A DNA stretch of 64,000 nt from Archangium sp. (GTDB lineage: Bacteria > Myxococcota > Myxococcia > Myxococcales > Myxococcaceae), in assembly GCA_030695565.1 (NCBI GenBank), contig JAUYRZ010000121.1, positions 62,001 through 126,000 on the forward strand, read 5' to 3'. A program made the position numbers and the translations under genes. Positions 1-64,000 of this stretch are shown piece by piece (within the stretch, counting starts at the first letter, position 1; each line of letters starts with the position of its first letter). The notes beneath the pieces were generated by a model that was not told the origin of the DNA, did not search any database, and saw only the letters and a program-made list of their open reading frames with translations.

Positions 1-47
1 GTTTGGCGAAAATCCAGTCGGCCCCCCGAAGCGTACCCCCTCGCCCG

Positions 48-446
48 ATGAAGACCCCCATCAACCTGCAGGTGCTCCGCGTCTTCGCGCCGATCCTCAT
101 CGTCGTGGGCATCCTCGGGTTCGTGCTGCCGCCTGCGGCTTCAGTCACGAGTGGGGCGGCGCCTTACAACGTCTTCCATCTGGTCTTCGGGGTCATCGGC
201 CTGGGCTGTGTGTTCAGCGGCAAACTCAATGCGGTGCGCGCGTTCAACCTGGGCTTCGGGTTGATCGACCTCTACCAGGCGGTGGCGAGCCTGACCGACC
301 TGTGGCCGCGATCGCTCTTCATGTGGACGAGGGTCGATGACGCCTTGCACGTGGTCGTGGGAGCGCTGCTGGTGGCGTTCGCGCTCGGTGCGGATCGCGA
401 ACGAGTCCCCTCTCCCATCGGGCCCATCGGGAGAGGGTCAGGGTGA
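48..446 (+). CDS. Small integral membrane protein, DUF4383-like
   Basis: A protein of about 132 residues starting at the ATG at 48; an in-frame TTG at 3 would add 15 residues and the true start could lie before the window. It shows three or four hydrophobic segments: VFAPILIVVGILGFVLP, then a segment beginning NVFHLVFGVIG, then ALHVVVGALLVAFAL. The two HLVFG/HVVVG-type segments with a short loop between them resemble the DUF4383 family of small actinobacterial and myxobacterial membrane proteins of unknown role. The last dozen codons and the stop lie inside a palindromic repeat (407-451), so the C-terminus PSPIGPIGRGSG is repeat-derived and the original end may have been replaced. Function unknown. 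Confidence 0.6.
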   Translation: MKTPINLQVLRVFAPILIVVGILGFVLPPAASVTSGAAPYNVFHLVFGVIGLGCVFSGKLNAVRAFNLGFGLIDLYQAVASLTDLWPRSLFMWTRVDDALHVVVGALLVAFALGADRERVPSPIGPIGRGSG

Positions 447-451
447 GGGCC
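407..451 (+). repeat. Palindromic stop-codon repeat, copy 1 (GGGCCC-loop subtype)
   Basis: CCCCTCTCCC and GGGAGAGGG arms around a loop containing GGGCCC, followed by the tail TCAGGGTGAGGGCC. The TGA at 444-446 that ends the preceding membrane protein is in the tail. Same family as the copies listed at 2058, 2908, 8945, 15130, 15187, 17486, 18701, 32720, 39744, 55642 and 55711. Confidence 0.85.
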
Positions 452-458
452 GCACTGT

Positions 459-2033
459 TCAATCACCGTGCTCATCGGGAATATCGAGATCCGCATTCGG
501 AGCAGGCGGGGCCTCTTCCTCTTCCGGAGCCTCGAACTCCTCGTCGACCGGACTCTCAGGCAACTCCTGTACGACGCCGGTCACGATGAAATCACCCAGC
601 CGTGAGAGCGCCTCGGCTTCGTGTGGATCGACCGCGCCGGTGAAGTCGAGCCGTTCGAGCTGCTTGAAGTCAGCAAGGTGCTCGATGAGCCACGCCAGCA
701 TCGGCCCCTGCAACACGCTCTGGTGCAGATCCAACACCCGCAGCCCCTTCAGCATCGGAGAGCCCCGCAGACGCTCGAGCAGCGCCTCCAGCTGATCCGT
801 GAACGGCAGCCCAAAGTGCGTGAGCGGCACGGTGCTCAACACGTGCAGCAACGGCTCGAGCTCGACGACGCCGCCTTGATCCCACAACACGAAACGCTCC
901 AGCTTCGGCCACCGCGCGGCGAGCACTTCGCTGAACACCTCAGGCTCGAGGCCTTCCACCTCCAGCGTCACCGAACGCAGCTCCGGCAGCTCGAGCGCGC
1001 CCAGAATGCCCGCGCTCCCCTTCACCTCGAGGGTGCGCAGCTGCGGCACGTGCGGCCAGAGCGCCGAGAGATCCCCCCACGCGTGGAGCGGCTCGGTCTC
1101 ACCGTATTCTTCGTCGATGGCCGGCTCCTGCACGCCGAACGCGAGGTGATGAATGCGCGCGAGGCGCGGCTGCTTGATGAGCGCCTCCACCACCGGTGCG
1201 TAGGTGTTGGTCCTCTCGCCGTACTGGGTGACGCCGTGATTGAGCCCGAACGACAGCCTGCGAATGAAGCGGCACATCGGTAAGGGCAACAGCCGCTCCA
1301 CCAGCGCGGCGAGATCCACTTCACGTTCCTGGTTGAGCGACGAGAGCGTGGCGCCCACCACGAAGCCGTGACGCCACTCCAACGCGAGCTCGGGGATCTG
1401 CCCTCCACCGCGGAGCTCGTCGGCGCAGCCGGGGAAGAGCTGCTCGAGGTGTTCGTCGAGGAATGACTGAAAGCCGGCGCCACCGTGCTGGCGGGTGATC
1501 AGCTCGCCGCGGAGGTCGCCTTCACCTTGCAGCCAGTCGGCGTAGACCAGCCACTGCTTCTCGTCGTCAGGGTGCGCGTCGAGGGCCTGCTCCAGCGCGT
1601 CGTTGACCGCGAAGTGACCGGGCGTGAAGCGCACCGTCTCTTCGAGCGCGGGGGCGGTGAGGGGCGCCTCACCCAGGCCGGTGACGTCGTCGAGCTCGAG
1701 GGTGTCGAGGCCGGTGGCGCCGGTGAAGTCGCACTCGATGAACTCCACCTGTTCGAGCGTGGCACCTTCGAGCTGGGCCTTGCGGAAGTCGCAGCGTTCG
1801 TAGCGGCCGCCGTGAATGAAGGCTCCGCGGAGATCGGTCTCGCGGAAGTCGGTGTCGCTCACCGTGCAGTCTTCGAGCTCGGCGTTCGAGAGATCGAGCT
1901 TCGAGAGATCAGCGCGGGCGAAGAAGAGTCCGCTGAGGGTCGTCGCGGATTGATCATTCGAGATGCCGCCCTGCATGCGCTTCACGTTGAACGCGGCGGT
2001 ACCTGCGGCCAGCAGCTTCGCGAGGTTGCTCAT
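459..2033 (-). CDS. Pentapeptide-repeat protein with TIGR02996 repeat-companion domain
   Basis: 524 residues from the ATG at 2033; longer reading upstream runs through a palindromic repeat and is unlikely. Residues about 25-100 hold pentapeptide repeats of the A(D/N)LXX type (ARADLSKLDLSNAELEDC, then FRETDLRGAFIHG), which fold as a right-handed quadrilateral beta-helix. Next comes a TIGR02996 motif, LVYADWLQGEGDLRGELI, at about residue 150; this domain usually marks an N-terminal companion to repeat proteins in Myxococcota and Planctomycetes. The C-terminal part has leucine-rich spacing (LRTLEVKG, LRSVTLEVEG, LKGLRVLDLHQ) consistent with LRR-like repeats. It ends in an acidic tail (EEFEAPEEEEAPP). 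Probably a cytoplasmic scaffold; no enzymatic motif seen. Two other TIGR02996 proteins lie at 10747 and 52175. Confidence 0.8.
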   Translation of the reverse strand: MSNLAKLLAAGTAAFNVKRMQGGISNDQSATTLSGLFFARADLSKLDLSNAELEDCTVSDTDFRETDLRGAFIHGGRYERCDFRKAQLEGATLEQVEFIECDFTGATGLDTLELDDVTGLGEAPLTAPALEETVRFTPGHFAVNDALEQALDAHPDDEKQWLVYADWLQGEGDLRGELITRQHGGAGFQSFLDEHLEQLFPGCADELRGGGQIPELALEWRHGFVVGATLSSLNQEREVDLAALVERLLPLPMCRFIRRLSFGLNHGVTQYGERTNTYAPVVEALIKQPRLARIHHLAFGVQEPAIDEEYGETEPLHAWGDLSALWPHVPQLRTLEVKGSAGILGALELPELRSVTLEVEGLEPEVFSEVLAARWPKLERFVLWDQGGVVELEPLLHVLSTVPLTHFGLPFTDQLEALLERLRGSPMLKGLRVLDLHQSVLQGPMLAWLIEHLADFKQLERLDFTGAVDPHEAEALSRLGDFIVTGVVQELPESPVDEEFEAPEEEEAPPAPNADLDIPDEHGD

Positions 2034-2057
2034 TGGCGGTGAGAACATACAGTGAAC

Positions 2058-2094
2058 GCCCTCTCCCCGACCCTCTCCCCCGCGGGGGAGAGGG
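2058..2094 (-). repeat. Palindromic repeat, copy 2
   Basis: Minus-strand orientation: CCCTCTCCCCC arm, GCG loop, GGGGGAGAGGG arm, then tail TCGGGGAGAGGGC (one base different from the usual GGTGAGGG). It sits 25 bases upstream of the 2033 start codon and 18 bases from the remnant start of a response regulator. Confidence 0.8.
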
Positions 2095-2111
2095 AGACAG
2101 GTTCTTCGAGC

Positions 2112-2670
2112 ATGCCTACTCAAGTCCTGGTGGTGGAAGACGACCGTGGTGGTGCTCGACCTGATGTTGCCCGATGGCGATGGCTCGGCCCTGTGCCGTG
2201 AGCTGCGCACGTCCGGCAAGGGCGCTCGCGTGCTCATGCTCACTGCGCGCACGCTCGAGGACGATCTGGTGAAGGGCTTCGAGGCAGGGGCCGACGACTA
2301 CCTGGCCAAGCCGTACCGCTTGCGTGAGCTGCTGGCGCGCGTGGCAGCACTGGCGCGGCGCGGTGGTCTCATCAGCGCGACGCACACGCTGGGGCACTAC
2401 CAGGTCGACGAGACGCGGCGCACCGTCACGGGCCCCGAGGGCGCGGTCGAGCTCACTCGCAAGGAGTTCGACCTGCTGGTGTGCCTGCTGCGCGCGGGTG
2501 ATGCGGTGGTGAAGCGCGACGACATTCTCGATGCGGTGTGGGGCGACGTGGTGGTCGACACGCATACCGTCGACAACTTCGTCAGCTCGCTCAAGAAGAA
2601 GCTGAAGGCCGAGACCGCGGGCTTCGAGCTGAGGACCGTGCGGGGGATCGGCTTTCGCCTGGTGAAATAG
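2112..2670 (+). pseudogene. OmpR-family response regulator broken by an internal deletion and frameshift
   Basis: ATG at 2112 opens MPTQVLVVEDD, the classic first strand and acidic pair of a receiver domain, but this frame closes after 29 codons. The protein resumes in another frame at about 2143 with VVVLDLMLPDGDG, which carries the phosphoacceptor Asp. About 30-35 residues (alpha1-beta2-alpha2) normally separate these motifs, so roughly 100 bases are missing with a phase change. The rest is intact: LTAR, the ADDYLAKPY Lys loop, and a complete winged-helix effector with HTVDNFVSSLKKKL and VRGIGFRLVK. Without the first part of the receiver the product cannot fold normally. No histidine kinase is adjacent. 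A shorter protein from the GTG at 2146 is possible but would be non-canonical. A sequencing or assembly error cannot be ruled out. Confidence 0.8.
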
Positions 2671-2681
2671 TCCGTCTCGGC

Positions 2682-2840
2682 TCAGCGCGTGAGGGTGAGC
2701 GAGAAGTCACCGTCGACGCCGTCGAGGACCCCGTCGACCCAGAGGAAATACGCGCCCGCGTCGAGCGCGACCGAGAGGGTGCCTCGATTGACGCACCCCA
2801 ACTCAGCCCCGGAGCAGTCGCTGCGCACAGAACTCATGAC
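2682..2840 (-). pseudogene. C-terminal remnant of a secreted protein with a PPC-like domain
   Basis: An open minus-strand stretch of 52 codons to the TGA at 2682 reads SDCSGAELGCVNRGTL, then LDAGAYFLWVDG, then DGDFSLTLTR. This fits the end of a bacterial pre-peptidase C-terminal (PPC)-type beta-sandwich, where a Cys pair, a 'GTL..LDAG.Y.L.VDG' strand pair and a final 'G.FSLTL' strand are typical of myxobacterial secreted proteins. No start codon, signal peptide or upstream domain remains; the frame runs into the repeat at 2908-2943. I read it as the tail of a deleted gene. Confidence 0.55.
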
Positions 2841-2907
2841 ACTGGTCATGTCACATGGCGTCGAGCGCAGCTCACTTCGAGCTCCTCGCGCTCGTCCTCT
2901 GCACACA

Positions 2908-2943
2908 GCCCTCTCCCCAACCCTCTCCCCCTCGGGGAGAGGG
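2908..2943 (-). repeat. Palindromic repeat, copy 3
   Basis: Minus-strand orientation: CCCTCTCCCC, short GAG loop, GGGGAGAGGG, tail TTGGGGAGAGGGC. It closes the graveyard segment begun by the copy at 2058. Confidence 0.8.
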
Positions 2944-3032
2944 AGACCGTCGTCGGAACAGAGGAGTGAAGGTGGAGCCCTCACGGTCGCCGCTTGCTCC
3001 TCGATCGAGCCTGATCACGATAAGACCCGCGT

Positions 3033-4202
3033 GTGACGTCGTCGCGATTCATTCCAGCTCTCGTGCTGGCGCTCTCGGCTTGTGCCGCGCTTCAGCCCGT
3101 ACCCGCGCCCGCCCCGATGGCGCTCGTGGTCTCCCCCGAAGACGCAGGCGTGGTCGATGCGGGTGAGCCGGCGCTCGCGTTCGAAGAAATCGATGCAGGC
3201 GAAGAGCTCGCCGACGAAGAAGCGGCCGACGACGGTGAGTCGAAGGAGGTCATCGTCGCAGCGACCGACGGCCGCTACCACTACACGACCGATCTCTCCG
3301 ACGAGGCGCTCGCCGAGCGCTGGGTGAACGAGCCGAAGTCGCTTGGCAGCATCTCGATCGGCTTCGTCGAAGAAGGCCGCATCATCAACGCCATGCCCTT
3401 CCCCAAGGGCGAAGCGTGGACCGTCGTGGTGCCCGAATCGTGCTGGACCACCCAGGAGACCGCCGACGCCATCATCGGAGCGGCCCGGCAGGTGCGGGCC
3501 TGGTACCCCGACGGCGCTCCGGTGCGCGTGGGGCAGGTCAGCGGCCCCGAGGGTGGCTACCTCCCGCCACACATCACCCACCAGAACGGCCGCGACATCG
3601 ACGTGGGCCTCTTCTACCCGGGCCCCGAGCCGTACCGAGTCATCGAGCGCGAGAAGGTGATGGACGTGCCGATGAACTGGGCCTTCGCCAAGGCCATCCT
3701 CATGCACGGCGACGTGCAGGGCATCCTCCTCGATCGACGCGTGCAGAAGGTGCTCTACGACTACGCGCTCGCGCACGGCGAGAACAAGCAGTGGCTCGAC
3801 TCGCTGTTTCACGCGGGAAACCGCTCGGTGTTCCACCACGCGCGCAAGCACCGCGACCACTTTCACGTGCGGCTCTACAACCCACGCGCACAGGAGCTCG
3901 CTCATCGCCTCGCGCCGCTGATGCCCAGACGCGCCGACGAGAACATCGCGTTCTACCGCGTGGTGAAGGGCGACACCCTCGGCGGCATCGCGTTCAAGAT
4001 GGGCAGCTCGGTGCAGAAGCTCAAGAAGGCCAATCACCTCACCAGCTCGTTCTTGAAGCTGCGGCAGGTGCTGCGGGTTCCGCTGCGGGGGCCGTGCACG
4101 AATTGTCCCGTGCCTCCGCTGGTGGTCGTGCCGCCTCGTCGCGGGCCGCCGGCACCTGCCTCGAGCTCGACTGACGTTCCCTCGCCAGCTCCGCACGGCT
4201 GA
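3033..4202 (+). CDS. Penicillin-insensitive murein endopeptidase (MepA-like, peptidase M74) lipoprotein with LysM
   Basis: 389 residues from a GTG at 3033. The N-terminus ALVLALSACAAL is a lipoprotein signal with the lipobox Cys at about residue 17, so the enzyme should sit on a periplasmic membrane face. A Pro/Ala- and acid-rich linker (about 20-75) precedes the M74 core. MepA zinc and active-site motifs are visible: His183 with Asp190 in HQNGRDID, and His273, His276 and His278 in HRDHFHVRL, with the spacing of E. coli MepA His113/Asp120 and His206/209/211. Residues about 308-350 form a LysM peptidoglycan-binding motif (YRVVKGDTLGGIA, then LRQVLRVP). The expected reaction is cleavage of D-Ala-meso-DAP cross-links. 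The C-terminal LysM and lipid anchor are not in E. coli MepA. The following gene is convergent. Confidence 0.88.
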   Translation: MTSSRFIPALVLALSACAALQPVPAPAPMALVVSPEDAGVVDAGEPALAFEEIDAGEELADEEAADDGESKEVIVAATDGRYHYTTDLSDEALAERWVNEPKSLGSISIGFVEEGRIINAMPFPKGEAWTVVVPESCWTTQETADAIIGAARQVRAWYPDGAPVRVGQVSGPEGGYLPPHITHQNGRDIDVGLFYPGPEPYRVIEREKVMDVPMNWAFAKAILMHGDVQGILLDRRVQKVLYDYALAHGENKQWLDSLFHAGNRSVFHHARKHRDHFHVRLYNPRAQELAHRLAPLMPRRADENIAFYRVVKGDTLGGIAFKMGSSVQKLKKANHLTSSFLKLRQVLRVPLRGPCTNCPVPPLVVVPPRRGPPAPASSSTDVPSPAPHG

Positions 4203-4214
4203 GTCCGCGGGTCG

Positions 4215-5081
4215 TCAGTCGAGGCCGGCGTACCACCGACCCTGCGCGTCGATGCGCTCCGGGCTCATGAGGTGCTCGAGCACTTCAGCCACCGTCGCGA
4301 ACCGCAGCGGCGAGGGAACCTCGTGCCAGTCGTCGATCCACAGGGTGCGCCCCGAACTCGACGGCAGGCAGGACAGGAAATCGCCGTTGCCCAGATCGAA
4401 CACGCACAACCGCTCATTCGATCCGGCCCGCGCCTGGTCGGTTTTCGCGCGCGAGCGGCGACGAGGTTCGTCCACCAGGTGGGCATGGAGCTCGAGCTCG
4501 CGCAGCGGCACCATTCTCACTGCGACACCATCGACCTGCAGGTTGCCCAGAAAGAGCGAGAAGCCGTCGCTCACCCGATAGAGCGCCGCGAGGTCGCTCG
4601 GCAGCTTCTGCCGGTGCTCGACTTCCCACTGAGCGATCGCGTCGGGCGATGCGGGCGCGTGCAACCGGTGACGGGCCGGCTCGGCGGCGACCATCGCGAG
4701 GAGGGCGCGCACCGTGGGGTCGAGGACGTCGGAGGTGCGCGCTGGCGCGACGGGCTGCGCGCGCGCCGCCTCGGCAGTGCGCACCCACTCGGCGAGGTCG
4801 CATCGTTTCGGCCTGCAATAGACCGGCAACTGCTCGAGCCTGTCGACCGCGGCACCGATCGCGTCGGCCGCGGCGGCGCGAAGGAAGGCCGCCCGGGTGA
4901 GTTTGACCAGCTCGGAGTAGAGCCCATCGACCTCTGCACGAGGCAGCACACGGCCGTCGAGCATGCCCTCATCGAGGTGACACAGGCGCTCGATCCACTC
5001 GACCACGGTGCGCATGACCCGGGCTGGCGTCGCGGCGCGCCCGAGCTCAGCGGAAGCCTTTTCGGCGATGGGATGGGACAT
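4215..5081 (-). CDS. SMI1/KNR4 (SUKH)-like protein
   Basis: 288 residues. The C-terminal half has the SMI1/KNR4 pattern: IAQWEVEHRQKLPSDLAALY, then VSDGFSLF, then RLCVFDLGNGDFLSCLP, and a closing WHEVPSPLRFATVAEVLEHL helix. The N-terminal 130 residues are helical and unassigned. In many bacteria SUKH proteins act as immunity proteins to polymorphic toxins, but no toxin gene is near, so a housekeeping or orphan role is as likely. It is the last gene of the minus-strand run that begins at 8240, 23 bases after the preceding stop. Cytoplasmic (no signal peptide). Confidence 0.7.
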   Translation of the reverse strand: MSHPIAEKASAELGRAATPARVMRTVVEWIERLCHLDEGMLDGRVLPRAEVDGLYSELVKLTRAAFLRAAAADAIGAAVDRLEQLPVYCRPKRCDLAEWVRTAEAARAQPVAPARTSDVLDPTVRALLAMVAAEPARHRLHAPASPDAIAQWEVEHRQKLPSDLAALYRVSDGFSLFLGNLQVDGVAVRMVPLRELELHAHLVDEPRRRSRAKTDQARAGSNERLCVFDLGNGDFLSCLPSSSGRTLWIDDWHEVPSPLRFATVAEVLEHLMSPERIDAQGRWYAGLD

Positions 5082-5104
5082 GGTGGAGACCAGTCGCCGC
5101 AGGG

Positions 5105-5506
5105 CTACTTTACCTTCGCTCGCGCTGCATCGAGCTCACGTTGGTCCGCCTCGCTCAGCAGCGGCCGGCACGCCTCGACGAACCGGTCGAAGTGCCCTCG
5201 GAACCACTGATCTGCCGCGGCCTTGTCGACCCCCGAGAAACACTTCGCGAGCACGGCGCCACGCTGCTGCTCGTCGGAGTCGGGTGTGGCGCAGAACGTG
5301 AGTGCGTCAATGCAACCCGCTGCACAGCCGGGAAGCTCGGCGCAACCCGTGTAGCGCAGGCGAAGCGCGCTGTTTGCGTCGAGGCCGGGGTCGGACAACG
5401 AACGAACGACCGTCAGAGCGCCTCTGGCGTCGGCCTGATCCGGCTTCTTCGCGCAACCGGGCGTGAGACTCAGCAGAAGAAGAGCTGCGAGCTTTGCGTT
5501 GGCCAT
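5105..5506 (-). CDS. Small Cys-containing lipoprotein, unknown function
   Basis: 133 residues. MANAKLAALLLLSLTPGC is a lipoprotein signal with lipobox TPGC, Cys at residue 18. The mature part has a Cys cluster (YTGCAELPGCAAGCIDALTFC) and a charged C-terminal helix. No known domain recognised. Its ATG lies two bases after the TAA of the upstream gene (5509-6318), so the two are almost certainly co-translated. Confidence 0.7.
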   Translation of the reverse strand: MANAKLAALLLLSLTPGCAKKPDQADARGALTVVRSLSDPGLDANSALRLRYTGCAELPGCAAGCIDALTFCATPDSDEQQRGAVLAKCFSGVDKAAADQWFRGHFDRFVEACRPLLSEADQRELDAARAKVK

Positions 5507-5508
5507 CG

Positions 5509-6318
5509 TTACTTGCAGGGGGTGGTGACCGCGAGCGACACCTTCTCGTCGCCCTCTGCCTCCACGCTGCCGGCCACCTTCGCCAGCGTCGCCGCGTCCA
5601 CGCCGCGGGTGGTCAGCTGCGTCTTGATGGCTTCAGCGCGTTTGGTGCCCAGCTCGGCCGCTTCGCCCCGGGCGACGACCGCGAGCTCGACCTTCAGATC
5701 AGGGCAGCTCTTGAGCGTCGCGACCAGGCTGTCCATCGCGACCTTCGACTTCACCGCGTCGATCGCCTCGCCGTTGAACACGAGGTCTTCGATCATCAGC
5801 GCCCCGCCCTTCTTCTTCACTTCGGTCAGCCACGCATCGGTGCGCGACTTCACCGCCTCACCGGTGGCCTTCGCCGCGGCGACCTTCTGCACCAGCGTCT
5901 CGAGCGCCGAGTTCGCCGATGACACCATCGACTCGGCGCGCGCCAGCGATCCATCGACGGTGCTCTTGGTGGTGCCCAGCGCGACCTCGACCCGAACCTT
6001 CTTCCCGCCGGCGATGAGCCCCTCGATGGTGCTGGTCGCGGTGGCGATCTCGTGTTCGGCGGTGGTGATGGCGGTGGTGCCGGTGGCGATGGCCTTGTCG
6101 AGCGCGGCCTTGTCTTCCACCAGCGCGGTCTCCGTCTCGGGCACGGTGAAGGCCTTCACCTTCGTGGCGAGCTCGGCGTGACCCTTCTTCATCTTCTCGA
6201 TGCGAGCGGCCCACCCCTTGGTGGTGGTCTCCCAGGTGGCCTTCTCGGTGGTCATGTCGTCCTGGCAAGCGACGAGGGTGAGGGCGGTCACAGCGAACAG
6301 CAGGCTCCGGGTCTGCAT
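5509..6318 (-). CDS. Coiled-coil lipoprotein with OmpA-like C-terminal segment
   Basis: 269 residues from the ATG at 6318, which has AGGAG nine bases upstream; an earlier in-frame ATG would lack a good ribosome site. The N-terminus MQTRSLLFAVTALTLVAC is a lipoprotein signal with Cys18. Residues about 30-165 are Ala/Lys/Glu-rich and look like a long coiled coil. The C-terminal 90 residues resemble a reduced OmpA-type peptidoglycan-binding fold: LKVELAVVARG, then ELGTKRAEAIKTQLTTRGV, where the K/RRAEAI...L..RGV helix is characteristic. Probably a periplasmic spacer between outer membrane and murein. Co-translated with the 5105 gene downstream. Confidence 0.65.
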   Translation of the reverse strand: MQTRSLLFAVTALTLVACQDDMTTEKATWETTTKGWAARIEKMKKGHAELATKVKAFTVPETETALVEDKAALDKAIATGTTAITTAEHEIATATSTIEGLIAGGKKVRVEVALGTTKSTVDGSLARAESMVSSANSALETLVQKVAAAKATGEAVKSRTDAWLTEVKKKGGALMIEDLVFNGEAIDAVKSKVAMDSLVATLKSCPDLKVELAVVARGEAAELGTKRAEAIKTQLTTRGVDAATLAKVAGSVEAEGDEKVSLAVTTPCK

Positions 6319-6388
6319 ACGTGACTCCTGGAAGGATGAAAGAGGCGATGGCATGGCACGGCCGCGCTGCATTGTCGCGTTTCGTGTC

Positions 6389-7462
6389 TCACCTGACGAA
6401 TGCCCGCAGCGCGCGTTTCTTCACCGCTTCGTTTCGGGTGCCCACCAGCAACGCCACCACGGCACCCTCGCGTTCGCCTTTCACCACCTCGGCAAAGGCG
6501 ATCGCCTGGGCTTCGGTGGCGAAGGCCACGCTCCACACGGTGACCAGCCGGCGACCCACGTGAACGGACTCCAGCCGGTCACCGCGCCACCCTTCTCCCA
6601 GGCCACCACCCAGCAGCTCGAGCTGGGCCCGCCCCAGCGTGGTGGTGACGGACGCTCTCGCGCCGGGGAGCAGGCGAGTCAGCTGCAGATCTCCCGCGAG
6701 GGGGGCGGCGAGGCGGGAAGGCATCATCACCTCGGCCGTGGAGGCGGGCGGCCTCTGCAACAATCCCCGCGCGATCGGATCATCCGCAGTGGCCGACGCC
6801 TCGATCAACGCCCGCCCCGCCACGTAGGGGAAGCGCAGCTGCAACCCCAACCAGGGAACCGGGGCCTGATCAGCCGCTTCGGCCGCCGAACGCGCGGTCG
6901 TATCGGAGAGCAGCCCCGCCATGCCCTCCACCGCCACGTGGTGATCCTCGAGCCAACCCGCCATCACCAGGGCCGCGGTCGCCTGAGCCTGCCCCTCCAG
7001 CACGGCGGTGAACGCGAGCGTGGCGTCTTCCGAGCCCTTCATCTTCGAGAGCAGATCCACGTTGGCGTCCTGCACGGCGTGCGCGAGCTCGTGCGCGATG
7101 ATGGGCCGCAACGCTTCGTCGGGCTGATCAGCGATGAGGAACAAGGTGTGTTCGCGCAGATCATAAAACCCAGCGACGTTCTGCTGGTTGAAGTCGGGCG
7201 CGAGGTCCTCCAGCCGGGTGCCGGCGGGCAGCAGGCCGATGGCCACCAACGCTTCCCCCAACCGCGCGGCCGCCTTCACGTCCACCTCGCGCCTGAGAAT
7301 CTGCTCGGCCTCGACACGAGAGACGCGCTTGACGGTGACCTTGCGGGTCATCGGCAGGCCCATCACCTTCACGACGCGGGGGAGAAACTCGTCGACCAGG
7401 GGCTCAGCGCCCCACGCGCTGGCGCTGATCAGCCAGCACGCCAGGGCGAGTTCAATGCGCAC
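6389..7462 (-). CDS. Exported HExxH zinc-peptidase-like protein
   Basis: 357 residues. The signal peptide is MRIELALACWLISASAWGA. The zinc-peptidase motif HELAHAVQD sits at His124-His128, preceded by an N..GFYD..EHTLFL strand pattern common in myxobacterial secreted metallopeptidases; a Glu in the LEGQAQATAA helix about 30 residues later is a plausible third ligand. The C-terminal 200 residues are not recognisable. It overlaps the end of the upstream gene (7452-8240) by 11 bases, so translation is coupled. Substrate unknown; periplasmic or secreted location is inferred from the signal peptide. Confidence 0.72.
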   Translation of the reverse strand: MRIELALACWLISASAWGAEPLVDEFLPRVVKVMGLPMTRKVTVKRVSRVEAEQILRREVDVKAAARLGEALVAIGLLPAGTRLEDLAPDFNQQNVAGFYDLREHTLFLIADQPDEALRPIIAHELAHAVQDANVDLLSKMKGSEDATLAFTAVLEGQAQATAALVMAGWLEDHHVAVEGMAGLLSDTTARSAAEAADQAPVPWLGLQLRFPYVAGRALIEASATADDPIARGLLQRPPASTAEVMMPSRLAAPLAGDLQLTRLLPGARASVTTTLGRAQLELLGGGLGEGWRGDRLESVHVGRRLVTVWSVAFATEAQAIAFAEVVKGEREGAVVALLVGTRNEAVKKRALRAFVR

Positions 7463-8240
7463 AGTCGGCGACGATGGACACGGTGCCCTTGTCGTCCATC
7501 TTCATCAGGCCGCTGTCGAGCCCGACCTGGATGGTGAAGGTCTGCTGGGGCGCTGCGCCCGCGACGGACACCTTGGCCGAGGTGATGCCCAACGTCTTCG
7601 CGTCGACGCCGATCTTGGTCAACGAGTTCGAGTACGCGTCGTGCTCGGCGAAGTACGCCTTCTCGGCGGTGAAGAGGGTCTTGAGCGCCTTCTTGAGCAC
7701 CATCGTGCAGTCGGGCGGAGGCGGCGCAGGCATCGAGCCGGTGGACCACGCGCCATCTTTCTTCTCGGCGAACACCATCATCGACTTCGCCCGGCCGCCT
7801 TCGAGCACTTCCTGAATGGTGCGTTCATCGGTGCGCGGGCCATCGAGCAAGAGGTAGCGCGGTTTGGCCTCCGTACCCACGGCCAGCAGAGGCACCACGC
7901 AGCGATGCCCATTGGCGTCGAAGTAGCTCACGGTCACCTGCCGGTCGTCGTACTGAATGAGCACCTTCGACGCGGTGAAGGTCTTGAGCTCGGGCAACTC
8001 GGCCTGCTCATTCACCGCGTTGGTGACCATGGTCTTGAGCTGCTCGCCTTGGGGGCCCAGGGGGGCGATGAACTTCTCGAGCTCTTTGGGGTTGGCGAGC
8101 AGGTCTTTGCGATCGCCTTCTCCGGTGAGCCACCTCGGCAAGCGGCTCTCGACCTGGGTGAGCAACTCGATGGAGTGAGCCGCGGGAAAGCCCCGGGGCG
8201 TGGCAGTGAGAACCGTGAGCGAGAGAGCAAGGGCGATCAT
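7452..8240 (-). CDS. Exported protein with type IV pilin-like C-terminal segment
   Basis: 262 residues from the ATG at 8240, chosen because a signal sequence (MIALALSLTVLTATPRGFPA) follows at once. The middle is unassigned. Residues about 175-260 contain DCTMVLKKALKTLFTAEKAY and FAEHDAYSNSLTKIG, which closely resembles the 'A..AQ..YF..N..Y......LG' region of type IV pilins and pseudopilins, ending in a Cys-bearing segment (IVADCAH). No prepilin peptidase site is at the N-terminus, so it is not an ordinary pilin. First gene of the five-gene minus-strand cluster; its end overlaps the HExxH gene. Only 42 bases separate it from the divergent gene at 8283. Confidence 0.6.
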   Translation of the reverse strand: MIALALSLTVLTATPRGFPAAHSIELLTQVESRLPRWLTGEGDRKDLLANPKELEKFIAPLGPQGEQLKTMVTNAVNEQAELPELKTFTASKVLIQYDDRQVTVSYFDANGHRCVVPLLAVGTEAKPRYLLLDGPRTDERTIQEVLEGGRAKSMMVFAEKKDGAWSTGSMPAPPPPDCTMVLKKALKTLFTAEKAYFAEHDAYSNSLTKIGVDAKTLGITSAKVSVAGAAPQQTFTIQVGLDSGLMKMDDKGTVSIVADCAH

Positions 8241-8282
8241 GTTGGTGAACTCTACGTCGCCGATTCGTGCAAAACACCGCGG

Positions 8283-8936
8283 ATGATCAGGTGGCTGGTG
8301 TTGGGCTTCGTGGTGCTGTCGATCGTCTCCGCGTGTACGCGTATCGAGACGTGCGCCATCGGCTGCGAAGGCTGCTGCGATGCGACGGGAAAGTGTTTGC
8401 CGGGCAATGAACGAGACGCCTGCGGCGTGAGCGGGGCTGTTTGTCAGCAGTGCTACGCCCACACGAAGTGCGGGAGCAGCGGCGTCTGCGAGCTCGACCC
8501 CCTCTCGGTCGATGGTGGCGGCGCGGGTGGCGGAATGGGTGGTGGCGCTGGTGGTGGAGGCGGTTCGACGGTCGACGCGGGGCCCACGCAGTACCCCGAC
8601 GGCGGCTCACTCTTCCGCCACTGGGATGGTGGAAGTTGCAGCGTGAAGACCGACTGCCCCTGCTTCTCTTCAGACGACTGCGGGCCGGGGTTCTACTGCC
8701 ACTCCGAAGACACGAGCGGCTTGCGGATCTACTGTATTCCCGGAGCGCGCGGCGCAGGCCTGGTGGGCGACGTCTGCGCGGGTGAAGCGGAGTGTCTGAG
8801 CGCGTTGTGCACCGACTCGGCTGACGCAGGCATGGTGTGCAGCGCGTTGTGCGGGAGCGCGGTTGACTGCAATCCAAGGCTTCCCCGCTGCATCACCATC
8901 GGGTTCGGAGTCGACCGCTCGCTCTGCAGCCCATGA
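8283..8936 (+). CDS. Cys-rich secreted lipoprotein with Gly-rich linker
   Basis: 217 residues. MIRWLVLGFVVLSIVSAC is a lipoprotein signal (Cys18). It is followed by a compact Cys module (CAIGCEGCCDATGKCLPG, then ACG...CQQCY...CG...C) also found in the lipoproteins at 15699 and, in looser form, 54449. Next comes a Gly-rich linker (GGGAGGGMGGGAGGGGG) and a second Cys-rich part (CPCFSSDDCGPGFYC, then CAGEAECLSALC, then CSALCGSAVDC) resembling the 'C..D..C..G..C' repeats of myxobacterial surface proteins. All Cys are probably disulphide-bonded outside the cytoplasm. Function unknown. A palindromic repeat begins eight bases after the stop. Confidence 0.7.
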   Translation: MIRWLVLGFVVLSIVSACTRIETCAIGCEGCCDATGKCLPGNERDACGVSGAVCQQCYAHTKCGSSGVCELDPLSVDGGGAGGGMGGGAGGGGGSTVDAGPTQYPDGGSLFRHWDGGSCSVKTDCPCFSSDDCGPGFYCHSEDTSGLRIYCIPGARGAGLVGDVCAGEAECLSALCTDSADAGMVCSALCGSAVDCNPRLPRCITIGFGVDRSLCSP

Positions 8937-8944
8937 GCTGTTCT

Positions 8945-8979
8945 CCCTCTCCCTCGGGGAGAGGGTCGGGGTGAGGGCC
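8945..8979 (+). repeat. Palindromic repeat, copy 4
   Basis: CCCTCTCCC, TCG loop, GGGAGAGGG, tail TCGGGGTGAGGGCC, eight bases after the TGA of the 8283 gene in its sense direction. The 150 bases that follow, up to 9127, hold no gene I can support. Confidence 0.85.
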
Positions 8980-9127
8980 GGTGGCTTCGGTCACGCCGCC
9001 CGCGAAGATGAAGTCGCTGTCGACCGGCAGGCCACCATCACTGTGAACACGCAGGCCACACCACGGCCTCGCCGCTCGAACTTCCAGAAGGTTCGGGGCG
9101 GGCACGCCGCGTGCTCATCGAGGCGGC

Positions 9128-10186
9128 ATGTCACCTCCCATCTCCAGAAGCCGCGCCCCCATCATTCGCCCGCCGCCTCGTGCCCCCGAGGCCACCCGCC
9201 CCCCACCGCCCGAGGTCGCTCGCCGTGAGGTGGACGGCTTCGAGCCCGCGGGCACCTCGTCACGCCCGTTGAGCCGGCTGGAGCGTCGCCCCGAAGTGCA
9301 GGCACTCCCCGAGACCACCCGCGCGCGCATTCACGGCCTGGAGACGGACGCGTCGCGCGCCGAGGTGAACCAACTCACCCAACTGGTGACCGCGCGCGGC
9401 TTCGGGCAGCTCGCGCCCGAACGTCAGGCGGAGATGCTCGACGTGTTCTCCCGCCACCCCGACCGGCGCACCACCCGTTCGCTCACTCACCTGGCCGACA
9501 ACCGCGCCTTCCGCGAATCGGAGCCGGGGGCACAGACCGCGGCGATCCGCGAGGCGGCGATTCCTCCGCGCTTGCGTGCCGATGCGTTGACCGTGCTCAA
9601 CACCACCACGCCCGAACGCGTGACCGTCAACGGCGTCCCTATCGACGTGTTCGGCGCTTCACCCGGCGAGCTGGAGACCATCACGCACACGCTCGAGCGC
9701 CTGCCGCCCGAGCACCTGCGTGCGATTCCGCGCATCGTGGTGGCCGACACCATCGGTCACGGCAACGCGGACAGCGGGGGCGCGTGGGTAGCGGAGTCGG
9801 CCGTTCGTCACTACGAGCGAGGTGCTCCGGAGATCGCCGCTGGCTACACGGCGGATGGTTGGCGCAACCTGCCGAGGCTCGAGTTCTCGCGCGAGAGCCT
9901 CAGCCGGGAAGAGGTGATGGAGAGCCACGTGTCGAACACCGTGCTCCACGAGACCGGCCACGCGGTCGACGCGCGCTACGATCTCACCCGCGGCGTGACT
10001 CAGGACGACCTGGGCAACGTGCGCTACGGCGGCAGTCACACCGATGGTTCCGATCCGCGCGGGCCGGTGACCGAACGATTCGCCGACGCGTACATGTCCT
10101 ATTACCTGGGCGGGTTCGACCGGCGAGATCCGGCGGCGTTCCGCACGGTGGAAGAAGCGCTGGGCCGAGTGCCTCGCTCGCCTTGA
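9128..10186 (+). CDS. HExxH metalloprotease-like protein with Pro-rich N-terminus
   Basis: 352 residues from the ATG at 9128 (GAGG eight bases upstream). No signal peptide is apparent. Residues 1-40 are Pro/Arg-rich (RPPPRAPEATRPPPPEVA). Residues about 55-160 are helical. The C-terminal domain carries VLHETGHAVDARYD (His274, Glu275, His278), and TERFADAYMSYYLGG about 40 residues later supplies a candidate third ligand, the arrangement seen in toxin-like and anthrax-lethal-factor-like peptidase folds. The Pro-rich head with no Sec signal could suit a specialised export route or an intracellular toxin domain; this is inference. No immunity-like gene follows; the next gene is convergent. Confidence 0.62.
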   Translation: MSPPISRSRAPIIRPPPRAPEATRPPPPEVARREVDGFEPAGTSSRPLSRLERRPEVQALPETTRARIHGLETDASRAEVNQLTQLVTARGFGQLAPERQAEMLDVFSRHPDRRTTRSLTHLADNRAFRESEPGAQTAAIREAAIPPRLRADALTVLNTTTPERVTVNGVPIDVFGASPGELETITHTLERLPPEHLRAIPRIVVADTIGHGNADSGGAWVAESAVRHYERGAPEIAAGYTADGWRNLPRLEFSRESLSREEVMESHVSNTVLHETGHAVDARYDLTRGVTQDDLGNVRYGGSHTDGSDPRGPVTERFADAYMSYYLGGFDRRDPAAFRTVEEALGRVPRSP

Positions 10187-10272
10187 TCAGCCCGGCGGCA
10201 CGTACCGACTGAGGGGTTCGAGGCGGAGCGGGTGCACCAGTTCTACTTGTGGACGCCGCGCAGGCTACCGCA

Positions 10273-10686
10273 TCAGGAAGCCGCGGCTTGCGACACGAGC
10301 ACCCACACCGAGTCAGTGCCCTGCGAATAGAACAGCGTGATGGCCACCCTTCTGGGCCCGTGAGCGAAGTTGAAGACGAACCCGAACGTCTCGTACAGCT
10401 CCCGCCGGCGCACGCCTTCGAGAAAGCGGCCCTGAAACTCTTTGACCTTCGTGCACGGCGCCACGTCTTCGAAGAAGTTCCGCCCCAGCTGGCGGCCCTG
10501 GTTGATGCGCGCGAGTGACGCCTCGGTCTTGTTGAACTTGAGAATCTTGCCCACGCGGTCGAGCTGAATGAGCCCGTGAGGAAGGTCATCAATTTCCTGA
10601 GGGTTGAGCTGTTCGACCCGCTTGAGGAGCCCCTCGAGATTTTCAGGGCTGGGAACCTGCGCCACGGAGATCAGTCGCTTTTCCAT
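10273..10686 (-). CDS. pyp-like: Photoactive yellow protein (PYP) homologue, single PAS domain
   Basis: 137 residues from the ATG at 10686; a GTG at 10707 would add seven. It aligns without gaps to Halorhodospira halophila PYP over residues 38-132 with a constant offset of nine: GLIQLD..G.IL..N..E, NFFEDVAPCT, EF.G.F.EGV, and a DS.WV.V end. Cys78 corresponds to the p-coumarate-binding Cys69 and Glu55 to Glu46. Four pocket positions differ: Phe51 for Tyr42, Ala59 for Thr50, Ile61 for Arg52, His109 for Met100. PYPs are blue-light sensors that attach p-coumaric acid by thioester. No tyrosine ammonia-lyase or coumarate-CoA ligase gene is in this window, so chromophore loading is unproven. The N-terminal 37 residues match PYP only loosely. 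Nearest upstream gene is the TIGR02996 protein, 60 bases away on the same strand. Confidence 0.85.
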   Translation of the reverse strand: MEKRLISVAQVPSPENLEGLLKRVEQLNPQEIDDLPHGLIQLDRVGKILKFNKTEASLARINQGRQLGRNFFEDVAPCTKVKEFQGRFLEGVRRRELYETFGFVFNFAHGPRRVAITLFYSQGTDSVWVLVSQAAAS

Positions 10687-10746
10687 GAGGCGAAGAGGAC
10701 CACGCACTCTCTGACGAACGTCACCCCGCGATTGGGGAGCGCTTCA

Positions 10747-12213
10747 TCAAGAATCGGCGAGCCGCGTGAACGGCTCTGCGTTGAGCCACTTCTTCGTCAG
10801 AGCGGGCCCCATCTCGAGCTTCGGCCCCAGCCGGTGCTTCAACTCCAACGACACGAGCTCTTCCGGTGCGCGCACGGTCACCGCCTTGAAGCGCTTGCAC
10901 AACGCGGGGCTCAACCCGGCCAGCTCGCGCTGAAGCTGCCGGCCGCCGTGCCAGATCAATTCGGGCCGTTCCAGCTTCGGATCCTCCTCGAGGCGGAACC
11001 GCAGCTGCCAGCCTTTGAGCTGCGGCAACCACGCCTGTGAATCGAGAAACGAGACGTGGTGCAGCCCCGGCCCGCGCTGCGCGAGCACGTCCTTCCGCCA
11101 GGCTTCCCAGCTGGGCCCGCCCTCGTAGACGAACAGCTGCTCGAGCTGCTGCCACGGCAACTCGGCCTGCTTGAAGCCCAGGCTGGGCATCAACCACAGC
11201 GCCTTCAAGCCGCTGAGGCCCGCGAGGTGTTTGGGTTGGAGATCGCCGCGAGCCCACAGCCCCACGCGTTCGAGCCGCGGGTTCTTCAGCTTCGCCGCGG
11301 TCTCGAGCTCGAGCCAGAAGAGCGACTTCAGCGCCTTCGACGACCTCGCCACCGAGAGCATCGCAGGCTGATTCTCCCGCATGCGATCGGCGAACAGATG
11401 TTCGACCGTGCCCCACTCGCGAAACTGCTCCTGGCCTGCGAGCCGATCCACCACGGCGGCCGTCAAGAAGCCGCGTTCGAACGCCTCGAGCTTCGAGCCT
11501 TCCATCGCGGACTGATTGAGCTGAAGCGGAAAGACCCAATCGCGAAAATGACTCGCCACCAGCGCCGCGGCCTGGCGCCTCGAGGCCACGGAGCCCGCGT
11601 TGGGACCCAGCTGCAGCGCGAAGAGTTCACCGCGCGGATCGCCGCGTTCCAACAACGCATCGCCGTAGACCGCGCGCGCACCCGCATCCTCTGGAGCCGC
11701 GTGCACGGCAGCGAGCAGCGCCTCCTCACGCGGCGGCTTCGGGTTCACCACGGCGGAGAGGTCGGTTCTCGTCTCCACCACCACCTTCTCCAGCTCCTTC
11801 AAGGCGGCCGCGACGCGCTCGGGTTCATCGTCATCGAACTGCTCGAGGTACCAGCGGGCCCCGACGTCGCGCGACTGACCGATGACCTCGATGATGACGG
11901 GCATCAGCTCCGCACGCGCTTCCGGCCCCAGGGACACCAACACCGGCTGCAGCACGCTGCAGACCCGCGGATCATCGAGCGCGCCGAGGGCTCTGACCTT
12001 CTTCTCCGCGCCGGCGAGACCTCCGCACAACAAGAGCTCGAGCAGCTCCTGGAAGTTGCGCTCGCGCTCTGCCTTCGCCCAGGCGCCTTCGAGATCACCT
12101 GCCCTGGGCGCCCGCCGCACCCGGAGCCCCAGCCGGCGCCGCAGCTCCTCGGCGAGCCGGGGATCACGCGTACTGCGCCAGGCGGTGAGCAACACCTCGT
12201 CGGGCGCCGCCAC
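10747..12213 (-). CDS. TIGR02996-domain protein with leucine-rich-like repeats
   Basis: 488 residues from a GTG at 12213, two bases after the TAG of the upstream transporter gene; the purine-rich GAAGTGAAG there serves as ribosome site, so translation is coupled. Residues 1-170 are helical, HEAT-like. The TIGR02996 motif AVYGDALLERGDPRGELF lies at about residue 190, followed by a FERGFL turn. The C-terminal half has repeating L..L.L strands (LKSLFWLELET, then LERVGLWARG, then LKALWLMPSLG) consistent with degenerate LRRs. No signal peptide. Function unknown; these proteins are usually thought of as binding scaffolds. The pairing with a peptide transporter may be only positional. Confidence 0.78.
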   Translation of the reverse strand: MAAPDEVLLTAWRSTRDPRLAEELRRRLGLRVRRAPRAGDLEGAWAKAERERNFQELLELLLCGGLAGAEKKVRALGALDDPRVCSVLQPVLVSLGPEARAELMPVIIEVIGQSRDVGARWYLEQFDDDEPERVAAALKELEKVVVETRTDLSAVVNPKPPREEALLAAVHAAPEDAGARAVYGDALLERGDPRGELFALQLGPNAGSVASRRQAAALVASHFRDWVFPLQLNQSAMEGSKLEAFERGFLTAAVVDRLAGQEQFREWGTVEHLFADRMRENQPAMLSVARSSKALKSLFWLELETAAKLKNPRLERVGLWARGDLQPKHLAGLSGLKALWLMPSLGFKQAELPWQQLEQLFVYEGGPSWEAWRKDVLAQRGPGLHHVSFLDSQAWLPQLKGWQLRFRLEEDPKLERPELIWHGGRQLQRELAGLSPALCKRFKAVTVRAPEELVSLELKHRLGPKLEMGPALTKKWLNAEPFTRLADS

Positions 12214-12215
12214 GA

Positions 12216-13700
12216 CTACTTCACTTCGCCCATCAGCCGGCGCACGAGCGGCGAGATGCCGATCAACACCACGCCTGCGATGAGCGCGTAGATGGCCAGC
12301 TGTTGATAGCCGGCGGTGTACGAGATGAGCTTCTCCGAAGCGGTGGCCGTCGGGCTCGGCAACGACATGCCGGCTCCCAGCAGGCCCGCCGCGTACTGGC
12401 CGTAGGCGCTCGCGAGGAACCACATGCCCATCATCACGCCGCCCAGCCGCTTGGGTGACAGCTTGGTCATGATGGACAACCCGATGGGCGAGAGGCACAG
12501 CTCACCGAAGGTGATCACCAGGTAGGCGAGCGTGAAGACGTCGAGCGAGGTCTGGCCCGAGGCGTCCGCGAAGAAGCGCGTCGCGTAGAACACCCAGAAG
12601 GCCGCCGCGAGGAAGAGGAAACCCAGGCCGAACTTCACCACCGTGTTCGGCTCGACCTTCTTCTTCGCCAGCGCGATCCAGAGCAGGCCCAGCAACGGCG
12701 CGAAGATGATCACGAACAACGAGTTGGCTGCGTTGTTCACGCCGTTGGGATCCAGCGGGATGACGCCGAGCAACGTGTCGTTGAGGTTGTTGGCGGCGAA
12801 CAGGCTCAGCGAGCCGCCCGATTGTTCGAAGAAGGCCCAGAAGATGATCGAGAAGAGAACGAAGACCATCGCCGCCGCGAGCTTCTTGCGCTCGTCAGGC
12901 GTGCAGCGCGTCATCTCGAACCCGACGTAGAGCAGCGTGAGCGGCCCAATCGTGTACATGAAGTAGTCGGTGAGATCGGTCTTCGAGACCATCGTCATCA
13001 AGACGGGGATGACCGCGAGCGAGCCCGCGTAGGTCGCGTAGTCCAACCACTTCTTCTTTGCTTCGTCGGGCTGGCCGTGCCGCGGCGAGAGACCGATGGG
13101 CCCCAGGGAGTGTCGGTTGAACCAGAACCAGATCACGCCGATCGCCATGACGATCGCGGTCAGGCCGAAGGCCACGTTCCACGAGTGGTTCTTGCCGAGG
13201 TAGATGGGGATGTAGCCGCCGAGCAACGCTCCGACGTTGATGCCCGAATAGAAGAGCGAGAAGCCGGCATCGCGGCGCGGGTCACCCTCCTTGTAGAGCG
13301 TGCCCACCATGCTGGAGATGTTGGGCTTGAAGAAGCCGGTGCCCACGATGTTGAAGGCGATGCCGAGGAAGAAGAACTTCTTGGGGTCAACGGCGAGGAT
13401 CAAGCTGCCGACGATCATCAGGAGGCCGCCCCAGACCAGCGACCGCCGGAACCCGAGGATCTTGTCGGCGAACAACCCGCCCACGAAAGTGAAGGCGTAG
13501 ACGAACGCCTGCGTCGCCCCGTACTGCAGGTTCGCCACGCTCTCGGACATCAGGAGCTGGTTGACCATGAAGAAGGTCAACATCCCGCGCATGCCGTAGA
13601 AACTGAACCGCTCCCACATCTCGGAGAAGAAGAGCGTCCACAGCTGCTTGGGGTACTTGCCCTCGAAATTCTGGATCGCGCTCAGCTCAAGAGGATTCAC
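12216..13700 (-). CDS. POT/PTR2-family proton-coupled peptide transporter
   Basis: 494 residues from a GTG at 13700; longer readings run through the divergent promoter region. The POT signature FFSEMWERFSFYG (ExxERF proton-coupling motif, about residues 20-32) and the PTR2 motif GFSLFYSGINVGALLGGYIP are intact. About 12-14 hydrophobic helices are visible, with a family-typical length. It should import di- and tripeptides with protons across the inner membrane. Myxobacteria live on prey protein, so a peptide permease fits. The downstream TIGR02996 gene is coupled. Only 31 bases separate it from the divergent kinase gene, so promoters must overlap. Confidence 0.93.
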   Translation of the reverse strand: MNPLELSAIQNFEGKYPKQLWTLFFSEMWERFSFYGMRGMLTFFMVNQLLMSESVANLQYGATQAFVYAFTFVGGLFADKILGFRRSLVWGGLLMIVGSLILAVDPKKFFFLGIAFNIVGTGFFKPNISSMVGTLYKEGDPRRDAGFSLFYSGINVGALLGGYIPIYLGKNHSWNVAFGLTAIVMAIGVIWFWFNRHSLGPIGLSPRHGQPDEAKKKWLDYATYAGSLAVIPVLMTMVSKTDLTDYFMYTIGPLTLLYVGFEMTRCTPDERKKLAAAMVFVLFSIIFWAFFEQSGGSLSLFAANNLNDTLLGVIPLDPNGVNNAANSLFVIIFAPLLGLLWIALAKKKVEPNTVVKFGLGFLFLAAAFWVFYATRFFADASGQTSLDVFTLAYLVITFGELCLSPIGLSIMTKLSPKRLGGVMMGMWFLASAYGQYAAGLLGAGMSLPSPTATASEKLISYTAGYQQLAIYALIAGVVLIGISPLVRRLMGEVK

Positions 13701-13731
13701 AGGGCCGGGGGATATCAGTCTTCGGTACACT

Positions 13732-15126
13732 GTGACGCAAGTGACGACACGAGGGGAGCTGGCCCGGGGCACCCGCCTGGGCAAGTACGAAATTCACGGA
13801 CGCCTTTCAGTGGGCGGAATGGCGGAGCTCTACCTCGCCTCCCTCGCCGGCCAGGGCGGTTTCCGGAAGTTCGTGGCCCTCAAGCGGGTGTTGCCGTCGA
13901 TCGCCAGCAACGAGGACTTCACCCGGATGTTCCTCGATGAAGCGCGCATCACCGCTTCGCTCTCGCACGCGGGCATCGCGCAGGTCTTCGAGCTGACGGA
14001 AGACACCGACACCCGAGAACCCATTCTCGCGATGGAGTTCGTCGCAGGCCAGAACCTGGAGCAGATCATTCAGCGCGCCCGCAAGCGCAAGGTGCCCCTG
14101 CCGCCCGAGTTCAGCGGCCGCATGGCCACCGACGTGTTGCTGGCGCTGCACTACGCGCACGGCTTCGTGGAGCCCGCCACCGGCCAACCCATGGCGGTCA
14201 TCCACCGCGACATCAACCCACGCAACGTGATGATCACCTACGCGGGTGGCACCAAGATCATCGACTTCGGCATCGCCAAGGCGCGCGGCCGGTTGAACGA
14301 GACGAGCGCGGGCTTCGTGAAGGGCACCATTCAGTACATGGCGCCCGAGCAGGTGATGTCGAAGACCGGCATCGACGGCCGGGCTGATCTCTTCGCGCTC
14401 TCCATCGTGTTGTACGAAATGCTCAGCAACACGCTGCTCTTCGACGCGCCTTCACCCGCGGCCACCATGAGCAAGGTCATCCACGAGCCCATCCCCAACC
14501 TGGGTGACCTGGTGCCCTCGTTGCCGGGCGAAGTGGTCGACGTGGTGATGAAGGGGCTGCAGCGTGACCCCGCGTCGCGCTGGCAGAACGGCCGCGAGTA
14601 CGCCCGGGCCCTCGATCGCGCGCTGCCTGATTCATTCGACGAGCAGCAGATGGCCGAGGTGATGAGCAGCCTGTTCGAAGACAAGATCGCCGTGACGCGC
14701 TCGTTGTTGTCTTCGGCCGAGAGCGCGTCGGCGTCGGATCTCAAGTTGATGACCATGACGGGCGACGAGGAGCCGGCGAAGAAGCAGCTGGCCTCCGACG
14801 TGGTGGCGGCCACGGCGATCGCGAGGCCGGCGGTGCGGAAGCCGACTTCAGAAATGCCGGCCCGAAAGCCGGTCACCACCGAGATTCCGGTGCGCAAACC
14901 GACCCGCGAGCAGCTGGCCGCCAACGAGCGCACCGAGATGAACCTGGAGCCGGTGCGCGACGTGCCGCACTTCCCCGACGAGGAGAAGACCGTCGCGGTG
15001 ATGCCTTCGCCCACCATCAAGAAGCTCGAGCCCACGCCCGAGCGGAAGAACAACCTCGTGCTCTACGTGGTGCTGGCCGTGCTGGCCGCCACGTTGTTCG
15101 TCGGAGCGATCGCCCTGTTCAACTGA
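13732..15126 (+). CDS. Hanks-type Ser/Thr protein kinase with C-terminal membrane anchor
   Basis: 464 residues from a GTG at 13732 (another GTG at 13741). The kinase domain covers about residues 10-290: a modified Gly loop (GRLSVGGMAELY), the VALKRV Lys, catalytic HRDINPRNV (Asn where Lys is usual after HRD), DFGIAKA and MAPEQ. A linker of about 120 residues has repeated 'RKP(T/V)' units. The last 22 residues (NLVLYVVLAVLAATLFVGAI) form one transmembrane helix ending almost at the C-terminus, leaving no extracellular sensor. The kinase is thus a tail-anchored cytoplasmic enzyme. A palindromic repeat begins four bases after the stop. Confidence 0.92.
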   Translation: MTQVTTRGELARGTRLGKYEIHGRLSVGGMAELYLASLAGQGGFRKFVALKRVLPSIASNEDFTRMFLDEARITASLSHAGIAQVFELTEDTDTREPILAMEFVAGQNLEQIIQRARKRKVPLPPEFSGRMATDVLLALHYAHGFVEPATGQPMAVIHRDINPRNVMITYAGGTKIIDFGIAKARGRLNETSAGFVKGTIQYMAPEQVMSKTGIDGRADLFALSIVLYEMLSNTLLFDAPSPAATMSKVIHEPIPNLGDLVPSLPGEVVDVVMKGLQRDPASRWQNGREYARALDRALPDSFDEQQMAEVMSSLFEDKIAVTRSLLSSAESASASDLKLMTMTGDEEPAKKQLASDVVAATAIARPAVRKPTSEMPARKPVTTEIPVRKPTREQLAANERTEMNLEPVRDVPHFPDEEKTVAVMPSPTIKKLEPTPERKNNLVLYVVLAVLAATLFVGAIALFN

Positions 15127-15129
15127 TCT

Positions 15130-15169
15130 CCCTCTCCCTGCGCAGGGGAGAGGGTCGGGGTGAGGGGCC
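15130..15169 (+). repeat. Palindromic repeat, copy 5
   Basis: CCCTCTCCC, TGCGCA loop, GGGAGAGGG, tail TCGGGGTGAGGGGCC, beginning four bases after the kinase stop at 15126. It forms a mirror-image pair with the copy at 15187. Confidence 0.88.
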
Positions 15170-15186
15170 TTCCGGGCACCGAGGTG

Positions 15187-15238
15187 GGCCCCTCACCCGG
15201 TCCTCCGGACCGACCTCTCCCCGCTTCGCAAGGAGAGG
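15187..15238 (-). repeat. Palindromic repeat, copy 6, inverted partner with 12-base insertion
   Basis: On the minus strand: CCTCTCC, TTGCGAAGC loop, GGGGAGAGG, an inserted self-complementary CGGTCCGGAGGA, then CCGGGTGAGGGGCC. It starts two bases after the TAA of the minus-strand gene at 15241. With copy 5 it gives each of two converging genes its own element. Confidence 0.8.
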
Positions 15239-15240
15239 TT

Positions 15241-15702
15241 TTACGGCATCACCTTGACCCGCTCGCCATCATCCGTGGTGATCACCTGACCCGGCGTCTG
15301 AGGCAACGGCCCGCTCCCCACGGTGAACGACGCGACCCGGGCGCGCGACGCACCGTTGAACGACCCCGAAACGCTCACCACCAGCATCGAGCGACCCGGC
15401 CCGGGGTTGAAGGTCACATCGAACGTGCGCGTCTCGCCACGTTTGAACTCACCGTGGTCCACCAGGCGCGACTCACCGTCGACCACCAGGCCATCGATGC
15501 CACTGACCGCCAGCTCGACGTCCTTCGCGTCGGCCTCGAAGGTCACCGTCAACCGGGCCGACTTCAGAGCCAACTCCGCCTTCACCTCGACGGGAGCCGT
15601 CGGCTTGCCCCTGGCAGGCACCGGAGAACTCGCGCTGACCGGCGTCGTGCACGCGGTGAAAAACAGAACAGAGAGAACGAGATATTTCATGGGCGTGCTC
15701 AT
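15241..15702 (-). CDS. Small lipoprotein with Ig-like beta-sandwich character
   Basis: 153 residues from the ATG at 15702, whose ATGA overlaps the TGA of the upstream gene; an internal ATG at 15690 is the alternative. MKYLVLSVLFFTAC is a lipoprotein signal. The mature domain has alternating strands (ARLTVTFEADAKDVELAVSG, then FDVTFNPGPGRSMLVVSVSG) suggesting an immunoglobulin-like fold such as those accompanying secreted peptidases. No catalytic motif. Probably co-expressed with the HEWGH lipoprotein and possibly an accessory to it. Confidence 0.65.
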   Translation of the reverse strand: MSTPMKYLVLSVLFFTACTTPVSASSPVPARGKPTAPVEVKAELALKSARLTVTFEADAKDVELAVSGIDGLVVDGESRLVDHGEFKRGETRTFDVTFNPGPGRSMLVVSVSGSFNGASRARVASFTVGSGPLPQTPGQVITTDDGERVKVMP

Positions 15703-17459
15703 GGGCTGGTGATGGCCATCGTCGCGTTGTACGTGCCGCTGACCTGGCCGTAGCCGGTCAGGGTGATGATGTAGACGGTGCCGCTGGTGCTGTTGAAGGA
15801 GAACGTCTCCGGGCCGCTGAGGACATCGTCTGCGGAACCGACCTCGACGCCTCGCCGGTAGGCACCGATGGCCACGTCTTCTGCGCTGTCGGCGGTCACC
15901 GTGATGCGCGCGCCGGTGCCGGTGAGCACCCAGTACTTGTTCTGCGAAGCGAAGTTGTACGCCTCCCGGCCGTCGAGCGTGACCGACTGGTTGAGGGGGT
16001 AGGAGATCACGTCCTGGTACATCGCGCGCAACGCAGGCGCGCCTGCACCGAAGTCCGAGGTGATGGGCCCGATGTTCCAGTGCGCCAACAACGTGTCGAG
16101 CGCCGCCGCATCGACCCCGGGCTGCGCTTTCAGGCTGGTCACGAAGCTGCCGAGGGTGGCCAGCGCGCTGGTGGTGCGATGACCGCTGGTGAACGCATCG
16201 GCGATGGGGCCCAGGCCGAGGGTGACTGCATCGAAGGGGCCTTCGTTCGCGGGATCCCACACGTCGTAGAGGAAGCGCATCACGCTCGACTCCGAGAAGA
16301 CGCCGCGTGACGGATCATCCGTGGGGGCCGGCTCGTCTTCCAGGTTCCAACCGAACGCGTCGATCATTCCAGAGGTGAAATACGTGTCGGCGTAGATCGG
16401 ATCATTCAGGAGCATGCCGGAAGCCGCGTTGCCCCAGCCTTCGGTGAAGGCCTCGCGGGGATCGAGCACGTCGCCGCTCGAGTGATCTCCGCCCAGGCTG
16501 TCGGAGCGTGAGACGTTCGCCTCGAAGTAGTGGCCCCACTCGTGAACGATGACGTGGTTGTCGTACTCGTCGGTGTCCACGCCGTCTTTGCCGACCACGA
16601 AGATCTCGTTGAGTTCGCCATCGAAGTACGAGGTGCCGAGGAAGCCCTGCGCGACGGTGCCGTTCGAGTCGGTGGTGTTGTTGGGGCTCCAATTCACTTT
16701 CAGCAGGGGGAAGTTGAGCGAAGGCCGGGCCGCGAGAAACGCGCTCGCCGCGGTGTACGTCGAGTCGAGGATCGCGAAGGGCCCCGAGGTGCGCTGGCCG
16801 GGCGTGAACGCCGTGCCGGCCCAGCCATGCGTGGCGCGGAGATCCACCGTGCCGCCTCCCGAAGGAATCGGCGCGCCGAGGGCCCACACGGCGTTCTGCG
16901 AGGTGTTGTCCTGCACGGTGATGGGCGGCGTGCTGGTCTTCGCCAGCACCTGCACGGAGAGCGCGGCACTGCCGGTCGCGGTGAAGGTGAGCGCGTACGC
17001 GCCATCGGCGGCGGTGTTGGTGGTGGCCAGCACGGTGGTGCCTTCGACCACGCGCACCTGGGCGTTGCGTACGGGGCGCTGCGCGGCGTTGGCGAAATCG
17101 AGCGTGCCGCGATCGGTGGCCACGTCGTAGCGCGCGCTCACGAAGTCGTAGGTGACATGCCCGCTGATGGTGAAGGTGCCGCTCTGCGTTCCTCCGCCTG
17201 ATCCGCCGCCGGTCGCGCCACCACCTGATCCACCGCCGCTCGCGATGGGCAGACACGAGCTGGCCTGACACGACGTGCCCGCGTTGCACACACCGCAGAG
17301 CGCGCCGCCGAAACCGCAAGCCACGTCGACGTTCCCGGCCTGACAGGCGCCTGCTGCGTCACAACACCCGGAGCACGAGTTCGCGTCGCACGGCTTCTGA
17401 GGCGGACTGCACGAGACCAGCACCAGGAGCGCCGCAAATCGGAGGGAGACGCATTGCAC
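15699..17459 (-). CDS. Secreted HExxH metalloprotease-like lipoprotein
   Basis: 586 residues from a GTG at 17459, chosen because it gives a compact lipoprotein signal (LRFAALLVLVSC). A Cys module (CDANSCSGCCDAAGACQAG, then ACGFGG..CGVC) and a Gly/Ser linker (GGGSGGGATGGGSGGG) precede a carboxypeptidase-regulatory-like beta domain (about 90-200, ISGHVTYDF). The peptidase part has IVHEWGHYFE, zinc His306 and His310 with catalytic Glu307, and a later EAFTEGWGNAASGML that probably gives the third ligand, as in gluzincin-like families. The C-terminal 90 residues resemble a PPC-type domain (FSFNSTSGTVYIITL). Likely a cell-surface or released protease. A degenerate palindromic repeat lies 27 bases upstream of the start. 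Confidence 0.75.
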   Translation of the reverse strand: MQCVSLRFAALLVLVSCSPPQKPCDANSCSGCCDAAGACQAGNVDVACGFGGALCGVCNAGTSCQASSCLPIASGGGSGGGATGGGSGGGTQSGTFTISGHVTYDFVSARYDVATDRGTLDFANAAQRPVRNAQVRVVEGTTVLATTNTAADGAYALTFTATGSAALSVQVLAKTSTPPITVQDNTSQNAVWALGAPIPSGGGTVDLRATHGWAGTAFTPGQRTSGPFAILDSTYTAASAFLAARPSLNFPLLKVNWSPNNTTDSNGTVAQGFLGTSYFDGELNEIFVVGKDGVDTDEYDNHVIVHEWGHYFEANVSRSDSLGGDHSSGDVLDPREAFTEGWGNAASGMLLNDPIYADTYFTSGMIDAFGWNLEDEPAPTDDPSRGVFSESSVMRFLYDVWDPANEGPFDAVTLGLGPIADAFTSGHRTTSALATLGSFVTSLKAQPGVDAAALDTLLAHWNIGPITSDFGAGAPALRAMYQDVISYPLNQSVTLDGREAYNFASQNKYWVLTGTGARITVTADSAEDVAIGAYRRGVEVGSADDVLSGPETFSFNSTSGTVYIITLTGYGQVSGTYNATMAITSP

Positions 17460-17485
17460 ACCCAGTTCATAGCAGGAGTCGTGTT

Positions 17486-17520
17486 CCCCTCTCCCTTCGG
17501 TGAAGATCAGGGTGAGGGCC
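17486..17520 (+). repeat. Palindromic repeat, copy 7, decayed
   Basis: CCCCTCTCCCTTCGG followed by TGAAGATCAGGGTGAGGGCC. The right arm GGGAGAGGG has decayed to TGAAGAT, so the hairpin is largely lost. It lies between divergent genes; unlike most copies it does not follow a stop codon. The rest of the 233-base gap (17460-17692) shows no gene. Confidence 0.6.
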
Positions 17521-17692
17521 GAACAATCAACGCCTGAAGAGCGCCTGCAACCGCTGGCTGCAGAACGCGCTCGAATGCGTTCGACACGAAAGCGCCTTGC
17601 GCTGATCAAGAGGTGACATTGCCCGACACGCACAGGTGACGGCGGCCCCGGGAGGAGTAGCCTCTCGCGCCAGCCATGCTCTGGGTCACTCC

Positions 17693-18700
17693 ATGAACTC
17701 TCGAGTTCCTGCTCCTCAGCGTTCGCTCGCGGAAGGCACGACGATCGCGGGCTACAAGCTGCTCGGCCTCATCGGCGCGGGCGCGATGGGTGAAGTGTAC
17801 GAAGCCCAGCACCACCCCAGTCACCGGCGCGTGGCGATCAAGGTGTTGCGCGAGAAGACCGACGACTCGGTCAACGCGGGGCGGCGGCTGCTCGAAGAAG
17901 CGCGCGCGGTGATCGCCATTCGGCACCCGGGCATCGTGGTGGTCTCCGACGTGGGCTTGATGACCGGTGGCCGGCCGTACCTGGTGATGGAGCTGCTCGC
18001 CGGCGTGCCGCTCTCGGTGCACTTGAAGCAACGCAAGCTGCCGGTGGCCGACATCGTGATGGTGCTCGACGGCATCCTCGATGCGTTGAGCGCGGCGCAC
18101 CGGGCGGGCGTGATTCACCGCGACCTGAAACCCAGCAACGTCTTCATCCTCACGGGCGATCGGCCGCGGGTGAAGCTGCTCGACTTCGGCGTGGCGAGGC
18201 GAGAGGGCCGCAAAGAAGTGCTCACGGGACCGGCGATGGCGGTGGGCAGCATGGGCTTCATGCCGCCCGAGCAGCTGATGGGGCAGGCGGTGGCGGCCAG
18301 TGATTTGTACGCGGTGGGCTGCATCGCGTTTCTGCTGTTGGCGGGGCGGCCGGTGTTTCCGCTCAAGAACATTCCCGAGAACGCGCGCAGTCACTTCTCC
18401 GAGATTCCCGCGAAGCTGCGCACGCTGCGGCCCGAGGTGAGCCCGGGGTTGGAGACCTGGGTCGACCGCATGCTCGGCAAGACGCCCGGCCAACGGCCAC
18501 CTTCCGCCGACATCGCGCTGGCTTCGTTGCGTGCGCTCGACGGCCGCAACGTGACGACCCAGTCGGGGAACAAGACGGAGCAGGTGATGGCCTTCGTGCC
18601 GACCGCTCCCACCCAGAAGCAGCATTTGAGTGGCGCGGGAGAGACCGGCGAGGTCACCGCGCGGGTCGACGAACGAAGCAAGACGATCATCGACTCGTGA
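17693..18700 (+). CDS. Soluble Hanks-type Ser/Thr protein kinase
   Basis: 335 residues from the ATG at 17693. The domain is complete: Gly loop LIGAGAMGEVYEA, VAIKVL with Lys50, HRDLKPSNVFI, DFGVA, and MPPEQ replacing the usual APE. Motif spacing is standard for the PknB class. The C-terminal 60 residues are polar and low-complexity (TQSGNKTEQVMAF, then GEVTARVDERSKTIID) and carry no membrane helix, so this is a cytoplasmic kinase. The ERSKTIID tail, rich in Ser/Thr, may be autophosphorylated (inference). It converges on the lyase operon with a repeat between them. Confidence 0.92.
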   Translation: MNSRVPAPQRSLAEGTTIAGYKLLGLIGAGAMGEVYEAQHHPSHRRVAIKVLREKTDDSVNAGRRLLEEARAVIAIRHPGIVVVSDVGLMTGGRPYLVMELLAGVPLSVHLKQRKLPVADIVMVLDGILDALSAAHRAGVIHRDLKPSNVFILTGDRPRVKLLDFGVARREGRKEVLTGPAMAVGSMGFMPPEQLMGQAVAASDLYAVGCIAFLLLAGRPVFPLKNIPENARSHFSEIPAKLRTLRPEVSPGLETWVDRMLGKTPGQRPPSADIALASLRALDGRNVTTQSGNKTEQVMAFVPTAPTQKQHLSGAGETGEVTARVDERSKTIIDS

Positions 18701-18743
18701 GGCCCCTCACCCCAACCCTCTCCCCGCTTTCGCAGGGAGAGGG
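18701..18743 (-). repeat. Palindromic repeat, copy 8
   Basis: On the minus strand: CCCTCTCCC, TGCGAAAGC loop, GGGGAGAGGG, tail TTGGGGTGAGGGGCC. It begins seven bases after the stop of the minus-strand lyase gene (18751) and its other end abuts the TGA of the kinase gene at 18700. Confidence 0.88.
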
Positions 18744-18750
18744 AGAGCAG

Positions 18751-20270
<1,520 letters not shown>

Positions 20271-20274
<4 letters not shown>

Positions 20275-21878
20275 GACGACTCCTGAGTGCCTGTCTCGAG
20301 CGAAGTCGAGAGGCGGTTGAGGCGAGCGCAGACCTTGCTCGTACTTCGGTACACGTGGAGGAACTCGGTGAAGAGCTCGTCGTATATCCGGCGGTTCTTG
20401 ACGTCGGGCGCCCACGTCTTCGCGATGGGCACCAACGCGGGCACGTCGTCGAAGGCAAGCTTACCCAGCGCGTTAGCTCCGATGAAGGCAGCGCCCCGCG
20501 AGTTGGCCATCACCGGGTCTTTCACCTGCCGCAGGGGCCGGTCGAGCACGTCGGCGAAGATTTGACACCACACGTCAGAGCGCGCCCCACCGCCGATGAT
20601 GGTGACCTCGGGCACCCGCTTGCCCATGAACTTCTCCACGAAGCCGAACAACCACTTCGAGTTGAAGGCCACGCCCTCCATCACCGAGCGCACCAGGTGG
20701 GCCCGGGTGGTGGTGAGCGACAGATTCACGAAGCTCGCGCGCACGCTGCGATCGTCGACCGGTGACCGTTCCCCATTGAGGAACGGCGTGAAGAGCAACC
20801 CGCCGCTGCCGGGCGGAATGCGCGCGGCCATCGTGCTGAAGGTCTGGTGCGCGTCGGCCGGGGCCACCGTGTTCAGCTCATCGGCTGGAAACAGCAGGCT
20901 GTCCTTCAAGAAGTTGAGCGCGCCCGCCGCCGACTCCTGCTCGTTGGTGACGATGTAGCGATTGGGGATGGCCGACGGCAGCGTGGCCATGTTGTGGAAG
21001 AGATCCGACTTCTTGTACGGCAGGTGCGCGATGATCCACGACGAGGTGCCCACGCACAGGTGCGCTTCTCCATCTCGCACCGCGCCCGAGCCGACCGCCG
21101 CCGCCTGAATGTCAGGCGTGCCCATCACCACCTGCACCTTCTCACTGAGCCCCAGCTCACGCGCTGCCTCGGCCCGCAACGGCCCCAGCACCGAACCCGC
21201 CGGCAGCAGGTCGGGCAACTTCGCGCGCTCCACGCCCAGCGTCTGCAGCAGGCTCTCGGAGTACTGCACCTTCGAGAGGTCTCGATTGTCCGTCGCCCAG
21301 TGCAACGTGATGGTGGCGAACGAAGCCGCGCACTTCCCGGTGAAGCGGAAGTTCAAGTAGTCCATCGGCTCGAGGAACTTCTTCGTCGCGCGGTAGAGCT
21401 CGGGCCGCTCGTTCTTGAGGAAGAGGATGTGGGCGATCGAATCTTTGCCCGACATGCCGGGCACGCCGCCGGTCAGGCGGATCCACTTGAGCAGCCGGGG
21501 CACGTTGTAGCCCTCGACCTCGGGGAAGCCGCCGAACAGCTTCTTGATGTGTGGCGCCCCGCGAGAATCCATCCACATGATGCAGGGCATCAGCGGCTTG
21601 TCGTCACCGCCCAGGGCGACCGTGCCTGACCAGGTGGTGGTGCAGCTGATGCCGATGATGTCGTCGACCGGCACCACCTTCGACTCGACCAATTCACGCG
21701 TGGCCGAACAGATGGCCTTCCACCACTCCTCGGGGTCCTGCTCGCAGCCGCCGTCCGGCAGGTAGGAAATGGGCAAGGTGCGCGTCGCAAAACCCGCCAC
21801 GTCGCCGCGGGTGGACACCAACGCGAGCTTGAGGCTGGAGGTACCGAGGTCGATCGCCAGAATGTACGAAGCAGGCAT
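20271..21878 (-). CDS. FGGY-family carbohydrate kinase (xylulokinase-like)
   Basis: 535 residues from the ATG at 21878. FGGY domains are complete: the N-terminal phosphate-binding DLGTSSLKLALV, the substrate-lobe motifs ISCTTTWSG and CIMWMDSRG, then MGTPDIQAAAVGSG, and the C-terminal adenosine motif IIGGGARSDVWCQIFADVLD. The sequence is nearest in style to xylulokinases but sugar specificity cannot be read. It lacks features of glycerol kinase allostery. Its TGA overlaps the ATG of the S1P-lyase-like gene, so the two proteins are made together, which suggests a shared pathway or substrate; the pairing is unexplained. Confidence 0.88.
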
Positions 21879-22042
21879 GCCGGGGCACCCTACAGGCGCT
21901 TCCGAAACGCCCCAACGGAAAGCGCGGCCGGCCGCCATCGGTCTTCTGCTCTTCGCCTCGTTGCTGGTGCTCGGCAGTTACCGGCTGGTGACGTCCTGGG
22001 GCAGCCCTTGTCAGGATCCGCGATGCGCCCACAATGCCGAGC

Positions 22043-22234
22043 ATGAAAACCACGGAGATGGTGCCGTGTGTCTGCGGCAAAGGCGTACTCGAGGTCGAGG
22101 TCAAAGACTTCGGACGATGGCGGGTCGAGCGTCTGCTGACCGCGTGTGCCTCGTGCGAGCAGGGCGACATCGAGGCCTCGCGTGAAGGGCAGCTGGTGGT
22201 GCACGCCGCCCCGCAGCACCTGTCTGCGGGCTAG
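22043..22234 (+). CDS. Small zinc-ribbon-like protein
   Basis: 63 residues: MKTTEMVPCVCGKGVLEVEV, then WRVERLLTACASCEQGDI. The CxC and CxxC pairs, spaced about 25 residues, fit a small zinc ribbon or rubredoxin-like knuckle. There is no strong ribosome site. It stands alone, divergent from the FGGY kinase. A different frame upstream (from about 21890) shows a short hydrophobic run (GLLLFASLLVLGSYRLVTSW), which I do not call. Role unknown. Confidence 0.45.
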   Translation: MKTTEMVPCVCGKGVLEVEVKDFGRWRVERLLTACASCEQGDIEASREGQLVVHAAPQHLSAG

Positions 22235-22352
22235 GCCTCGCCAGCGGTTGGCCGCGTTGACACCGGTGCCCACGAGGCGGTCGCCGAAGCCACTGGAAGC
22301 CGGTGGCGGGCCGACAGAGCCGGCCCGTCACGTTCGGAGTCCGCTGAGACGA

Positions 22353-22637
22353 TTATGGGACGACCTGGCCACAGTCGCTGCCGCACGAGAAGGTGGCTGA
22401 GGCACACGCGCGGTCGGTGATGCACGCCTCGCAGGTGTTGACCGCGTTGTAGAACTTGTTGTCGGCCTTCGCGTTGGCGCGGCAGCGGCTGGCACAGGTC
22501 TCGACGTTGTAGTCGCCGTCGAAGCAGTTCTTGTAGCGGGTGCAGATGGTGTCGCAGTCGAAGGCGGCGTCGATGGGCTGACAGGCTCCGAGCAGGAGTG
22601 CGGCGATGACGAGAGAGGCGCGGGTGAAGAGTTTCAT
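22353..22637 (-). CDS. Small Cys-rich lipoprotein
   Basis: 94 residues from the ATG at 22637. MKLFTRASLVIAALLLGAC is a textbook lipoprotein signal. The mature 75 residues contain ten Cys in a pattern C..IC..Y..C........C...C..........C..C......C......C...C, suggesting five disulphides and a small rigid extracellular domain. Similar small 'C..Y..C' lipoproteins are common in myxobacteria, with no known function. Alone between the zinc-ribbon gene and an empty region. Confidence 0.7.
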   Translation of the reverse strand: MKLFTRASLVIAALLLGACQPIDAAFDCDTICTRYKNCFDGDYNVETCASRCRANAKADNKFYNAVNTCEACITDRACASATFSCGSDCGQVVP

Positions 22638-23226
22638 GGTGACCCTCATTCCAAGAACGGGGCCAGCTCGTTCTCCGAGCGGGGCGAGGTCGTGCGGGCC
22701 TTCATTCTGATGAAGAGCCACGTCAGATTGATGTCTCCCTTTGACAAGCCTGCTCTCGGGAAAGCGGCCGGTCTGGTCTCTCACCTCCCGGCGCGGAACG
22801 AACTGGCCTCTTGGCGCGGGGGCCTGCGTACACGCGTTGAATCAGGCGTTGAGCAAGTGAGCTTCTGCGTAGGCCGCGAGCTAACTCGCTCTTTGTCATC
22901 AAAATCCATGAGGGGGCGCCCCCCCGGGGGGATCACGGGCTTAGGGATTTTGTTTACAAAGCGAAGGTTGGCTCGCGCGTCGATCGAGGATCTCATTTGA
23001 ACCCGGTGGACCCGTGGTGCTCCGGCGCGAGGGGCACGTTCGGTTGAGCATGCTGAGCGGGTCCAGCAGACCCTCTTCCATATCGGCCCTCCCCCGGACG
23101 GGGTCGACTCGCGGGTCATACGGAACGATCATCCAGCGCCTCCAACTCCCGCAGCGACATCAGCCCTTCTCATGCAGGCACTGGAGCTTCGACGGCCCCT
23201 CTCCCCGCTCGGCAGGGCGAGGGGGA
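22638..23226. other. Gene-poor stretch with no supported gene
   Basis: About 590 bases with frames that do not look coding on either strand. It includes a G/C run forming a short palindrome at about 22913-22934 and a locally AT-richer patch (22940-22970). Minus-strand MSLRELEALDDRSV followed, in another frame, by PYDPRVDPVRGRADMEEGLLD (about 23060-23160) could be a frameshifted N-terminal remnant, but I cannot tie it to a family. Confidence 0.4.
23194..23225. repeat. Palindromic repeat, copy 9, decayed
   Basis: GGCCCCTCTCCCC, GCTCGGC, AGGGCGAGGGGG. It is a mismatched version of the family hairpin without the GGTGAGGG tail; orientation cannot be set. It lies one base from the stop of a possible gene remnant (23227-23322). 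Confidence 0.5.
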
Positions 23227-23322
23227 TCAGCCTTTCGCGAACAGCTTTACGTACGTCCTCCAGTGATTCGTCGCTTCCTTCTTCGTGGCTCGCAGCTCAC
23301 CACCATCGAACCGCGGCGCGTT
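23227..23322 (-). pseudogene. Possible C-terminal gene remnant
   Basis: A minus-strand open stretch with this genome's high third-position GC ends in NAPRFDGGELRATKKEATNH followed by WRTYVKLFAKG and TGA. It reads like a natural charged, aromatic C-terminus but has no start and no recognisable family. It is boxed in by two decayed repeats (23194 and 23345), as are the remnants near 2.1-2.9 kb. Confidence 0.3.
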
Positions 23323-23344
23323 CGATCTCGCCCTGGCCCGGCTA

Positions 23345-23376
23345 CCCTCCCCGGCGGGGCCGGCGGGGAGAGGGGG
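23345..23376 (-). repeat. Palindromic repeat, copy 10, decayed
   Basis: On the minus strand: CCCCCTCTCCCC, GCCGGCCCCGCC, GGGGAGGG. It starts two bases after the TGA of the Sel1-repeat gene (23378) in its sense direction; the tail is missing. Confidence 0.55.
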
Positions 23377-23377
23377 T

Positions 23378-24268
23378 TCAGCCTTTCTTCTTTCCAGCCA
23401 CCTTCAGCCTCGCCAGGTTCTTACAGCCCAGCTTCGACTCGAGCTTGCATGCCTTGTCGAACAGCTCGATCGCATGTTTGCGATCGTTCTTCTCGAACCC
23501 GGTCGCGAGGTTGTTGCAGCCATCGCCGTAGCCCAGCTCGCACGAGCGCTCGTACAGCGGCACCGACTTCGCCGGCTCCGTCTTCAGCGCGAGGTTGAAG
23601 CAAGACATGCCGTAGTTCGCCTGGCAGCCCTTCTCGTACGCCGCCAACGACGCGACACGATCGGTCTTCGCCAACGCGTACCCGACCTCGTTGCACATCT
23701 CGCCTTCACCTGAATCACACCTCGCCTGTTGCTTCTCCAGCCGCGACTTCTGCTCGAGCTTCGCCTGCTCCTCGGCGAACGCCAGCAACTCGGGCGAGGG
23801 GCCGCCTTTCGGGTCGAACACGAACTTCGAAGCCTGGCGCGACACGTTCTCTTTGATCGCGCTGCCCGTCATCAGCGCCAGCACCACCACCGGAATGCAG
23901 CCGAGCCCAATCGACAGCGGCGTATGCGGCCGGCGCACGCCCGCCCAGAACCACGAGCCCAGCACGGCGAGCAGGGTCAGGCCGGCCACCGCGGTCCACA
24001 TCAGGCCCGAGGCCAGGTGCTTCTCCAACTCGAAGTACGCGTGAAAACTCAGGCCAGCCGCGAGCGCGAAGCCCCAGAACCGCGCGTAGGCCAGCGACAC
24101 CGACTTGAGCCCCATCGAAGAGGGCTGCTCGAGACCATCCGGCGCCACACGCACCCCGCCCATCGGAATGAGCGGCAGGTAATAGACATGCACGAAGCGG
24201 GTCGCGTGCTGGCTGCCGTCTTCGTGGTCCACAGCTCCGTAGGTGCGCACCCCGTAGATGACGAACAT
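23378..24268 (-). CDS. Membrane protein with cytoplasmic-looking head and C-terminal Sel1-like repeats
   Basis: 296 residues from the ATG at 24268. The N-terminal 45 residues (MFVIYGVRTYGAVDHEDG, then FVHVYYLPLIPMGGV) match the short domain that precedes membrane segments in many myxobacterial proteins. Three hydrophobic helices follow at about 65-85, 95-115 and 118-140. After a charged helix come Sel1-like repeats with the Cys-containing signature seen in Helicobacter Hcp proteins: CDSGEGEMCNEVGYALA, then CQANYGMSCFNLALK, then CELGYGDGCNNLATG and CKLESKLGCKNLARL. The paired Cys per repeat suggest disulphides, so the repeat domain should be periplasmic. Probably a protein-interaction module. 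Confidence 0.75.
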   Translation of the reverse strand: MFVIYGVRTYGAVDHEDGSQHATRFVHVYYLPLIPMGGVRVAPDGLEQPSSMGLKSVSLAYARFWGFALAAGLSFHAYFELEKHLASGLMWTAVAGLTLLAVLGSWFWAGVRRPHTPLSIGLGCIPVVVLALMTGSAIKENVSRQASKFVFDPKGGPSPELLAFAEEQAKLEQKSRLEKQQARCDSGEGEMCNEVGYALAKTDRVASLAAYEKGCQANYGMSCFNLALKTEPAKSVPLYERSCELGYGDGCNNLATGFEKNDRKHAIELFDKACKLESKLGCKNLARLKVAGKKKG

Positions 24269-24349
24269 GGCCGGTCGACCCCTTCGGTTGGATCGCTGTG
24301 CAGAAAAATTGAGCTGCACATGGAATTGAGTGCGCGGGTGTGAGCCCCC

Positions 24350-25114
24350 ATGGACTCACGCCGCAAGAACCAGAGCATCATCCTCCCCGTCGTCGGCATG
24401 TTGGCCCTCTTCCCTGGCGCCGTGATGCACATGTTCGCGCTGGGGGAAGCGACGCGGCTCGCCAGTGACTGGGTCTACCTCTCCACGCCGCTGCTGCTCA
24501 TCGGCCTGGCCTCCTTCATTGGGTTGCTTCGCATCAAGCTGGGCACCGCAGGCCTCGGCGTGGGCGCGGTGATGAGCGTAGTGGGCCTGGGCGTGTTGGG
24601 GTTCAACCTTCAGCGCACCATCAACGAGCGCGTGCGTTGGCAGACCTCCTCCATGCAGCTGAGCCAGACCACCTCCTTCTGCAACGGGCAGATCAAACCC
24701 AACCCCACAGCGCTGCCTTTCACGGAGGACGGGACCAATCCCGCCGTCTTCTTCAGAGTCGGCGAGTCGGGGCCGTCGGTGTACGACGACGCGCTCAACC
24801 GCTTCGAGCCCGCCGACTACCAGATTGAAAAGGCCGCGGTGGTGGTCTGCGTTTCCGAGAAGCGGGTGCCCGTGGAGACCTGCACCGGCTACATCGGCGG
24901 CGGCGTGGTGGATCGCCAGCGGGTGGATCTGACCTTCCAGGCGTTCTCCATCAAGAGCGGGCAGAAGGTCTTCGAGAAGCGCTACGAAGGCGAAGCACCG
25001 CGGGCCTGCGGCAACACCGAGAAGTTCTACGGAAAGAGCCTGCACCTCACCATCAGCGGTGAACCGGCGAAGCCCAGCCTGGTCGCTGAGCTCGGTCCTC
25101 TGCTCGCGCACTGA
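24350..25114 (+). CDS. Membrane protein of unknown function
   Basis: 254 residues. Three hydrophobic helices occupy about 10-32 (IILPVVGMLALFPGAVMHMF), 42-61 (VYLSTPLLLIGLASFIGLL) and 65-86 (LGTAGLGVGAVMSVVGLGVL). The remaining 165 residues form a hydrophilic domain with four Cys (SFCNGQ, VVVCVSEK, VETCTGY, RACGNTE) and a GYIGGGVVDRQRVDLTFQAF strand pair that recalls lipoprotein-like beta folds. Divergent from the Sel1 gene. The 25142 gene follows after 28 bases and is probably co-transcribed. Confidence 0.65.
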   Translation: MDSRRKNQSIILPVVGMLALFPGAVMHMFALGEATRLASDWVYLSTPLLLIGLASFIGLLRIKLGTAGLGVGAVMSVVGLGVLGFNLQRTINERVRWQTSSMQLSQTTSFCNGQIKPNPTALPFTEDGTNPAVFFRVGESGPSVYDDALNRFEPADYQIEKAAVVVCVSEKRVPVETCTGYIGGGVVDRQRVDLTFQAFSIKSGQKVFEKRYEGEAPRACGNTEKFYGKSLHLTISGEPAKPSLVAELGPLLAH

Positions 25115-25141
25115 GCCGCTTTTCCCGGCACACTCCGCGGG

Positions 25142-28100
25142 GTGAGTTCCTCCCGGAAGAGCTGGTTGACCCGCATCGGTGTGGTGGTGGCGCTGCTCCT
25201 GGTGCTCGTCGGCGCGATGGCCGCCCGCTACGCCACGCAACGCTTTGAACATCAGCGCCTGCGTGAGCTCGAGGTGGGCCGCGCGCCGGTGGTCGCTCCG
25301 AAGCGGCTCGCACCCACCCTGCGGCCTGCGCCCACGGTGCTCACCTGTCTCCATGGCGTGGTGCTCGATCACGGCGCGCCCGTCAGTGGCATGCAGATCT
25401 CCGTGTCTGATTCACCGCTCTCCGTCTCGGGCGATTGCCCGTGCGTGAAGCCGGCCCCGTTCTGCGGTTGCCGCGAAGGGCTCGCGCTCACCCCGCAGCT
25501 GCCCCGCGCGGGGCTGGTGGAAGCGGTGAAGAGCGTCATCACGCAAGACAACGGTCACTTCGAGTTGTGCGGGCTGGAAGGCGACGGCCTGCGGTTGATC
25601 TGGGGTGAACACCTCGATGGCCGCCTCGCGCTCCCCACCCCTGATCAATTCACCAGGCCGGGCGCTTCCGTGGAGCTGCAGGTGCTGACCCCCGTGATGG
25701 TGCGAGGGCTGGTGCGTTCTGATCAGACCCCCGTGGCGGGAGCGACGGTGCTCGCCTTCACCCGGCCCGCCTTCTTCGTGAAGTCCTTCACCACCGACGC
25801 ACAGGGCCGCTTCGAGACCCCGCTGCCGTTGGGCACCGCCGACTTCGTGGTGAGCGCGAAGGGTTTTCCCGCGCAACGAATCGAACAGTACTTCTCACCG
25901 CAGGAGGTGCTGGTGTTGCAACTGCGCGGTGAGAGCGAGCTGACGGTGCGCGCGCTGTTCGAAGATCGGCCCGTCGCGGGCGCCGAGGTGACGCTGCCTT
26001 CGGAAGCGCCGGTGCTCACCGATGCCCAGGGCGTCGCGCGGTTTGCCCTGCAGGTGGGCACTCAGCGCGCAGTGCGGGTGACCAAAGGCGACCTCATCGG
26101 GGTGAGCAACGTCAACGTGCTCGAAGGCCAGCCGCGGCGCATCGACGTGGTGCTCAAGAAGGGCGTGCGCGCGCGCGGCGTGGTGACCGACGAGACCGGT
26201 CGACCCCGGCAGGCGAAAGTGCGGGGGCTCGGCAAGAAGACGATCACCACCGACGAACGGGGCGCGTTCAGCTCCGAGCTGCTCCTCGCCTCGGGCGAAG
26301 TGCACCCGACCGCTTTCGTGGAGGGCTGCGCCGACTCGGAATACGTCGAGGTGCCGGTCGGCGCGACCGACCTCGAGCTCACCCTGAAGGTCGCCTGCAA
26401 CGAAGCGGCGAACGGCATCGTGCTCGACGCCGAAGGCAAGCCGGTCAGCGGCGCGGTCGTCTTCCTCGACGGCGTGAACCACAGCGAGAGCGCCACCACC
26501 GACGCGACCGGCACGTTCCGCTTTCACCAGCCCGACGGCATCTACCAACTCAAGGTGAACCACGAACGCTACCGCTCGACCGAGCAGCCGCTGCAGTTGC
26601 CCGCGAAAGACGTGACCGTGGTGCTCGATGCGGGCGGCTCGATTGCGGGGCGGGTGGTGAACGGCGAGGGCGCAGGCGTGGTGGGCGCCAGCGTGATGGT
26701 GGTGCCCGCGGTGCTCGACGCGCTGCTCAGCGAGGTCGAAGGCGGCCACACCAACGCCACCACCGACGCCGAAGGCAACTTCGTCACCACGGGTCTGCTC
26801 GCCGGGCGGCTGGTGGTCTCCTCCACGGCCGATTCGCTGGGCACGGTGGTCTCTGACGTGGTGGTGCTGCAACCCGGTGAACACCGCGAAGGGTTGGTGC
26901 TCACGCTCGATGAGCGCGTCGACCTGAGCGGCGTGGTGATGGATGAACGACGCCAGCCGATTCCGGGCGCGCGGGTGAAGTGGGATCCCGCTGACGAGAA
27001 GTCGGCCTTGATGGGCGTGCTGCTCGACGCGGTGCGCGGGCACGTCGACTCGGTGCTCCGCTTCATGCCTTCACCCAGCATCAGCGACGCCGATGGCCGC
27101 TACACGCTGCGCGGGTTGCCGGTCTCGAAGGTGAAGTTGAACATCTCGGCGATGGGCTACGGCGACGTGGAGCAGGTCGCCTCACGCGGTGACACGCTCG
27201 ACGTCGTGCTCCAGAAGCAGGGCGGCCGCGTCAGGGGCCGGGTGATGGACGAAGCAGGCCACCCACTCACGCGCTTCACCGTCGATGGCTCCGCGTTCTC
27301 ACCCGATGACGGCCGCTTCGAGATCGAGTCGACCACCGGGCAGGACACGTTCTCCATCTCGGCGGCTGGCTTCACCCAGCTCTCCGCGCACGCCGTGCTG
27401 AACGGAGCGCCGAAGGACCTCGGCGACCTGATCATGAAGAAGGGGCGGCAACTCAAGGTCTTGGTGCGCTCGGCGGAAGGCAAGCCACTGGCGAACGTGA
27501 AGGTGGCCGGCGTGCAGAAGGTCGACGGCGACTCGTGCACCACCACGGCCGAAGGCACCTGCGTCATCGAGCCCCTGCTCGACGAAGAGACGATGGTCAA
27601 AGCCGTCAAAGACGGCTTCACGCCCGTCTCCGTTGCCGTGCAGAAGGGCCAGATTGATCAGCCGCTCACCTTGACCCTGTCGGTGGCCGGCGGGCGAATC
27701 ACCGGGCAGGCGTACGCAGGGCCTGGCCAGCCAGCGGCGGCGCGCAGCGTGTTTCTCTCGGGCGCGGTGAGCAAAGGCGTGCTGACCGAAGCCGATGGAA
27801 GGTTCAGCGCAGAGGGCCTGCCTGAAGGTCCGTACTGCGTCTCGCTCGAGTCGAGGACCGCGCGGAACCTCGAGTGGGTGGTCGCCGTGCAAGCCAGCGC
27901 CACGCCGTCGATGCTGCAGGTGGGTCCCGTCGCGCAAGGCGGCGTGGTGACCGGCGCCCGCACGCTGCCGGGCCGGCTGGTGATGGTGCGCGGCAATGCG
28001 GGCCCGTTGCCCATCTCGCGGGTGATGGAGGCCAGCGGCTCGAGCCTGTGTGAACACTTCACCGCGTCGGTGCTCACCACCATCACCACCGGCGACTTCC

Positions 28101-28228
28101 GGGTGGAAGGGGTGCCGTCAGGAGCGTGGTCGGTGTTCTTCGTCTCGTTCACCCAGGTCGAAGACAAGGGCGAGGTGCAGCCGCTCGCCATCACCTTGCT
28201 TCCGGGTGAGACGAAGGCGATTCCGTAG
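25142..28228 (+). CDS. Giant surface protein with about eleven carboxypeptidase-regulatory-like domains
   Basis: 1028 residues from a GTG at 25142. A single N-terminal hydrophobic helix (IGVVVALLLVLVGAMAA) acts as signal anchor. The rest is a string of CarboxypepD_reg-like/transthyretin-like beta-sandwiches, each with the mark 'G.V.D..G.P..GA.V', then 'TDA.G.F...L', for example GIVLDAEGKPVSGAVVFLDG with TTDATGTFRFHQPDG, and GVVMDERRQPIPGARVKWD with ISDADGRYTLRGLP. Cys are frequent in the first 120 residues and rare after. No enzymatic domain is present. It is probably a long stalk or adhesion rod in the periplasm or on the surface. Confidence 0.85.
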   Translation: MSSSRKSWLTRIGVVVALLLVLVGAMAARYATQRFEHQRLRELEVGRAPVVAPKRLAPTLRPAPTVLTCLHGVVLDHGAPVSGMQISVSDSPLSVSGDCPCVKPAPFCGCREGLALTPQLPRAGLVEAVKSVITQDNGHFELCGLEGDGLRLIWGEHLDGRLALPTPDQFTRPGASVELQVLTPVMVRGLVRSDQTPVAGATVLAFTRPAFFVKSFTTDAQGRFETPLPLGTADFVVSAKGFPAQRIEQYFSPQEVLVLQLRGESELTVRALFEDRPVAGAEVTLPSEAPVLTDAQGVARFALQVGTQRAVRVTKGDLIGVSNVNVLEGQPRRIDVVLKKGVRARGVVTDETGRPRQAKVRGLGKKTITTDERGAFSSELLLASGEVHPTAFVEGCADSEYVEVPVGATDLELTLKVACNEAANGIVLDAEGKPVSGAVVFLDGVNHSESATTDATGTFRFHQPDGIYQLKVNHERYRSTEQPLQLPAKDVTVVLDAGGSIAGRVVNGEGAGVVGASVMVVPAVLDALLSEVEGGHTNATTDAEGNFVTTGLLAGRLVVSSTADSLGTVVSDVVVLQPGEHREGLVLTLDERVDLSGVVMDERRQPIPGARVKWDPADEKSALMGVLLDAVRGHVDSVLRFMPSPSISDADGRYTLRGLPVSKVKLNISAMGYGDVEQVASRGDTLDVVLQKQGGRVRGRVMDEAGHPLTRFTVDGSAFSPDDGRFEIESTTGQDTFSISAAGFTQLSAHAVLNGAPKDLGDLIMKKGRQLKVLVRSAEGKPLANVKVAGVQKVDGDSCTTTAEGTCVIEPLLDEETMVKAVKDGFTPVSVAVQKGQIDQPLTLTLSVAGGRITGQAYAGPGQPAAARSVFLSGAVSKGVLTEADGRFSAEGLPEGPYCVSLESRTARNLEWVVAVQASATPSMLQVGPVAQGGVVTGARTLPGRLVMVRGNAGPLPISRVMEASGSSLCEHFTASVLTTITTGDFRVEGVPSGAWSVFFVSFTQVEDKGEVQPLAITLLPGETKAIP

Positions 28229-28250
28229 TTTCAGCAGCTGACCTGGGCGC

Positions 28251-28928
28251 TCACTGCCAGTTGATGGGCTGGTCGGGCGTGTTCCACCCGTCGCCCGTGC
28301 CGACCTTGCGGCCGTTCGCGTTGTAGAGCTCGATGGCGAACGAGTCGTGCATGAACTGGGCGACCACGGTGAACTGCTCGCCACCCGCGGTGAGCTTGCG
28401 GGCGATGGGCAGATCGATGAGATCGCCCATGCGCACGGCGTTCCGGGTGCGCGACTCGAACGAGCGGCGGGCCGAAGAAGAGAGCGCCTCCACGGCAATG
28501 GCGGGCAGCGCGTTGGCGGTCCACTTCGGGGTCACCAGCACCTCGAGGGCCCGCTTGGCTGCGTTGGTGGGTGTCTTGTGCAGCTCGGCGATCTGCGCGG
28601 CGAGCTGGCCGACCTTGCCCATCTTCGCGCGCTCGGAAGGCGACAGGCCGTTGCCGTCGAGGTCGTACGCGCTGACCAGCTTGGCCTTCGCTTCCACCAA
28701 CGCCTTCGCCACGTCGGACTTCGTCACGCTCGCGCCCGGCCGCGCGTCGCGGTGGTCGACGTACTTGAAGAACGTGTCGACCAGCGCACGCTCGGTGCCC
28801 GTCAGCTCCTTGAGCTTGAGGGCGACGTCGGCGCGGCTGGCCCGGCCGTCAGCGCCTCCCGCGGTGAGGATCGTCTTGGCAGCCTGATCGAGGACGTTGT
28901 GAATCGCCTTGCGGGAGACGTTGGGCAT
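28251..28928 (-). CDS. Protein with an EF-hand-like calcium loop, unknown function
   Basis: 225 residues with no signal peptide. An EF-hand-type loop, DLDGNGLSPSE, lies at about residues 93-103; a second, weaker acidic segment (KYVDHRDARPGASVTKSDV) at about 55-73 could be its partner. The surrounding helices are Lys/Ala-rich. The C-terminus has an F..E.R...R..DLIDLPIAR pattern and a conserved-looking FMHDSFAIELYNANGR strand. Not assignable to a named family. Convergent with the 25142 gene (22 bases apart) and divergent from the reductase at 29010. Confidence 0.6.
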   Translation of the reverse strand: MPNVSRKAIHNVLDQAAKTILTAGGADGRASRADVALKLKELTGTERALVDTFFKYVDHRDARPGASVTKSDVAKALVEAKAKLVSAYDLDGNGLSPSERAKMGKVGQLAAQIAELHKTPTNAAKRALEVLVTPKWTANALPAIAVEALSSSARRSFESRTRNAVRMGDLIDLPIARKLTAGGEQFTVVAQFMHDSFAIELYNANGRKVGTGDGWNTPDQPINWQ

Positions 28929-29009
28929 GGCCGCTCATAGCGCAGAAGCCCAGCGATCTCGACCGGGTCCTGACCGGCAGCTCGCAGGTTCACCCGTTAA
29001 CAACGGCTC

Positions 29010-29597
29010 ATGAAGCTCGGGATCATCGGCACGGGAGCTCTGGGCAGCGCCATCGCCCGCGACCTGGTGAAGGCCGGCTACGAGCTGGTGCTCAGCAACA
29101 GCCGCGGGCCCGATTCGCTGGAAGACGTGGCGCTCGACCTGGGGCCGTTGGCGAAACCCGGCACCGTGCGCGATGCGGCCGCGGCCGACGTGGTGTTCCT
29201 CGCGGTGCGCTGGAATCAGGTGAAGAGCGCGTTGACCGGCCTGCCTCCCTGGGGAGGGCGGATCGTGGTGGACGCCACCAACCCCGTGGCGGCGCCCGCG
29301 GGCCGAACTTCGAGTGAGATCGTCGCGAGCCTGGTGCCCGGGGCGCGGCTGGTGAAGGCCTTCAACACCCTGCCGCCGCCGTTGTTGTTGGCCGATCCCC
29401 TCAAAGGGGAAGGCCATCGGGTGTTGTTTCTCTCGGGTGACGACCACGCGGCGCGAGAGACGGTGGCCCAACTCATCGAGTCGATCGGGTTCGCGCCGAT
29501 CGATTTGGGCACGCTCATCGAAGGCGGGAAACTGCAGCAGGATCCAGGCGGGCCGTTGCCGAGGCTCGACCTGGTGAAGTTCAGCAAGTCACGCTGA
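29010..29597 (+). CDS. NADP-binding reductase, F420-dependent NADP oxidoreductase-like
   Basis: 195 residues. The N-terminal Rossmann motif is MKLGIIGTGALGSAIARDL, followed by LVLSNSRGPDSLEDV, where Ser-Asn-Ser-Arg after the second strand fits NADP preference. Further family marks are VVFLAVRWNQV, VVDATNPV and KAFNTLPP, as in the NADPH:F420 oxidoreductase / NPD family (COG2085). Most members outside F420-producing organisms have unknown substrates. Its TGA overlaps the stop of the convergent PilZ gene in a shared TGATCA, so no terminator can fit between the two. Confidence 0.82.
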   Translation: MKLGIIGTGALGSAIARDLVKAGYELVLSNSRGPDSLEDVALDLGPLAKPGTVRDAAAADVVFLAVRWNQVKSALTGLPPWGGRIVVDATNPVAAPAGRTSSEIVASLVPGARLVKAFNTLPPPLLLADPLKGEGHRVLFLSGDDHAARETVAQLIESIGFAPIDLGTLIEGGKLQQDPGGPLPRLDLVKFSKSR

Positions 29598-30542
29598 TCA
29601 CTCCGTGCGTTTGGGAATGATGCCGCCCATCTCCACGAAACGCTGCAAGGCCCGCTCGAGCGCCATCGACTTGAGCCGTTCGTCATCGAGCTGCGCTGCG
29701 AACTCCTGCAGCTCCTCGCGCAGCTTCGAGTCGTCTTTGGCTTCCAGCTGCTCTCGAAGCGAACGCACCTCGGCATCGAGCTCGGCCTTGAGCGCCGCCG
29801 CCCGCTCCGTCTCGGCCTCGAACTCGGCCATCAACCGGCTCACCGCATCTTCACGGCTACCGCTGGTCTTCTCCGCTTGTGAACGCGCGGCCTTGAGCTC
29901 CGCCGCCAGCCGCGAAGTGGTCGCGTGCAACGTGTTCAGCTCGGCGTCGCCCTTGCTCAACCGCGCCGAGAGCGCCGCGACGCGGGCGGTGAGCTCGGTG
30001 CGTTCGGCTTCGAGCGCGTGCACCCGCCCCTGCAGCTCGTGCGACACCTGCGCCAGCACGTCGCGTTCGGCCTGCGCGGCTTCGAGCTGCTGAAACGCCT
30101 CCGTCTCACTCTGGCGCAACAACGCCATGCTCTCTTCGTAGGCCTCGATGGTGCCGCGCGCTTCCGACAGCTGCGTCTCGAGCGCCTGCTGCTCGACTGC
30201 CGGCGGCGCCTCCGATTGGGTATGCGCGAGGAGGATCTCCTCGAGCGCCCGCTTCGTCACTTCGTCGACCGTGGAGAACCGCACCCCGAAACCACGCGGC
30301 GTTCCATCAGCGGCGTGCTCCTGGCGCATCACCTCACCCCGCAGGCGCACCGGCGGCTGATTCTCCACGGCGAGCTCCACCACCACGGTGGTCCCTTGCG
30401 CGAGCGGCTGACGGCTCCGCACGAACAGACCTCCCATGGACAGATCCCTCAAGTAGCTCGCCCGAAACGCCTCCCTGCTCGCCACTCGAACCTCGACCCG
30501 TGAGACCCGTTGACGAGCGAACTCCCGCCGCTCGATGGACAT
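29598..30542 (-). CDS. PilZ-domain protein with long C-terminal coiled coil
   Basis: 314 residues from the ATG at 30542 (another ATG at 30554 adds four). The PilZ c-di-GMP motifs are visible at the start: RREFARQRV (RxxxR at about 4-8) and LRDLSMGGLFVRS (DxSxxG at about 35-40). The domain ends near residue 110 (GFGVRFSTVDE). Residues about 130-310 are a continuous heptad coiled coil (LEAERTELTARVAALSARL, then LKAELDAEVRSLREQLEAK). A PilZ head on a coiled-coil rod is typical of myxobacterial motility and polarity proteins. A diguanylate cyclase occurs at the far end of the window. Confidence 0.85.
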   Translation of the reverse strand: MSIERREFARQRVSRVEVRVASREAFRASYLRDLSMGGLFVRSRQPLAQGTTVVVELAVENQPPVRLRGEVMRQEHAADGTPRGFGVRFSTVDEVTKRALEEILLAHTQSEAPPAVEQQALETQLSEARGTIEAYEESMALLRQSETEAFQQLEAAQAERDVLAQVSHELQGRVHALEAERTELTARVAALSARLSKGDAELNTLHATTSRLAAELKAARSQAEKTSGSREDAVSRLMAEFEAETERAAALKAELDAEVRSLREQLEAKDDSKLREELQEFAAQLDDERLKSMALERALQRFVEMGGIIPKRTE

Positions 30543-30602
30543 CAGGGTGTGCATTCTGAAGGGCCTCACCTCGAGAGGGGAGCGCTTTCGTTGTGACTGA
30601 AT

Positions 30603-30731
30603 TTATTCCGACCGCGCGCTGACGGACGATGGCGAAGCGAGCACCTTCACCGACATCGCCGGCCATTTCGTCCACAACCCGAGGCCCGCGCCACGAAAGA
30701 AGGCGAGCGCGAGGTGGTAGGACGGCTTCAT
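30603..30731 (-). CDS. Possible 42-codon small ORF or gene remnant
   Basis: ATG at 30731 shares CATG head-to-head with the ATG of the 30730 gene. It reads MKPSYHLALAFFRGAGLG then LWTKWPAMSVKVLASP and stops with TAA; third positions are GC-rich as in real genes here. No family is recognised and no ribosome site separates it from the opposite gene. It could be a leftover N- or C-terminal piece, or chance. Confidence 0.22.
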   Translation of the reverse strand: MKPSYHLALAFFRGAGLGLWTKWPAMSVKVLASPSSVSARSE

Positions 30732-31140
30732 GAAAGGTCAGCTGAAGGTCTCCACCCCGAAGCAGTACCTCGACAGCCTCGAAGAGCCGCGCCGCAGCGA
30801 GGTCGCCCAGCTCGATGCGCTGGTGCGCAAGACGGTGCCGAAGCTCACGCCCTTCATCCACGCAGGCATGCTCGCGTACGGCCCCCTGAAGTACCGCTCG
30901 AAGGCCGGGCGCGAGATGGAGTGGTTCAAGATCGGCATCGCCAGCAACAAGGGCGCGATCTCCCTCTATGCCTGCGCGGCCGATGAACGCGGCTATGTGG
31001 CAGAGCGGTACAAAGAAGCCCTGCCCGGCGCGAACATCGGCAAGAGCTGCGTGCGCATCAAGAAGGTGGCCGACCTCGACCTGAAGGCGTTGCAGAAGCT
31101 GCTGAAGGAGACCGAGAAGATCGGGTACGGCGAGCCGTAG
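30730..31140 (+). CDS. DUF1801 (YdhG-like) protein
   Basis: 136 residues. It has the DUF1801 pattern: STPKQYLDSLEEPRRSEV, KTVPKLTPFIHAGMLAYG, a KIGIASNKGAISLYACAA strand pair, and a closing IGKSCVRIKKVADLDLKALQ. These are small cytoplasmic proteins with an iron-chaperone-like fold (frataxin-related) and no established function. Length is normal. It stands alone between divergent and unrelated genes. Confidence 0.85.
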   Translation: MKGQLKVSTPKQYLDSLEEPRRSEVAQLDALVRKTVPKLTPFIHAGMLAYGPLKYRSKAGREMEWFKIGIASNKGAISLYACAADERGYVAERYKEALPGANIGKSCVRIKKVADLDLKALQKLLKETEKIGYGEP

Positions 31141-31220
31141 CCTGCCCGTGAAGCCAGTGGCGAGGGCCCCCAGAGCGGGTGATTTTCACTGGGAGCGCTG
31201 GATGCGCCGGGGGAATCACC

Positions 31221-32717
31221 GTGAATACCTTGCGTCGCCTCACCGCCTTCATCGCGTGCTGTTCAGCTGCGTTGAGTCTCGCAGCGCCGCCCCCCCTGTC
31301 CGTCTCCACCTCTGATGCGCCGACGCCTGACGTCGCCTCCGACTACCCGCTGAGCTGCGCCGACATCGCCAAGCCGATGGTCTTCAAGGCATGGGACGCG
31401 ATGGCCCACGCCCGGGTCGACGAAGCGCGAGAGACCCTCCAGCTCGCGTTGGTGGGAGACCCGAAGTGCGTGATGGCGCGCGCGAGCCTGGGTGCGGTGA
31501 CGCCCGGTGCGGAAGGCACACGGCTGTTCGACGAAGCGGTGGCCCGCATGACGAGTGTGGGTGACGTCGAGCAGCTCGACCTGAAGGTGATGCAGGCCGC
31601 GCGCAACGGCGAGCTGAGAAAGGCCTTCACCCACGCGCAAGAGCTGGCTGAGCTCGCGCCCGACGTGTTCATGGTGAACCTGAGCCTCGCGCACGCGGCG
31701 CTCGCGCTGGAGGAGTGGGACGAAGCGGAGCGCGCTGCACAGCGGGCGACCTCGCTCAGCCCGGCCAATGGCGCGGGGTGGAACCTGCTGGGTTACGCGA
31801 GGCTGCGCGCGCATCGCACGGAACAGGCCATCGAGTCGTTCCGCAAGTACGTCGAGGTGGCGCCCGATGAGCCGAACGCGCACGACTCGTTGGGTGATGC
31901 GTTGTTGGCAGACAACCAGCTCGACGGCGCCGCGGCCGAATACCAACGCGCCATCGATGGTTCGGCGGGGCGATTCTGGCTCGCGTGGAGCGGCCTCGCT
32001 TCGGTGAAAGCCCTGCAGGGTGACTGGGTGAGCGCGCGCGCGGCCATCGATGGTGAGAAGGCCGCGGCCATCGAGCCTCTCGACAAGCTGCGCGCCAACA
32101 CGATGATGGCCTGGTCGTGGGCGGCGCAAGGCCAGCTGCCCGTGGCGCTGAAGGTGCTCGAGGCGGCGAGGCGCGAGGCAGTGGCCGCGAAGGTGGATAC
32201 CGCGACGGCGCGCACCACCTTGACCCGCGCACAGCTGAATCTGGCCAGCGGCAAGTACGCCGCGGCAATGAAGGACTTCGGGGCCGCGGACCGGATGCAG
32301 GTGAACCAGCTCTCGACGGGGCAACGAAAGCGGTATCGCGGGCAGGTGCTCGCGGGGCTGGCCGCGGCGCAGGCGCGCCTGAACAAGTTGCCCGACGCGG
32401 CACGAACCCTGGCGAGGCTCGATGAGTTCGCGCAGGCCAGCCTCTCCGGGCCGTTCGCGGTCGACACCACCTCGTATGCGCGCGGCGTGCTGGCTCTGGC
32501 GCAAGGCGATGCGAGGGCGGCGGTGCAGGCGCTGAGCAAGTGCAGCGAACGGGCGTCGTTCTGTCAGCTGACCCTGGCCGAGGCGCAGGAGGAAGCGGGC
32601 GAGACAGCAGCGGCGGCGAGCACGCGCGACGAGCTGCGTAAAGCCAACTTCCGCGACCCCGAGTACTGGTTCGTGCGCGCGCGGCTCGAAGCGAGGATGA
32701 AAGAGTCAGCCATGTAA
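31221..32717 (+). CDS. Exported tetratricopeptide-repeat protein
   Basis: 498 residues from a GTG at 31221, which gives a signal peptide (LRRLTAFIACCSAALSLA). An upstream in-frame GTG at 31179 would put 14 odd residues ahead of it. Repeated TPR pairs cover most of the mature part, for example DVFMVNLSLAHAALALEEWD, then GAGWNLLGYARLRAHRTEQ and NAHDSLGDALLADNQLDGAA. Its role is probably a periplasmic protein-protein scaffold. A palindromic repeat starts three bases after the stop, and the macro-domain gene follows directly on the same strand. Confidence 0.82.
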   Translation: MNTLRRLTAFIACCSAALSLAAPPPLSVSTSDAPTPDVASDYPLSCADIAKPMVFKAWDAMAHARVDEARETLQLALVGDPKCVMARASLGAVTPGAEGTRLFDEAVARMTSVGDVEQLDLKVMQAARNGELRKAFTHAQELAELAPDVFMVNLSLAHAALALEEWDEAERAAQRATSLSPANGAGWNLLGYARLRAHRTEQAIESFRKYVEVAPDEPNAHDSLGDALLADNQLDGAAAEYQRAIDGSAGRFWLAWSGLASVKALQGDWVSARAAIDGEKAAAIEPLDKLRANTMMAWSWAAQGQLPVALKVLEAARREAVAAKVDTATARTTLTRAQLNLASGKYAAAMKDFGAADRMQVNQLSTGQRKRYRGQVLAGLAAAQARLNKLPDAARTLARLDEFAQASLSGPFAVDTTSYARGVLALAQGDARAAVQALSKCSERASFCQLTLAEAQEEAGETAAAASTRDELRKANFRDPEYWFVRARLEARMKESAM

Positions 32718-32719
32718 CT

Positions 32720-32761
32720 CCCTCTCCTTGCGAAGCGGGGAGAGGGTCGGGGTGAGGGGCC
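32720..32761 (+). repeat. Palindromic repeat, copy 11, doubling as a translation start region
   Basis: CCCTCTCC, TTGCGAAGC, GGGGAGAGGG, tail TCGGGGTGAGGGGCC, three bases after the TAA of the TPR gene. The macro-domain reading frame has no ATG; its only candidate starts, TTG at 32728 and GTG at 32752, are inside this element, and GGGGAGAGGG sits at ribosome-site distance before the GTG. Confidence 0.85.
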
Positions 32762-33324
32762 TCACTTGGTCTACCCCTCCACACTTCTCCACGATCGAGA
32801 TCGTCGACGCGTCGATCACCGGTCTGGAGGTCGATGCGATCATCAACGCCGCCAACTCGACGCTCGCAGGCGGTGGCGGAGTCGACAATGCCATCCATCG
32901 TGCCGCCGGCCCCGAGCTGAAGTCAGCCTGCCTCGCGTTCCCCGAACTGCGCCCCGGCGTGCGCTGTGAAGTGGGTCAGGTGAAGGTGACGCCAGGCTTC
33001 AATCTTCCCGCGCGCCACGTCCTCCACACGGTCGGTCCTGTCTGGTACGGCGGGAGCACAGGCGAACGTGATCAACTCGCTCGCTGCTATCGCAACGCCC
33101 TTGGCGAAGTCGCCCGACTGCAGCTCACGAGCGTCGCATTCCCGGCCATCAGCACGGGGGCCTACGGCTATCCCGCGCACGAAGCAGCGAAGGTCGCCGC
33201 GCAAGAAGCCATCGTCTTTGCAGAAGGGCACCCCGCGGCGGTGCGCATCGTCTTCTCGTGTTTCGGAGTGGCGATGGTGAAGCACCTGCAGCACGCGCTC
33301 GAGGCCAAACTTCGCGCGGGCTGA
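32752..33324 (+). CDS. Macro-domain ADP-ribose hydrolase (YmdB-like)
   Basis: About 190 residues from the repeat-borne GTG at 32752. The macro domain is complete from IEIVDASITGLEVDAIINAA onward: INAANSTLAGGGGVDNAIHR (ADP-ribose diphosphate and ribose loop with the catalytic-type Asn and GGGGVD), HTVGPVWYGG, and FPAISTGAYGYP. These match O-acetyl-ADP-ribose deacetylases and mono-ADP-ribosyl hydrolases of the MacroD/YmdB class. Normal members start about five residues before IEIV; here the expected start region is the repeat, and the first dozen residues (RGLTWSTPPHFS) are partly repeat-derived. Probably active, with its expression tied to the upstream TPR gene. Confidence 0.87.
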   Translation: MRGLTWSTPPHFSTIEIVDASITGLEVDAIINAANSTLAGGGGVDNAIHRAAGPELKSACLAFPELRPGVRCEVGQVKVTPGFNLPARHVLHTVGPVWYGGSTGERDQLARCYRNALGEVARLQLTSVAFPAISTGAYGYPAHEAAKVAAQEAIVFAEGHPAAVRIVFSCFGVAMVKHLQHALEAKLRAG

Positions 33325-33350
33325 TCCGCGTCCTGGTCTACCCTCCGCTC

Positions 33351-34559
33351 ATGACCAGCCTCATCCTCCTGCTCCTCGCAGTCGATCTCTCGTACGGCTC
33401 AGGCACGCTGCAGCTGCAGAGGCTCGCATCCGTTCCCGACGCCGCGCTCGCACAGCAGGTGGTCGCCTGCACCCGGGGCTACGGCGTCACCACGCTGGAA
33501 CGCAAAGGCGAACCGTCGGCGGTGGTGTGGAGCAAGGCCGACCCCGCGACCGACGCCCTGCCCGGCACCAGCCGCGCCGAGCGCGTGGCCCTGCTCTCCA
33601 TCCTCGGCCGCAAGATGGTGGGCGCGGAGGTCGACGTGCTCGTGCCACAGGCCGATGGCACCCGCGTGCCCGTCACGGTCACCTGGGAACCCGACGGCGT
33701 GGTGAGCTTCGAGAGTGGCCCCCCGGTGAAGTCGCTGCTCGACGAGACGATGACCGCCGAAAAGATCCGCGCGCAGTTCGACGTGGGTGAGTTCATCGAT
33801 CTCGACGCGCCGTGGGATGGGCGCGCGTATTCGGTGGTGCACCAGGCGCTCTCGCTGCTGAGCAAGGAAGAGCTCGCGTTGCTGCGAGGCATGCCGTTCC
33901 GCCGCGCGAAGAAGGAGGGCATTCACCGCGCCAAGTACGAGCGAGGCGATGCGACCAACTGCGTCTTCGTCTACGACGCCACCTTTCTCTTCGCCGATGA
34001 ACTCTTCACCGGCAGTGCTCAGGCGCCTCGGGCCGAAGCGGTCGCCGTGCTCACGCACGAGTTCGGTCACGCGCTGGCCGACGTGCGTTTCCGCGAGAAG
34101 GGGCTGATCAGCAAGGCCGCAGCCGAGGAATACAAACGCCGCCAGCCCGAGGTCGATGCGGCCGCCAAAGCCTTCAACGACAAGGTGGCGGAGCTGGGCC
34201 CCAAGCCAACCGCCAGGGGCACGGCCGAGCTCAAGGCCCTCGAGGCCGCGTTCGCCAAGGTGAAGGCGGAGACGGACACCCGTTTCAAGGAAGCCGATCG
34301 CCTCGTGAAACAGATGTTCGCCAACGATCGCCTCAACGCCCAGGCCGGGCGCCCGGCAGAGAAGGCGCTCGCCGCGGTGCTCAACCTCAAGCAGTCACCG
34401 ACCACCTACGGCCGCTCGAGCGTGAGGGAGCACTTCGCCGAATGTTTCAACATCTTCAAGAACGACCCCGCGGCCTTGCGCCGCATCTCCGCCGCGGCAG
34501 CCGATTGGTTCGCGGCGGGCACGCACATCAGCGTGGCCGGTCAGGCGATCGACCCCTGA
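33351..34559 (+). CDS. Exported HExxH metallopeptidase-like protein
   Basis: 402 residues from the ATG at 33351. A short signal (LILLLLAVDLSYG) starts the protein. VLTHEFGHALADVRF places the zinc pair at His236 and His240 with Glu237; SVREHFAECFNIF about 130 residues later has a Glu that could be the third ligand. A charged helical insert (about 250-340, KAFNDKVAELGPKPTARG) lies between. The pattern resembles other myxobacterial HEFGH proteins of unknown substrate. Only 26 bases follow the macro-domain stop, so it may be in the same transcript. Third-ligand assignment is a guess. Confidence 0.68.
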   Translation: MTSLILLLLAVDLSYGSGTLQLQRLASVPDAALAQQVVACTRGYGVTTLERKGEPSAVVWSKADPATDALPGTSRAERVALLSILGRKMVGAEVDVLVPQADGTRVPVTVTWEPDGVVSFESGPPVKSLLDETMTAEKIRAQFDVGEFIDLDAPWDGRAYSVVHQALSLLSKEELALLRGMPFRRAKKEGIHRAKYERGDATNCVFVYDATFLFADELFTGSAQAPRAEAVAVLTHEFGHALADVRFREKGLISKAAAEEYKRRQPEVDAAAKAFNDKVAELGPKPTARGTAELKALEAAFAKVKAETDTRFKEADRLVKQMFANDRLNAQAGRPAEKALAAVLNLKQSPTTYGRSSVREHFAECFNIFKNDPAALRRISAAAADWFAAGTHISVAGQAIDP

Positions 34560-34573
34560 CGCGCGTTTTCGGA

Positions 34574-35215
34574 TCAGCGGCTCGCCAGCAGCCCCAGGCC
34601 CAGCTGCGCGAACTCGCGCGAGAGCCCGCCCGTGCGATTGATCTCTCCCAGGAAGAAGCGGCACCAGGTGACGTCGTTGGTGCACGCCAGGCTGGCGATG
34701 CGGCCTTCTTCAGCCTGCTCACCGGAAGAGAGCATCCACCGGCCTGAGCTCGAGCGCGCCAGCGAACCGTTCGGATAGCTCAGCGAGCCCGAAGACGACC
34801 GAACCAGGGTGCCCGTGGGGGCAGACCAGCTGCCTGAGCTGCTGCGCGCGATGATGCCGTTGGGCCAGCTGAGCGTTCCCGAAGTGCTGCGCAACGTCTG
34901 ACCATCGGGCCACTGCAGCGGCCGCACGGGATCCGTTTCGCGCCCACACCACACGCCGCGCTGGGCCTCGAGCGCGGTGGTGGTCGACTCGGGCTGCTGG
35001 AGCGCGAGTGACAGCATCCAGAACTCTTCGAGCTGCTGGCACGCGGCGCGGCTGGGGCGGCCACAGTGCTGCACCTCGAGCCGGGACAGCTCACCGGTGT
35101 CGAGGTTGCTGCTGGCCGCCAGCGCGATCACCCGCTTCACGGCGCGGCAGTCATCCGATTCGGCGAGAGCAGGTGCGGCCACGACGAGGCAGATCAGGAT
35201 CGAGCGAGCATGCAT
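34574..35215 (-). CDS. Exported protein with 15-residue WPNG/SSSG repeats
   Basis: 213 residues from the ATG at 35215; an ATG at 35251 would add twelve. The signal is MHARSILICLVVAAPALA. The first 90 mature residues have a few Cys and no known domain. Residues about 108-170 hold four tandem 15-residue units of the form S-G-x-(L/W)-S-(W/Y/A)-P-(N/T)-G-x-x-x-R-S-S, for example SGTLSWPNGIIARSS and SGSLSYPNGSLARSS. Such short Ser/Gly/Asn repeats tend to form beta-solenoids. The last 45 residues contain Cys and a helix. Convergent with the HEFGH gene. Confidence 0.62.
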   Translation of the reverse strand: MHARSILICLVVAAPALAESDDCRAVKRVIALAASSNLDTGELSRLEVQHCGRPSRAACQQLEEFWMLSLALQQPESTTTALEAQRGVWCGRETDPVRPLQWPDGQTLRSTSGTLSWPNGIIARSSSGSWSAPTGTLVRSSSGSLSYPNGSLARSSSGRWMLSSGEQAEEGRIASLACTNDVTWCRFFLGEINRTGGLSREFAQLGLGLLASR

Positions 35216-35243
35216 GCGCGCGGCATACGCACGGAAGAGAATT

Positions 35244-35336
35244 CTATTCACACTCAGGTCTCCCGCCCCCTGAGCGGAAGCTCACCTCACCGCCGTGCCG
35301 CACCGTCTCGCTGCCCTTCGAGATCATCTTGCCCAT
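35244..35336 (-). pseudogene. Possible short gene remnant
   Basis: Thirty codons reading MGKMISKGSETVRHGGEVSF then RSGGGRPECE and TAG, with the GC-rich third positions of coding sequence, lie in the 236-base gap between divergent genes. No ribosome site or family is apparent. It may be the tail of a lost gene; the rest of the gap is unassigned. Confidence 0.2.
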
Positions 35337-35451
35337 GCCGCCAACTGCACCGCGCGTTGCTCGATGCACGCGTCGTCGCTGGGTTGCATGCACCATCAGA
35401 TTCGTATCCCCGATTCGGAGTACCCAGGGCCTGCATGCTAGGAGCCCCTCC

Positions 35452-36387
35452 GTGAGACCGGGCATCGTCCTCCTCAGTGTGTTGTGCCTGATGGGCTGCG
35501 AGCCCGGCCCCACCGAAGAAGATGGCGGCGTTGACGCAGGTCAGCAGGTTCCGCTCACCCGGGTGCGGGTGGCCACCTTCAACGTGAAGCTGTTCTTCGA
35601 CTCCACCTGTCAGTCAGGGGCGTGTGCGGCCGCCGACTTCGAGCAGGTGCTCACCCCGCAGGCCTTCGACGCGCGCGCCGCGGAGATCGCAGGGGCCATC
35701 AGGGGCTTCGACGCCGACGTGGTGGCGCTGCAGGAGCTGGAGACACAAGGCTGTCTCGACGCGCTGATCAGCCGGCTGGGCGACGCGTTGCCGTACGGCG
35801 TGTTGGGCGAGATCAACACCGCGGGCTCGGTGGACGTGGCGATCCTCTCGAAGACGCCGCTGGAGAACGTGGTGGGGCATCGCAACCTGGAGCGCCTGAC
35901 CCGCCCCGACGGCAGCCGCACCAACTACAGCCGCGAGTTTCTCGAAGCCCACGTGCGGGTGGCCGATGGCACCGAGGTGGTGTTGTTCGCGGCGCACTTT
36001 CGCTCGAAGTCGATGGATGATCCCGGCCGGCGCTTTGCCGAAGCGCAGACCTCGCGGCGCATCGTGACCGATGTGGCCACGGCGCTTCCCGGCGCGTTGG
36101 TGGTGATGGCCGGTGACCTGAACGACTTTCCCGGCTCGGCGCCGATCGAGGCGTTGACCGCCGATGGAGGTTTGCTGCGGGTGGCGGCGGATCTCCCGGT
36201 GGCTGATCAGTACACGTACGTCTTCAATGGCCGCGGCGAGGCGATCGATCACATTCTCCAGGGGCCCACGCCCGCAGCAGTGCCCGTGCCCCGCTCGGCG
36301 ATCGTCTGGAAGCACAGCCGCGGTTTCGCGGGCAGCGATCACTACGCGCTGACCGCCGACTTCGAAATCGCTCGCCCTGCTCCGTAA
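35452..36387 (+). CDS. Endonuclease/exonuclease/phosphatase (EEP) family lipoprotein
   Basis: 311 residues from a GTG at 35452, with AGGAG eight bases upstream. IVLLSVLCLMGC is the lipoprotein signal. The EEP core is intact: RVATFNVKLFF (metal-site Asn), VALQELETQGC (Glu), AAHFRSKS (His of the catalytic pair), AGDLNDFPGS (Asp-Asn) and GSDHYALTADF (Asp-His). Enzymes of this fold hydrolyse phosphodiesters of DNA or lipids; with a lipid anchor it acts outside the cytoplasm, perhaps as an extracellular nuclease. The following small lipoprotein gene (36408) is 20 bases away and probably co-transcribed. Confidence 0.85.
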   Translation: MRPGIVLLSVLCLMGCEPGPTEEDGGVDAGQQVPLTRVRVATFNVKLFFDSTCQSGACAAADFEQVLTPQAFDARAAEIAGAIRGFDADVVALQELETQGCLDALISRLGDALPYGVLGEINTAGSVDVAILSKTPLENVVGHRNLERLTRPDGSRTNYSREFLEAHVRVADGTEVVLFAAHFRSKSMDDPGRRFAEAQTSRRIVTDVATALPGALVVMAGDLNDFPGSAPIEALTADGGLLRVAADLPVADQYTYVFNGRGEAIDHILQGPTPAAVPVPRSAIVWKHSRGFAGSDHYALTADFEIARPAP

Positions 36388-36407
36388 AGTCCGGGAGGGT
36401 GCGCACC

Positions 36408-36905
36408 ATGTTCTTCAGGACCCTGCTCGCCGTTTCGTTGCTCGGGTTGACCGCGTGCGCCAGTCAACGCGCGGTGCGGGCGCCTGATGGTTCGCCCTAC
36501 ACGGTGGAGATCTACTTCGATCGCAACTCCGAGCTGGTGAACCGGGATCAGGTCGCCCAGGTGGTCGGCTTCATGGAGCCTGACCTGCACTCCATTCTGC
36601 TCGCGGCTGGCTACAAGCTGGTGATGTCGTCGAACCCGGAGACCTTCGTGCCCGGGCCCCACCGCTTCCTGCTGATCGTCAAGGTGGTCGACTACAAACC
36701 CGGCAGCAAGGCGGCGCGCATCCTGGTGGGTTTCGGCGCGGGTGCGTTGGTGCTCGACACGCTGCACCTGCTGTATCGCGGGCCGGAGCAGCTGCTGCTC
36801 CAGGGCACCGGGAGTGTCGGCTCGGCGCGCGACTGGAACTACGCCGCGCGGAAGATCAATCAGCAGATTTTACGCGACGTGAACGTGGCGCTTTCGGCCC
36901 AGTGA
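36408..36905 (+). CDS. DUF4410-like small lipoprotein
   Basis: 165 residues from the ATG at 36408, nine bases after a GGAGG; a GTG at 36399 is inside that ribosome site and less likely. MFFRTLLAVSLLGLTAC is a lipoprotein signal. The mature part has FLLIVKVVDYKPGSKAARIL and VGFGAGALVLD, the DUF4410 pattern of a secreted beta-alpha domain with a Gly-rich hydrophobic segment, then a C-terminal helix. Function unknown. Confidence 0.68.
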   Translation: MFFRTLLAVSLLGLTACASQRAVRAPDGSPYTVEIYFDRNSELVNRDQVAQVVGFMEPDLHSILLAAGYKLVMSSNPETFVPGPHRFLLIVKVVDYKPGSKAARILVGFGAGALVLDTLHLLYRGPEQLLLQGTGSVGSARDWNYAARKINQQILRDVNVALSAQ

Positions 36906-37082
36906 AGTGCGCGTGAAGGAGCCTCTGGCTGATCAGGCGAAGGGGAAGGGCTGGGCAGGACGCGAGGCAGGCCCTCGGCCCGGGCGAGGTCCTCCGGCTG
37001 AGTACTCGTGAAGTACACGCCAGGAACACGTGCCCGCGGCGAGCAACGCGCGAGCACCTCAAACGACCACCTTCCTCGAGGC

Positions 37083-37751
37083 TCACCTGGTCATTTCCAG
37101 CAGGCCACGCTTCACGCCGCTCGAGGAGTCCACCGTGTCCATCGCTTCGAATAAGCGAGCACTCGAGACCAACCACGGGCCGAAGCTCTCGTTCACGTCG
37201 AGCACGAAGACCAGGTCTTCCGCTTCGAGGTACCCGCCGATGGGCGAGTGATGGCCGCCGCCGGCTCCGAAGAGCGGCCGGCGGGTGAAGTTGATCAGCA
37301 GTCTTCGCGCGGGATCGTTGGCCTGGCGTACGGCGGCGCGGAAGTCTTCGAGCGTTGCCGGGTGCAGCTCGGTCACCGTCCAGCCGGGGGCGGAGGTGCG
37401 CGCGGCGTCGGCGAGTTGAGCGAGGGTCAGTCCTCCGAAGCAGATTCCGGAGAAACAGCCGGAGCCATGTGAGGCGACTTCATCGGAGGTGGTGGTGGCG
37501 CCTGAGGAGCGCAACACGTTGGACACCGCGGTCGGCCCGCAGGCCGAGGGATTGGTTTGTGAGATCAGCGGGTGCGGGAAGGTTTTGGCCACCGGCAGGG
37601 CCCAGGCTCTTTCGAGGAACGCGGGATTCTGGAAGGCGGGGTCGAACTTGATCGAGACGAAGCCCGGCGGTGGCGGGTCCTGGCGGAGAGAGAGTGCGGC
37701 TCCGGCCAAGGCGATGAGCAGGAGTGCTGTGGCGATGCCCCGCTTCTTCAT
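37083..37751 (-). CDS. Phytochelatin-synthase-family cysteine peptidase-like protein
   Basis: 222 residues with a signal anchor or signal peptide (IATALLLIALAGAALSL). The papain-like triad of phytochelatin synthases is present: Cys71 in NPSACGPTAVSNVLRS, His167 or 168 in GGGHHSPIGGYLE, and Asp185 in FVLDVNESFG. Bacterial homologues are usually single-domain, hydrolyse glutathione to gamma-Glu-Cys and do not make long phytochelatins. With an export signal this one would act in the periplasm. Its ribosome site may be donated by the half-repeat at 37754. The 177-base gap downstream to 36906 holds only non-coding or degenerate sequence. Confidence 0.82.
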   Translation of the reverse strand: MKKRGIATALLLIALAGAALSLRQDPPPPGFVSIKFDPAFQNPAFLERAWALPVAKTFPHPLISQTNPSACGPTAVSNVLRSSGATTTSDEVASHGSGCFSGICFGGLTLAQLADAARTSAPGWTVTELHPATLEDFRAAVRQANDPARRLLINFTRRPLFGAGGGHHSPIGGYLEAEDLVFVLDVNESFGPWLVSSARLFEAMDTVDSSSGVKRGLLEMTR

Positions 37752-37753
37752 GT

Positions 37754-37773
37754 GAGGCCCTCACCCTGACCCG
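37754..37773 (-). repeat. Half palindromic repeat (tail only), copy 12
   Basis: On the minus strand CGGGTCAGGGTGAGGGCCTC, the tail half of the family without the hairpin. It lies one base after the stop of the 37775 gene and two bases before the ATG at 37751, so GGGTGAGGG is at ribosome-site distance from that start. Confidence 0.7.
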
Positions 37774-37774
37774 T

Positions 37775-38404
37775 TCATGATTCACGCTGCAGGACGACGT
37801 CGAGATGTGCTCTCACGGTGGCGGGAAAGGAACCCCTGCCGGGGATGTTCACTTTGCAGGTGCCCACCACCGCGTTGATCAGGAGGATCGGCCAATCGCT
37901 GTCGACCCCGATGCGCGCACGGCGGGGAGAGAGCTGCGTGGCGATGCGCCGCTCGGCCACGGAGGCCACCGCGGGCACTTCTTCCGGCGGCAACACCAGC
38001 GACCCGCCATCCCACGCCACGATGCCCGCCACGCAGGCTTCGTAGATCTCCTCGCCCAGCGGGTCGGTGAGCAACGAGGTCACGCCCTCGACGCGCACGC
38101 CGTCGTACGGCGAAGGCGGCGCAGGTTTGGCGAAGCGGCCACGTCGATCAGCGAACGGCGAGATTACGAACCGGGTGGGCGAGCCTTCCTTCAAACGCGA
38201 GTCGGAACGGCGGGTGGTCTTCAGCTCTGCGCCGTCCCAGGTGACGCGGTACACGCCGCCCTGTGCCTGGCTGAGGAAGTGGCGCAGCGGCGCGCGGCTC
38301 GCCTCTCCCAATCGCTGCACATGCTCTTCGAACAAGGGCATGCGCTGGTCGGTCACGCGGAGCACGGTGTAGTGCGCAGTCACAGTGAAAGAATGCCACT
38401 GCAC
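37775..38404 (-). CDS. Class IV aminotransferase-like (PabC-like) protein, probably degenerate
   Basis: 209 residues from a GTG at 38404. The N-terminus (HSFTVTAHYTVLRVTDQ, then LFEEHVQRL) has the small-domain pattern of branched-chain aminotransferases and aminodeoxychorismate lyases. The C-terminal part (EEIYEACVAGIVAWDGGSLV, then LPPEEVPAVASVAERRI) parallels the fold-type IV segment with Glu before the 'sNiF..dG...TPp' strand. However the expected Lys before the GRVxE segment is not visible and the length is below the usual 260-290 residues, so catalysis is doubtful. It might be a pseudoenzyme. It sits just upstream of the phytochelatin-synthase-like gene and divergent from the ATP-grasp gene. 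Confidence 0.45.
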   Translation of the reverse strand: MQWHSFTVTAHYTVLRVTDQRMPLFEEHVQRLGEASRAPLRHFLSQAQGGVYRVTWDGAELKTTRRSDSRLKEGSPTRFVISPFADRRGRFAKPAPPSPYDGVRVEGVTSLLTDPLGEEIYEACVAGIVAWDGGSLVLPPEEVPAVASVAERRIATQLSPRRARIGVDSDWPILLINAVVGTCKVNIPGRGSFPATVRAHLDVVLQRES

Positions 38405-38493
38405 CAGAACTGGGGGAACTGGGCGTTACCGAAGGTCGGGGAGTCGGAGGTTCGCGAGTCGATCGCTGGACTGAGCGAGTAGTCTGCCGGTCC

Positions 38494-39735
38494 ATGCCGC
38501 ACATCGCACTGGTCGCTCCGCATTTTCTCGAGAACACCAACCGCTACGTGAAGGCCTTCGTGGAGCTCGACGGCGTGAAGCTCTCGGTCATCAGCGAAGA
38601 CGCGGCGAAGAGCCTGCCGCCCGAGCTGCGCGCGCGCGTCGCGGGTCACTACCAGGTGAAGAGCGTGGGCGACTCGGCCGAGCTGGCGAAGGCGCTCAAG
38701 GCGTTGCAAAAGGGCGTCGGCCCGGTCGACAGGCTCACCGGGGCGTTGGAGCAGCTGCAGCTCCCCATGGCGGAAGCGCGCGCGCTGGCCGACGTGCCCG
38801 GCATGCGGCCCGACATCGCCCGCCGATTTCGCGACAAAGACGTGATGAAGGAAGTGCTGCGCGCGAAGGGCGTGCCGGTCGCTGCGAGCGAGCTGGTGTC
38901 GTCGGCGGCCGAGCTGAAGGCCTTCATCGATCGGGTGGGGTTGCCCATCATCGTCAAGCCGCAGGCGGGCGTCGGCTCACGCGGCACGCACCGCATCGAG
39001 TCGCAGGCCGACCTGGCCGCGCTGCTCAAGCAGGGCCTCTCGCCCACCGCCGCCCATCCGTTGCAGGCCGAGCAGTTCATCCGCGCGCGCGAGTTCACCT
39101 GCGAGACGGTGACGGTGCATGGGAAGACCGTGTGGCGTTCGGGCACGCGCTACTTCCCCACGCCGCTCGAGGTGCTGGAGAACCCCTGGGTGCAGTACTG
39201 CGTGATGTTGCCGCGTGAAGAGCAAGCGCCGTGGACGGACTTCGCCGGCATCAACGAGGCCGCGCTGCAGGCGCTCTTCGGTGACGACCCGCGCGTGGTG
39301 GGCACCGCCATCACGCACATGGAGTGGTTCCTCCGCGAAGACAACGCGATGTTCGTCAGCGAAGTCGGAGCGCGGCCGCCGGGCGTGCACATCATGCCGT
39401 TGATGAGCATCACCAACGAGGTCGACATGGTCTCCAAGTGGGCCGAGCTGATCGCCTTCGATCGGTTCACCCCGCCCACCCGCAAGTGGGCCGGCGGCGC
39501 GGCGTGTTTCCGCGGCCAGGGCAGCGGCCAGCGCATCGTCGAGGTGAAGGGCCTCGAGAAGGCGATGGAGCTCGTCGGCAAGTCGCTGGTCGATCTGCGC
39601 GCACCGAAGGTCGGGCAACCGCGGGCGCCGGGCTACGAGGGTGAAGGCTGGGCGCTGGTGAAACACGCCGACACCGAAGGCGTGAAGCGGGCGCTGCTCG
39701 CGTTGATCGAGAACGTGCAGGTTCGTTACGGCTGA
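38494..39735 (+). CDS. ATP-grasp ligase
   Basis: 413 residues. The ATP-grasp core is visible: RFRDKDVMKEVLRAKGVPVA (start of the grasp), LPIIVKPQAGVGSRGTHRIE with the phosphate-contacting Lys and Gly loop, QAEQFIRAREFTCETVTVHG, and SEVGARPPGVHIMPL with metal-binding Glu in MFVSEVG. The layout matches carboxylate-amine ligases of the BL00235/carnosine-synthase-like type, which activate a carboxylate with ATP for peptide-bond-like ligation. The substrate is unknown and no partner genes for a dipeptide or siderophore are adjacent. A repeat starts nine bases after the stop. Confidence 0.88.
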   Translation: MPHIALVAPHFLENTNRYVKAFVELDGVKLSVISEDAAKSLPPELRARVAGHYQVKSVGDSAELAKALKALQKGVGPVDRLTGALEQLQLPMAEARALADVPGMRPDIARRFRDKDVMKEVLRAKGVPVAASELVSSAAELKAFIDRVGLPIIVKPQAGVGSRGTHRIESQADLAALLKQGLSPTAAHPLQAEQFIRAREFTCETVTVHGKTVWRSGTRYFPTPLEVLENPWVQYCVMLPREEQAPWTDFAGINEAALQALFGDDPRVVGTAITHMEWFLREDNAMFVSEVGARPPGVHIMPLMSITNEVDMVSKWAELIAFDRFTPPTRKWAGGAACFRGQGSGQRIVEVKGLEKAMELVGKSLVDLRAPKVGQPRAPGYEGEGWALVKHADTEGVKRALLALIENVQVRYG

Positions 39736-39743
39736 GTCGTGCT

Positions 39744-39770
39744 CCCTCTCCCTGCGAAGCGGGGAGAGGG
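39744..39770 (+). repeat. Palindromic repeat, copy 13 (hairpin only)
   Basis: CCCTCTCCC, TGCGAAGCG loop, GGGAGAGGG, no tail. The preceding sequence TGAGTCGTGCTCCCTCTCCC, including the stop codon of the ATP-grasp gene, is identical to that before the copy at 55642. Confidence 0.85.
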
Positions 39771-39773
39771 AGA

Positions 39774-40595
39774 TCAGAAGTCTCGCACTGCGTCGATGAC
39801 TTCGTCGAACACGTCATCCGCAACGCCACAAGCAAACGCCACGGTGCTCACCGCATCCATGATGTCTTCGCGGTCGATGGTGTCGAAGCTGCGCCCGTGC
39901 TTCCCATCGAGCTTGTTGAACGTGCGCACCAGCCGGCCCAACCGCCGCGCCGCTTGTGCCGGTGACTTGCCTTCCAGCGAAAGCACCGCCGCCTGCATCG
40001 CGGCCTCGGCCTCCTTGATCATCGCGACGGGCACGGCGCCCTTCCACGCCGCAAAGAAGCGTTTGCGCTTCAAAGAAGCCACGCCCTTCTTCTGAATCGT
40101 CGCGCGGCGTTTGCCCTGCGCCGCGATGGCCGCCTCGAACACCGACGTCTTCTCCCGCTCGCGCTTCGCATCCTCCGCCAGCACCGCTTCCCGCTCGTGC
40201 TCCCACCGCCACTGCGCGCGCGCGTCGTCCACCAGCAGCGGCCAGCCCACCAACGGCAGCACCTTGCGCGAAATCTCAGCGGTCTTCGTGTCGAGCTTCA
40301 CCCAGAGCGCCGGGTGCAACACCCGCTCGGCTTCACCCTTGCGCAACGCCACCACCCCCACCCGCCGCACCGCAGCCGGAGGCCCTTCACTGACCCACCC
40401 GCCCAGCTGCGGCCGGTTCCAGCTGTGATGCGAGTGCGGCTGCACCTCGAAGAGCAGCGGCGAGGTGAGCGAATTCGCGCGGGTCAACACCACGCAGCGC
40501 GTCTTGCCCACCGCGGCCACCACGCGGAACAGCACGTCGATGCCCTTCGACACCTCGAGCGCGAACACCTCTCCTGACTGGGGCAGCTTCGACAC
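39774..40595 (-). CDS. Conserved-type hypothetical protein with Imm26-like start
   Basis: 273 residues from a GTG at 40595. Residues 1-60 (GEVFALEVSKGIDVLFRVVA) resemble the Imm26/phage-immunity beta-barrel start, but only weakly. A Lys/Arg/Ala-rich helix (about 125-195, AKREREKTSVFEAAIAAQGK) follows and the C-terminus (DREDIMDAVSTVAFACGVAD) is acidic and helical. No signal peptide. I do not recognise a function. Converges on the ATP-grasp gene and is divergent from the DUF2079 gene. Confidence 0.6.
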   Translation of the reverse strand: MSKLPQSGEVFALEVSKGIDVLFRVVAAVGKTRCVVLTRANSLTSPLLFEVQPHSHHSWNRPQLGGWVSEGPPAAVRRVGVVALRKGEAERVLHPALWVKLDTKTAEISRKVLPLVGWPLLVDDARAQWRWEHEREAVLAEDAKREREKTSVFEAAIAAQGKRRATIQKKGVASLKRKRFFAAWKGAVPVAMIKEAEAAMQAAVLSLEGKSPAQAARRLGRLVRTFNKLDGKHGRSFDTIDREDIMDAVSTVAFACGVADDVFDEVIDAVRDF

Positions 40596-40656
40596 GGCGG
40601 GGCTGCAAACCGGGAAAGTCCCGCAGAAGCAAGCACGCTCATGCTAGCGCCCGAGC

Positions 40657-42072
40657 GTGGGCACGCCGTCTCGTCGACAGCTCGTCGGGTGGTGGAGCAC
40701 GTGGGCCTTCGTGCAGCTGCTCCTGGTCACGCTGCCCACCTGGCTGCGCGCGCGCGGTTTCGGCTTCTCGAACTACGACCTGGGCATCTACAGCCAGGCC
40801 CTCGCCCGCCTCGCGGTGGATCCGCCCAACCCGTGGCTGAGCGGGCGGCAGCTTCACCTCTTCAACGATCACTTCGATCCGGTGCTGTTCCTGGTCGCGC
40901 CGTTCGCGCGCATTTTTCCCGCGGTGCAGGTGGGCCTGTTCGTGGAAGGGCTCTGCGCGCTGCTCGCGTTGTGGCCGCTGGCCTGGTTGGCGCGCGAAGG
41001 AAAGCTGTCCCTGCGCGCGTTGTGGATGTTCGGAGGCGTGCTCACGCTCCACCCCGGCGTCACCCACGGGCTCGGTTTTCCGTTTCACCCCACGGTGTGG
41101 GCGATGGCGCCGATGGCGTGGTTGTTGGCCGCGTTGCTGCTCGAGCGTTGGCGCGTCGCGCTCGTCGCCCTGGTGCTGCTGCTCGCCTGCAAGGAAGAGT
41201 TCCCCTTCGTCGGTCTCGCGCTCAGTCCGCTGGTCTTTCTCCGTGCGCCGCGACGGATGGCGTGGGCCTTCGTGTCGATCTCCGCAGCGTGGGGAATCTT
41301 CGCGTTGGTGCTCCGGCCGCGCTTGCTCGGCGAGGTGATGCCGTATGCGTCAGTGCCCTTCCGCGGAATCGAAGACGGCCTGGGTGCCTTCTTCTCCACG
41401 CGGTTGTCGCGGAGTGCGCTCGCCGCGATGGGCGATCTGATCATCTCGTTCGTGCCGCTGATGATCTGGCTCGGCTGGGAGCGCTGGAAGAAGCGGGCTC
41501 CACTGCCGTTGTGGTTGTTCGCCGCGTTGGTGCCGATGCTGGGCATCCGTTTTCTCTCGGTCGCGTGGCGAGATCACTACGGAGCAGTCGTGGTCGCCGC
41601 CGCCGTGCTCGCCTTCGCCGCCATCGTACAGACGCGCGTGGTGCCGTGGGTGGTGGTGATCAGCACGCTCCTGCTGGTGCTGATCACCGACGAGTCGTTG
41701 ATCAGACGCGACGTGAGGTCGCTCACCGGCACCCAGGGCTGGGCCGCCTCGACGGGCTGCACCGACGCTCCGGGCAGAACAGAGGCGATCCGCGCGGCCC
41801 TCGAGCGCGTCCGTTCGGTGAAGGGCCCGCTCTTCGTGAGCGGCAACCTGCTGCCCTGGCTCGCCGAACGCGATGACGTCTACGCGTTCGGTGGCCCGCA
41901 ACCCGACAGCATCACGCCACGCGTGGTGGTGCTCGAAGTGCCTCCGTGCGGCGACACCTGGGCCCGTTCACTCGAGGAACGGCAAGCCCTCTTCGCGCGC
42001 TGGAAGGCGAGGAGCGACCTCCAGGTGCTCATCGACGACACGTTTGTCTTTGCGGCGACCTCGACTGACTGA
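40657..42072 (+). CDS. DUF2079 multi-spanning membrane protein
   Basis: 471 residues from a GTG at 40657. About nine to ten hydrophobic helices are visible. The DUF2079 signature begins at FSNYDLGIYSQALARLA and continues with HLFNDHFDPVLFLVAPFARI, where the acidic and His residues at the first large loop recall GT-C glycosyltransferases of the PMT/ArnT type. The C-terminal soluble part (VSGNLLPWLAERDDVYAFGG) has the usual lumenal domain. Probably an envelope glycosyltransferase using a polyprenyl-phosphate sugar, but substrate is unknown. Its stop is followed 37 bases later by the 42110 gene. Confidence 0.83.
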   Translation: MGTPSRRQLVGWWSTWAFVQLLLVTLPTWLRARGFGFSNYDLGIYSQALARLAVDPPNPWLSGRQLHLFNDHFDPVLFLVAPFARIFPAVQVGLFVEGLCALLALWPLAWLAREGKLSLRALWMFGGVLTLHPGVTHGLGFPFHPTVWAMAPMAWLLAALLLERWRVALVALVLLLACKEEFPFVGLALSPLVFLRAPRRMAWAFVSISAAWGIFALVLRPRLLGEVMPYASVPFRGIEDGLGAFFSTRLSRSALAAMGDLIISFVPLMIWLGWERWKKRAPLPLWLFAALVPMLGIRFLSVAWRDHYGAVVVAAAVLAFAAIVQTRVVPWVVVISTLLLVLITDESLIRRDVRSLTGTQGWAASTGCTDAPGRTEAIRAALERVRSVKGPLFVSGNLLPWLAERDDVYAFGGPQPDSITPRVVVLEVPPCGDTWARSLEERQALFARWKARSDLQVLIDDTFVFAATSTD

Positions 42073-42109
42073 GATACCTCGCCTTCTCTCACTCACCTCT
42101 GGAGGCCTC

Positions 42110-42511
42110 ATGAAGCGTGCAGTCATCGTTGCTCTGGTTGCTTTCGCCGTCCCCGCGTTCGCTGCTGATCAGGTCGTCACCGTTTCGTTCGACTCGATCG
42201 CCGCCATCCCCAGCAAGAGCGGAGAGAAGCTCGACCCCACCCTCTTCGCCTTCGGCCCGGCGGTGCCCGGTGGTGAAGACGACGTCGGCCATGCGAGCAG
42301 CAACGCCTTCGGTAAGTCGAAAGAAGAAGCCTGCCGCTGGGCGCTGCTGGGCACCTTCCTCAAGTTCCAGGCCAAGGCGAAGGCGTCGGGCAAGAAGGTC
42401 GTCGGCGTGCGCACCTATGCAGGGGAGAAGGGCGAGAGCTCGAACGGAAACTGCGTGTGCCTCGCGGGCGGCATCGTGGTGCGCAGCACCATCAAGGGCA
42501 GCTACAAGTAG
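42110..42511 (+). CDS. Periplasmic 'excinuclease subunit A'-like small protein (misnamed family)
   Basis: 133 residues from the ATG at 42110, with GGAGG seven bases upstream. MKRAVIVALVAFAVPAFA is a signal peptide. FGKSKEEACRWALLGTFLKF, then AKASGKKVVGVRTY and NCVCLAGGIVVRSTIKG match a family of small exported proteins often labelled excinuclease ABC subunit A in databases, although it has nothing to do with UvrA. The Cys in EEAC and CVC are typical. Function unknown. Its strong ribosome site and short coding length suggest good expression. Confidence 0.72.
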   Translation: MKRAVIVALVAFAVPAFAADQVVTVSFDSIAAIPSKSGEKLDPTLFAFGPAVPGGEDDVGHASSNAFGKSKEEACRWALLGTFLKFQAKAKASGKKVVGVRTYAGEKGESSNGNCVCLAGGIVVRSTIKGSYK

Positions 42512-42546
42512 GCCCGGCGGGTGGGCCGATCGCGTAGCGTCCGTCG

Positions 42547-43758
42547 ATGCCTGTCCGGTCTGCTCTGCTCGCCCTCTGTTTCGCGTTCGCCGGTTGCAGC
42601 CCGCAGCCCTCTGCTGAAGACGCCTCGGTGATCCTCCTCCCCGAGGATGCCGGCACCGCCGATGCGGGCACCGACGCCGGGTTCATCTTCCCGCACCCTT
42701 CGGGTTGTGGTGATCGACGCGGCCCCGGTGTTCGTCACCGCGACACCATCGCCAGTTGCCCGCTGCCGACCGGTGCAGACCTGCTGGCCGATGCGGGCAC
42801 GCTCCCCCCGGGCGAGCCGGTGTTGGTGCTGGGTGACGACGTGCTGTTGATCGTCCCCGGCGCCTCCACCGCGTCCCTCTTCGATCTCCATCGCGGCCGC
42901 CAGAAGGTGCAGCTCGCGTTGGCCGGCCCCTTCGTGCCGAAGACCGCCATCGCCAACACCATCCGCATCTGTCTGCTGGTGACGCTCGGCGGCACCCAAC
43001 TGCAGTGTTTCGATCGCAACCTCGGCACCAGCCTGTTCACCTTTCCCATCTCGGGCGTGGCGGTCACCCTGGAGGACGCGCAGCTGCAGAGCTCCACGCT
43101 GTGGCTCTCGTATTCGGTGGCGGGTTTCGGCGAGCTGCTGGCGATCGATCTCCTGACGCCCCAGGTCATCTGGCGGCGGCCGCGACTCGACGGCACCGGA
43201 CACCTCGTGCGCGTGGGCGGCCACCTGGTGGGCTCCGACGAGCAGCCCTGCCCCGAGCTGGCCAACCCCGACGTCTGCCTGCGTGCGATCGACGCGCTCA
43301 CCGGCGAGGCGCGCGCCACCCAGGCGGCGCGCTATTTCCATTTCGTCTGGCGACACGGCACGCGCGCGTTGTTCTCCGACGACACCGGGTACTTCGAATA
43401 CGACGCGGCCACTTCGACCTTCCGCGACGCGACCGCTGACCTGGCGCCGTTGCTCGCGGGCCTGGGGGCCACCCGGCTGTACCCGGAGGGCGAGGCGCTC
43501 CCCGATGGGCGCGTGCTGATCAACGTCTTCGGTGCGACGGGCTCAGAGCTGGTGGTGGTCGACCCGATCTCCTTCGCGTTCAAGAGACTGGGGCTGCGCT
43601 CGCCGCTCCACCTGCGCGTTCACGGCGACGTGTTGATCACCGACGACGCGGTGGTCTCCTCGAGCACCGAGCCCGCACCCGCCGTGGTGCCCCGGTTGTG
43701 GTTCGGGATCTTCGGCCTGCAGACGGGCTCGACCAGCTTCGCGCGCAAGGTGCAGTGA
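42547..43758 (+). CDS. Lipoprotein with repeat-propeller-like body
   Basis: 403 residues from the ATG at 42547. SALLALCFAFAGC is a lipoprotein signal; residues 20-55 are the acid/Ala linker common here (EDAGTADAGTDAG). The body has recurring strand groups (VLVLGDDVLLIVPG, GFGELLAIDLLTPQVIW, RALFSDDTGYFEYD), consistent with a beta-propeller of PQQ- or BNR-like type but with no diagnostic motif. The C-terminus is FGLQTGSTSFARKVQ. It ends four bases from the stop of a convergent lipoprotein gene. Confidence 0.62.
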   Translation: MPVRSALLALCFAFAGCSPQPSAEDASVILLPEDAGTADAGTDAGFIFPHPSGCGDRRGPGVRHRDTIASCPLPTGADLLADAGTLPPGEPVLVLGDDVLLIVPGASTASLFDLHRGRQKVQLALAGPFVPKTAIANTIRICLLVTLGGTQLQCFDRNLGTSLFTFPISGVAVTLEDAQLQSSTLWLSYSVAGFGELLAIDLLTPQVIWRRPRLDGTGHLVRVGGHLVGSDEQPCPELANPDVCLRAIDALTGEARATQAARYFHFVWRHGTRALFSDDTGYFEYDAATSTFRDATADLAPLLAGLGATRLYPEGEALPDGRVLINVFGATGSELVVVDPISFAFKRLGLRSPLHLRVHGDVLITDDAVVSSSTEPAPAVVPRLWFGIFGLQTGSTSFARKVQ

Positions 43759-43761
43759 CGC

Positions 43762-45849
43762 TCAGGGCTGACACCGAAACGCGTTGGTGCCCTCCACCAG
43801 CCCGCACCGTGCGAAGCCGAGCTCCACGCAGTCCGTCCAGCGCATGCGCCCATCGGCGCAGGTGAGCAGGTACTTCCCGTCGCACACGGCAGAGGTGGCT
43901 ACGCACGCGGCAGTCGCGGGGATGGGGCCGGGATCCTGACAGCCGATCTCCCTGGTGGGGTCAGGCCGATTCACGGAGCAGCTCAGCTGGCGCAGGCTGC
44001 AGTCGCGCCGCTCGTCGCAGGTGCTCCAGACGTCACCGTCGCATTGCGCCTCGGTGCGGGTGCACTCCGCGGGGATGCAGGCCGGAGCCAACCCGCACCC
44101 GCCGTCTTCGTCGCGCGTGCAGAAGCAGCTCTGCCCCACCGCTGCGCAGTCGAGCACTTGGGTCACCCGGTTGGTGATGGTGCAGGTGATGGCTTTGCCC
44201 TCCGGTGTACAGGAATTGCAGCCGGCCACTGCCTCCGGGGGGAACGCGCAGACCCCTGCGTCGACGCAGCGCCCGCCCACACAACTCCCGCAGGTGAAGA
44301 AGCTGCAACCCGGAGGCGTGGCGAGGAATGCGGCCAGCGCGGCCTGATGTTCGGCGGCGCCCATGGTGCGCCGCACCGTCCACTGGCTGATGCAGGTGTT
44401 GATGGTCTCCTGGAAGCCGCCCTGGCCTCCGATGCAGGAGGCCTGACGCACGCACAGGCGCTCCAACGCGCCGGTCGGTTGCGCGCCCGGGTAGCCCAGC
44501 GGGCCGGCGGACGTCGGGAAACCCGCGCCGGCATCGAGATCGCGGTAGCTGGCCTTCTCCCGCGCCACGGAGAGCACCGGGGTGTGGCTGTTGAGCGCCG
44601 CGTCGGCGTCGTTCAAGTAGAAGACGAGGTACTCGTCGTCGCCGAGCGGCTCGCTCCACGCGACCTGCCCGTAGACCTGCTGCAACGAGGCCGCGCGATC
44701 GCCGCAACGTTGATGATCTTCGCAAGGGCTGGGCGGCAAAATCACGTCCTGCGCGAGCCCCGACTCATGCAGCCGCACCAACCGCGCCGGCCCGGTGGGG
44801 TCGGGCACCACGATGGCCAGGCCCCGGTGCCGCGGCCGCCCGCTGAAGCTGCCGTTGGTGAAGAAGCGACCGGGCCCCAGGTCGGCTGGCGCGCTGGGCT
44901 GCGGGGTCATCGAGCCGACTCCGTCGAGGATGGTCACCGCCCACGCGTGACCGTGCGCGTTGAACAAGCGCAGCACCGGGGCCTGATGATCCACGTACGA
45001 GAACACCGCGAACTCGGTGGCCACGGCCGCGGGCCACTCGGAGAACGGCACACAGCGGTAGCCCAACGCCTGGCGGCTGCGGCTGTAGGCGATCAAACAC
45101 TCCGCGCTGGAACCACGGCTCGCGTTGGCGAAGCCCAGGTAGGTGTCTCCGTCGTCGGTGCCCTGGAAGGCGCCAGCAGATAGTGAGTCGCACGCGGGCA
45201 CCTCGCAGGTGGGCAGGGCAGAACGATCGTTGCTGCGGTCGGTGGGATCCACCTCGGCGGCCATCACCGACTGCGGGCCTCCCCGGGGATCCCGATCCGG
45301 AACCAGGAAGATCGCCCGTCCATCGCGCACCTCCACCATGTGCGCGCCGGGCATGGTCTGCGTCTCGTACGAGAGCTTCCCCGTGGTGGGATCGACCCGG
45401 TACAGATAGCCGCGGGAGTACTCACGCCCCAACGCGCCCAGCTCGAGCCGGGGGATGTAGATGCGCACGTCGTCGCCGTTGAGGAAAATGTCCATGCCGC
45501 CGCGGTACGCCTGGCCACCGCGCGAGAAGTCGTCGTCGTCGATCGACTGCACCTTCCAGGTGGCGCCGCGATCGCTGCTGCGCGCCAACGTGAGGCTGGT
45601 GCCGTTGGAGAGGATCAACGCCGCCACCCGATCTCCTTGCGAACGCACGGAGACCACGGAGAGCCGATCGAAGTTGGTGCAGTCCACCAGGCCCCGCTCG
45701 CGGCAGCAGAACTCGGCGCGTTGTTCGGTGCAGCGATCGTCGGTCCACGTGCCGCCGCGGAGGATCTCCACCACGTTGCCTCTCACCGGGCTGGGCGTGG
45801 TGTTGGACGTACAACCGACGAACACACCGAGGACGAGCACTCGAAACAT
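43762..45849 (-). CDS. Large lipoprotein with BNR-like propeller and Cys-rich C-terminus
   Basis: 695 residues from the ATG at 45849 (the longer reading from 45921 lacks a signal). MFRVLVLGVFVGC is the lipoprotein signal. A BNR/sialidase-like strand with LARSSDRGATWKVQSI at about residues 85-100 suggests a beta-propeller, spanning to about 440. From about 470 on, Cys are dense, in the pattern of EGF-like or TNFR-like modules: CSFFTCGSCVGGRCVDAGVC, then CNSCTPEGKAITC, CFCTRDEDGGCGLAPACIPA, and CDGDVWSTCDERRDC. This C-terminal layout recurs in myxobacterial surface proteins. Function unknown. Confidence 0.66.
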   Translation of the reverse strand: MFRVLVLGVFVGCTSNTTPSPVRGNVVEILRGGTWTDDRCTEQRAEFCCRERGLVDCTNFDRLSVVSVRSQGDRVAALILSNGTSLTLARSSDRGATWKVQSIDDDDFSRGGQAYRGGMDIFLNGDDVRIYIPRLELGALGREYSRGYLYRVDPTTGKLSYETQTMPGAHMVEVRDGRAIFLVPDRDPRGGPQSVMAAEVDPTDRSNDRSALPTCEVPACDSLSAGAFQGTDDGDTYLGFANASRGSSAECLIAYSRSRQALGYRCVPFSEWPAAVATEFAVFSYVDHQAPVLRLFNAHGHAWAVTILDGVGSMTPQPSAPADLGPGRFFTNGSFSGRPRHRGLAIVVPDPTGPARLVRLHESGLAQDVILPPSPCEDHQRCGDRAASLQQVYGQVAWSEPLGDDEYLVFYLNDADAALNSHTPVLSVAREKASYRDLDAGAGFPTSAGPLGYPGAQPTGALERLCVRQASCIGGQGGFQETINTCISQWTVRRTMGAAEHQAALAAFLATPPGCSFFTCGSCVGGRCVDAGVCAFPPEAVAGCNSCTPEGKAITCTITNRVTQVLDCAAVGQSCFCTRDEDGGCGLAPACIPAECTRTEAQCDGDVWSTCDERRDCSLRQLSCSVNRPDPTREIGCQDPGPIPATAACVATSAVCDGKYLLTCADGRMRWTDCVELGFARCGLVEGTNAFRCQP

Positions 45850-45902
45850 GCATGACCTAAGCACGAATCGCGCTGCCCCTCCTCGATGGTACCTTTTGCT
45901 GA

Positions 45903-46775
45903 ATGTCATTCTGCACTTCACTGGCGCTCGTGCTGCTGACCTGGACCCCTGCCCAGCTGACCGCGCTGCGGCAACACCGCGACGCCGAGGAGAAGAAGGC
46001 TGATCTGCTGGCGCGCGACGGCAAGTACGGCGAGGCGATCAAGGTGCTCGAGGCGCTCCGGGTCGAGCTGCAGACGAAGCTGAAGGACGTGCCGCAGAAG
46101 GAGCAGGAGGGCGCGTACCTCGCCACTTCGCTGAGCGTCTTGAAGAGCGACCTGGAGGAACTCACCTCGTGGGCCCAGCTGGCGGCGAAGTCGAACACCA
46201 GCGCGTCGGCGGCGATGAAGCTGCTGCTCGGGCTGCTCCACCCGAAACAGATGAACTTCGATGGCCACCGAGTCACGGTGAACGACCCTCAGGTGCAGAA
46301 GCTGATCGCCACGATTCGCAAGCTCGACGCGGGCGCCGCGAAGGTGCTGGGGCCACGCAAAGTGAAGGTGGTGGTGCGCGGGAAGAACGTCGAGGAGGCC
46401 GCGCGGGTGCAATTCGCTGCGCAGCTGGTGGCGACGTTGAGGGCGCTGGGTCACGACGCGGCTGTCGAAACGGGCACGGAGTTGTTCGAGGTCGAGCTGG
46501 TGATGAAGGGGCCGGTGTCAGCGCACTTGATCGGTGATGACGTCGACGAGTGTGCGTTGGTCGCCGTGGCGAAGTGGGAGGCGGGGGCATTGAAGCGGAT
46601 CGATCTCACTTCGCATGGGTTCGGCGATGAAGAGACCGACGGTGACTGTTTCGCCGATCGCGTGCGGGATGTGGTGGGGCTCGCGGCTGAGCAGATTCTT
46701 CGGACGGCGATGCGACTGCCGCTGGCGACCAATCTGAACAAGGCCGAGGGTCCCAACGGTGTCTTTGAACGGTGA
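45903..46775 (+). CDS. Exported hypothetical protein
   Basis: 290 residues. The N-terminus MSFCTSLALVLLTWTPAQL looks like a short signal peptide. Residues about 25-95 are helical and Lys/Glu-rich (RQHRDAEEKKADLLARDGKY), and the C-terminal 150 residues alternate strands and helices (KVKVVVRGKNVEEAARVQF, AHLIGDDVDECALVAVAKWE). No family recognised. The gene is divergent from the 45849 lipoprotein, 53 bases apart, and is followed by a 112-base gap with a repeat fragment. Confidence 0.55.
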   Translation: MSFCTSLALVLLTWTPAQLTALRQHRDAEEKKADLLARDGKYGEAIKVLEALRVELQTKLKDVPQKEQEGAYLATSLSVLKSDLEELTSWAQLAAKSNTSASAAMKLLLGLLHPKQMNFDGHRVTVNDPQVQKLIATIRKLDAGAAKVLGPRKVKVVVRGKNVEEAARVQFAAQLVATLRALGHDAAVETGTELFEVELVMKGPVSAHLIGDDVDECALVAVAKWEAGALKRIDLTSHGFGDEETDGDCFADRVRDVVGLAAEQILRTAMRLPLATNLNKAEGPNGVFER

Positions 46776-46887
46776 CACCTTCGTGAGTCACCGCGGGCAG
46801 CTGCGGCGGGGCCACGCGCGACGCCGGCACCTTCGATGACGAGGGAGAGGGAGACAGAGAGGCGATGCTGACCTACCGTCTCGCCGC

Positions 46888-47424
46888 ATGAATGGTGGCT
46901 TGATGGCAGCAGGGGCAGTGAAGCTCTTCATCGGCATCGGCCTCGGAGGGCTCGGCGTCGTGCTCGCCTGGAAGCTGCTCTCTCGGTTGTTGCAGTCGGC
47001 AGAAGGCCTGCCCCTCGAGGAGAACCCGGCCGCCGGAATTCTTCACGCCAGCGCGCTCGTCTCGCTGGGCCTGCTGGTGCGCCAGGTGCTCGCGGCGCTC
47101 TACGACACCATCGACCTGTTCCTGCTGCGAGGTGAGTTCCTCAAGACGCTCCCCCGCGTGCTGCTGCTCGGCGGCCTGCACATCGGCCTGGCGCTGGGCC
47201 TGGGCAGTGCGCTGCTGGCGTTGGGCGTGTGGATCTTCAATCGCCTCACGCCGGGCATCGATGAGATCGCCGCGGTGCGCGCCGGGAAGGTCGGCCCCGC
47301 GTTGGTGCTCGGCGCGATCCTGATCACCCTCGCGCTGCTGGCCGCGCCCGGTCTCGAGGCGATCCTCTCCGGCCTCGTGCCGTATCCTCAGCTGCCAGAA
47401 GGCGTGGGCAATACAAGTTCATGA
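46888..47424 (+). CDS. Four-helix membrane protein, DUF350-like
   Basis: 178 residues. Four transmembrane helices are visible, the first and third being Gly-rich (KLFIGIGLGGLGVVLAW and LHIGLALGLGSALLALGVWI). ENPAAGILHASALVSLGLLV and the segment starting GIDEIAAVRAGKVGPALVLG give the duplicated 'N.A.A......G' pattern of DUF350. Members are inner-membrane proteins of unknown role. Its stop overlaps the ATG of the transglutaminase-like gene (ATGA at 47421-47424), so they are translationally coupled. Confidence 0.6.
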   Translation: MNGGLMAAGAVKLFIGIGLGGLGVVLAWKLLSRLLQSAEGLPLEENPAAGILHASALVSLGLLVRQVLAALYDTIDLFLLRGEFLKTLPRVLLLGGLHIGLALGLGSALLALGVWIFNRLTPGIDEIAAVRAGKVGPALVLGAILITLALLAAPGLEAILSGLVPYPQLPEGVGNTSS

Positions 47425-48329
47425 GGTGGGCCGCCGCACCAGGGCAACCGCCCACGCCGTACCGCGCTCCACCGCCCCCGGTGAAGAAGGGGGGCGGCTG
47501 TCTGAAGTGGGTGCTGCTCCTGATGGGCGGCGCGTTTCTCTTCTGCTGCTGCATCTCGGCGGCGGTGGTGGAGAGCGCGAATGATCCCCTCGATTGGAAG
47601 GCGGTGGTGCCCACCACCAGCAGCGCCTCACTCGGCCTCGCGCTGATGCCCGGCGATCTCTCGCCTGATCAGGCCCGCCAGTACAAATGGCGCCAGAGCC
47701 TCGCGGCCTATGAGCTCGGCTACGGCCTCTCCACCGAGGTGCACGAGCAGGTGGAGAGCGACTTCGCCGACATGGCCGAGCGCTACAGCTACAAGCCCGG
47801 CAAGGGGAACAACTTCACCTGGGCGCCGCCCATCGCGTGCCGCAAACACGAGTGGCAGTGCGTGTTCGACGAGCTGGTGCGCGACAACGCCGAAGACATC
47901 GCCCCGCTCACCGAGTTGTTCCGCCGCAAGCAGCAGGAAAAGAACCTCGACAGCCGGCAGCTCACCGAGCTGGTCGTCAGCTTCGTGCAGAACATCACCT
48001 ACCGCCTGCCCACCGAAGACACCGCCGCCTTCGGCATGTTGCCGCCCGCCATCGTTGTGGCCGACGGCTCGGGTGACTGCGACTCGAAGGCGCTGCTGGC
48101 CGTGGTGATTCTGCGGCAGCTCAACGTCGACGCGGTGGTGCTGCTCGCGTCAGGCCTGGGTCACGCGGCGCTCGGGGTGGCGTTGCCGGTGACGGGCAAG
48201 AAGTTTCCGTATCAAGGCAAGAAGTACGCGTTCGTCGAGGTGACCACGCCGGGTTGGGCGTTGGGCCACCTGCCGCCTGAGTACGACGTCGACAAGGCGT
48301 GGAAGGTCATCCCCGTCGAGGTGCAGTAG
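47421..48329 (+). CDS. Membrane-anchored transglutaminase-like cysteine protein
   Basis: 302 residues. Pro-rich head (QPPTPYRAPPPPV), then one hydrophobic helix at about 28-50 (WVLLLMGGAFLFCCC). The transglutaminase-like core has DGSGDCDSKALLAVVILRQL with catalytic Cys220, GLGHAALGVALP with His248, and FVEVTTPGWALG carrying the acidic third residue. The fold acts as a peptidase or transglutaminase in bacterial envelopes. With the DUF350-like gene upstream it may form a small membrane complex. A short hairpin follows about 70 bases after the stop. Confidence 0.78.
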   Translation: MRWAAAPGQPPTPYRAPPPPVKKGGGCLKWVLLLMGGAFLFCCCISAAVVESANDPLDWKAVVPTTSSASLGLALMPGDLSPDQARQYKWRQSLAAYELGYGLSTEVHEQVESDFADMAERYSYKPGKGNNFTWAPPIACRKHEWQCVFDELVRDNAEDIAPLTELFRRKQQEKNLDSRQLTELVVSFVQNITYRLPTEDTAAFGMLPPAIVVADGSGDCDSKALLAVVILRQLNVDAVVLLASGLGHAALGVALPVTGKKFPYQGKKYAFVEVTTPGWALGHLPPEYDVDKAWKVIPVEVQ

Positions 48330-48400
48330 ACAGCGTCATTCGGTATGCGCATGTTCGCATCACGTTGCTCCTGGGCCTCCTGTCATCGTCAGCCTCCTGG

Positions 48401-48425
48401 TTCAGCAGAGCTGAATTCATTTCTT
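48401..48425 (+). terminator. Weak hairpin, possible terminator
   Basis: TTCAGC, loop AGA, GCTGAA, then TTCATTTCTT. The six-base perfect stem before a T-rich run lies 72 bases after the stop of the 47421 gene and overlaps the end of the convergent gene. The stem is AT-rich by this genome's standard, so strength is doubtful. Confidence 0.3.
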
Positions 48426-49934
48426 GAGTGCGCTCAGGTACCGGGGGTGTCTGGGGTTGATCCGCGCCGCCTGCCGGAAGGATTCTTCGGCTTCACTCTT
48501 TCGACTCAGCGACATCGCCAGGTCCGCGCGAAAGGCCCACGCCTCTTCACATTCGGGATCGCGCGCGCACGCTTCACCCAAGGCAGCCAGGGAGCGCTCT
48601 GCCGCGAAGTCGGGCGCCATCCGAAACTGCGCGAGCGCCAGGTACGCCAGCGCCCGGCCGGTGGGCTCGATGTCGACGGCGTACTGAAAGTGCTCCACCG
48701 CCGACGCGAGCTGGCCTGCCTCGAGGCGCTTCTTGCCCTCGGCGAACTGCGCCCCGGCGTCGAGCAACTCGGTGCGAATCTGGAACTGATCCGCCGACGC
48801 GCGCGGCTGCGCCTTCTTGCTCGCCGCCAGGTGTTCACGCCGCTTGCGATGGAGCGCGTGTTGTTCGGGCTCGACCAACGCTCCGTACGCACGCGCGTAG
48901 GCAAGCAACAGCGACTCGGCGCGATTGCGTGAATCGGGGTGATGAAACAGCCGCGGTGAGAGCGCGTCGCTCTTCGCGAGGAACGCGGTGGCGAGGCCGG
49001 TCACCGGGGTCTCTGGAGTCACGCTCAAGAGATCGAACGGATCCTTCCCGCGATGGGCGACGAACTCCGCGGCGAGCGCGTTCATCAGGGTCTCATCGTC
49101 CTGCGGCCGGGGCGCAGCCACGGGCGGAGAGGCGGTGGGCACGGGGATCGCGTCGACCGGCAACTGGGTGAGGGAAGACGGGCTCGACCGGTATTTGGGA
49201 AGCGCGGCGTCGGCCACCTCGGCGAAGTCGACCAGCTCCAGCACACACAACGCGTAGAGCTTTCGCAGCAGGTCGTCGCGCGAGACGTTGGGCAACGCCA
49301 GCAGGGCCCGCAGCGAGGGCCGCTTCTTGAGCGCCTGAATGAGGCGCAGGTCCTTCGAGGGCACCTTCAGCTCGTCGTTGAGATCGTCGACGAGGAGCGC
49401 GAGCGGCTTGTCTTCATCGAGCGTGAAGTGCGCGACCAGCGTCTCGGGCGGCAGCTGGGCCGCGCCCAGGTACACCAGCTGCGCGGTGTTCATCTTGATG
49501 GGCGTGGCCACCTCGTCGAGGTCGCCCAGCTTCCACTTCGCGTCGCCCCAGCGAAACGCATCGAGCAGCGTGTGCGCGAGGTTCGCCTGCAACGACTTGA
49601 AGAGCTCAAAGCCCGACACGAGCTGCTTCTCGACCAGCAGGGTCTGCAGCGGCTTGCCGGTGGCGGCGCTCTCCGAGGCCAGCGCATGGTGCCGGGCCTC
49701 GCTCAGCTTGCCCTTCGTCACGAGGTACTTTCCGAACGTCTCGTGGAGCAGGTTCGACTCACACCCCACCGGCACGCCGGCCTCGAAGTGCACCCGCTTC
49801 ACCAGGTTACGCAGCTGCAGCTCGAGCGTGGCTGAACGTTCCTCGGTGAGCAGCGCATGGAGGAGCAGTGGAAGGGGCGTCTCTGACAACGCGCCACTCT
49901 TCGCGCGAAGCACTTCACGTCGGGGTGCGAACAC
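48417..49934 (-). CDS. DUF4388 (PATAN) protein with C-terminal TPR region
   Basis: 505 residues from a GTG at 49934. Residues about 15-130 are a DUF4388/PATAN domain: LSETPLPLLLHALLTEERSA, then GVPVGCESNLLHETFGKYLV, then LLVEKQLVSGFELFKSLQAN. These are helix-rich interaction domains frequent in myxobacterial signalling and motility proteins. A further J-domain-like segment (DPFDLLSV...., about 290-330) is possible. Residues 390-500 hold TPR pairs (LASAVEHFQYAVDIEPTGRA, EEAWAFRADLAMSLSRKSEA). No receiver or kinase domain. Probably a scaffold. Confidence 0.77.
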   Translation of the reverse strand: MFAPRREVLRAKSGALSETPLPLLLHALLTEERSATLELQLRNLVKRVHFEAGVPVGCESNLLHETFGKYLVTKGKLSEARHHALASESAATGKPLQTLLVEKQLVSGFELFKSLQANLAHTLLDAFRWGDAKWKLGDLDEVATPIKMNTAQLVYLGAAQLPPETLVAHFTLDEDKPLALLVDDLNDELKVPSKDLRLIQALKKRPSLRALLALPNVSRDDLLRKLYALCVLELVDFAEVADAALPKYRSSPSSLTQLPVDAIPVPTASPPVAAPRPQDDETLMNALAAEFVAHRGKDPFDLLSVTPETPVTGLATAFLAKSDALSPRLFHHPDSRNRAESLLLAYARAYGALVEPEQHALHRKRREHLAASKKAQPRASADQFQIRTELLDAGAQFAEGKKRLEAGQLASAVEHFQYAVDIEPTGRALAYLALAQFRMAPDFAAERSLAALGEACARDPECEEAWAFRADLAMSLSRKSEAEESFRQAARINPRHPRYLSALKK

Positions 49935-49991
49935 GCCTCGAAGTGTACCGCAGCGCTCGTGCTCTCGACGTCCTCGGATGCCAGAGTTGAT

Positions 49992-51002
49992 CTACTTGCC
50001 GCAGCCGTTGTTGGGCGTGTTGTTGGTGAACACCACCGCGGGGTCCACTTCATCGACGACGCTCCCCAGGGCCGGCTCGTTGTTGCACGAGATGGCGCCA
50101 TCGCCGCTCGCCGCCGAGTTGCCCTCGAATACGTTGCCCTCCCCGAGGATGACGCCCGACGCGGCGCCTGAGATCGCCCCACCAAACGCCGGGATGCCCG
50201 CGTCACCCGACATCGCCTTGTTGTTCCGGAAGACATTGTTGGTGATCTTCACCAGGTCTTTGCCGCCGCTGACGCGCATCAAGCGCAGCGCGCCACCACC
50301 GCAGCGATCCGTCGCCGTCGGCCAATAGAACTCGCACTCGCAGGCGTTGTTCTCGAAGCGCGAGTCGGTGATCTCCACCAGCCCGGTGTCAGGCCAGTAG
50401 CCGTGCGAGAAGATCTCCACCGCGCCCGCCGCTGACCACGAGCGGTTGTTGGTGAAGGTGCAGTGCCGGAGAATCGTGCCCTTCTTGTTCACGTACGAGT
50501 TGAGCGCGCCGCCGCGGCGCCAGATGATGCTGTCCCGGTTGCGATCGTCTTTGTAGGTGTCGGAGATGGTCACGTACTCGAGGTGAACCGGATCGTGCGA
50601 GTGGGAGATCACCAGCCCGTACCAGCCGGTGTCCGGCGTCTCCCCGCGGAAGATGATGGGCTCTTCAGCCGTGCCGATCGCGCGGATGCTGCCGCTGCCT
50701 TCGATGGCGGGCGGCTCGAGGTCTGGCACCAACACGTCGCGGCCGAAGTGGAAGCGGCCCTTGACGATGAAGGTCGTCCCCGCCGGAATGTCGAGCGTCA
50801 CCCCGGTGGGAATGATCACGTCGCCCGTCACGCAGTAGGTGCCCTTCGCGAGCGTGGTGACGGGGCCCTGGAGGTCGATGCAGCCACCCGCATCGGGCTC
50901 GATCACCTCGACGGTCGAGGAGCCGCTCCCGTCGGGGGTGGACATGGTTCCGGTGCACGACAAGGTGGTGAAGAACACGAGCACGGCTGCGATACGCGAC
51001 AT
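49992..51002 (-). CDS. Beta-helix lipoprotein with NNxF/NN repeat motifs
   Basis: 336 residues from the ATG at 51002 with AGGAG nine bases upstream. MSRIAAVLVFFTTLSC is a lipoprotein signal. The body is a right-handed parallel beta-helix with polymorphic-outer-membrane-protein-like repeats: ILRHCTFTNNRSWSAAGAVE, ITDSRFENNACECEF, ITNNVFRNNKAMSG, and VFTNNTPNNGCGK at the end. It starts from a pectin-lyase-like entry (GVTLDIPAGTTFIVKGRFHF). No catalytic residues identified; it may be an adhesin. The stub upstream (see finding at 51003) hints at a lost tandem paralogue. Confidence 0.75.
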   Translation of the reverse strand: MSRIAAVLVFFTTLSCTGTMSTPDGSGSSTVEVIEPDAGGCIDLQGPVTTLAKGTYCVTGDVIIPTGVTLDIPAGTTFIVKGRFHFGRDVLVPDLEPPAIEGSGSIRAIGTAEEPIIFRGETPDTGWYGLVISHSHDPVHLEYVTISDTYKDDRNRDSIIWRRGGALNSYVNKKGTILRHCTFTNNRSWSAAGAVEIFSHGYWPDTGLVEITDSRFENNACECEFYWPTATDRCGGGALRLMRVSGGKDLVKITNNVFRNNKAMSGDAGIPAFGGAISGAASGVILGEGNVFEGNSAASGDGAISCNNEPALGSVVDEVDPAVVFTNNTPNNGCGK

Positions 51003-51269
51003 GAGAGCTCCTGATCAGCGGCCGCAGCCGTTGTCTGCGAGTGGTGCAGGTCGACCCATGCATTCCGTTGACCAGCACGCCCCAGAGCGATCGGAGGGGG
51101 AGCGACGCGGCAAACGTTGCGTTCGCGTGAGCGCACCCGCACTCCCACGCCGCGAACGTTTCCGCGCGGTGACGACTCAGGCCAGGCGGCGCGAGGTGGC
51201 CGATGGCGAACGCCGTGGTGAAGAGTCGACGGAACGAAGTCACCCCCTGAATCGTTTCGATGGAACTCC

Positions 51270-52130
51270 ATGACTCTTGGTTTGCTGCTCGGTCTGCTCG
51301 GCTCCACTCCGCTCATCGATGGGTACGTGTCGGGGTGTGCGACGCCGGTGGCTGGTTTCACCCTTCCAGTCGGTGCGGTGGCGGCGGCGGCGGGCCAGGT
51401 GAAGGTGGTGGAGGGCCGCGTGGAGGTGGAGCACTGTTTCTTTGAGAACGCCCAGGTGCGCACGGTGCGGTCGGTGGTGGAGGGCCTCACCGCGATCGAC
51501 GTGAAAGAGGGTCAGCTCGTCTCGCGCGGCCAGCGACTGGGGCGTGGGGTGAAGGTGCGCACGGTGATCGATGGCGTTGCCGCAGCCGACTTCGTGCGCG
51601 GGCGCGAACGGTTGGTGGTGCCTTCTCTCGAGCCGGTGCTGGTGGTGGTCGACGTGGAAGGACATCGGGCCGTTCGTTTTTCAGCGGGGCGAATGACACA
51701 CGAGTGGGAGGTGGGGCGCGGCCAGGCAGAAGGCGCGAAGGAGAGGCGAGGCGATCTGCGCACGCCGCGCGGGTTGTACTTCGTGGTCGAGCACACCACC
51801 GGCCCGTTCGCGGGCGACTTCGCGGAGTACTTCGGCGGGGCGTGGGTGAAGTTGAATTACCCGAACGCGTTCGATGCAGAGCGCGGCGTCGATGCGGGGC
51901 TGATCAGCCGCGCCCAGGCCGACGACATCGCGGGGAAATGGCGAAGGCGGGCGGCCGTGCCCCAGAAGACGAAGCTCGGCGGCGGCATCGGGTTTCACGG
52001 TTGGAACGCGCCGTGGGACGGGGCCGACGGCGGGTACGGGTTGAGCTGGGGATGCGTGGTGATGCACCCCGACGAGGTGCGCGGATTTTATGACGTGGTG
52101 CCCGTGGGGACTCCGGTGGTTCTTCTCTGA
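51270..52130 (+). CDS. L,D-transpeptidase (YkuD-like)
   Basis: 286 residues from the ATG at 51270. N-terminal hydrophobic segment (LGLLLGLLGSTPLI) acts as signal. The first 130 residues are a strand-rich unassigned domain. The catalytic domain has the YkuD motif GIGFHGWNAPWDGADGG with His243, then GLSWGCVVMHPDEV with nucleophile Cys262, the HG...S.GC..M pattern. It should make 3,3 cross-links in peptidoglycan or attach proteins to it in the periplasm. A partial palindromic repeat follows the stop. Confidence 0.85.
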   Translation: MTLGLLLGLLGSTPLIDGYVSGCATPVAGFTLPVGAVAAAAGQVKVVEGRVEVEHCFFENAQVRTVRSVVEGLTAIDVKEGQLVSRGQRLGRGVKVRTVIDGVAAADFVRGRERLVVPSLEPVLVVVDVEGHRAVRFSAGRMTHEWEVGRGQAEGAKERRGDLRTPRGLYFVVEHTTGPFAGDFAEYFGGAWVKLNYPNAFDAERGVDAGLISRAQADDIAGKWRRRAAVPQKTKLGGGIGFHGWNAPWDGADGGYGLSWGCVVMHPDEVRGFYDVVPVGTPVVLL

Positions 52131-52136
52131 CGCGCT

Positions 52137-52155
52137 CCCTCTCCCCAAGGCAGAG
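52137..52155 (+). repeat. Partial palindromic repeat, copy 14
   Basis: CCCTCTCCCCAAGGCAGAG, seven bases after the TGA of the L,D-transpeptidase gene. Only the left arm matches; the right arm and tail are absent. Confidence 0.45.
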
Positions 52156-52174
52156 AAGTTGGTAAGTCGCGGAC

Positions 52175-54442
52175 ATGCTGATCGATCAGCAACTGACCGA
52201 TGCCCGCAGCGCGCTCAAAGCCAACAAGCTCGACGCCGCCTCCCGGTCGATCGCCGACGCCTGGCGAGTGATCCCCGCGCCCGAGCTGCTCGAGCTCGCT
52301 TGCGCCATCACGCCCCCTGATCCGCTGAAAGCCGCGAGGGGCACGGACACCGCCGAAGCCCTCAAGGCCGCGCGCAAAGCCAAGCGCGATCCCCGCGTAT
52401 CGAAGGCGCTCGAAACGCTGCTCACCGACGTGCCGTGGACCGCTGACTCCTCGAAGCCCGTGTGGCGCGAGGCGTTCGAGTTGGCCACCGCGCTGAAAGA
52501 TCCCCGCTGGGTCGCCCTCGCCGACGCGCTCCCAAAGCAGTGGAAGTTCCGCGCCCCCATGGCCGCGTGGATGGGCTCTCAGCTCAAGAGGGCCGTCGCA
52601 CCGATGGCCGAAGGGAAGACGCGCGCGCTCACCGAAGCGCAGCTCCAGACCGTACAGGCCCTTCACGCGCTGGTGCCGAAGAAGAAGGCCACCGCGCCCA
52701 CCGGCCAGGACGCAGCCGCGTTGTTGGCAGCGGTGTACGCCGCGCCGCACGACGACGCGCCCCGGCGGGTGTTCGCTGATCACCTGCTCGAACAAGGCGA
52801 CCCGCGTGGTGAGTTCATCGCCCTGCAGCTCACCAACACCCCCGACGCCGAGAAGCGCGCGAAGAAGCTGCTCGCCGCCCACGGCGCGAAGTGGCTCGAC
52901 GGCCTGAGCATCGCCAAAGACGTGCGCTTCCGCCGCGGCTTCCTCTCAGGCGCGAAGGTGACCTTCAAGAATCAGCGCGAAGCCGAGAAGTTCGGCGCGC
53001 TCCCCGCGTGGGCGACGATCGAAGAGCTCGAGCTGGCGTCTTCGAACAACGCCCTTGATCAGCGGGGCTGGGGCCAGACCATTCCGCCCAATGCCGTCTC
53101 GCTGAAGCGCTTGAGCGGCCTCGACGAACGCGGCGTGGAGAACCTCTGCGCACTCGAGGCGCCCCTGCCGCAGCTCGAAGCCATCGAAGGCTACGTGCGC
53201 GATCTCGAGCAGTGGCGAGCGCTCACCCAGAGCACCCTCTTCCCCCGCCTCACCAGCGTCGACTTGTCCGGCCTGCAACCTGCCTGGTTCGCCAAGGCGC
53301 CCCCGGCCGCCCGCTGGACACAGCTCGGCCTCGGCTGGTCGGATCTCGGTCCTTCGTACCGCGCGATGTCCGCCACGAAGACGCAGCGCTTCGTGTGGAA
53401 GTGCCGGGAGTGGGCCACCTTCGAGTTCAGCCGCGGGCCCGGGGGCGGCCTCTCGCAGCTGTTGCTGCGGATGACGAAGGGCAACGCGCCCCGGCTGGTG
53501 AAGGCGAGCCTCGACGAATTGCCCGAAGGCTGCCTGGAGTCATTCGAGGTTGAAGGAGAGAGCGACGCCTCGATGGAACAGGTGCGGCTGAGACTGGTGC
53601 GCGAGAAGGGCCGTGCCGCGGCGCCGGTGAGCGGCCCGGTACGCACCATTCGCAGCGCACTCGCCCTCTGCCCCGGCGAGAGCGGTCACGTGTTCTGGGC
53701 TGATCAGGAAGGACTCATCGAGCTCGACGCGAAAGGCCAGGTGATCCGCGACGTCGCTCCGGCTCGATGGTCGAGCGCGGTGTTCTCGCCCGATGGCCGC
53801 CAGGTCTTCGGAGGCTGGGATGATCAGGTCGAGGTGTTCGACGCCCGCACCGGGAAACGCTCGGCGAAACTCGAGGTGCCGTGTTCCACCAGCTACGCGC
53901 ACCTCTCGATCTCGCGCGACGGCAAGGTGCTGGCTGCTCCGATGAACCCCGGCGTGTCGGTGAGCTGGCCGGGTAGCAAGCAGAAGCCCACCGTCTACCC
54001 AGGCGCCTCGTGTTTCACGCTGACGCCCGATGGGAAGTGGCTGATCCGCTGCGACCTGACGTGGAACAAGGGCGCCTTGCAGGTGCACCCGGTGGGAGAG
54101 AAATCACGCCCGGTGAAGTTCGCCCGCGACTCGCCCGAGTTCACCGCGATCGCCTGTGCACCTGACGGCGCGACCTTCGTCACCGCCAACGCGGAGGGTG
54201 CGCTCGAGCTGTGGGCCCTTGCCACGAAGACGCTGGTGAAGAAGTTCGCCGGAGCCAAGGACGTCACCCGGCTCGCCTTCAGCCCCGACGGTCAACGCAT
54301 CGCTGCGGGCAGCGCCAAGCAGGCCTGGGTCTTCGAGGTCGCGACCGGAAAGAAGACCGCGCTGACGGGAGCAGGCCAGGCGCTGGCATGGACCGCGGAG
54401 GGCACCCTGCTGCGCGCGATGAACGACACGCTCCTGAGGTAA
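52175..54442 (+). CDS. TIGR02996-domain protein with C-terminal WD40-like propeller
   Basis: 755 residues. Residues 1-180 are helical. The TIGR02996 motif RVFADHLLEQGDPRGEFI lies at about residue 200, followed by LDGLSIAKDVRFRRGFLSG. The middle part has LRR-like strands (LKRLSGLDERGVENL, LTSVDLSGLQPAWF). Residues about 490-750 form repeat blades of WD40 type: SSAVFSPDGRQVFGGWDDQ, SIACAPDG-like IACAPDGATFVTANAEGAL, and LAFSPDGQRIAAGSAKQAWV. All three TIGR02996 proteins here combine the domain with different repeats. Followed within seven bases by the 54449 gene. Confidence 0.82.
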   Translation: MLIDQQLTDARSALKANKLDAASRSIADAWRVIPAPELLELACAITPPDPLKAARGTDTAEALKAARKAKRDPRVSKALETLLTDVPWTADSSKPVWREAFELATALKDPRWVALADALPKQWKFRAPMAAWMGSQLKRAVAPMAEGKTRALTEAQLQTVQALHALVPKKKATAPTGQDAAALLAAVYAAPHDDAPRRVFADHLLEQGDPRGEFIALQLTNTPDAEKRAKKLLAAHGAKWLDGLSIAKDVRFRRGFLSGAKVTFKNQREAEKFGALPAWATIEELELASSNNALDQRGWGQTIPPNAVSLKRLSGLDERGVENLCALEAPLPQLEAIEGYVRDLEQWRALTQSTLFPRLTSVDLSGLQPAWFAKAPPAARWTQLGLGWSDLGPSYRAMSATKTQRFVWKCREWATFEFSRGPGGGLSQLLLRMTKGNAPRLVKASLDELPEGCLESFEVEGESDASMEQVRLRLVREKGRAAAPVSGPVRTIRSALALCPGESGHVFWADQEGLIELDAKGQVIRDVAPARWSSAVFSPDGRQVFGGWDDQVEVFDARTGKRSAKLEVPCSTSYAHLSISRDGKVLAAPMNPGVSVSWPGSKQKPTVYPGASCFTLTPDGKWLIRCDLTWNKGALQVHPVGEKSRPVKFARDSPEFTAIACAPDGATFVTANAEGALELWALATKTLVKKFAGAKDVTRLAFSPDGQRIAAGSAKQAWVFEVATGKKTALTGAGQALAWTAEGTLLRAMNDTLLR

Positions 54443-54448
54443 GAGGGC

Positions 54449-55633
54449 GTGATGAAGCAGTGGTTGCCCCTGATGTTGCTGAGCCTTGCTGGCTGCCCAG
54501 AACCGATGGTGATGCCCAGCCCCGACCTCCCGGCCGAGTGTCCCGAGACGCGGGAGCAGACCTGCTTCCCCGCCTTGTGCGGAGAGAAGCTCAACGCGTG
54601 CGGGCAGCGCGTCTCGTGCGGAACCTGCGAAGCGGGCCAGTCGTGCACGGTCACCGGCGTGTGCGAGACGATGATGCAGTGCGTGCCCGACGTGATGGGC
54701 GCGTGCATTGGGCACTGTGGTGATCAGCCCGATGGCTGCGGCGGCACGGTGCGCTGCGGGCCGTGCATGGAGTTGGATGCAGGTGTCGATGGCGGCGTGG
54801 TGCAGATGTTCCGCTGTCCGGTGACGCGCAGCTCGGTCGATCGGCCGGATGAGTCGGGGCTGCTGCAGGTGCGGATGATGTACGTCATTCCCAGCGACCT
54901 GCCGGATGAGTCGCTCGACGTGAACGGCCGCATCTGTGAGTCGGCGCGCGCGTTCACCGGCTGGCTCAGCACGCAGCTCGGGGGCAGGACGCTGCGCCTC
55001 GACCAGAAAGACGGCGAGCTCGACATCGGCTTCTTGCGCCTCAACAAGACCAACGCGGAGATGCGCGGCTCGGGAAACTTGAGCAACGTGACCACCGGCA
55101 TCGCTTACGTGCGCGAGCGCATCGAGCGGGAGCTCGTCGCCGGCAATCAGATCAAACCCGACAAGCTGTACGCGGTCTTCTATGGCGGCGAGAGCACCTA
55201 CGCGTGTGGTGGGGCGGCGTATCCTCCGGCGCTGATCGGCTCGGTCATCGCGATGTATTTGAAGTCGAACATCGGCGGCGTGGGCTGTGAGTCGCGGCCC
55301 TGGGGCCAGGGCAATGCGTCGCTCGGGTATTTCGACTGGGCCATGCTGCACGACGTGCTGCACGGGGTGGGCATCGTGCCGGCTGCGGCTCCGAATCACC
55401 ACACCACGGGGCATGTGTTCGACGTCAGCGCGACGGGCCCGAACACCGATTTGATGTACTCACCGCGCCCGGGCATGGGCGATCCGGGTTGGGGCATCGA
55501 TACGCCGGGTGGGTTGGTGCTCGACCTGCGGCACGATGATTATTTCGCGCATGACGCGGGGTACGTGAACCTGGCGAAGAGCGCGTTTCTCGAGCCGCTG
55601 CCGGTGGGTGCGGTGCGGCCTCCCGGTTGGTGA
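54449..55633 (+). CDS. Secreted lipoprotein with an altered metzincin-like site
   Basis: 394 residues from a GTG at 54449 (an ATG follows at 54452). KQWLPLMLLSLAGC is a lipoprotein signal. Residues 30-110 are a Cys-rich module (CPETREQTCFPALCG, then CGQRVSCGTCEAGQSC, CIGHCGDQPDGCGGT). The C-terminal domain contains MLHDVLHGVGIVPAAAPNHH: His301 and His305 of an HExxH-like helix, with Asp302 where the catalytic Glu should be, a G and a third His at 317 as in metzincin-like secreted peptidases. A Cys-containing strand precedes it. Either an inactive metallopeptidase or one using Asp. A full repeat follows nine bases after the stop. Confidence 0.68.
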   Translation: MMKQWLPLMLLSLAGCPEPMVMPSPDLPAECPETREQTCFPALCGEKLNACGQRVSCGTCEAGQSCTVTGVCETMMQCVPDVMGACIGHCGDQPDGCGGTVRCGPCMELDAGVDGGVVQMFRCPVTRSSVDRPDESGLLQVRMMYVIPSDLPDESLDVNGRICESARAFTGWLSTQLGGRTLRLDQKDGELDIGFLRLNKTNAEMRGSGNLSNVTTGIAYVRERIERELVAGNQIKPDKLYAVFYGGESTYACGGAAYPPALIGSVIAMYLKSNIGGVGCESRPWGQGNASLGYFDWAMLHDVLHGVGIVPAAAPNHHTTGHVFDVSATGPNTDLMYSPRPGMGDPGWGIDTPGGLVLDLRHDDYFAHDAGYVNLAKSAFLEPLPVGAVRPPGW

Positions 55634-55641
55634 GTCGTGCT

Positions 55642-55684
55642 CCCTCTCCCTGCGGAAGCGGGGAGAGGGTTGGGGTGAGGGGCC
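55642..55684 (+). repeat. Palindromic repeat, copy 15
   Basis: CCCTCTCCC, TGCGGAAGC, GGGGAGAGGG, tail TTGGGGTGAGGGGCC, nine bases after the stop of the 54449 gene. It forms a mirror-image pair with the copy at 55711. Confidence 0.88.
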
Positions 55685-55710
55685 GGACGGGGCACAGAGG
55701 TGTGACGCGA

Positions 55711-55752
55711 CCCTCGCCCCGACCCTCTCCCAAAGGGCCCAATGGGAGAGGG
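55711..55752 (-). repeat. Palindromic repeat, copy 16 (GGGCCC-loop subtype)
   Basis: On the minus strand: CCCTCTCCC, ATTGGGCCCTTT loop, GGGAGAGGG, tail TCGGGGCGAGGG. Its loop resembles that of copy 1, and it lies about 70 bases downstream of the stop of the A2M gene in its sense direction. No gene lies between 55634 and 55821. Confidence 0.85.
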
Positions 55753-55821
55753 AGGCTCTTCCTCTGCCTTTTGTGTTCTCCCGTCTTCTTCTTCGTCTCT
55801 TCTTTCCTTGCCTCGAGCTGA

Positions 55822-58800
55822 TCAGTTCTTCGCGACCACGTCGGCCTTGAGCCCCTCGACCCACGCCTTGTGCTCGTTGCCGTAATACAGGTACGCGCGG
55901 CTCGCGGGCCCCACGTACTTCCCCGGCACCGCAGCCACCAACGAGATGGGCACGCGCAGTGACGACTTCGGCGTCATCCCGCGCCAGTACAGCACCACGT
56001 CGCGCCCCATCACCTCGTACGCATCGATGGTCTTGGCCTTGACCAGCTCCTTGAGCTGATCAATTCGCGGCTCGAGCCCACCCGGCACGCCGACGATCGC
56101 CACCACGGTGGGCAGCTGCGCATCGGTCAGGTTGGTCACGCGCGCAGTCGCCTCGACCACGTCACCCTCCGACAGGCTCGCCTTCGACAACGCGACCTCG
56201 AGCGACACCTTGGTCTCCGGCGAGTTCTCCGGCTTGACCCGGTTGCTCTTCACCGCCATCGACCACGGCAGCTGCCCGCCGCCTTCCTGCACCAGCTCGA
56301 GCATGTGTTCGCCAGCAGACAGCAGCTCAGAGGCATCGGGCAACATCAGCGCGGTCTGCGTGGTGCCGTCGTACTTCACCGCCACACCCAGCGGCTTGCC
56401 GTCGACCAGCAGCTTCACCGCGCCCGGCTTGCGGCCTGCGCTGCGCACGCGGTCGTATTCCAGCACTGCTTTCAGGGCGAGCACGGTGCTCTGCGTCGCG
56501 CCGTAGCTGCCGTCTTTGCTCGCTTCGGCCAGGCCCTTGATCGCCTTCTCCACGTTGCCGACGTACTCATTGCCCGCGCGCAGCCACGCCAGCGTCGCGA
56601 ACGCCGTGGTCTCGATCGCCAGCGACTGTCCGGTGCTGCCCACGATGCTCTGCGTGCCGCCGGCCACGAAGCCCTTCTCATCCTGCTTCGCAGCGAGCTT
56701 CTTGAGCAGCTGCCCCGCGGTCGCAGCGTCGCCCGACAGCTGCGCGACGTTCGCGGCCACCGCCACCACGTAGCTGTTCGCAGAAGAAAGGCCGGCCTCC
56801 TTCACGCGCTTCACCTCGGCGGTGAGGTTCTTCTCGCCGCTCTCCAGCAGCGCCCAGGTGATGTACGCATCCGAGGTGTCCTTGTCTTCGATCCACGTGT
56901 GCAAGGCGCGGCGCTTGCGCTCGAAGCCGCCCTTGCCGTCACGCTGCTTGAGCAACCACGCCTTCGAGTTCGAGAGCATCACGGGGTCGACCGAGCGCAC
57001 CTTCGCCATGTCGGTGAACTCGAGAATGCCGTACGCGGTAAGCGCTTCGTGGCCGGGGTCTTCTCCGAACCACTCGTAGCCCTTCTGCTTGCACTCGTAG
57101 CCGACCAGGCGCTTGTAGCCGCGCTCCAGCTTGTCTTGCGCGTCCTTCATCAACGCCGGGTCGGAGCCGGTGTGCGTGTTGAAGTACTGCATGGCCATGG
57201 TCATCGGGTACACGGTCGACGAGGTCTGCTCGAAACAACCCGACGGCTCCTGGATCATGCTCTTGAGCGCGCTGCTCAGGTTGCCCGCGGGCGAGGGATA
57301 GAGGGCGATGCTGGTGGTGACGCTGCCCGCGACGGTGTCGTCGGGAATCGTGAACTTGAAGCTCGCCTTGCCGTTGGCCTGAAGCAGTCCACCCGAGGCC
57401 TGCTGCGCGGGGAAACCCTTCGGTTTGATCGACAGCTCGCGGGTCACCACGTCGGAGTACCCACCCGCGGTCGCGTTGAGGGTGAGCTCGGTGCTGCGCG
57501 TCTTCGGGCCGATGGTCAGCTCCACCACCCGGCGGGCGCGTTCGTCTGACTTGAGCGCGAAGACTTGCGGCGCGGTGAAGCGCAGGTCGGCCTTGCTGGT
57601 GATGGCCATCGACACGGCAGAGAGCGGCTCGCGGGTGCCGTTCACGAACGCGATGGGCAGGCGGATGACGTCGCCTTCGGTCACCTCGAGCGGGAGCTTG
57701 GGCTCGACGTAGAAGGCCTTCACCGAGTCGAGCTTCACGTTGGCTGCGCCCAGCACGCCGGTGGAGGTGAAGCCATCAGCCGCCGCGCGGAACGAGGTCA
57801 CCGCGTCTGACATGCCGAACTTCACGGTGGCCTTGCCGCTCGCGTCGGTGCGGATGGCCGCCGACCAGTAGAGCGTCTCCGCGAAGTCGAGGCGGTCGTT
57901 GGGTTTGCGATCCGGCCGCACCTGGTGCGCGAACTCACGAATGGTCACGAAGGTGAAGGGCACGCGCATGCTGTCGCCCATCACGACGCGATCCTCTTCT
58001 GCACGAATCGCCCGCGCGCCCATGTTCATCCGCATGTCCATCTTGGCGGCCTCTCGCTTCATCACGGGCTCAGCAGCCGGAGGCGGTGCAGGCGGCCGCG
58101 CCATGACGGCAGCAACAGGTGCGCGGGCCTCCTGGGGTTTCTGAACCATCGGCGGCGCGGGCTGAGGCGGGGCGAGCATCGGGCGGCCGGGCGCGTGCTT
58201 CACCGCACCACCCCGGGGGGCCAGGTCGATCATCGACAGCTCATCGGTGGGCACCATCGACTGACCATCGAACATCGCCAGCACGCGGCGGGCTTCGTCT
58301 TGCTCCCGGTTGAGGAAGTCGGCCACGTTGATCATCGCGAAGCGGCGCCAGCCCTGCGTGCCGAGCAGCAGATCGACCGCCAGCTTCGACTTCGGGTTCT
58401 TCGGATCGAGGTACACGTGCGCATCGGCCAGCTCGCGCACGTCGTCTTCGAGGAACACCATCACCGGCAGCGTGGGCGCCTGCTCACGCTTCTCGATCAG
58501 CTCCTGAATGGAGTCGTCGGTCACGGTCAGCCCGACGAACGCCGCGGCGGGTTTTCCGTCGATGGTGGTCTTCAGCTCGAGTGACACCGGCGCGCCGGGC
58601 ACGTACCGCTCGCGATCGGCCTTGAGCTCGATCGACAGGTTCTTCTTCGCCGCGCGGAACACCAGGCGCTCGGCCAGCGGCGTGCCATCTTTCGTGGTGA
58701 CCGTGGCGACCAGCACGCCCTCGGCATCCTTCGCATCGAGGCTGACCTCGGTGCCCTTCTGCTTGCGGGCGTCGACTTCGACGTTCGACAGCTCGAGGTC

Positions 58801-59907
58801 ACGCTGACGCAAGCTCACCTTCACCACGCGATCACCCGTCCACGCGACGGTGAGCTTGACCGGCTGCTCAGCAGCGGTGAGCTCGGAAGCGCTGATCAAC
58901 GTGGCGCCTTCGTTCACCGGCGCAGGCAACGCGACCGTCTTCTTCACGCTGGTGGGCTCGGTGACGTGGAGCGTGTACGACTCACCCTTCACGGGGGTCA
59001 AGCTGAAGCGGCCACGGCCTTCGTGTTCGGTGCGGAAGGTGGCGACCTGCTTGCCCTTCGAGTCGACGATGATGCCGGCGATGTCGGCGGGCTTCTGCGA
59101 GAGCGTGCGCGCCTCGAGGTAGACGCGGTTGGTGAGGCCAGCGACCAGGTCTCCACCTTCGGGGAACAGGTTGACCGCGAAGGAAGTCACCAGCAGGGGA
59201 ATGGTCTTGGTCGCGGTCTCCACCACGCCGCCGTCTTCGATGGTGAAGGCCAGCGTGCCTTCGCCGCGCTCGATGGTGGCGGGCAGCTTGAGCGAGACCG
59301 TGCAGCGGCCCTGGTCATCCAGCGCACAGGGCGCCTTCGCCACGTCGACGCCATCGACCCGGGCCACCGCGGTGATCTTCGCGCCCTTCGGCACGCCGCC
59401 TTCTGCGCGGGTGGTCTCCAGGGTGGCGCTCAGGGTGTCGCCCTGGCCGTAGCCATCACGCGCGAAGGTGATCTGATTCTTCAGGCGCGGCGCGCGGTAG
59501 ACCCGAACGTCGAACTTTCGCTCGCCGGGGGCGTGACCGTAGGCACCGGCAGCCGAGAGCGTGAACTCACCACCGGCCTGGCCTTCCGGCACCACCCAGG
59601 AGAACCCGAACGTGCCGTCGGTGACCTGCGCCTGGCCGGCGGTGATGGTCTCGCCTTTGGGGCCCTTGATGGTGATCTGCGCGTACTGGCCGTTGGGCGC
59701 AGGCACGCGGCTCTTCGCGTCGAGCACCACCCCGCGCGCGTAGACGGTCTCGCCGATCTTGTAGATGGGCTTGTCGGTGGAGACGTGGGTGAGGAAGCGG
59801 GTGGCCCCTCCGACACGCGCGGTGGTGATGGGGTCGGTGACCTTGTTGGCACCGGCGGTGAGCAGCAGACAGACGGCTCCGACGGAGAGCAGGCGGATGG
59901 CGGGCAT
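55822..59907 (-). CDS. Bacterial alpha-2-macroglobulin with intact thioester and Met/Pro-rich insert
   Basis: 1361 residues. MPAIRLLSVGAVCLLLTAG is a signal peptide, but without a lipobox, so it may be secreted or membrane-associated. MG2-type domains begin near residue 40 (DKPIYKIGETVYARGVVLDA). The thioester motif GCFEQTSS is complete, Cys891 and Gln894, followed by the alpha-alpha toroid (SYGATQSTVLALKAVLEYDR) and a receptor-binding-like end. Bacterial A2Ms trap proteases in the periplasm. Between about 550 and 645 lies a Pro/Met-rich insert (MLAPPQPAPPMVQKPQ, then KREAAKMDMRMNMGARAIRA) in or next to the expected bait region. No PBP1C gene is adjacent, unlike E. coli yfhM-pbpC. Confidence 0.9.
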   Translation of the reverse strand: MPAIRLLSVGAVCLLLTAGANKVTDPITTARVGGATRFLTHVSTDKPIYKIGETVYARGVVLDAKSRVPAPNGQYAQITIKGPKGETITAGQAQVTDGTFGFSWVVPEGQAGGEFTLSAAGAYGHAPGERKFDVRVYRAPRLKNQITFARDGYGQGDTLSATLETTRAEGGVPKGAKITAVARVDGVDVAKAPCALDDQGRCTVSLKLPATIERGEGTLAFTIEDGGVVETATKTIPLLVTSFAVNLFPEGGDLVAGLTNRVYLEARTLSQKPADIAGIIVDSKGKQVATFRTEHEGRGRFSLTPVKGESYTLHVTEPTSVKKTVALPAPVNEGATLISASELTAAEQPVKLTVAWTGDRVVKVSLRQRDLELSNVEVDARKQKGTEVSLDAKDAEGVLVATVTTKDGTPLAERLVFRAAKKNLSIELKADRERYVPGAPVSLELKTTIDGKPAAAFVGLTVTDDSIQELIEKREQAPTLPVMVFLEDDVRELADAHVYLDPKNPKSKLAVDLLLGTQGWRRFAMINVADFLNREQDEARRVLAMFDGQSMVPTDELSMIDLAPRGGAVKHAPGRPMLAPPQPAPPMVQKPQEARAPVAAVMARPPAPPPAAEPVMKREAAKMDMRMNMGARAIRAEEDRVVMGDSMRVPFTFVTIREFAHQVRPDRKPNDRLDFAETLYWSAAIRTDASGKATVKFGMSDAVTSFRAAADGFTSTGVLGAANVKLDSVKAFYVEPKLPLEVTEGDVIRLPIAFVNGTREPLSAVSMAITSKADLRFTAPQVFALKSDERARRVVELTIGPKTRSTELTLNATAGGYSDVVTRELSIKPKGFPAQQASGGLLQANGKASFKFTIPDDTVAGSVTTSIALYPSPAGNLSSALKSMIQEPSGCFEQTSSTVYPMTMAMQYFNTHTGSDPALMKDAQDKLERGYKRLVGYECKQKGYEWFGEDPGHEALTAYGILEFTDMAKVRSVDPVMLSNSKAWLLKQRDGKGGFERKRRALHTWIEDKDTSDAYITWALLESGEKNLTAEVKRVKEAGLSSANSYVVAVAANVAQLSGDAATAGQLLKKLAAKQDEKGFVAGGTQSIVGSTGQSLAIETTAFATLAWLRAGNEYVGNVEKAIKGLAEASKDGSYGATQSTVLALKAVLEYDRVRSAGRKPGAVKLLVDGKPLGVAVKYDGTTQTALMLPDASELLSAGEHMLELVQEGGGQLPWSMAVKSNRVKPENSPETKVSLEVALSKASLSEGDVVEATARVTNLTDAQLPTVVAIVGVPGGLEPRIDQLKELVKAKTIDAYEVMGRDVVLYWRGMTPKSSLRVPISLVAAVPGKYVGPASRAYLYYGNEHKAWVEGLKADVVAKN

Positions 59908-60035
59908 GGAGAGCGTTCCTTCTCGAGAGGGCGAGGCTGAAACGACTGAGGCCGCACTCTGGTCTAAACGCTGATCGATTCACGAGATTTCTGGTTGCGC
60001 TACGGTCCCTCGATGGAGCGGTACTGAATCCAGCG

Positions 60036-60659
60036 GTGTTGAGCGCGCTCACCTCCCGATCGATCTCAGTCGAGCTTCGAGCAGATCTCGTCTTCCAGAT
60101 GTTCGAGGTGTTGGGGCAGCCCCGACCCAATCACTGGTCGCGCGTGTGGCCCACCTCGGTGGCGATCAGCCGGTGGCTTCTCGAGCAGACGGCGGGCTCA
60201 CTGCCGCTCAGCGCGACGGAGCTGGGCTGCGGCATGGGCCTGGTGAGCATGACGCTGGCTCACCTCGGGCTGATCACCGAAGGCACGGATCGCGAACCCA
60301 TCGCGCTCGCCTTCGCGCTGAAGAATGCGCTGCGAAACAACCTGGTGGGATTTTCGGCGAGCAGGCTCGAGTGGAGCGAAGGGGTGGGCGTGCCCACCTC
60401 GCTGCTGGTGGCCTCCGACGTCATCTACGAGGCCGGTGCTCCCGAGCTGCTCTTCACCCTGGTGGAGACCGCCGGCCTGCTCTCACCGGGCGGAAGGCTG
60501 CTCCTGGGCGTACCGCACGCGCGCACCGAGCTGCTCGACACCTTCGTCAACCAGCTGCAGGTAGGTGGCTACGCGCACTCCGAAGGCGCGCGCGTCGTGG
60601 CGTGGGAAGGCCGCGACGAGGCGATCGACGTGCACGTGCTGACGCGACCCGAGGCTTGA
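60036..60659 (+). CDS. SAM-dependent methyltransferase, METTL21/lysine-methyltransferase-like
   Basis: 207 residues from a GTG at 60036. The SAM-binding motif I is ATELGCGMGLVSMTLAHLGL, followed by TDREPIALAFALKNALR. LLVASDVIYEAGAPELLFTL is the post-motif strand typical of the protein-lysine methyltransferase (METTL21-like) subfamily, in which D-V-I-Y-E is common. The substrate is unknown. It is divergent from A2M, 128 bases apart, and followed by an unrelated convergent gene. Confidence 0.8.
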   Translation: MLSALTSRSISVELRADLVFQMFEVLGQPRPNHWSRVWPTSVAISRWLLEQTAGSLPLSATELGCGMGLVSMTLAHLGLITEGTDREPIALAFALKNALRNNLVGFSASRLEWSEGVGVPTSLLVASDVIYEAGAPELLFTLVETAGLLSPGGRLLLGVPHARTELLDTFVNQLQVGGYAHSEGARVVAWEGRDEAIDVHVLTRPEA

Positions 60660-60734
60660 GACATCGAGCGCGAAGCACTCCCTCGACTCCGCTCGGGAAG
60701 ACCGGTGACCGTTATCGAGCGCAGTCGAGTGCGG

Positions 60735-61043
60735 TCACGCATCAGGCAGGCGCTGCTTGAGCGCTGCGATGTCCTTCTCAGCGCGCTCCATTCGGCCACG
60801 CAGGTCGCGGTCCTCTTTGATGAATGAAATCAAATCGCGCACCGAGCCCGATAGCTCGGTGATCGCTGTTGCCGTTCGCAGCTCTGACTCGACGATCCGT
60901 CTCCCGAGGTCGTCGCGAAGCGATTCGAGGCGGGCGTTCGTCTCGTTGAGGCGCGCATTCGTCTCGTCGATCCGCGCGCCATTGCGCTTGCCGTCGTCGC
61001 GGATCTCTTTGAGCACTTCGAGTGTGAGGTTCTCTGGCTCCAT
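60735..61043 (-). CDS. Small coiled-coil protein
   Basis: 102 residues from the ATG at 61043 (AAGG upstream). MEPENLTLEVLKEIRDDGK starts a helix that continues as a coiled coil with three repeats of D/N-E-T-N-A-R-L (RIDETNARLNETNARLESL), then a helix ending IKEDRDLRGRMERAEKDIAA. Such short 'ETNARLDETNARL' proteins are common in Myxococcota and are probably oligomeric. No known role. It sits 82 bases downstream of the hybrid kinase stop. Confidence 0.6.
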   Translation of the reverse strand: MEPENLTLEVLKEIRDDGKRNGARIDETNARLNETNARLESLRDDLGRRIVESELRTATAITELSGSVRDLISFIKEDRDLRGRMERAEKDIAALKQRLPDA

Positions 61044-61125
61044 GAAAGCAACCTTAGCAGCGAGCACGGACATGCGCCCAGGCGTGCTGCCCGACCGCGA
61101 AAGAGGTTCGCTCATTCTGCGCCGG

Positions 61126-63147
<2,022 letters not shown>

Positions 63148-63156
63148 GAATCGAAG

Positions 63157-64000
63157 CTACGCGATCCCGCCCGGAAAGCGTGCCAGCGATGATTTCGACG
63201 AACGAAACGTGTTCTTCCCCGCGGCCTTGGCTTCGTACATCGCCACGTCGGCGGCCTTCAGCAGCTCGGTGGGCGTTCGACCATCGAGGGGGTGCAACGC
63301 AATACCAATCGACGCACCAATCTGTGCCTGAACGTCGCCGCGAACGATGGGCTCGTTGACCGAGGTGACGAGGAGGCCGGCGATGCGCTGCACCTCCTCG
63401 AGGCTCGCGGGGTTGTCGAGCAGCACCACGAACTCATCGCCGCCCAATCGCGCGACGGTGTCGGTCTGGCGAACCAGGCCCACGAGGCGACCGGCCACGG
63501 CACGAAGCACCTCGTCTCCAACCTCGTGCCCCAGGGTGTCGTTGACCGCCTTGAAGCCATCGAGATCGAGAAAGAGCACCGCGATCTTGCGTTCTTCACG
63601 GGCGGTCGAAGCAATCAACTGGCCCAGACGCTCCAGGAGCAGCGTGCGGTTGGGGAGGTCGGTCAGCGCGTCGTAGAGCGCGAGCTTGCGGGTGCGCTCT
63701 TCGTGGTGCCAGCGCTCCGTCACGTCGTTGAAGACGAAGACGTAGCGCTGGGCATTGGCGGCGAGCGTGGTCGTCACGCGCTGCCACTGCCGAAAGACGC
63801 TGCCGTCCTGTCTGCGCGCCCACGACTCGCCTTCCCATCGTTGGTGTTGCACCAGGTCGTGCGCCATCGCGGCGGCGAACCCCGTGTCGTTCCTCGTCGA
63901 GCTGAGCAGGTTCACTCGCTGACCCACGGCCTCGGCCGCCGCGTAGCCGGTGATCTGGGTGAACGCAGGGTTCACCGAGACGATGATGCCGTTGACGTCG
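63157..64000 (-). CDS. PAS-GGDEF diguanylate cyclase, 5' end outside the window
   Basis: The gene is open to the window edge. The visible part begins in a PAS domain (SVNPAFTQITGYAAAEAVGQ, then the C-terminal cap VFVFNDVTERWHHEERTRK), followed by a GGDEF domain: DALTDLPNRTLLLERLGQLI, FLDLDGFKAVNDTLGHEVGD, and an intact active site RLGGDEFVVLL. RQTDTVAR five residues before GGDEF carries an RxxD inhibitory I-site, so product feedback is expected. The domain ends with NTFRSSKSS. It should make c-di-GMP, which the PilZ protein at 29598 could bind. No EAL domain follows. More sensor domains may lie upstream. Confidence 0.92.
   Translation of the reverse strand, partial: DVNGIIVSVNPAFTQITGYAAAEAVGQRVNLLSSTRNDTGFAAAMAHDLVQHQRWEGESWARRQDGSVFRQWQRVTTTLAANAQRYVFVFNDVTERWHHEERTRKLALYDALTDLPNRTLLLERLGQLIASTAREERKIAVLFLDLDGFKAVNDTLGHEVGDEVLRAVAGRLVGLVRQTDTVARLGGDEFVVLLDNPASLEEVQRIAGLLVTSVNEPIVRGDVQAQIGASIGIALHPLDGRTPTELLKAADVAMYEAKAAGKNTFRSSKSSLARFPGGIA

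Follow-up and report, generated by a model that had tools for sequence, protein, structure and literature searches.

The window, by which we mean the whole 64,000-nucleotide stretch of Archangium sp. DNA analysed, carries on its minus strand a gene that, judged by profile, tree and predicted fold, is a genuine photoactive yellow protein (PYP) and stands away from generic PAS domains. The distinctive feature of its pocket in the alignment is a histidine at position 100 (H. halophila PYP numbering for pocket residues), and the protein belongs to a Myxococcaceae subfamily defined by this residue. The subfamily represents a variation within a known photoreceptor family and not a new kind of system. 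On the sequence and the structural model taken together, we consider it likely that the protein is a single-domain PYP of this subfamily that carries a chromophore, is photoactive and signals.

PYP serves as a reference photoreceptor in a well-studied family; myxobacterial PYPs, fusions of PYP to a V4R domain and natural Phe42 were all known before. Myxococcota account for 9.7% of 984 PYPs (PMC12826048), an origin of PYP in Myxococcota was proposed in a 2022 survey (PMC9664959) and Stigmatella aurantiaca has been reported to possess a PYP (PMC11832031). A 2025 survey tabulates twelve PYPs for which spectra are published, and no myxobacterial one is among them (PMC12826048). The His100 proteins, whose pocket is fixed and different, could serve as natural tests of how colour, pKa and recovery depend on residues 42, 50, 52 and 100; in several of the genomes that encode them there is a second PYP with another residue at position 100.

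Membership of the PYP family

The features discussed are the following.

10273..10686, minus strand: gene of the PYP-family protein, 137 amino acids, with its ATG at 10686 and its stop codon ending at 10273
10453..10455, minus strand: Cys78 (Cys69 of PYP), codon TGC, by alignment the expected site of p-coumarate thioester attachment; invariant in 25 orthologues
10522..10524, minus strand: Glu55 (Glu46 of PYP), by alignment the expected proton donor to the chromophore
10534..10536, minus strand: Phe51, in place of Tyr42 of PYP; Phe in 24 of 25 orthologues, Tyr in the orthologue L031
10510..10512, minus strand: Ala59, at the position of Thr50, where Ala is the family consensus (alignment and PMC12826048)
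10504..10506, minus strand: Ile61, at the position of Arg52, where Leu is the family consensus (alignment and PMC12826048)
10360..10362, minus strand: His109, in place of Met100 and followed by Gly; the subfamily hallmark, His in 25 of 25 orthologues
10576..10578, minus strand: His37, at the position of Phe28; His in the window protein alone, Phe, Leu or Tyr in 24 relatives
10747-12498, minus strand: TIGR02996-domain gene, 60 bp upstream of the PYP gene and on the same strand

A GTG at 10707 is a possible alternative start of the PYP gene, and a search for a sigma-70-like promoter found none. As to residue 28, it is Phe in H. halophila PYP, in most other PYPs and in 12 of the 25 orthologues.

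The window protein matches the NCBIfam model for photoactive yellow protein, TIGR02373, with an E-value of 2.6e-29, well outside the range of chance. Its 101.8 bits lie below the curated cut-off of 143.05, but this is no argument against membership since the clade C (60-62 bits) and Ppr-like (134 bits) PYP domains miss the cut-off as well; the model is narrow. PYP structures in the PDB are matched without gaps at E-values from 1e-19 to 2e-21. The best of them is the Ppr-PYP of R. centenum (1mzu, E=2e-21), which has the pocket cysteine and glutamate in common with the window protein but derives from a phytochrome histidine kinase, whereas the window protein is single-domain and has His100. H. 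halophila PYP (2phy and others; E about 2e-19) aligns through its residues 15-123 with residues 24-132 of the window protein. The two share Cys69, Glu46, most of the pocket and the predicted fold at 34-36% identity; they differ at positions 42, 50, 52 and 100 and in the N-terminal 20-odd residues, which cannot be aligned. The gapless stretch of ~109 residues is longer than the 95 of the original prediction, whose residue readings (Y42F, T50A, R52I and M100H, with E46 and C69 kept) proved correct.

A tree was built from 60 PYP domains together with 14 PAS domains taken from the genome of the window protein. It separates the two sets with a support of 94/89, the PAS branches being long, and places the window protein inside the PYP clade, so that the phylogeny, named in advance as a possible refutation of PYP status, upheld it together with profile and predicted fold. 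By the family characters of Xing et al. (2022; PMC9664959), the conserved Cys69 is present as Cys78, at least one of Tyr42 and Glu46 is retained (Glu46, position 42 being Phe) and the protein groups in this tree with PYPs, not with other PAS domains. A PYP fold is likewise predicted: with the AlphaFold2 model of the window protein (pLDDT 85.6), the top 40 Foldseek matches are all PYP or FAST structures (3.6e-13 to 4.7e-10), while the first non-PYP PAS domain appears at 5e-7. The matches include 8dzu, an engineered M100H PYP; since it was crystallised, the PYP fold tolerates His100.

The His100 subfamily in Myxococcaceae

The search for relatives covered 96 genomes from the family and found a PYP match at the threshold of 1e-12 in 33 of them. 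About 25 of the matching proteins are orthologues with 55-69% identity to the window protein, and they come from several genera, including records named Hyalangium, Pyxidicoccus and Myxococcus. Ile31, Glu46, Ala50, Ile52, Phe62, Val66, Ala67, Pro68, Cys69, Phe96 and His100 are invariant among the 25, and the single exception to Phe42, L031, is a divergent sequence. Pocket columns are thus invariant in 11 of 12 cases as against 42 of 113 columns overall (hypergeometric 6e-5, with kinship ignored). Conservation of the whole pocket points to constraint and not to decay; the possibility, raised by the original prediction, of a PAS domain that has lost chromophore binding is disfavoured by this and by the tree. 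Histidine 100 itself is fixed in sequences as much as 51% different from one another, its codon being CAC in 17 and CAT in 8 of them; the nearby positions 99 and 102 are variable. All usable pairs gave a dN/dS (Nei-Gojobori) below 1 with a median of 0.40, values that are rough owing to saturation and high GC.

In the tree, 24 His100 sequences cluster at a node with a support of 95/66 that also holds two sequences from another family lacking His100; without L031 the remaining 23 are supported at 99/87. Apart from them stand a group that includes a PYP-V4R fusion (Phe100, Leu52; 99/98) and a Trp100 group (98/100). In these Myxococcaceae groups residue 100 is accordingly His, Phe or Trp depending on the group, followed each time by Gly101, and the canonical and clade C PYPs of the sample have Met100. 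We saw His100 in no PYP outside the group, in a sample almost wholly made up of Myxococcota and a few plasmids. It is always accompanied by Ile52 instead of Arg52 (25/25). Phe42 occurs in separate places of the tree, namely in the His100 group, in L086/L088, in L058 and in a clade C copy from Caballeronia.

The pocket had been described as altered at four positions and as possibly that of an uncommon PYP variant. Of these positions His100 alone is out of the ordinary. Ala50 and Leu52 form the consensus of the family (PMC12826048), which makes Ala50, and Ile52 beside Leu52, ordinary, and Phe42 is natural in 8.9-9% of PYPs (PMC9664959, PMC12826048). T50A and R52I mark a difference from H. halophila PYP but none from the family consensus, so how altered the pocket looks depends in part on the reference chosen. 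The variant is uncommon as a subfamily but not a single oddity, 24 other orthologues sharing its pocket.

The myxobacterial PYPs that form a group of their own with Trp100-Gly101, and mostly with Arg52, are L068, L069, L071, L074, L086, L088, L091, L092 and L034. Several genomes carry a Trp100 copy and a His100 copy side by side.

Expected photochemistry and its alternatives

The window protein probably senses blue light by means of a coumarate chromophore, with colour and recovery retuned. p-Coumarate would arrive as a CoA thioester and be bound by Cys78; Glu55 would hydrogen-bond the phenolate and give up its proton after light-driven trans-cis isomerisation, and partial unfolding would then pass the signal to a putative partner protein. 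With both Tyr42 and Thr50 missing, the phenolate should depend for its hydrogen bonding mainly on Glu46, which would be the sole classical donor left; one would therefore expect the spectrum to be red-shifted or to show two bands and the pKa of the chromophore to be raised. In the H. halophila Y42F mutant, species near 446 nm and near 400 nm coexist as a thermal mixture, and the mutant's crystal structure shows Thr50 in the place of Tyr42 (PMC9664959, PMC12826048); the PYPs with Ala50 that have been measured absorb at 435-465 nm (PMC12826048). Naturally Phe42 PYPs resemble the window protein in keeping Glu46 and Cys69, and Phe42 is never paired with loss of Glu46 in Cys69-bearing PYPs (PMC9664959, PMC12826048).

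The loss of Met100 and Arg52, with His100 nearby, should change the rate of dark recovery, which may become pH-dependent. Mutants of Met100 recover slowly. The residue has been proposed as a catalyst of reisomerisation (PMC9664959), and in the pB state of H. halophila PYP Arg52 is hydrogen-bonded to the phenol oxygen of the chromophore (PMC11003764). One might go further and suppose that His100 stands in for Arg52, pairing with the displaced cis-chromophore and exchanging protons with it, and thereby provides a titratable, pH-gated recovery unlike that of any measured PYP and selected across Myxococcaceae; we regard this as quite unlikely. Our search of the literature found no published experiments on the His100 clade.

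A PYP fold might also operate without p-coumarate and sense something else, be it redox state through Cys69, a small ligand, or a metal held with Cys69 and His100. Such a role could account for the substitution of Tyr42, Arg52 and Met100 and for the absence of chromophore genes nearby, and it has a precedent in the neofunctionalised PYPs proposed for methylobacteria (PMC9664959). However, the methylobacterial cases have lost Cys69, while here this residue is invariant in the 25 orthologues along with Glu46, F62, V66, A67, P68 and F96, and we find a sensor of this kind unlikely. It is highly improbable that the protein is an ordinary PYP with the same function as that of H. halophila and a pocket changed by neutral drift. 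Although Ala50 and Leu/Ile52 are common, Phe42 reaches about 9% of the family and residue 100 differs between myxobacterial groups (Met, Trp, Phe or His), His100 is fixed at such divergence between variable neighbours, and Y42F does perturb the spectrum of H. halophila PYP (PMC12826048). That the protein is a generic PAS domain whose cysteine is there by chance, as might be read from Pfam, which reports PAS only, deserves next to no credence with tree, profile and fold all siding with the PYPs.

Genomic neighbourhood and chromophore supply

The surroundings of the window gene differ from the pyp-pcl-TAL operon of H. halophila, which has no counterpart at the locus. Comparison of the window with 19 other orthologue neighbourhoods recognised no tyrosine ammonia-lyase (TAL), coumarate-CoA ligase or signalling gene as conserved beside the PYP gene. 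Among pyp operons in general, TAL is found in only about 5% and pCL in about 32% (PMC12826048), so that chromophore genes in the operon are no defining mark of a PYP. The TIGR02996-domain protein and the POT transporter next to the window gene are not conserved elsewhere. A subset of Hyalangium/Myxococcus/Pyxidicoccus type has a common block read as acyl-CoA thioesterase, PYP, nucleoside kinase and glycerophosphodiesterase, and none of these neighbours is plausible as a PYP partner. Phages gave no match to the PYP. PAS matches (PF00989) lie near the right end of the window, at about 62275-62622 and 63721-64000 on the minus strand.

That no coumarate-making genes are in view is true of the gene's neighbourhood in the window, but the genome encodes two MIO-type lyases, one HutH-like and one TAL-like that lies elsewhere. 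The best NCBIfam match of the latter is the tyrosine ammonia-lyase family BagA/FevW (388 bits, under the cut-off, with the HutH model at 382), and its best solved relative is a tyrosine aminomutase. A supply of p-coumarate inside the cell by this putative TAL is plausible. At a distance of roughly 9-14 kb from the lyase gene are two ketosynthases, a FabG-type reductase and a flavin halogenase-like gene, in an order which we take to recall aryl-polyene/flexirubin pigment clusters. Annotated on the same contig (C17; L039:4903-7344 and L111:1959-7464) are the TAL-like lyase, ketosynthases, a FabG-like reductase, a halogenase-like flavoprotein and acyltransferases, and no AMP-binding ligase was matched there. 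An alphaproteobacterial pcl query, run without a positive control, had no match at 1e-10 in the genome, and 17 AMP-binding enzymes are present in it. Across the 96 family genomes, TAL-like lyase and PYP do not co-occur preferentially (both in 17, PYP only in 16, lyase only in 26; Fisher p=0.39, uncorrected for relatedness).

The same genome contains a second PYP domain, fused to a C-terminal V4R domain (L002:1441-2490; contig C123, about 108.9-109.9 kb). Like the window protein, this PYP-V4R fusion, of a type already described (PMC12826048), has a myxobacterial PYP domain with Ala50 and Gly101, but it differs in Tyr42, Leu52, Phe100 and the V4R domain. About nine of its Myxococcota relatives have a C-terminal extension of similar length. 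Finally, a histidine kinase (L003:736-1812, minus strand, contig C108) contains a PAS domain with Tyr42, Glu46, Arg52 and a Cys at position 69, without the preceding Ala-Pro; it falls on the PAS side of the tree on a branch near the PYPs, and its sequence makes it a possible intermediate.
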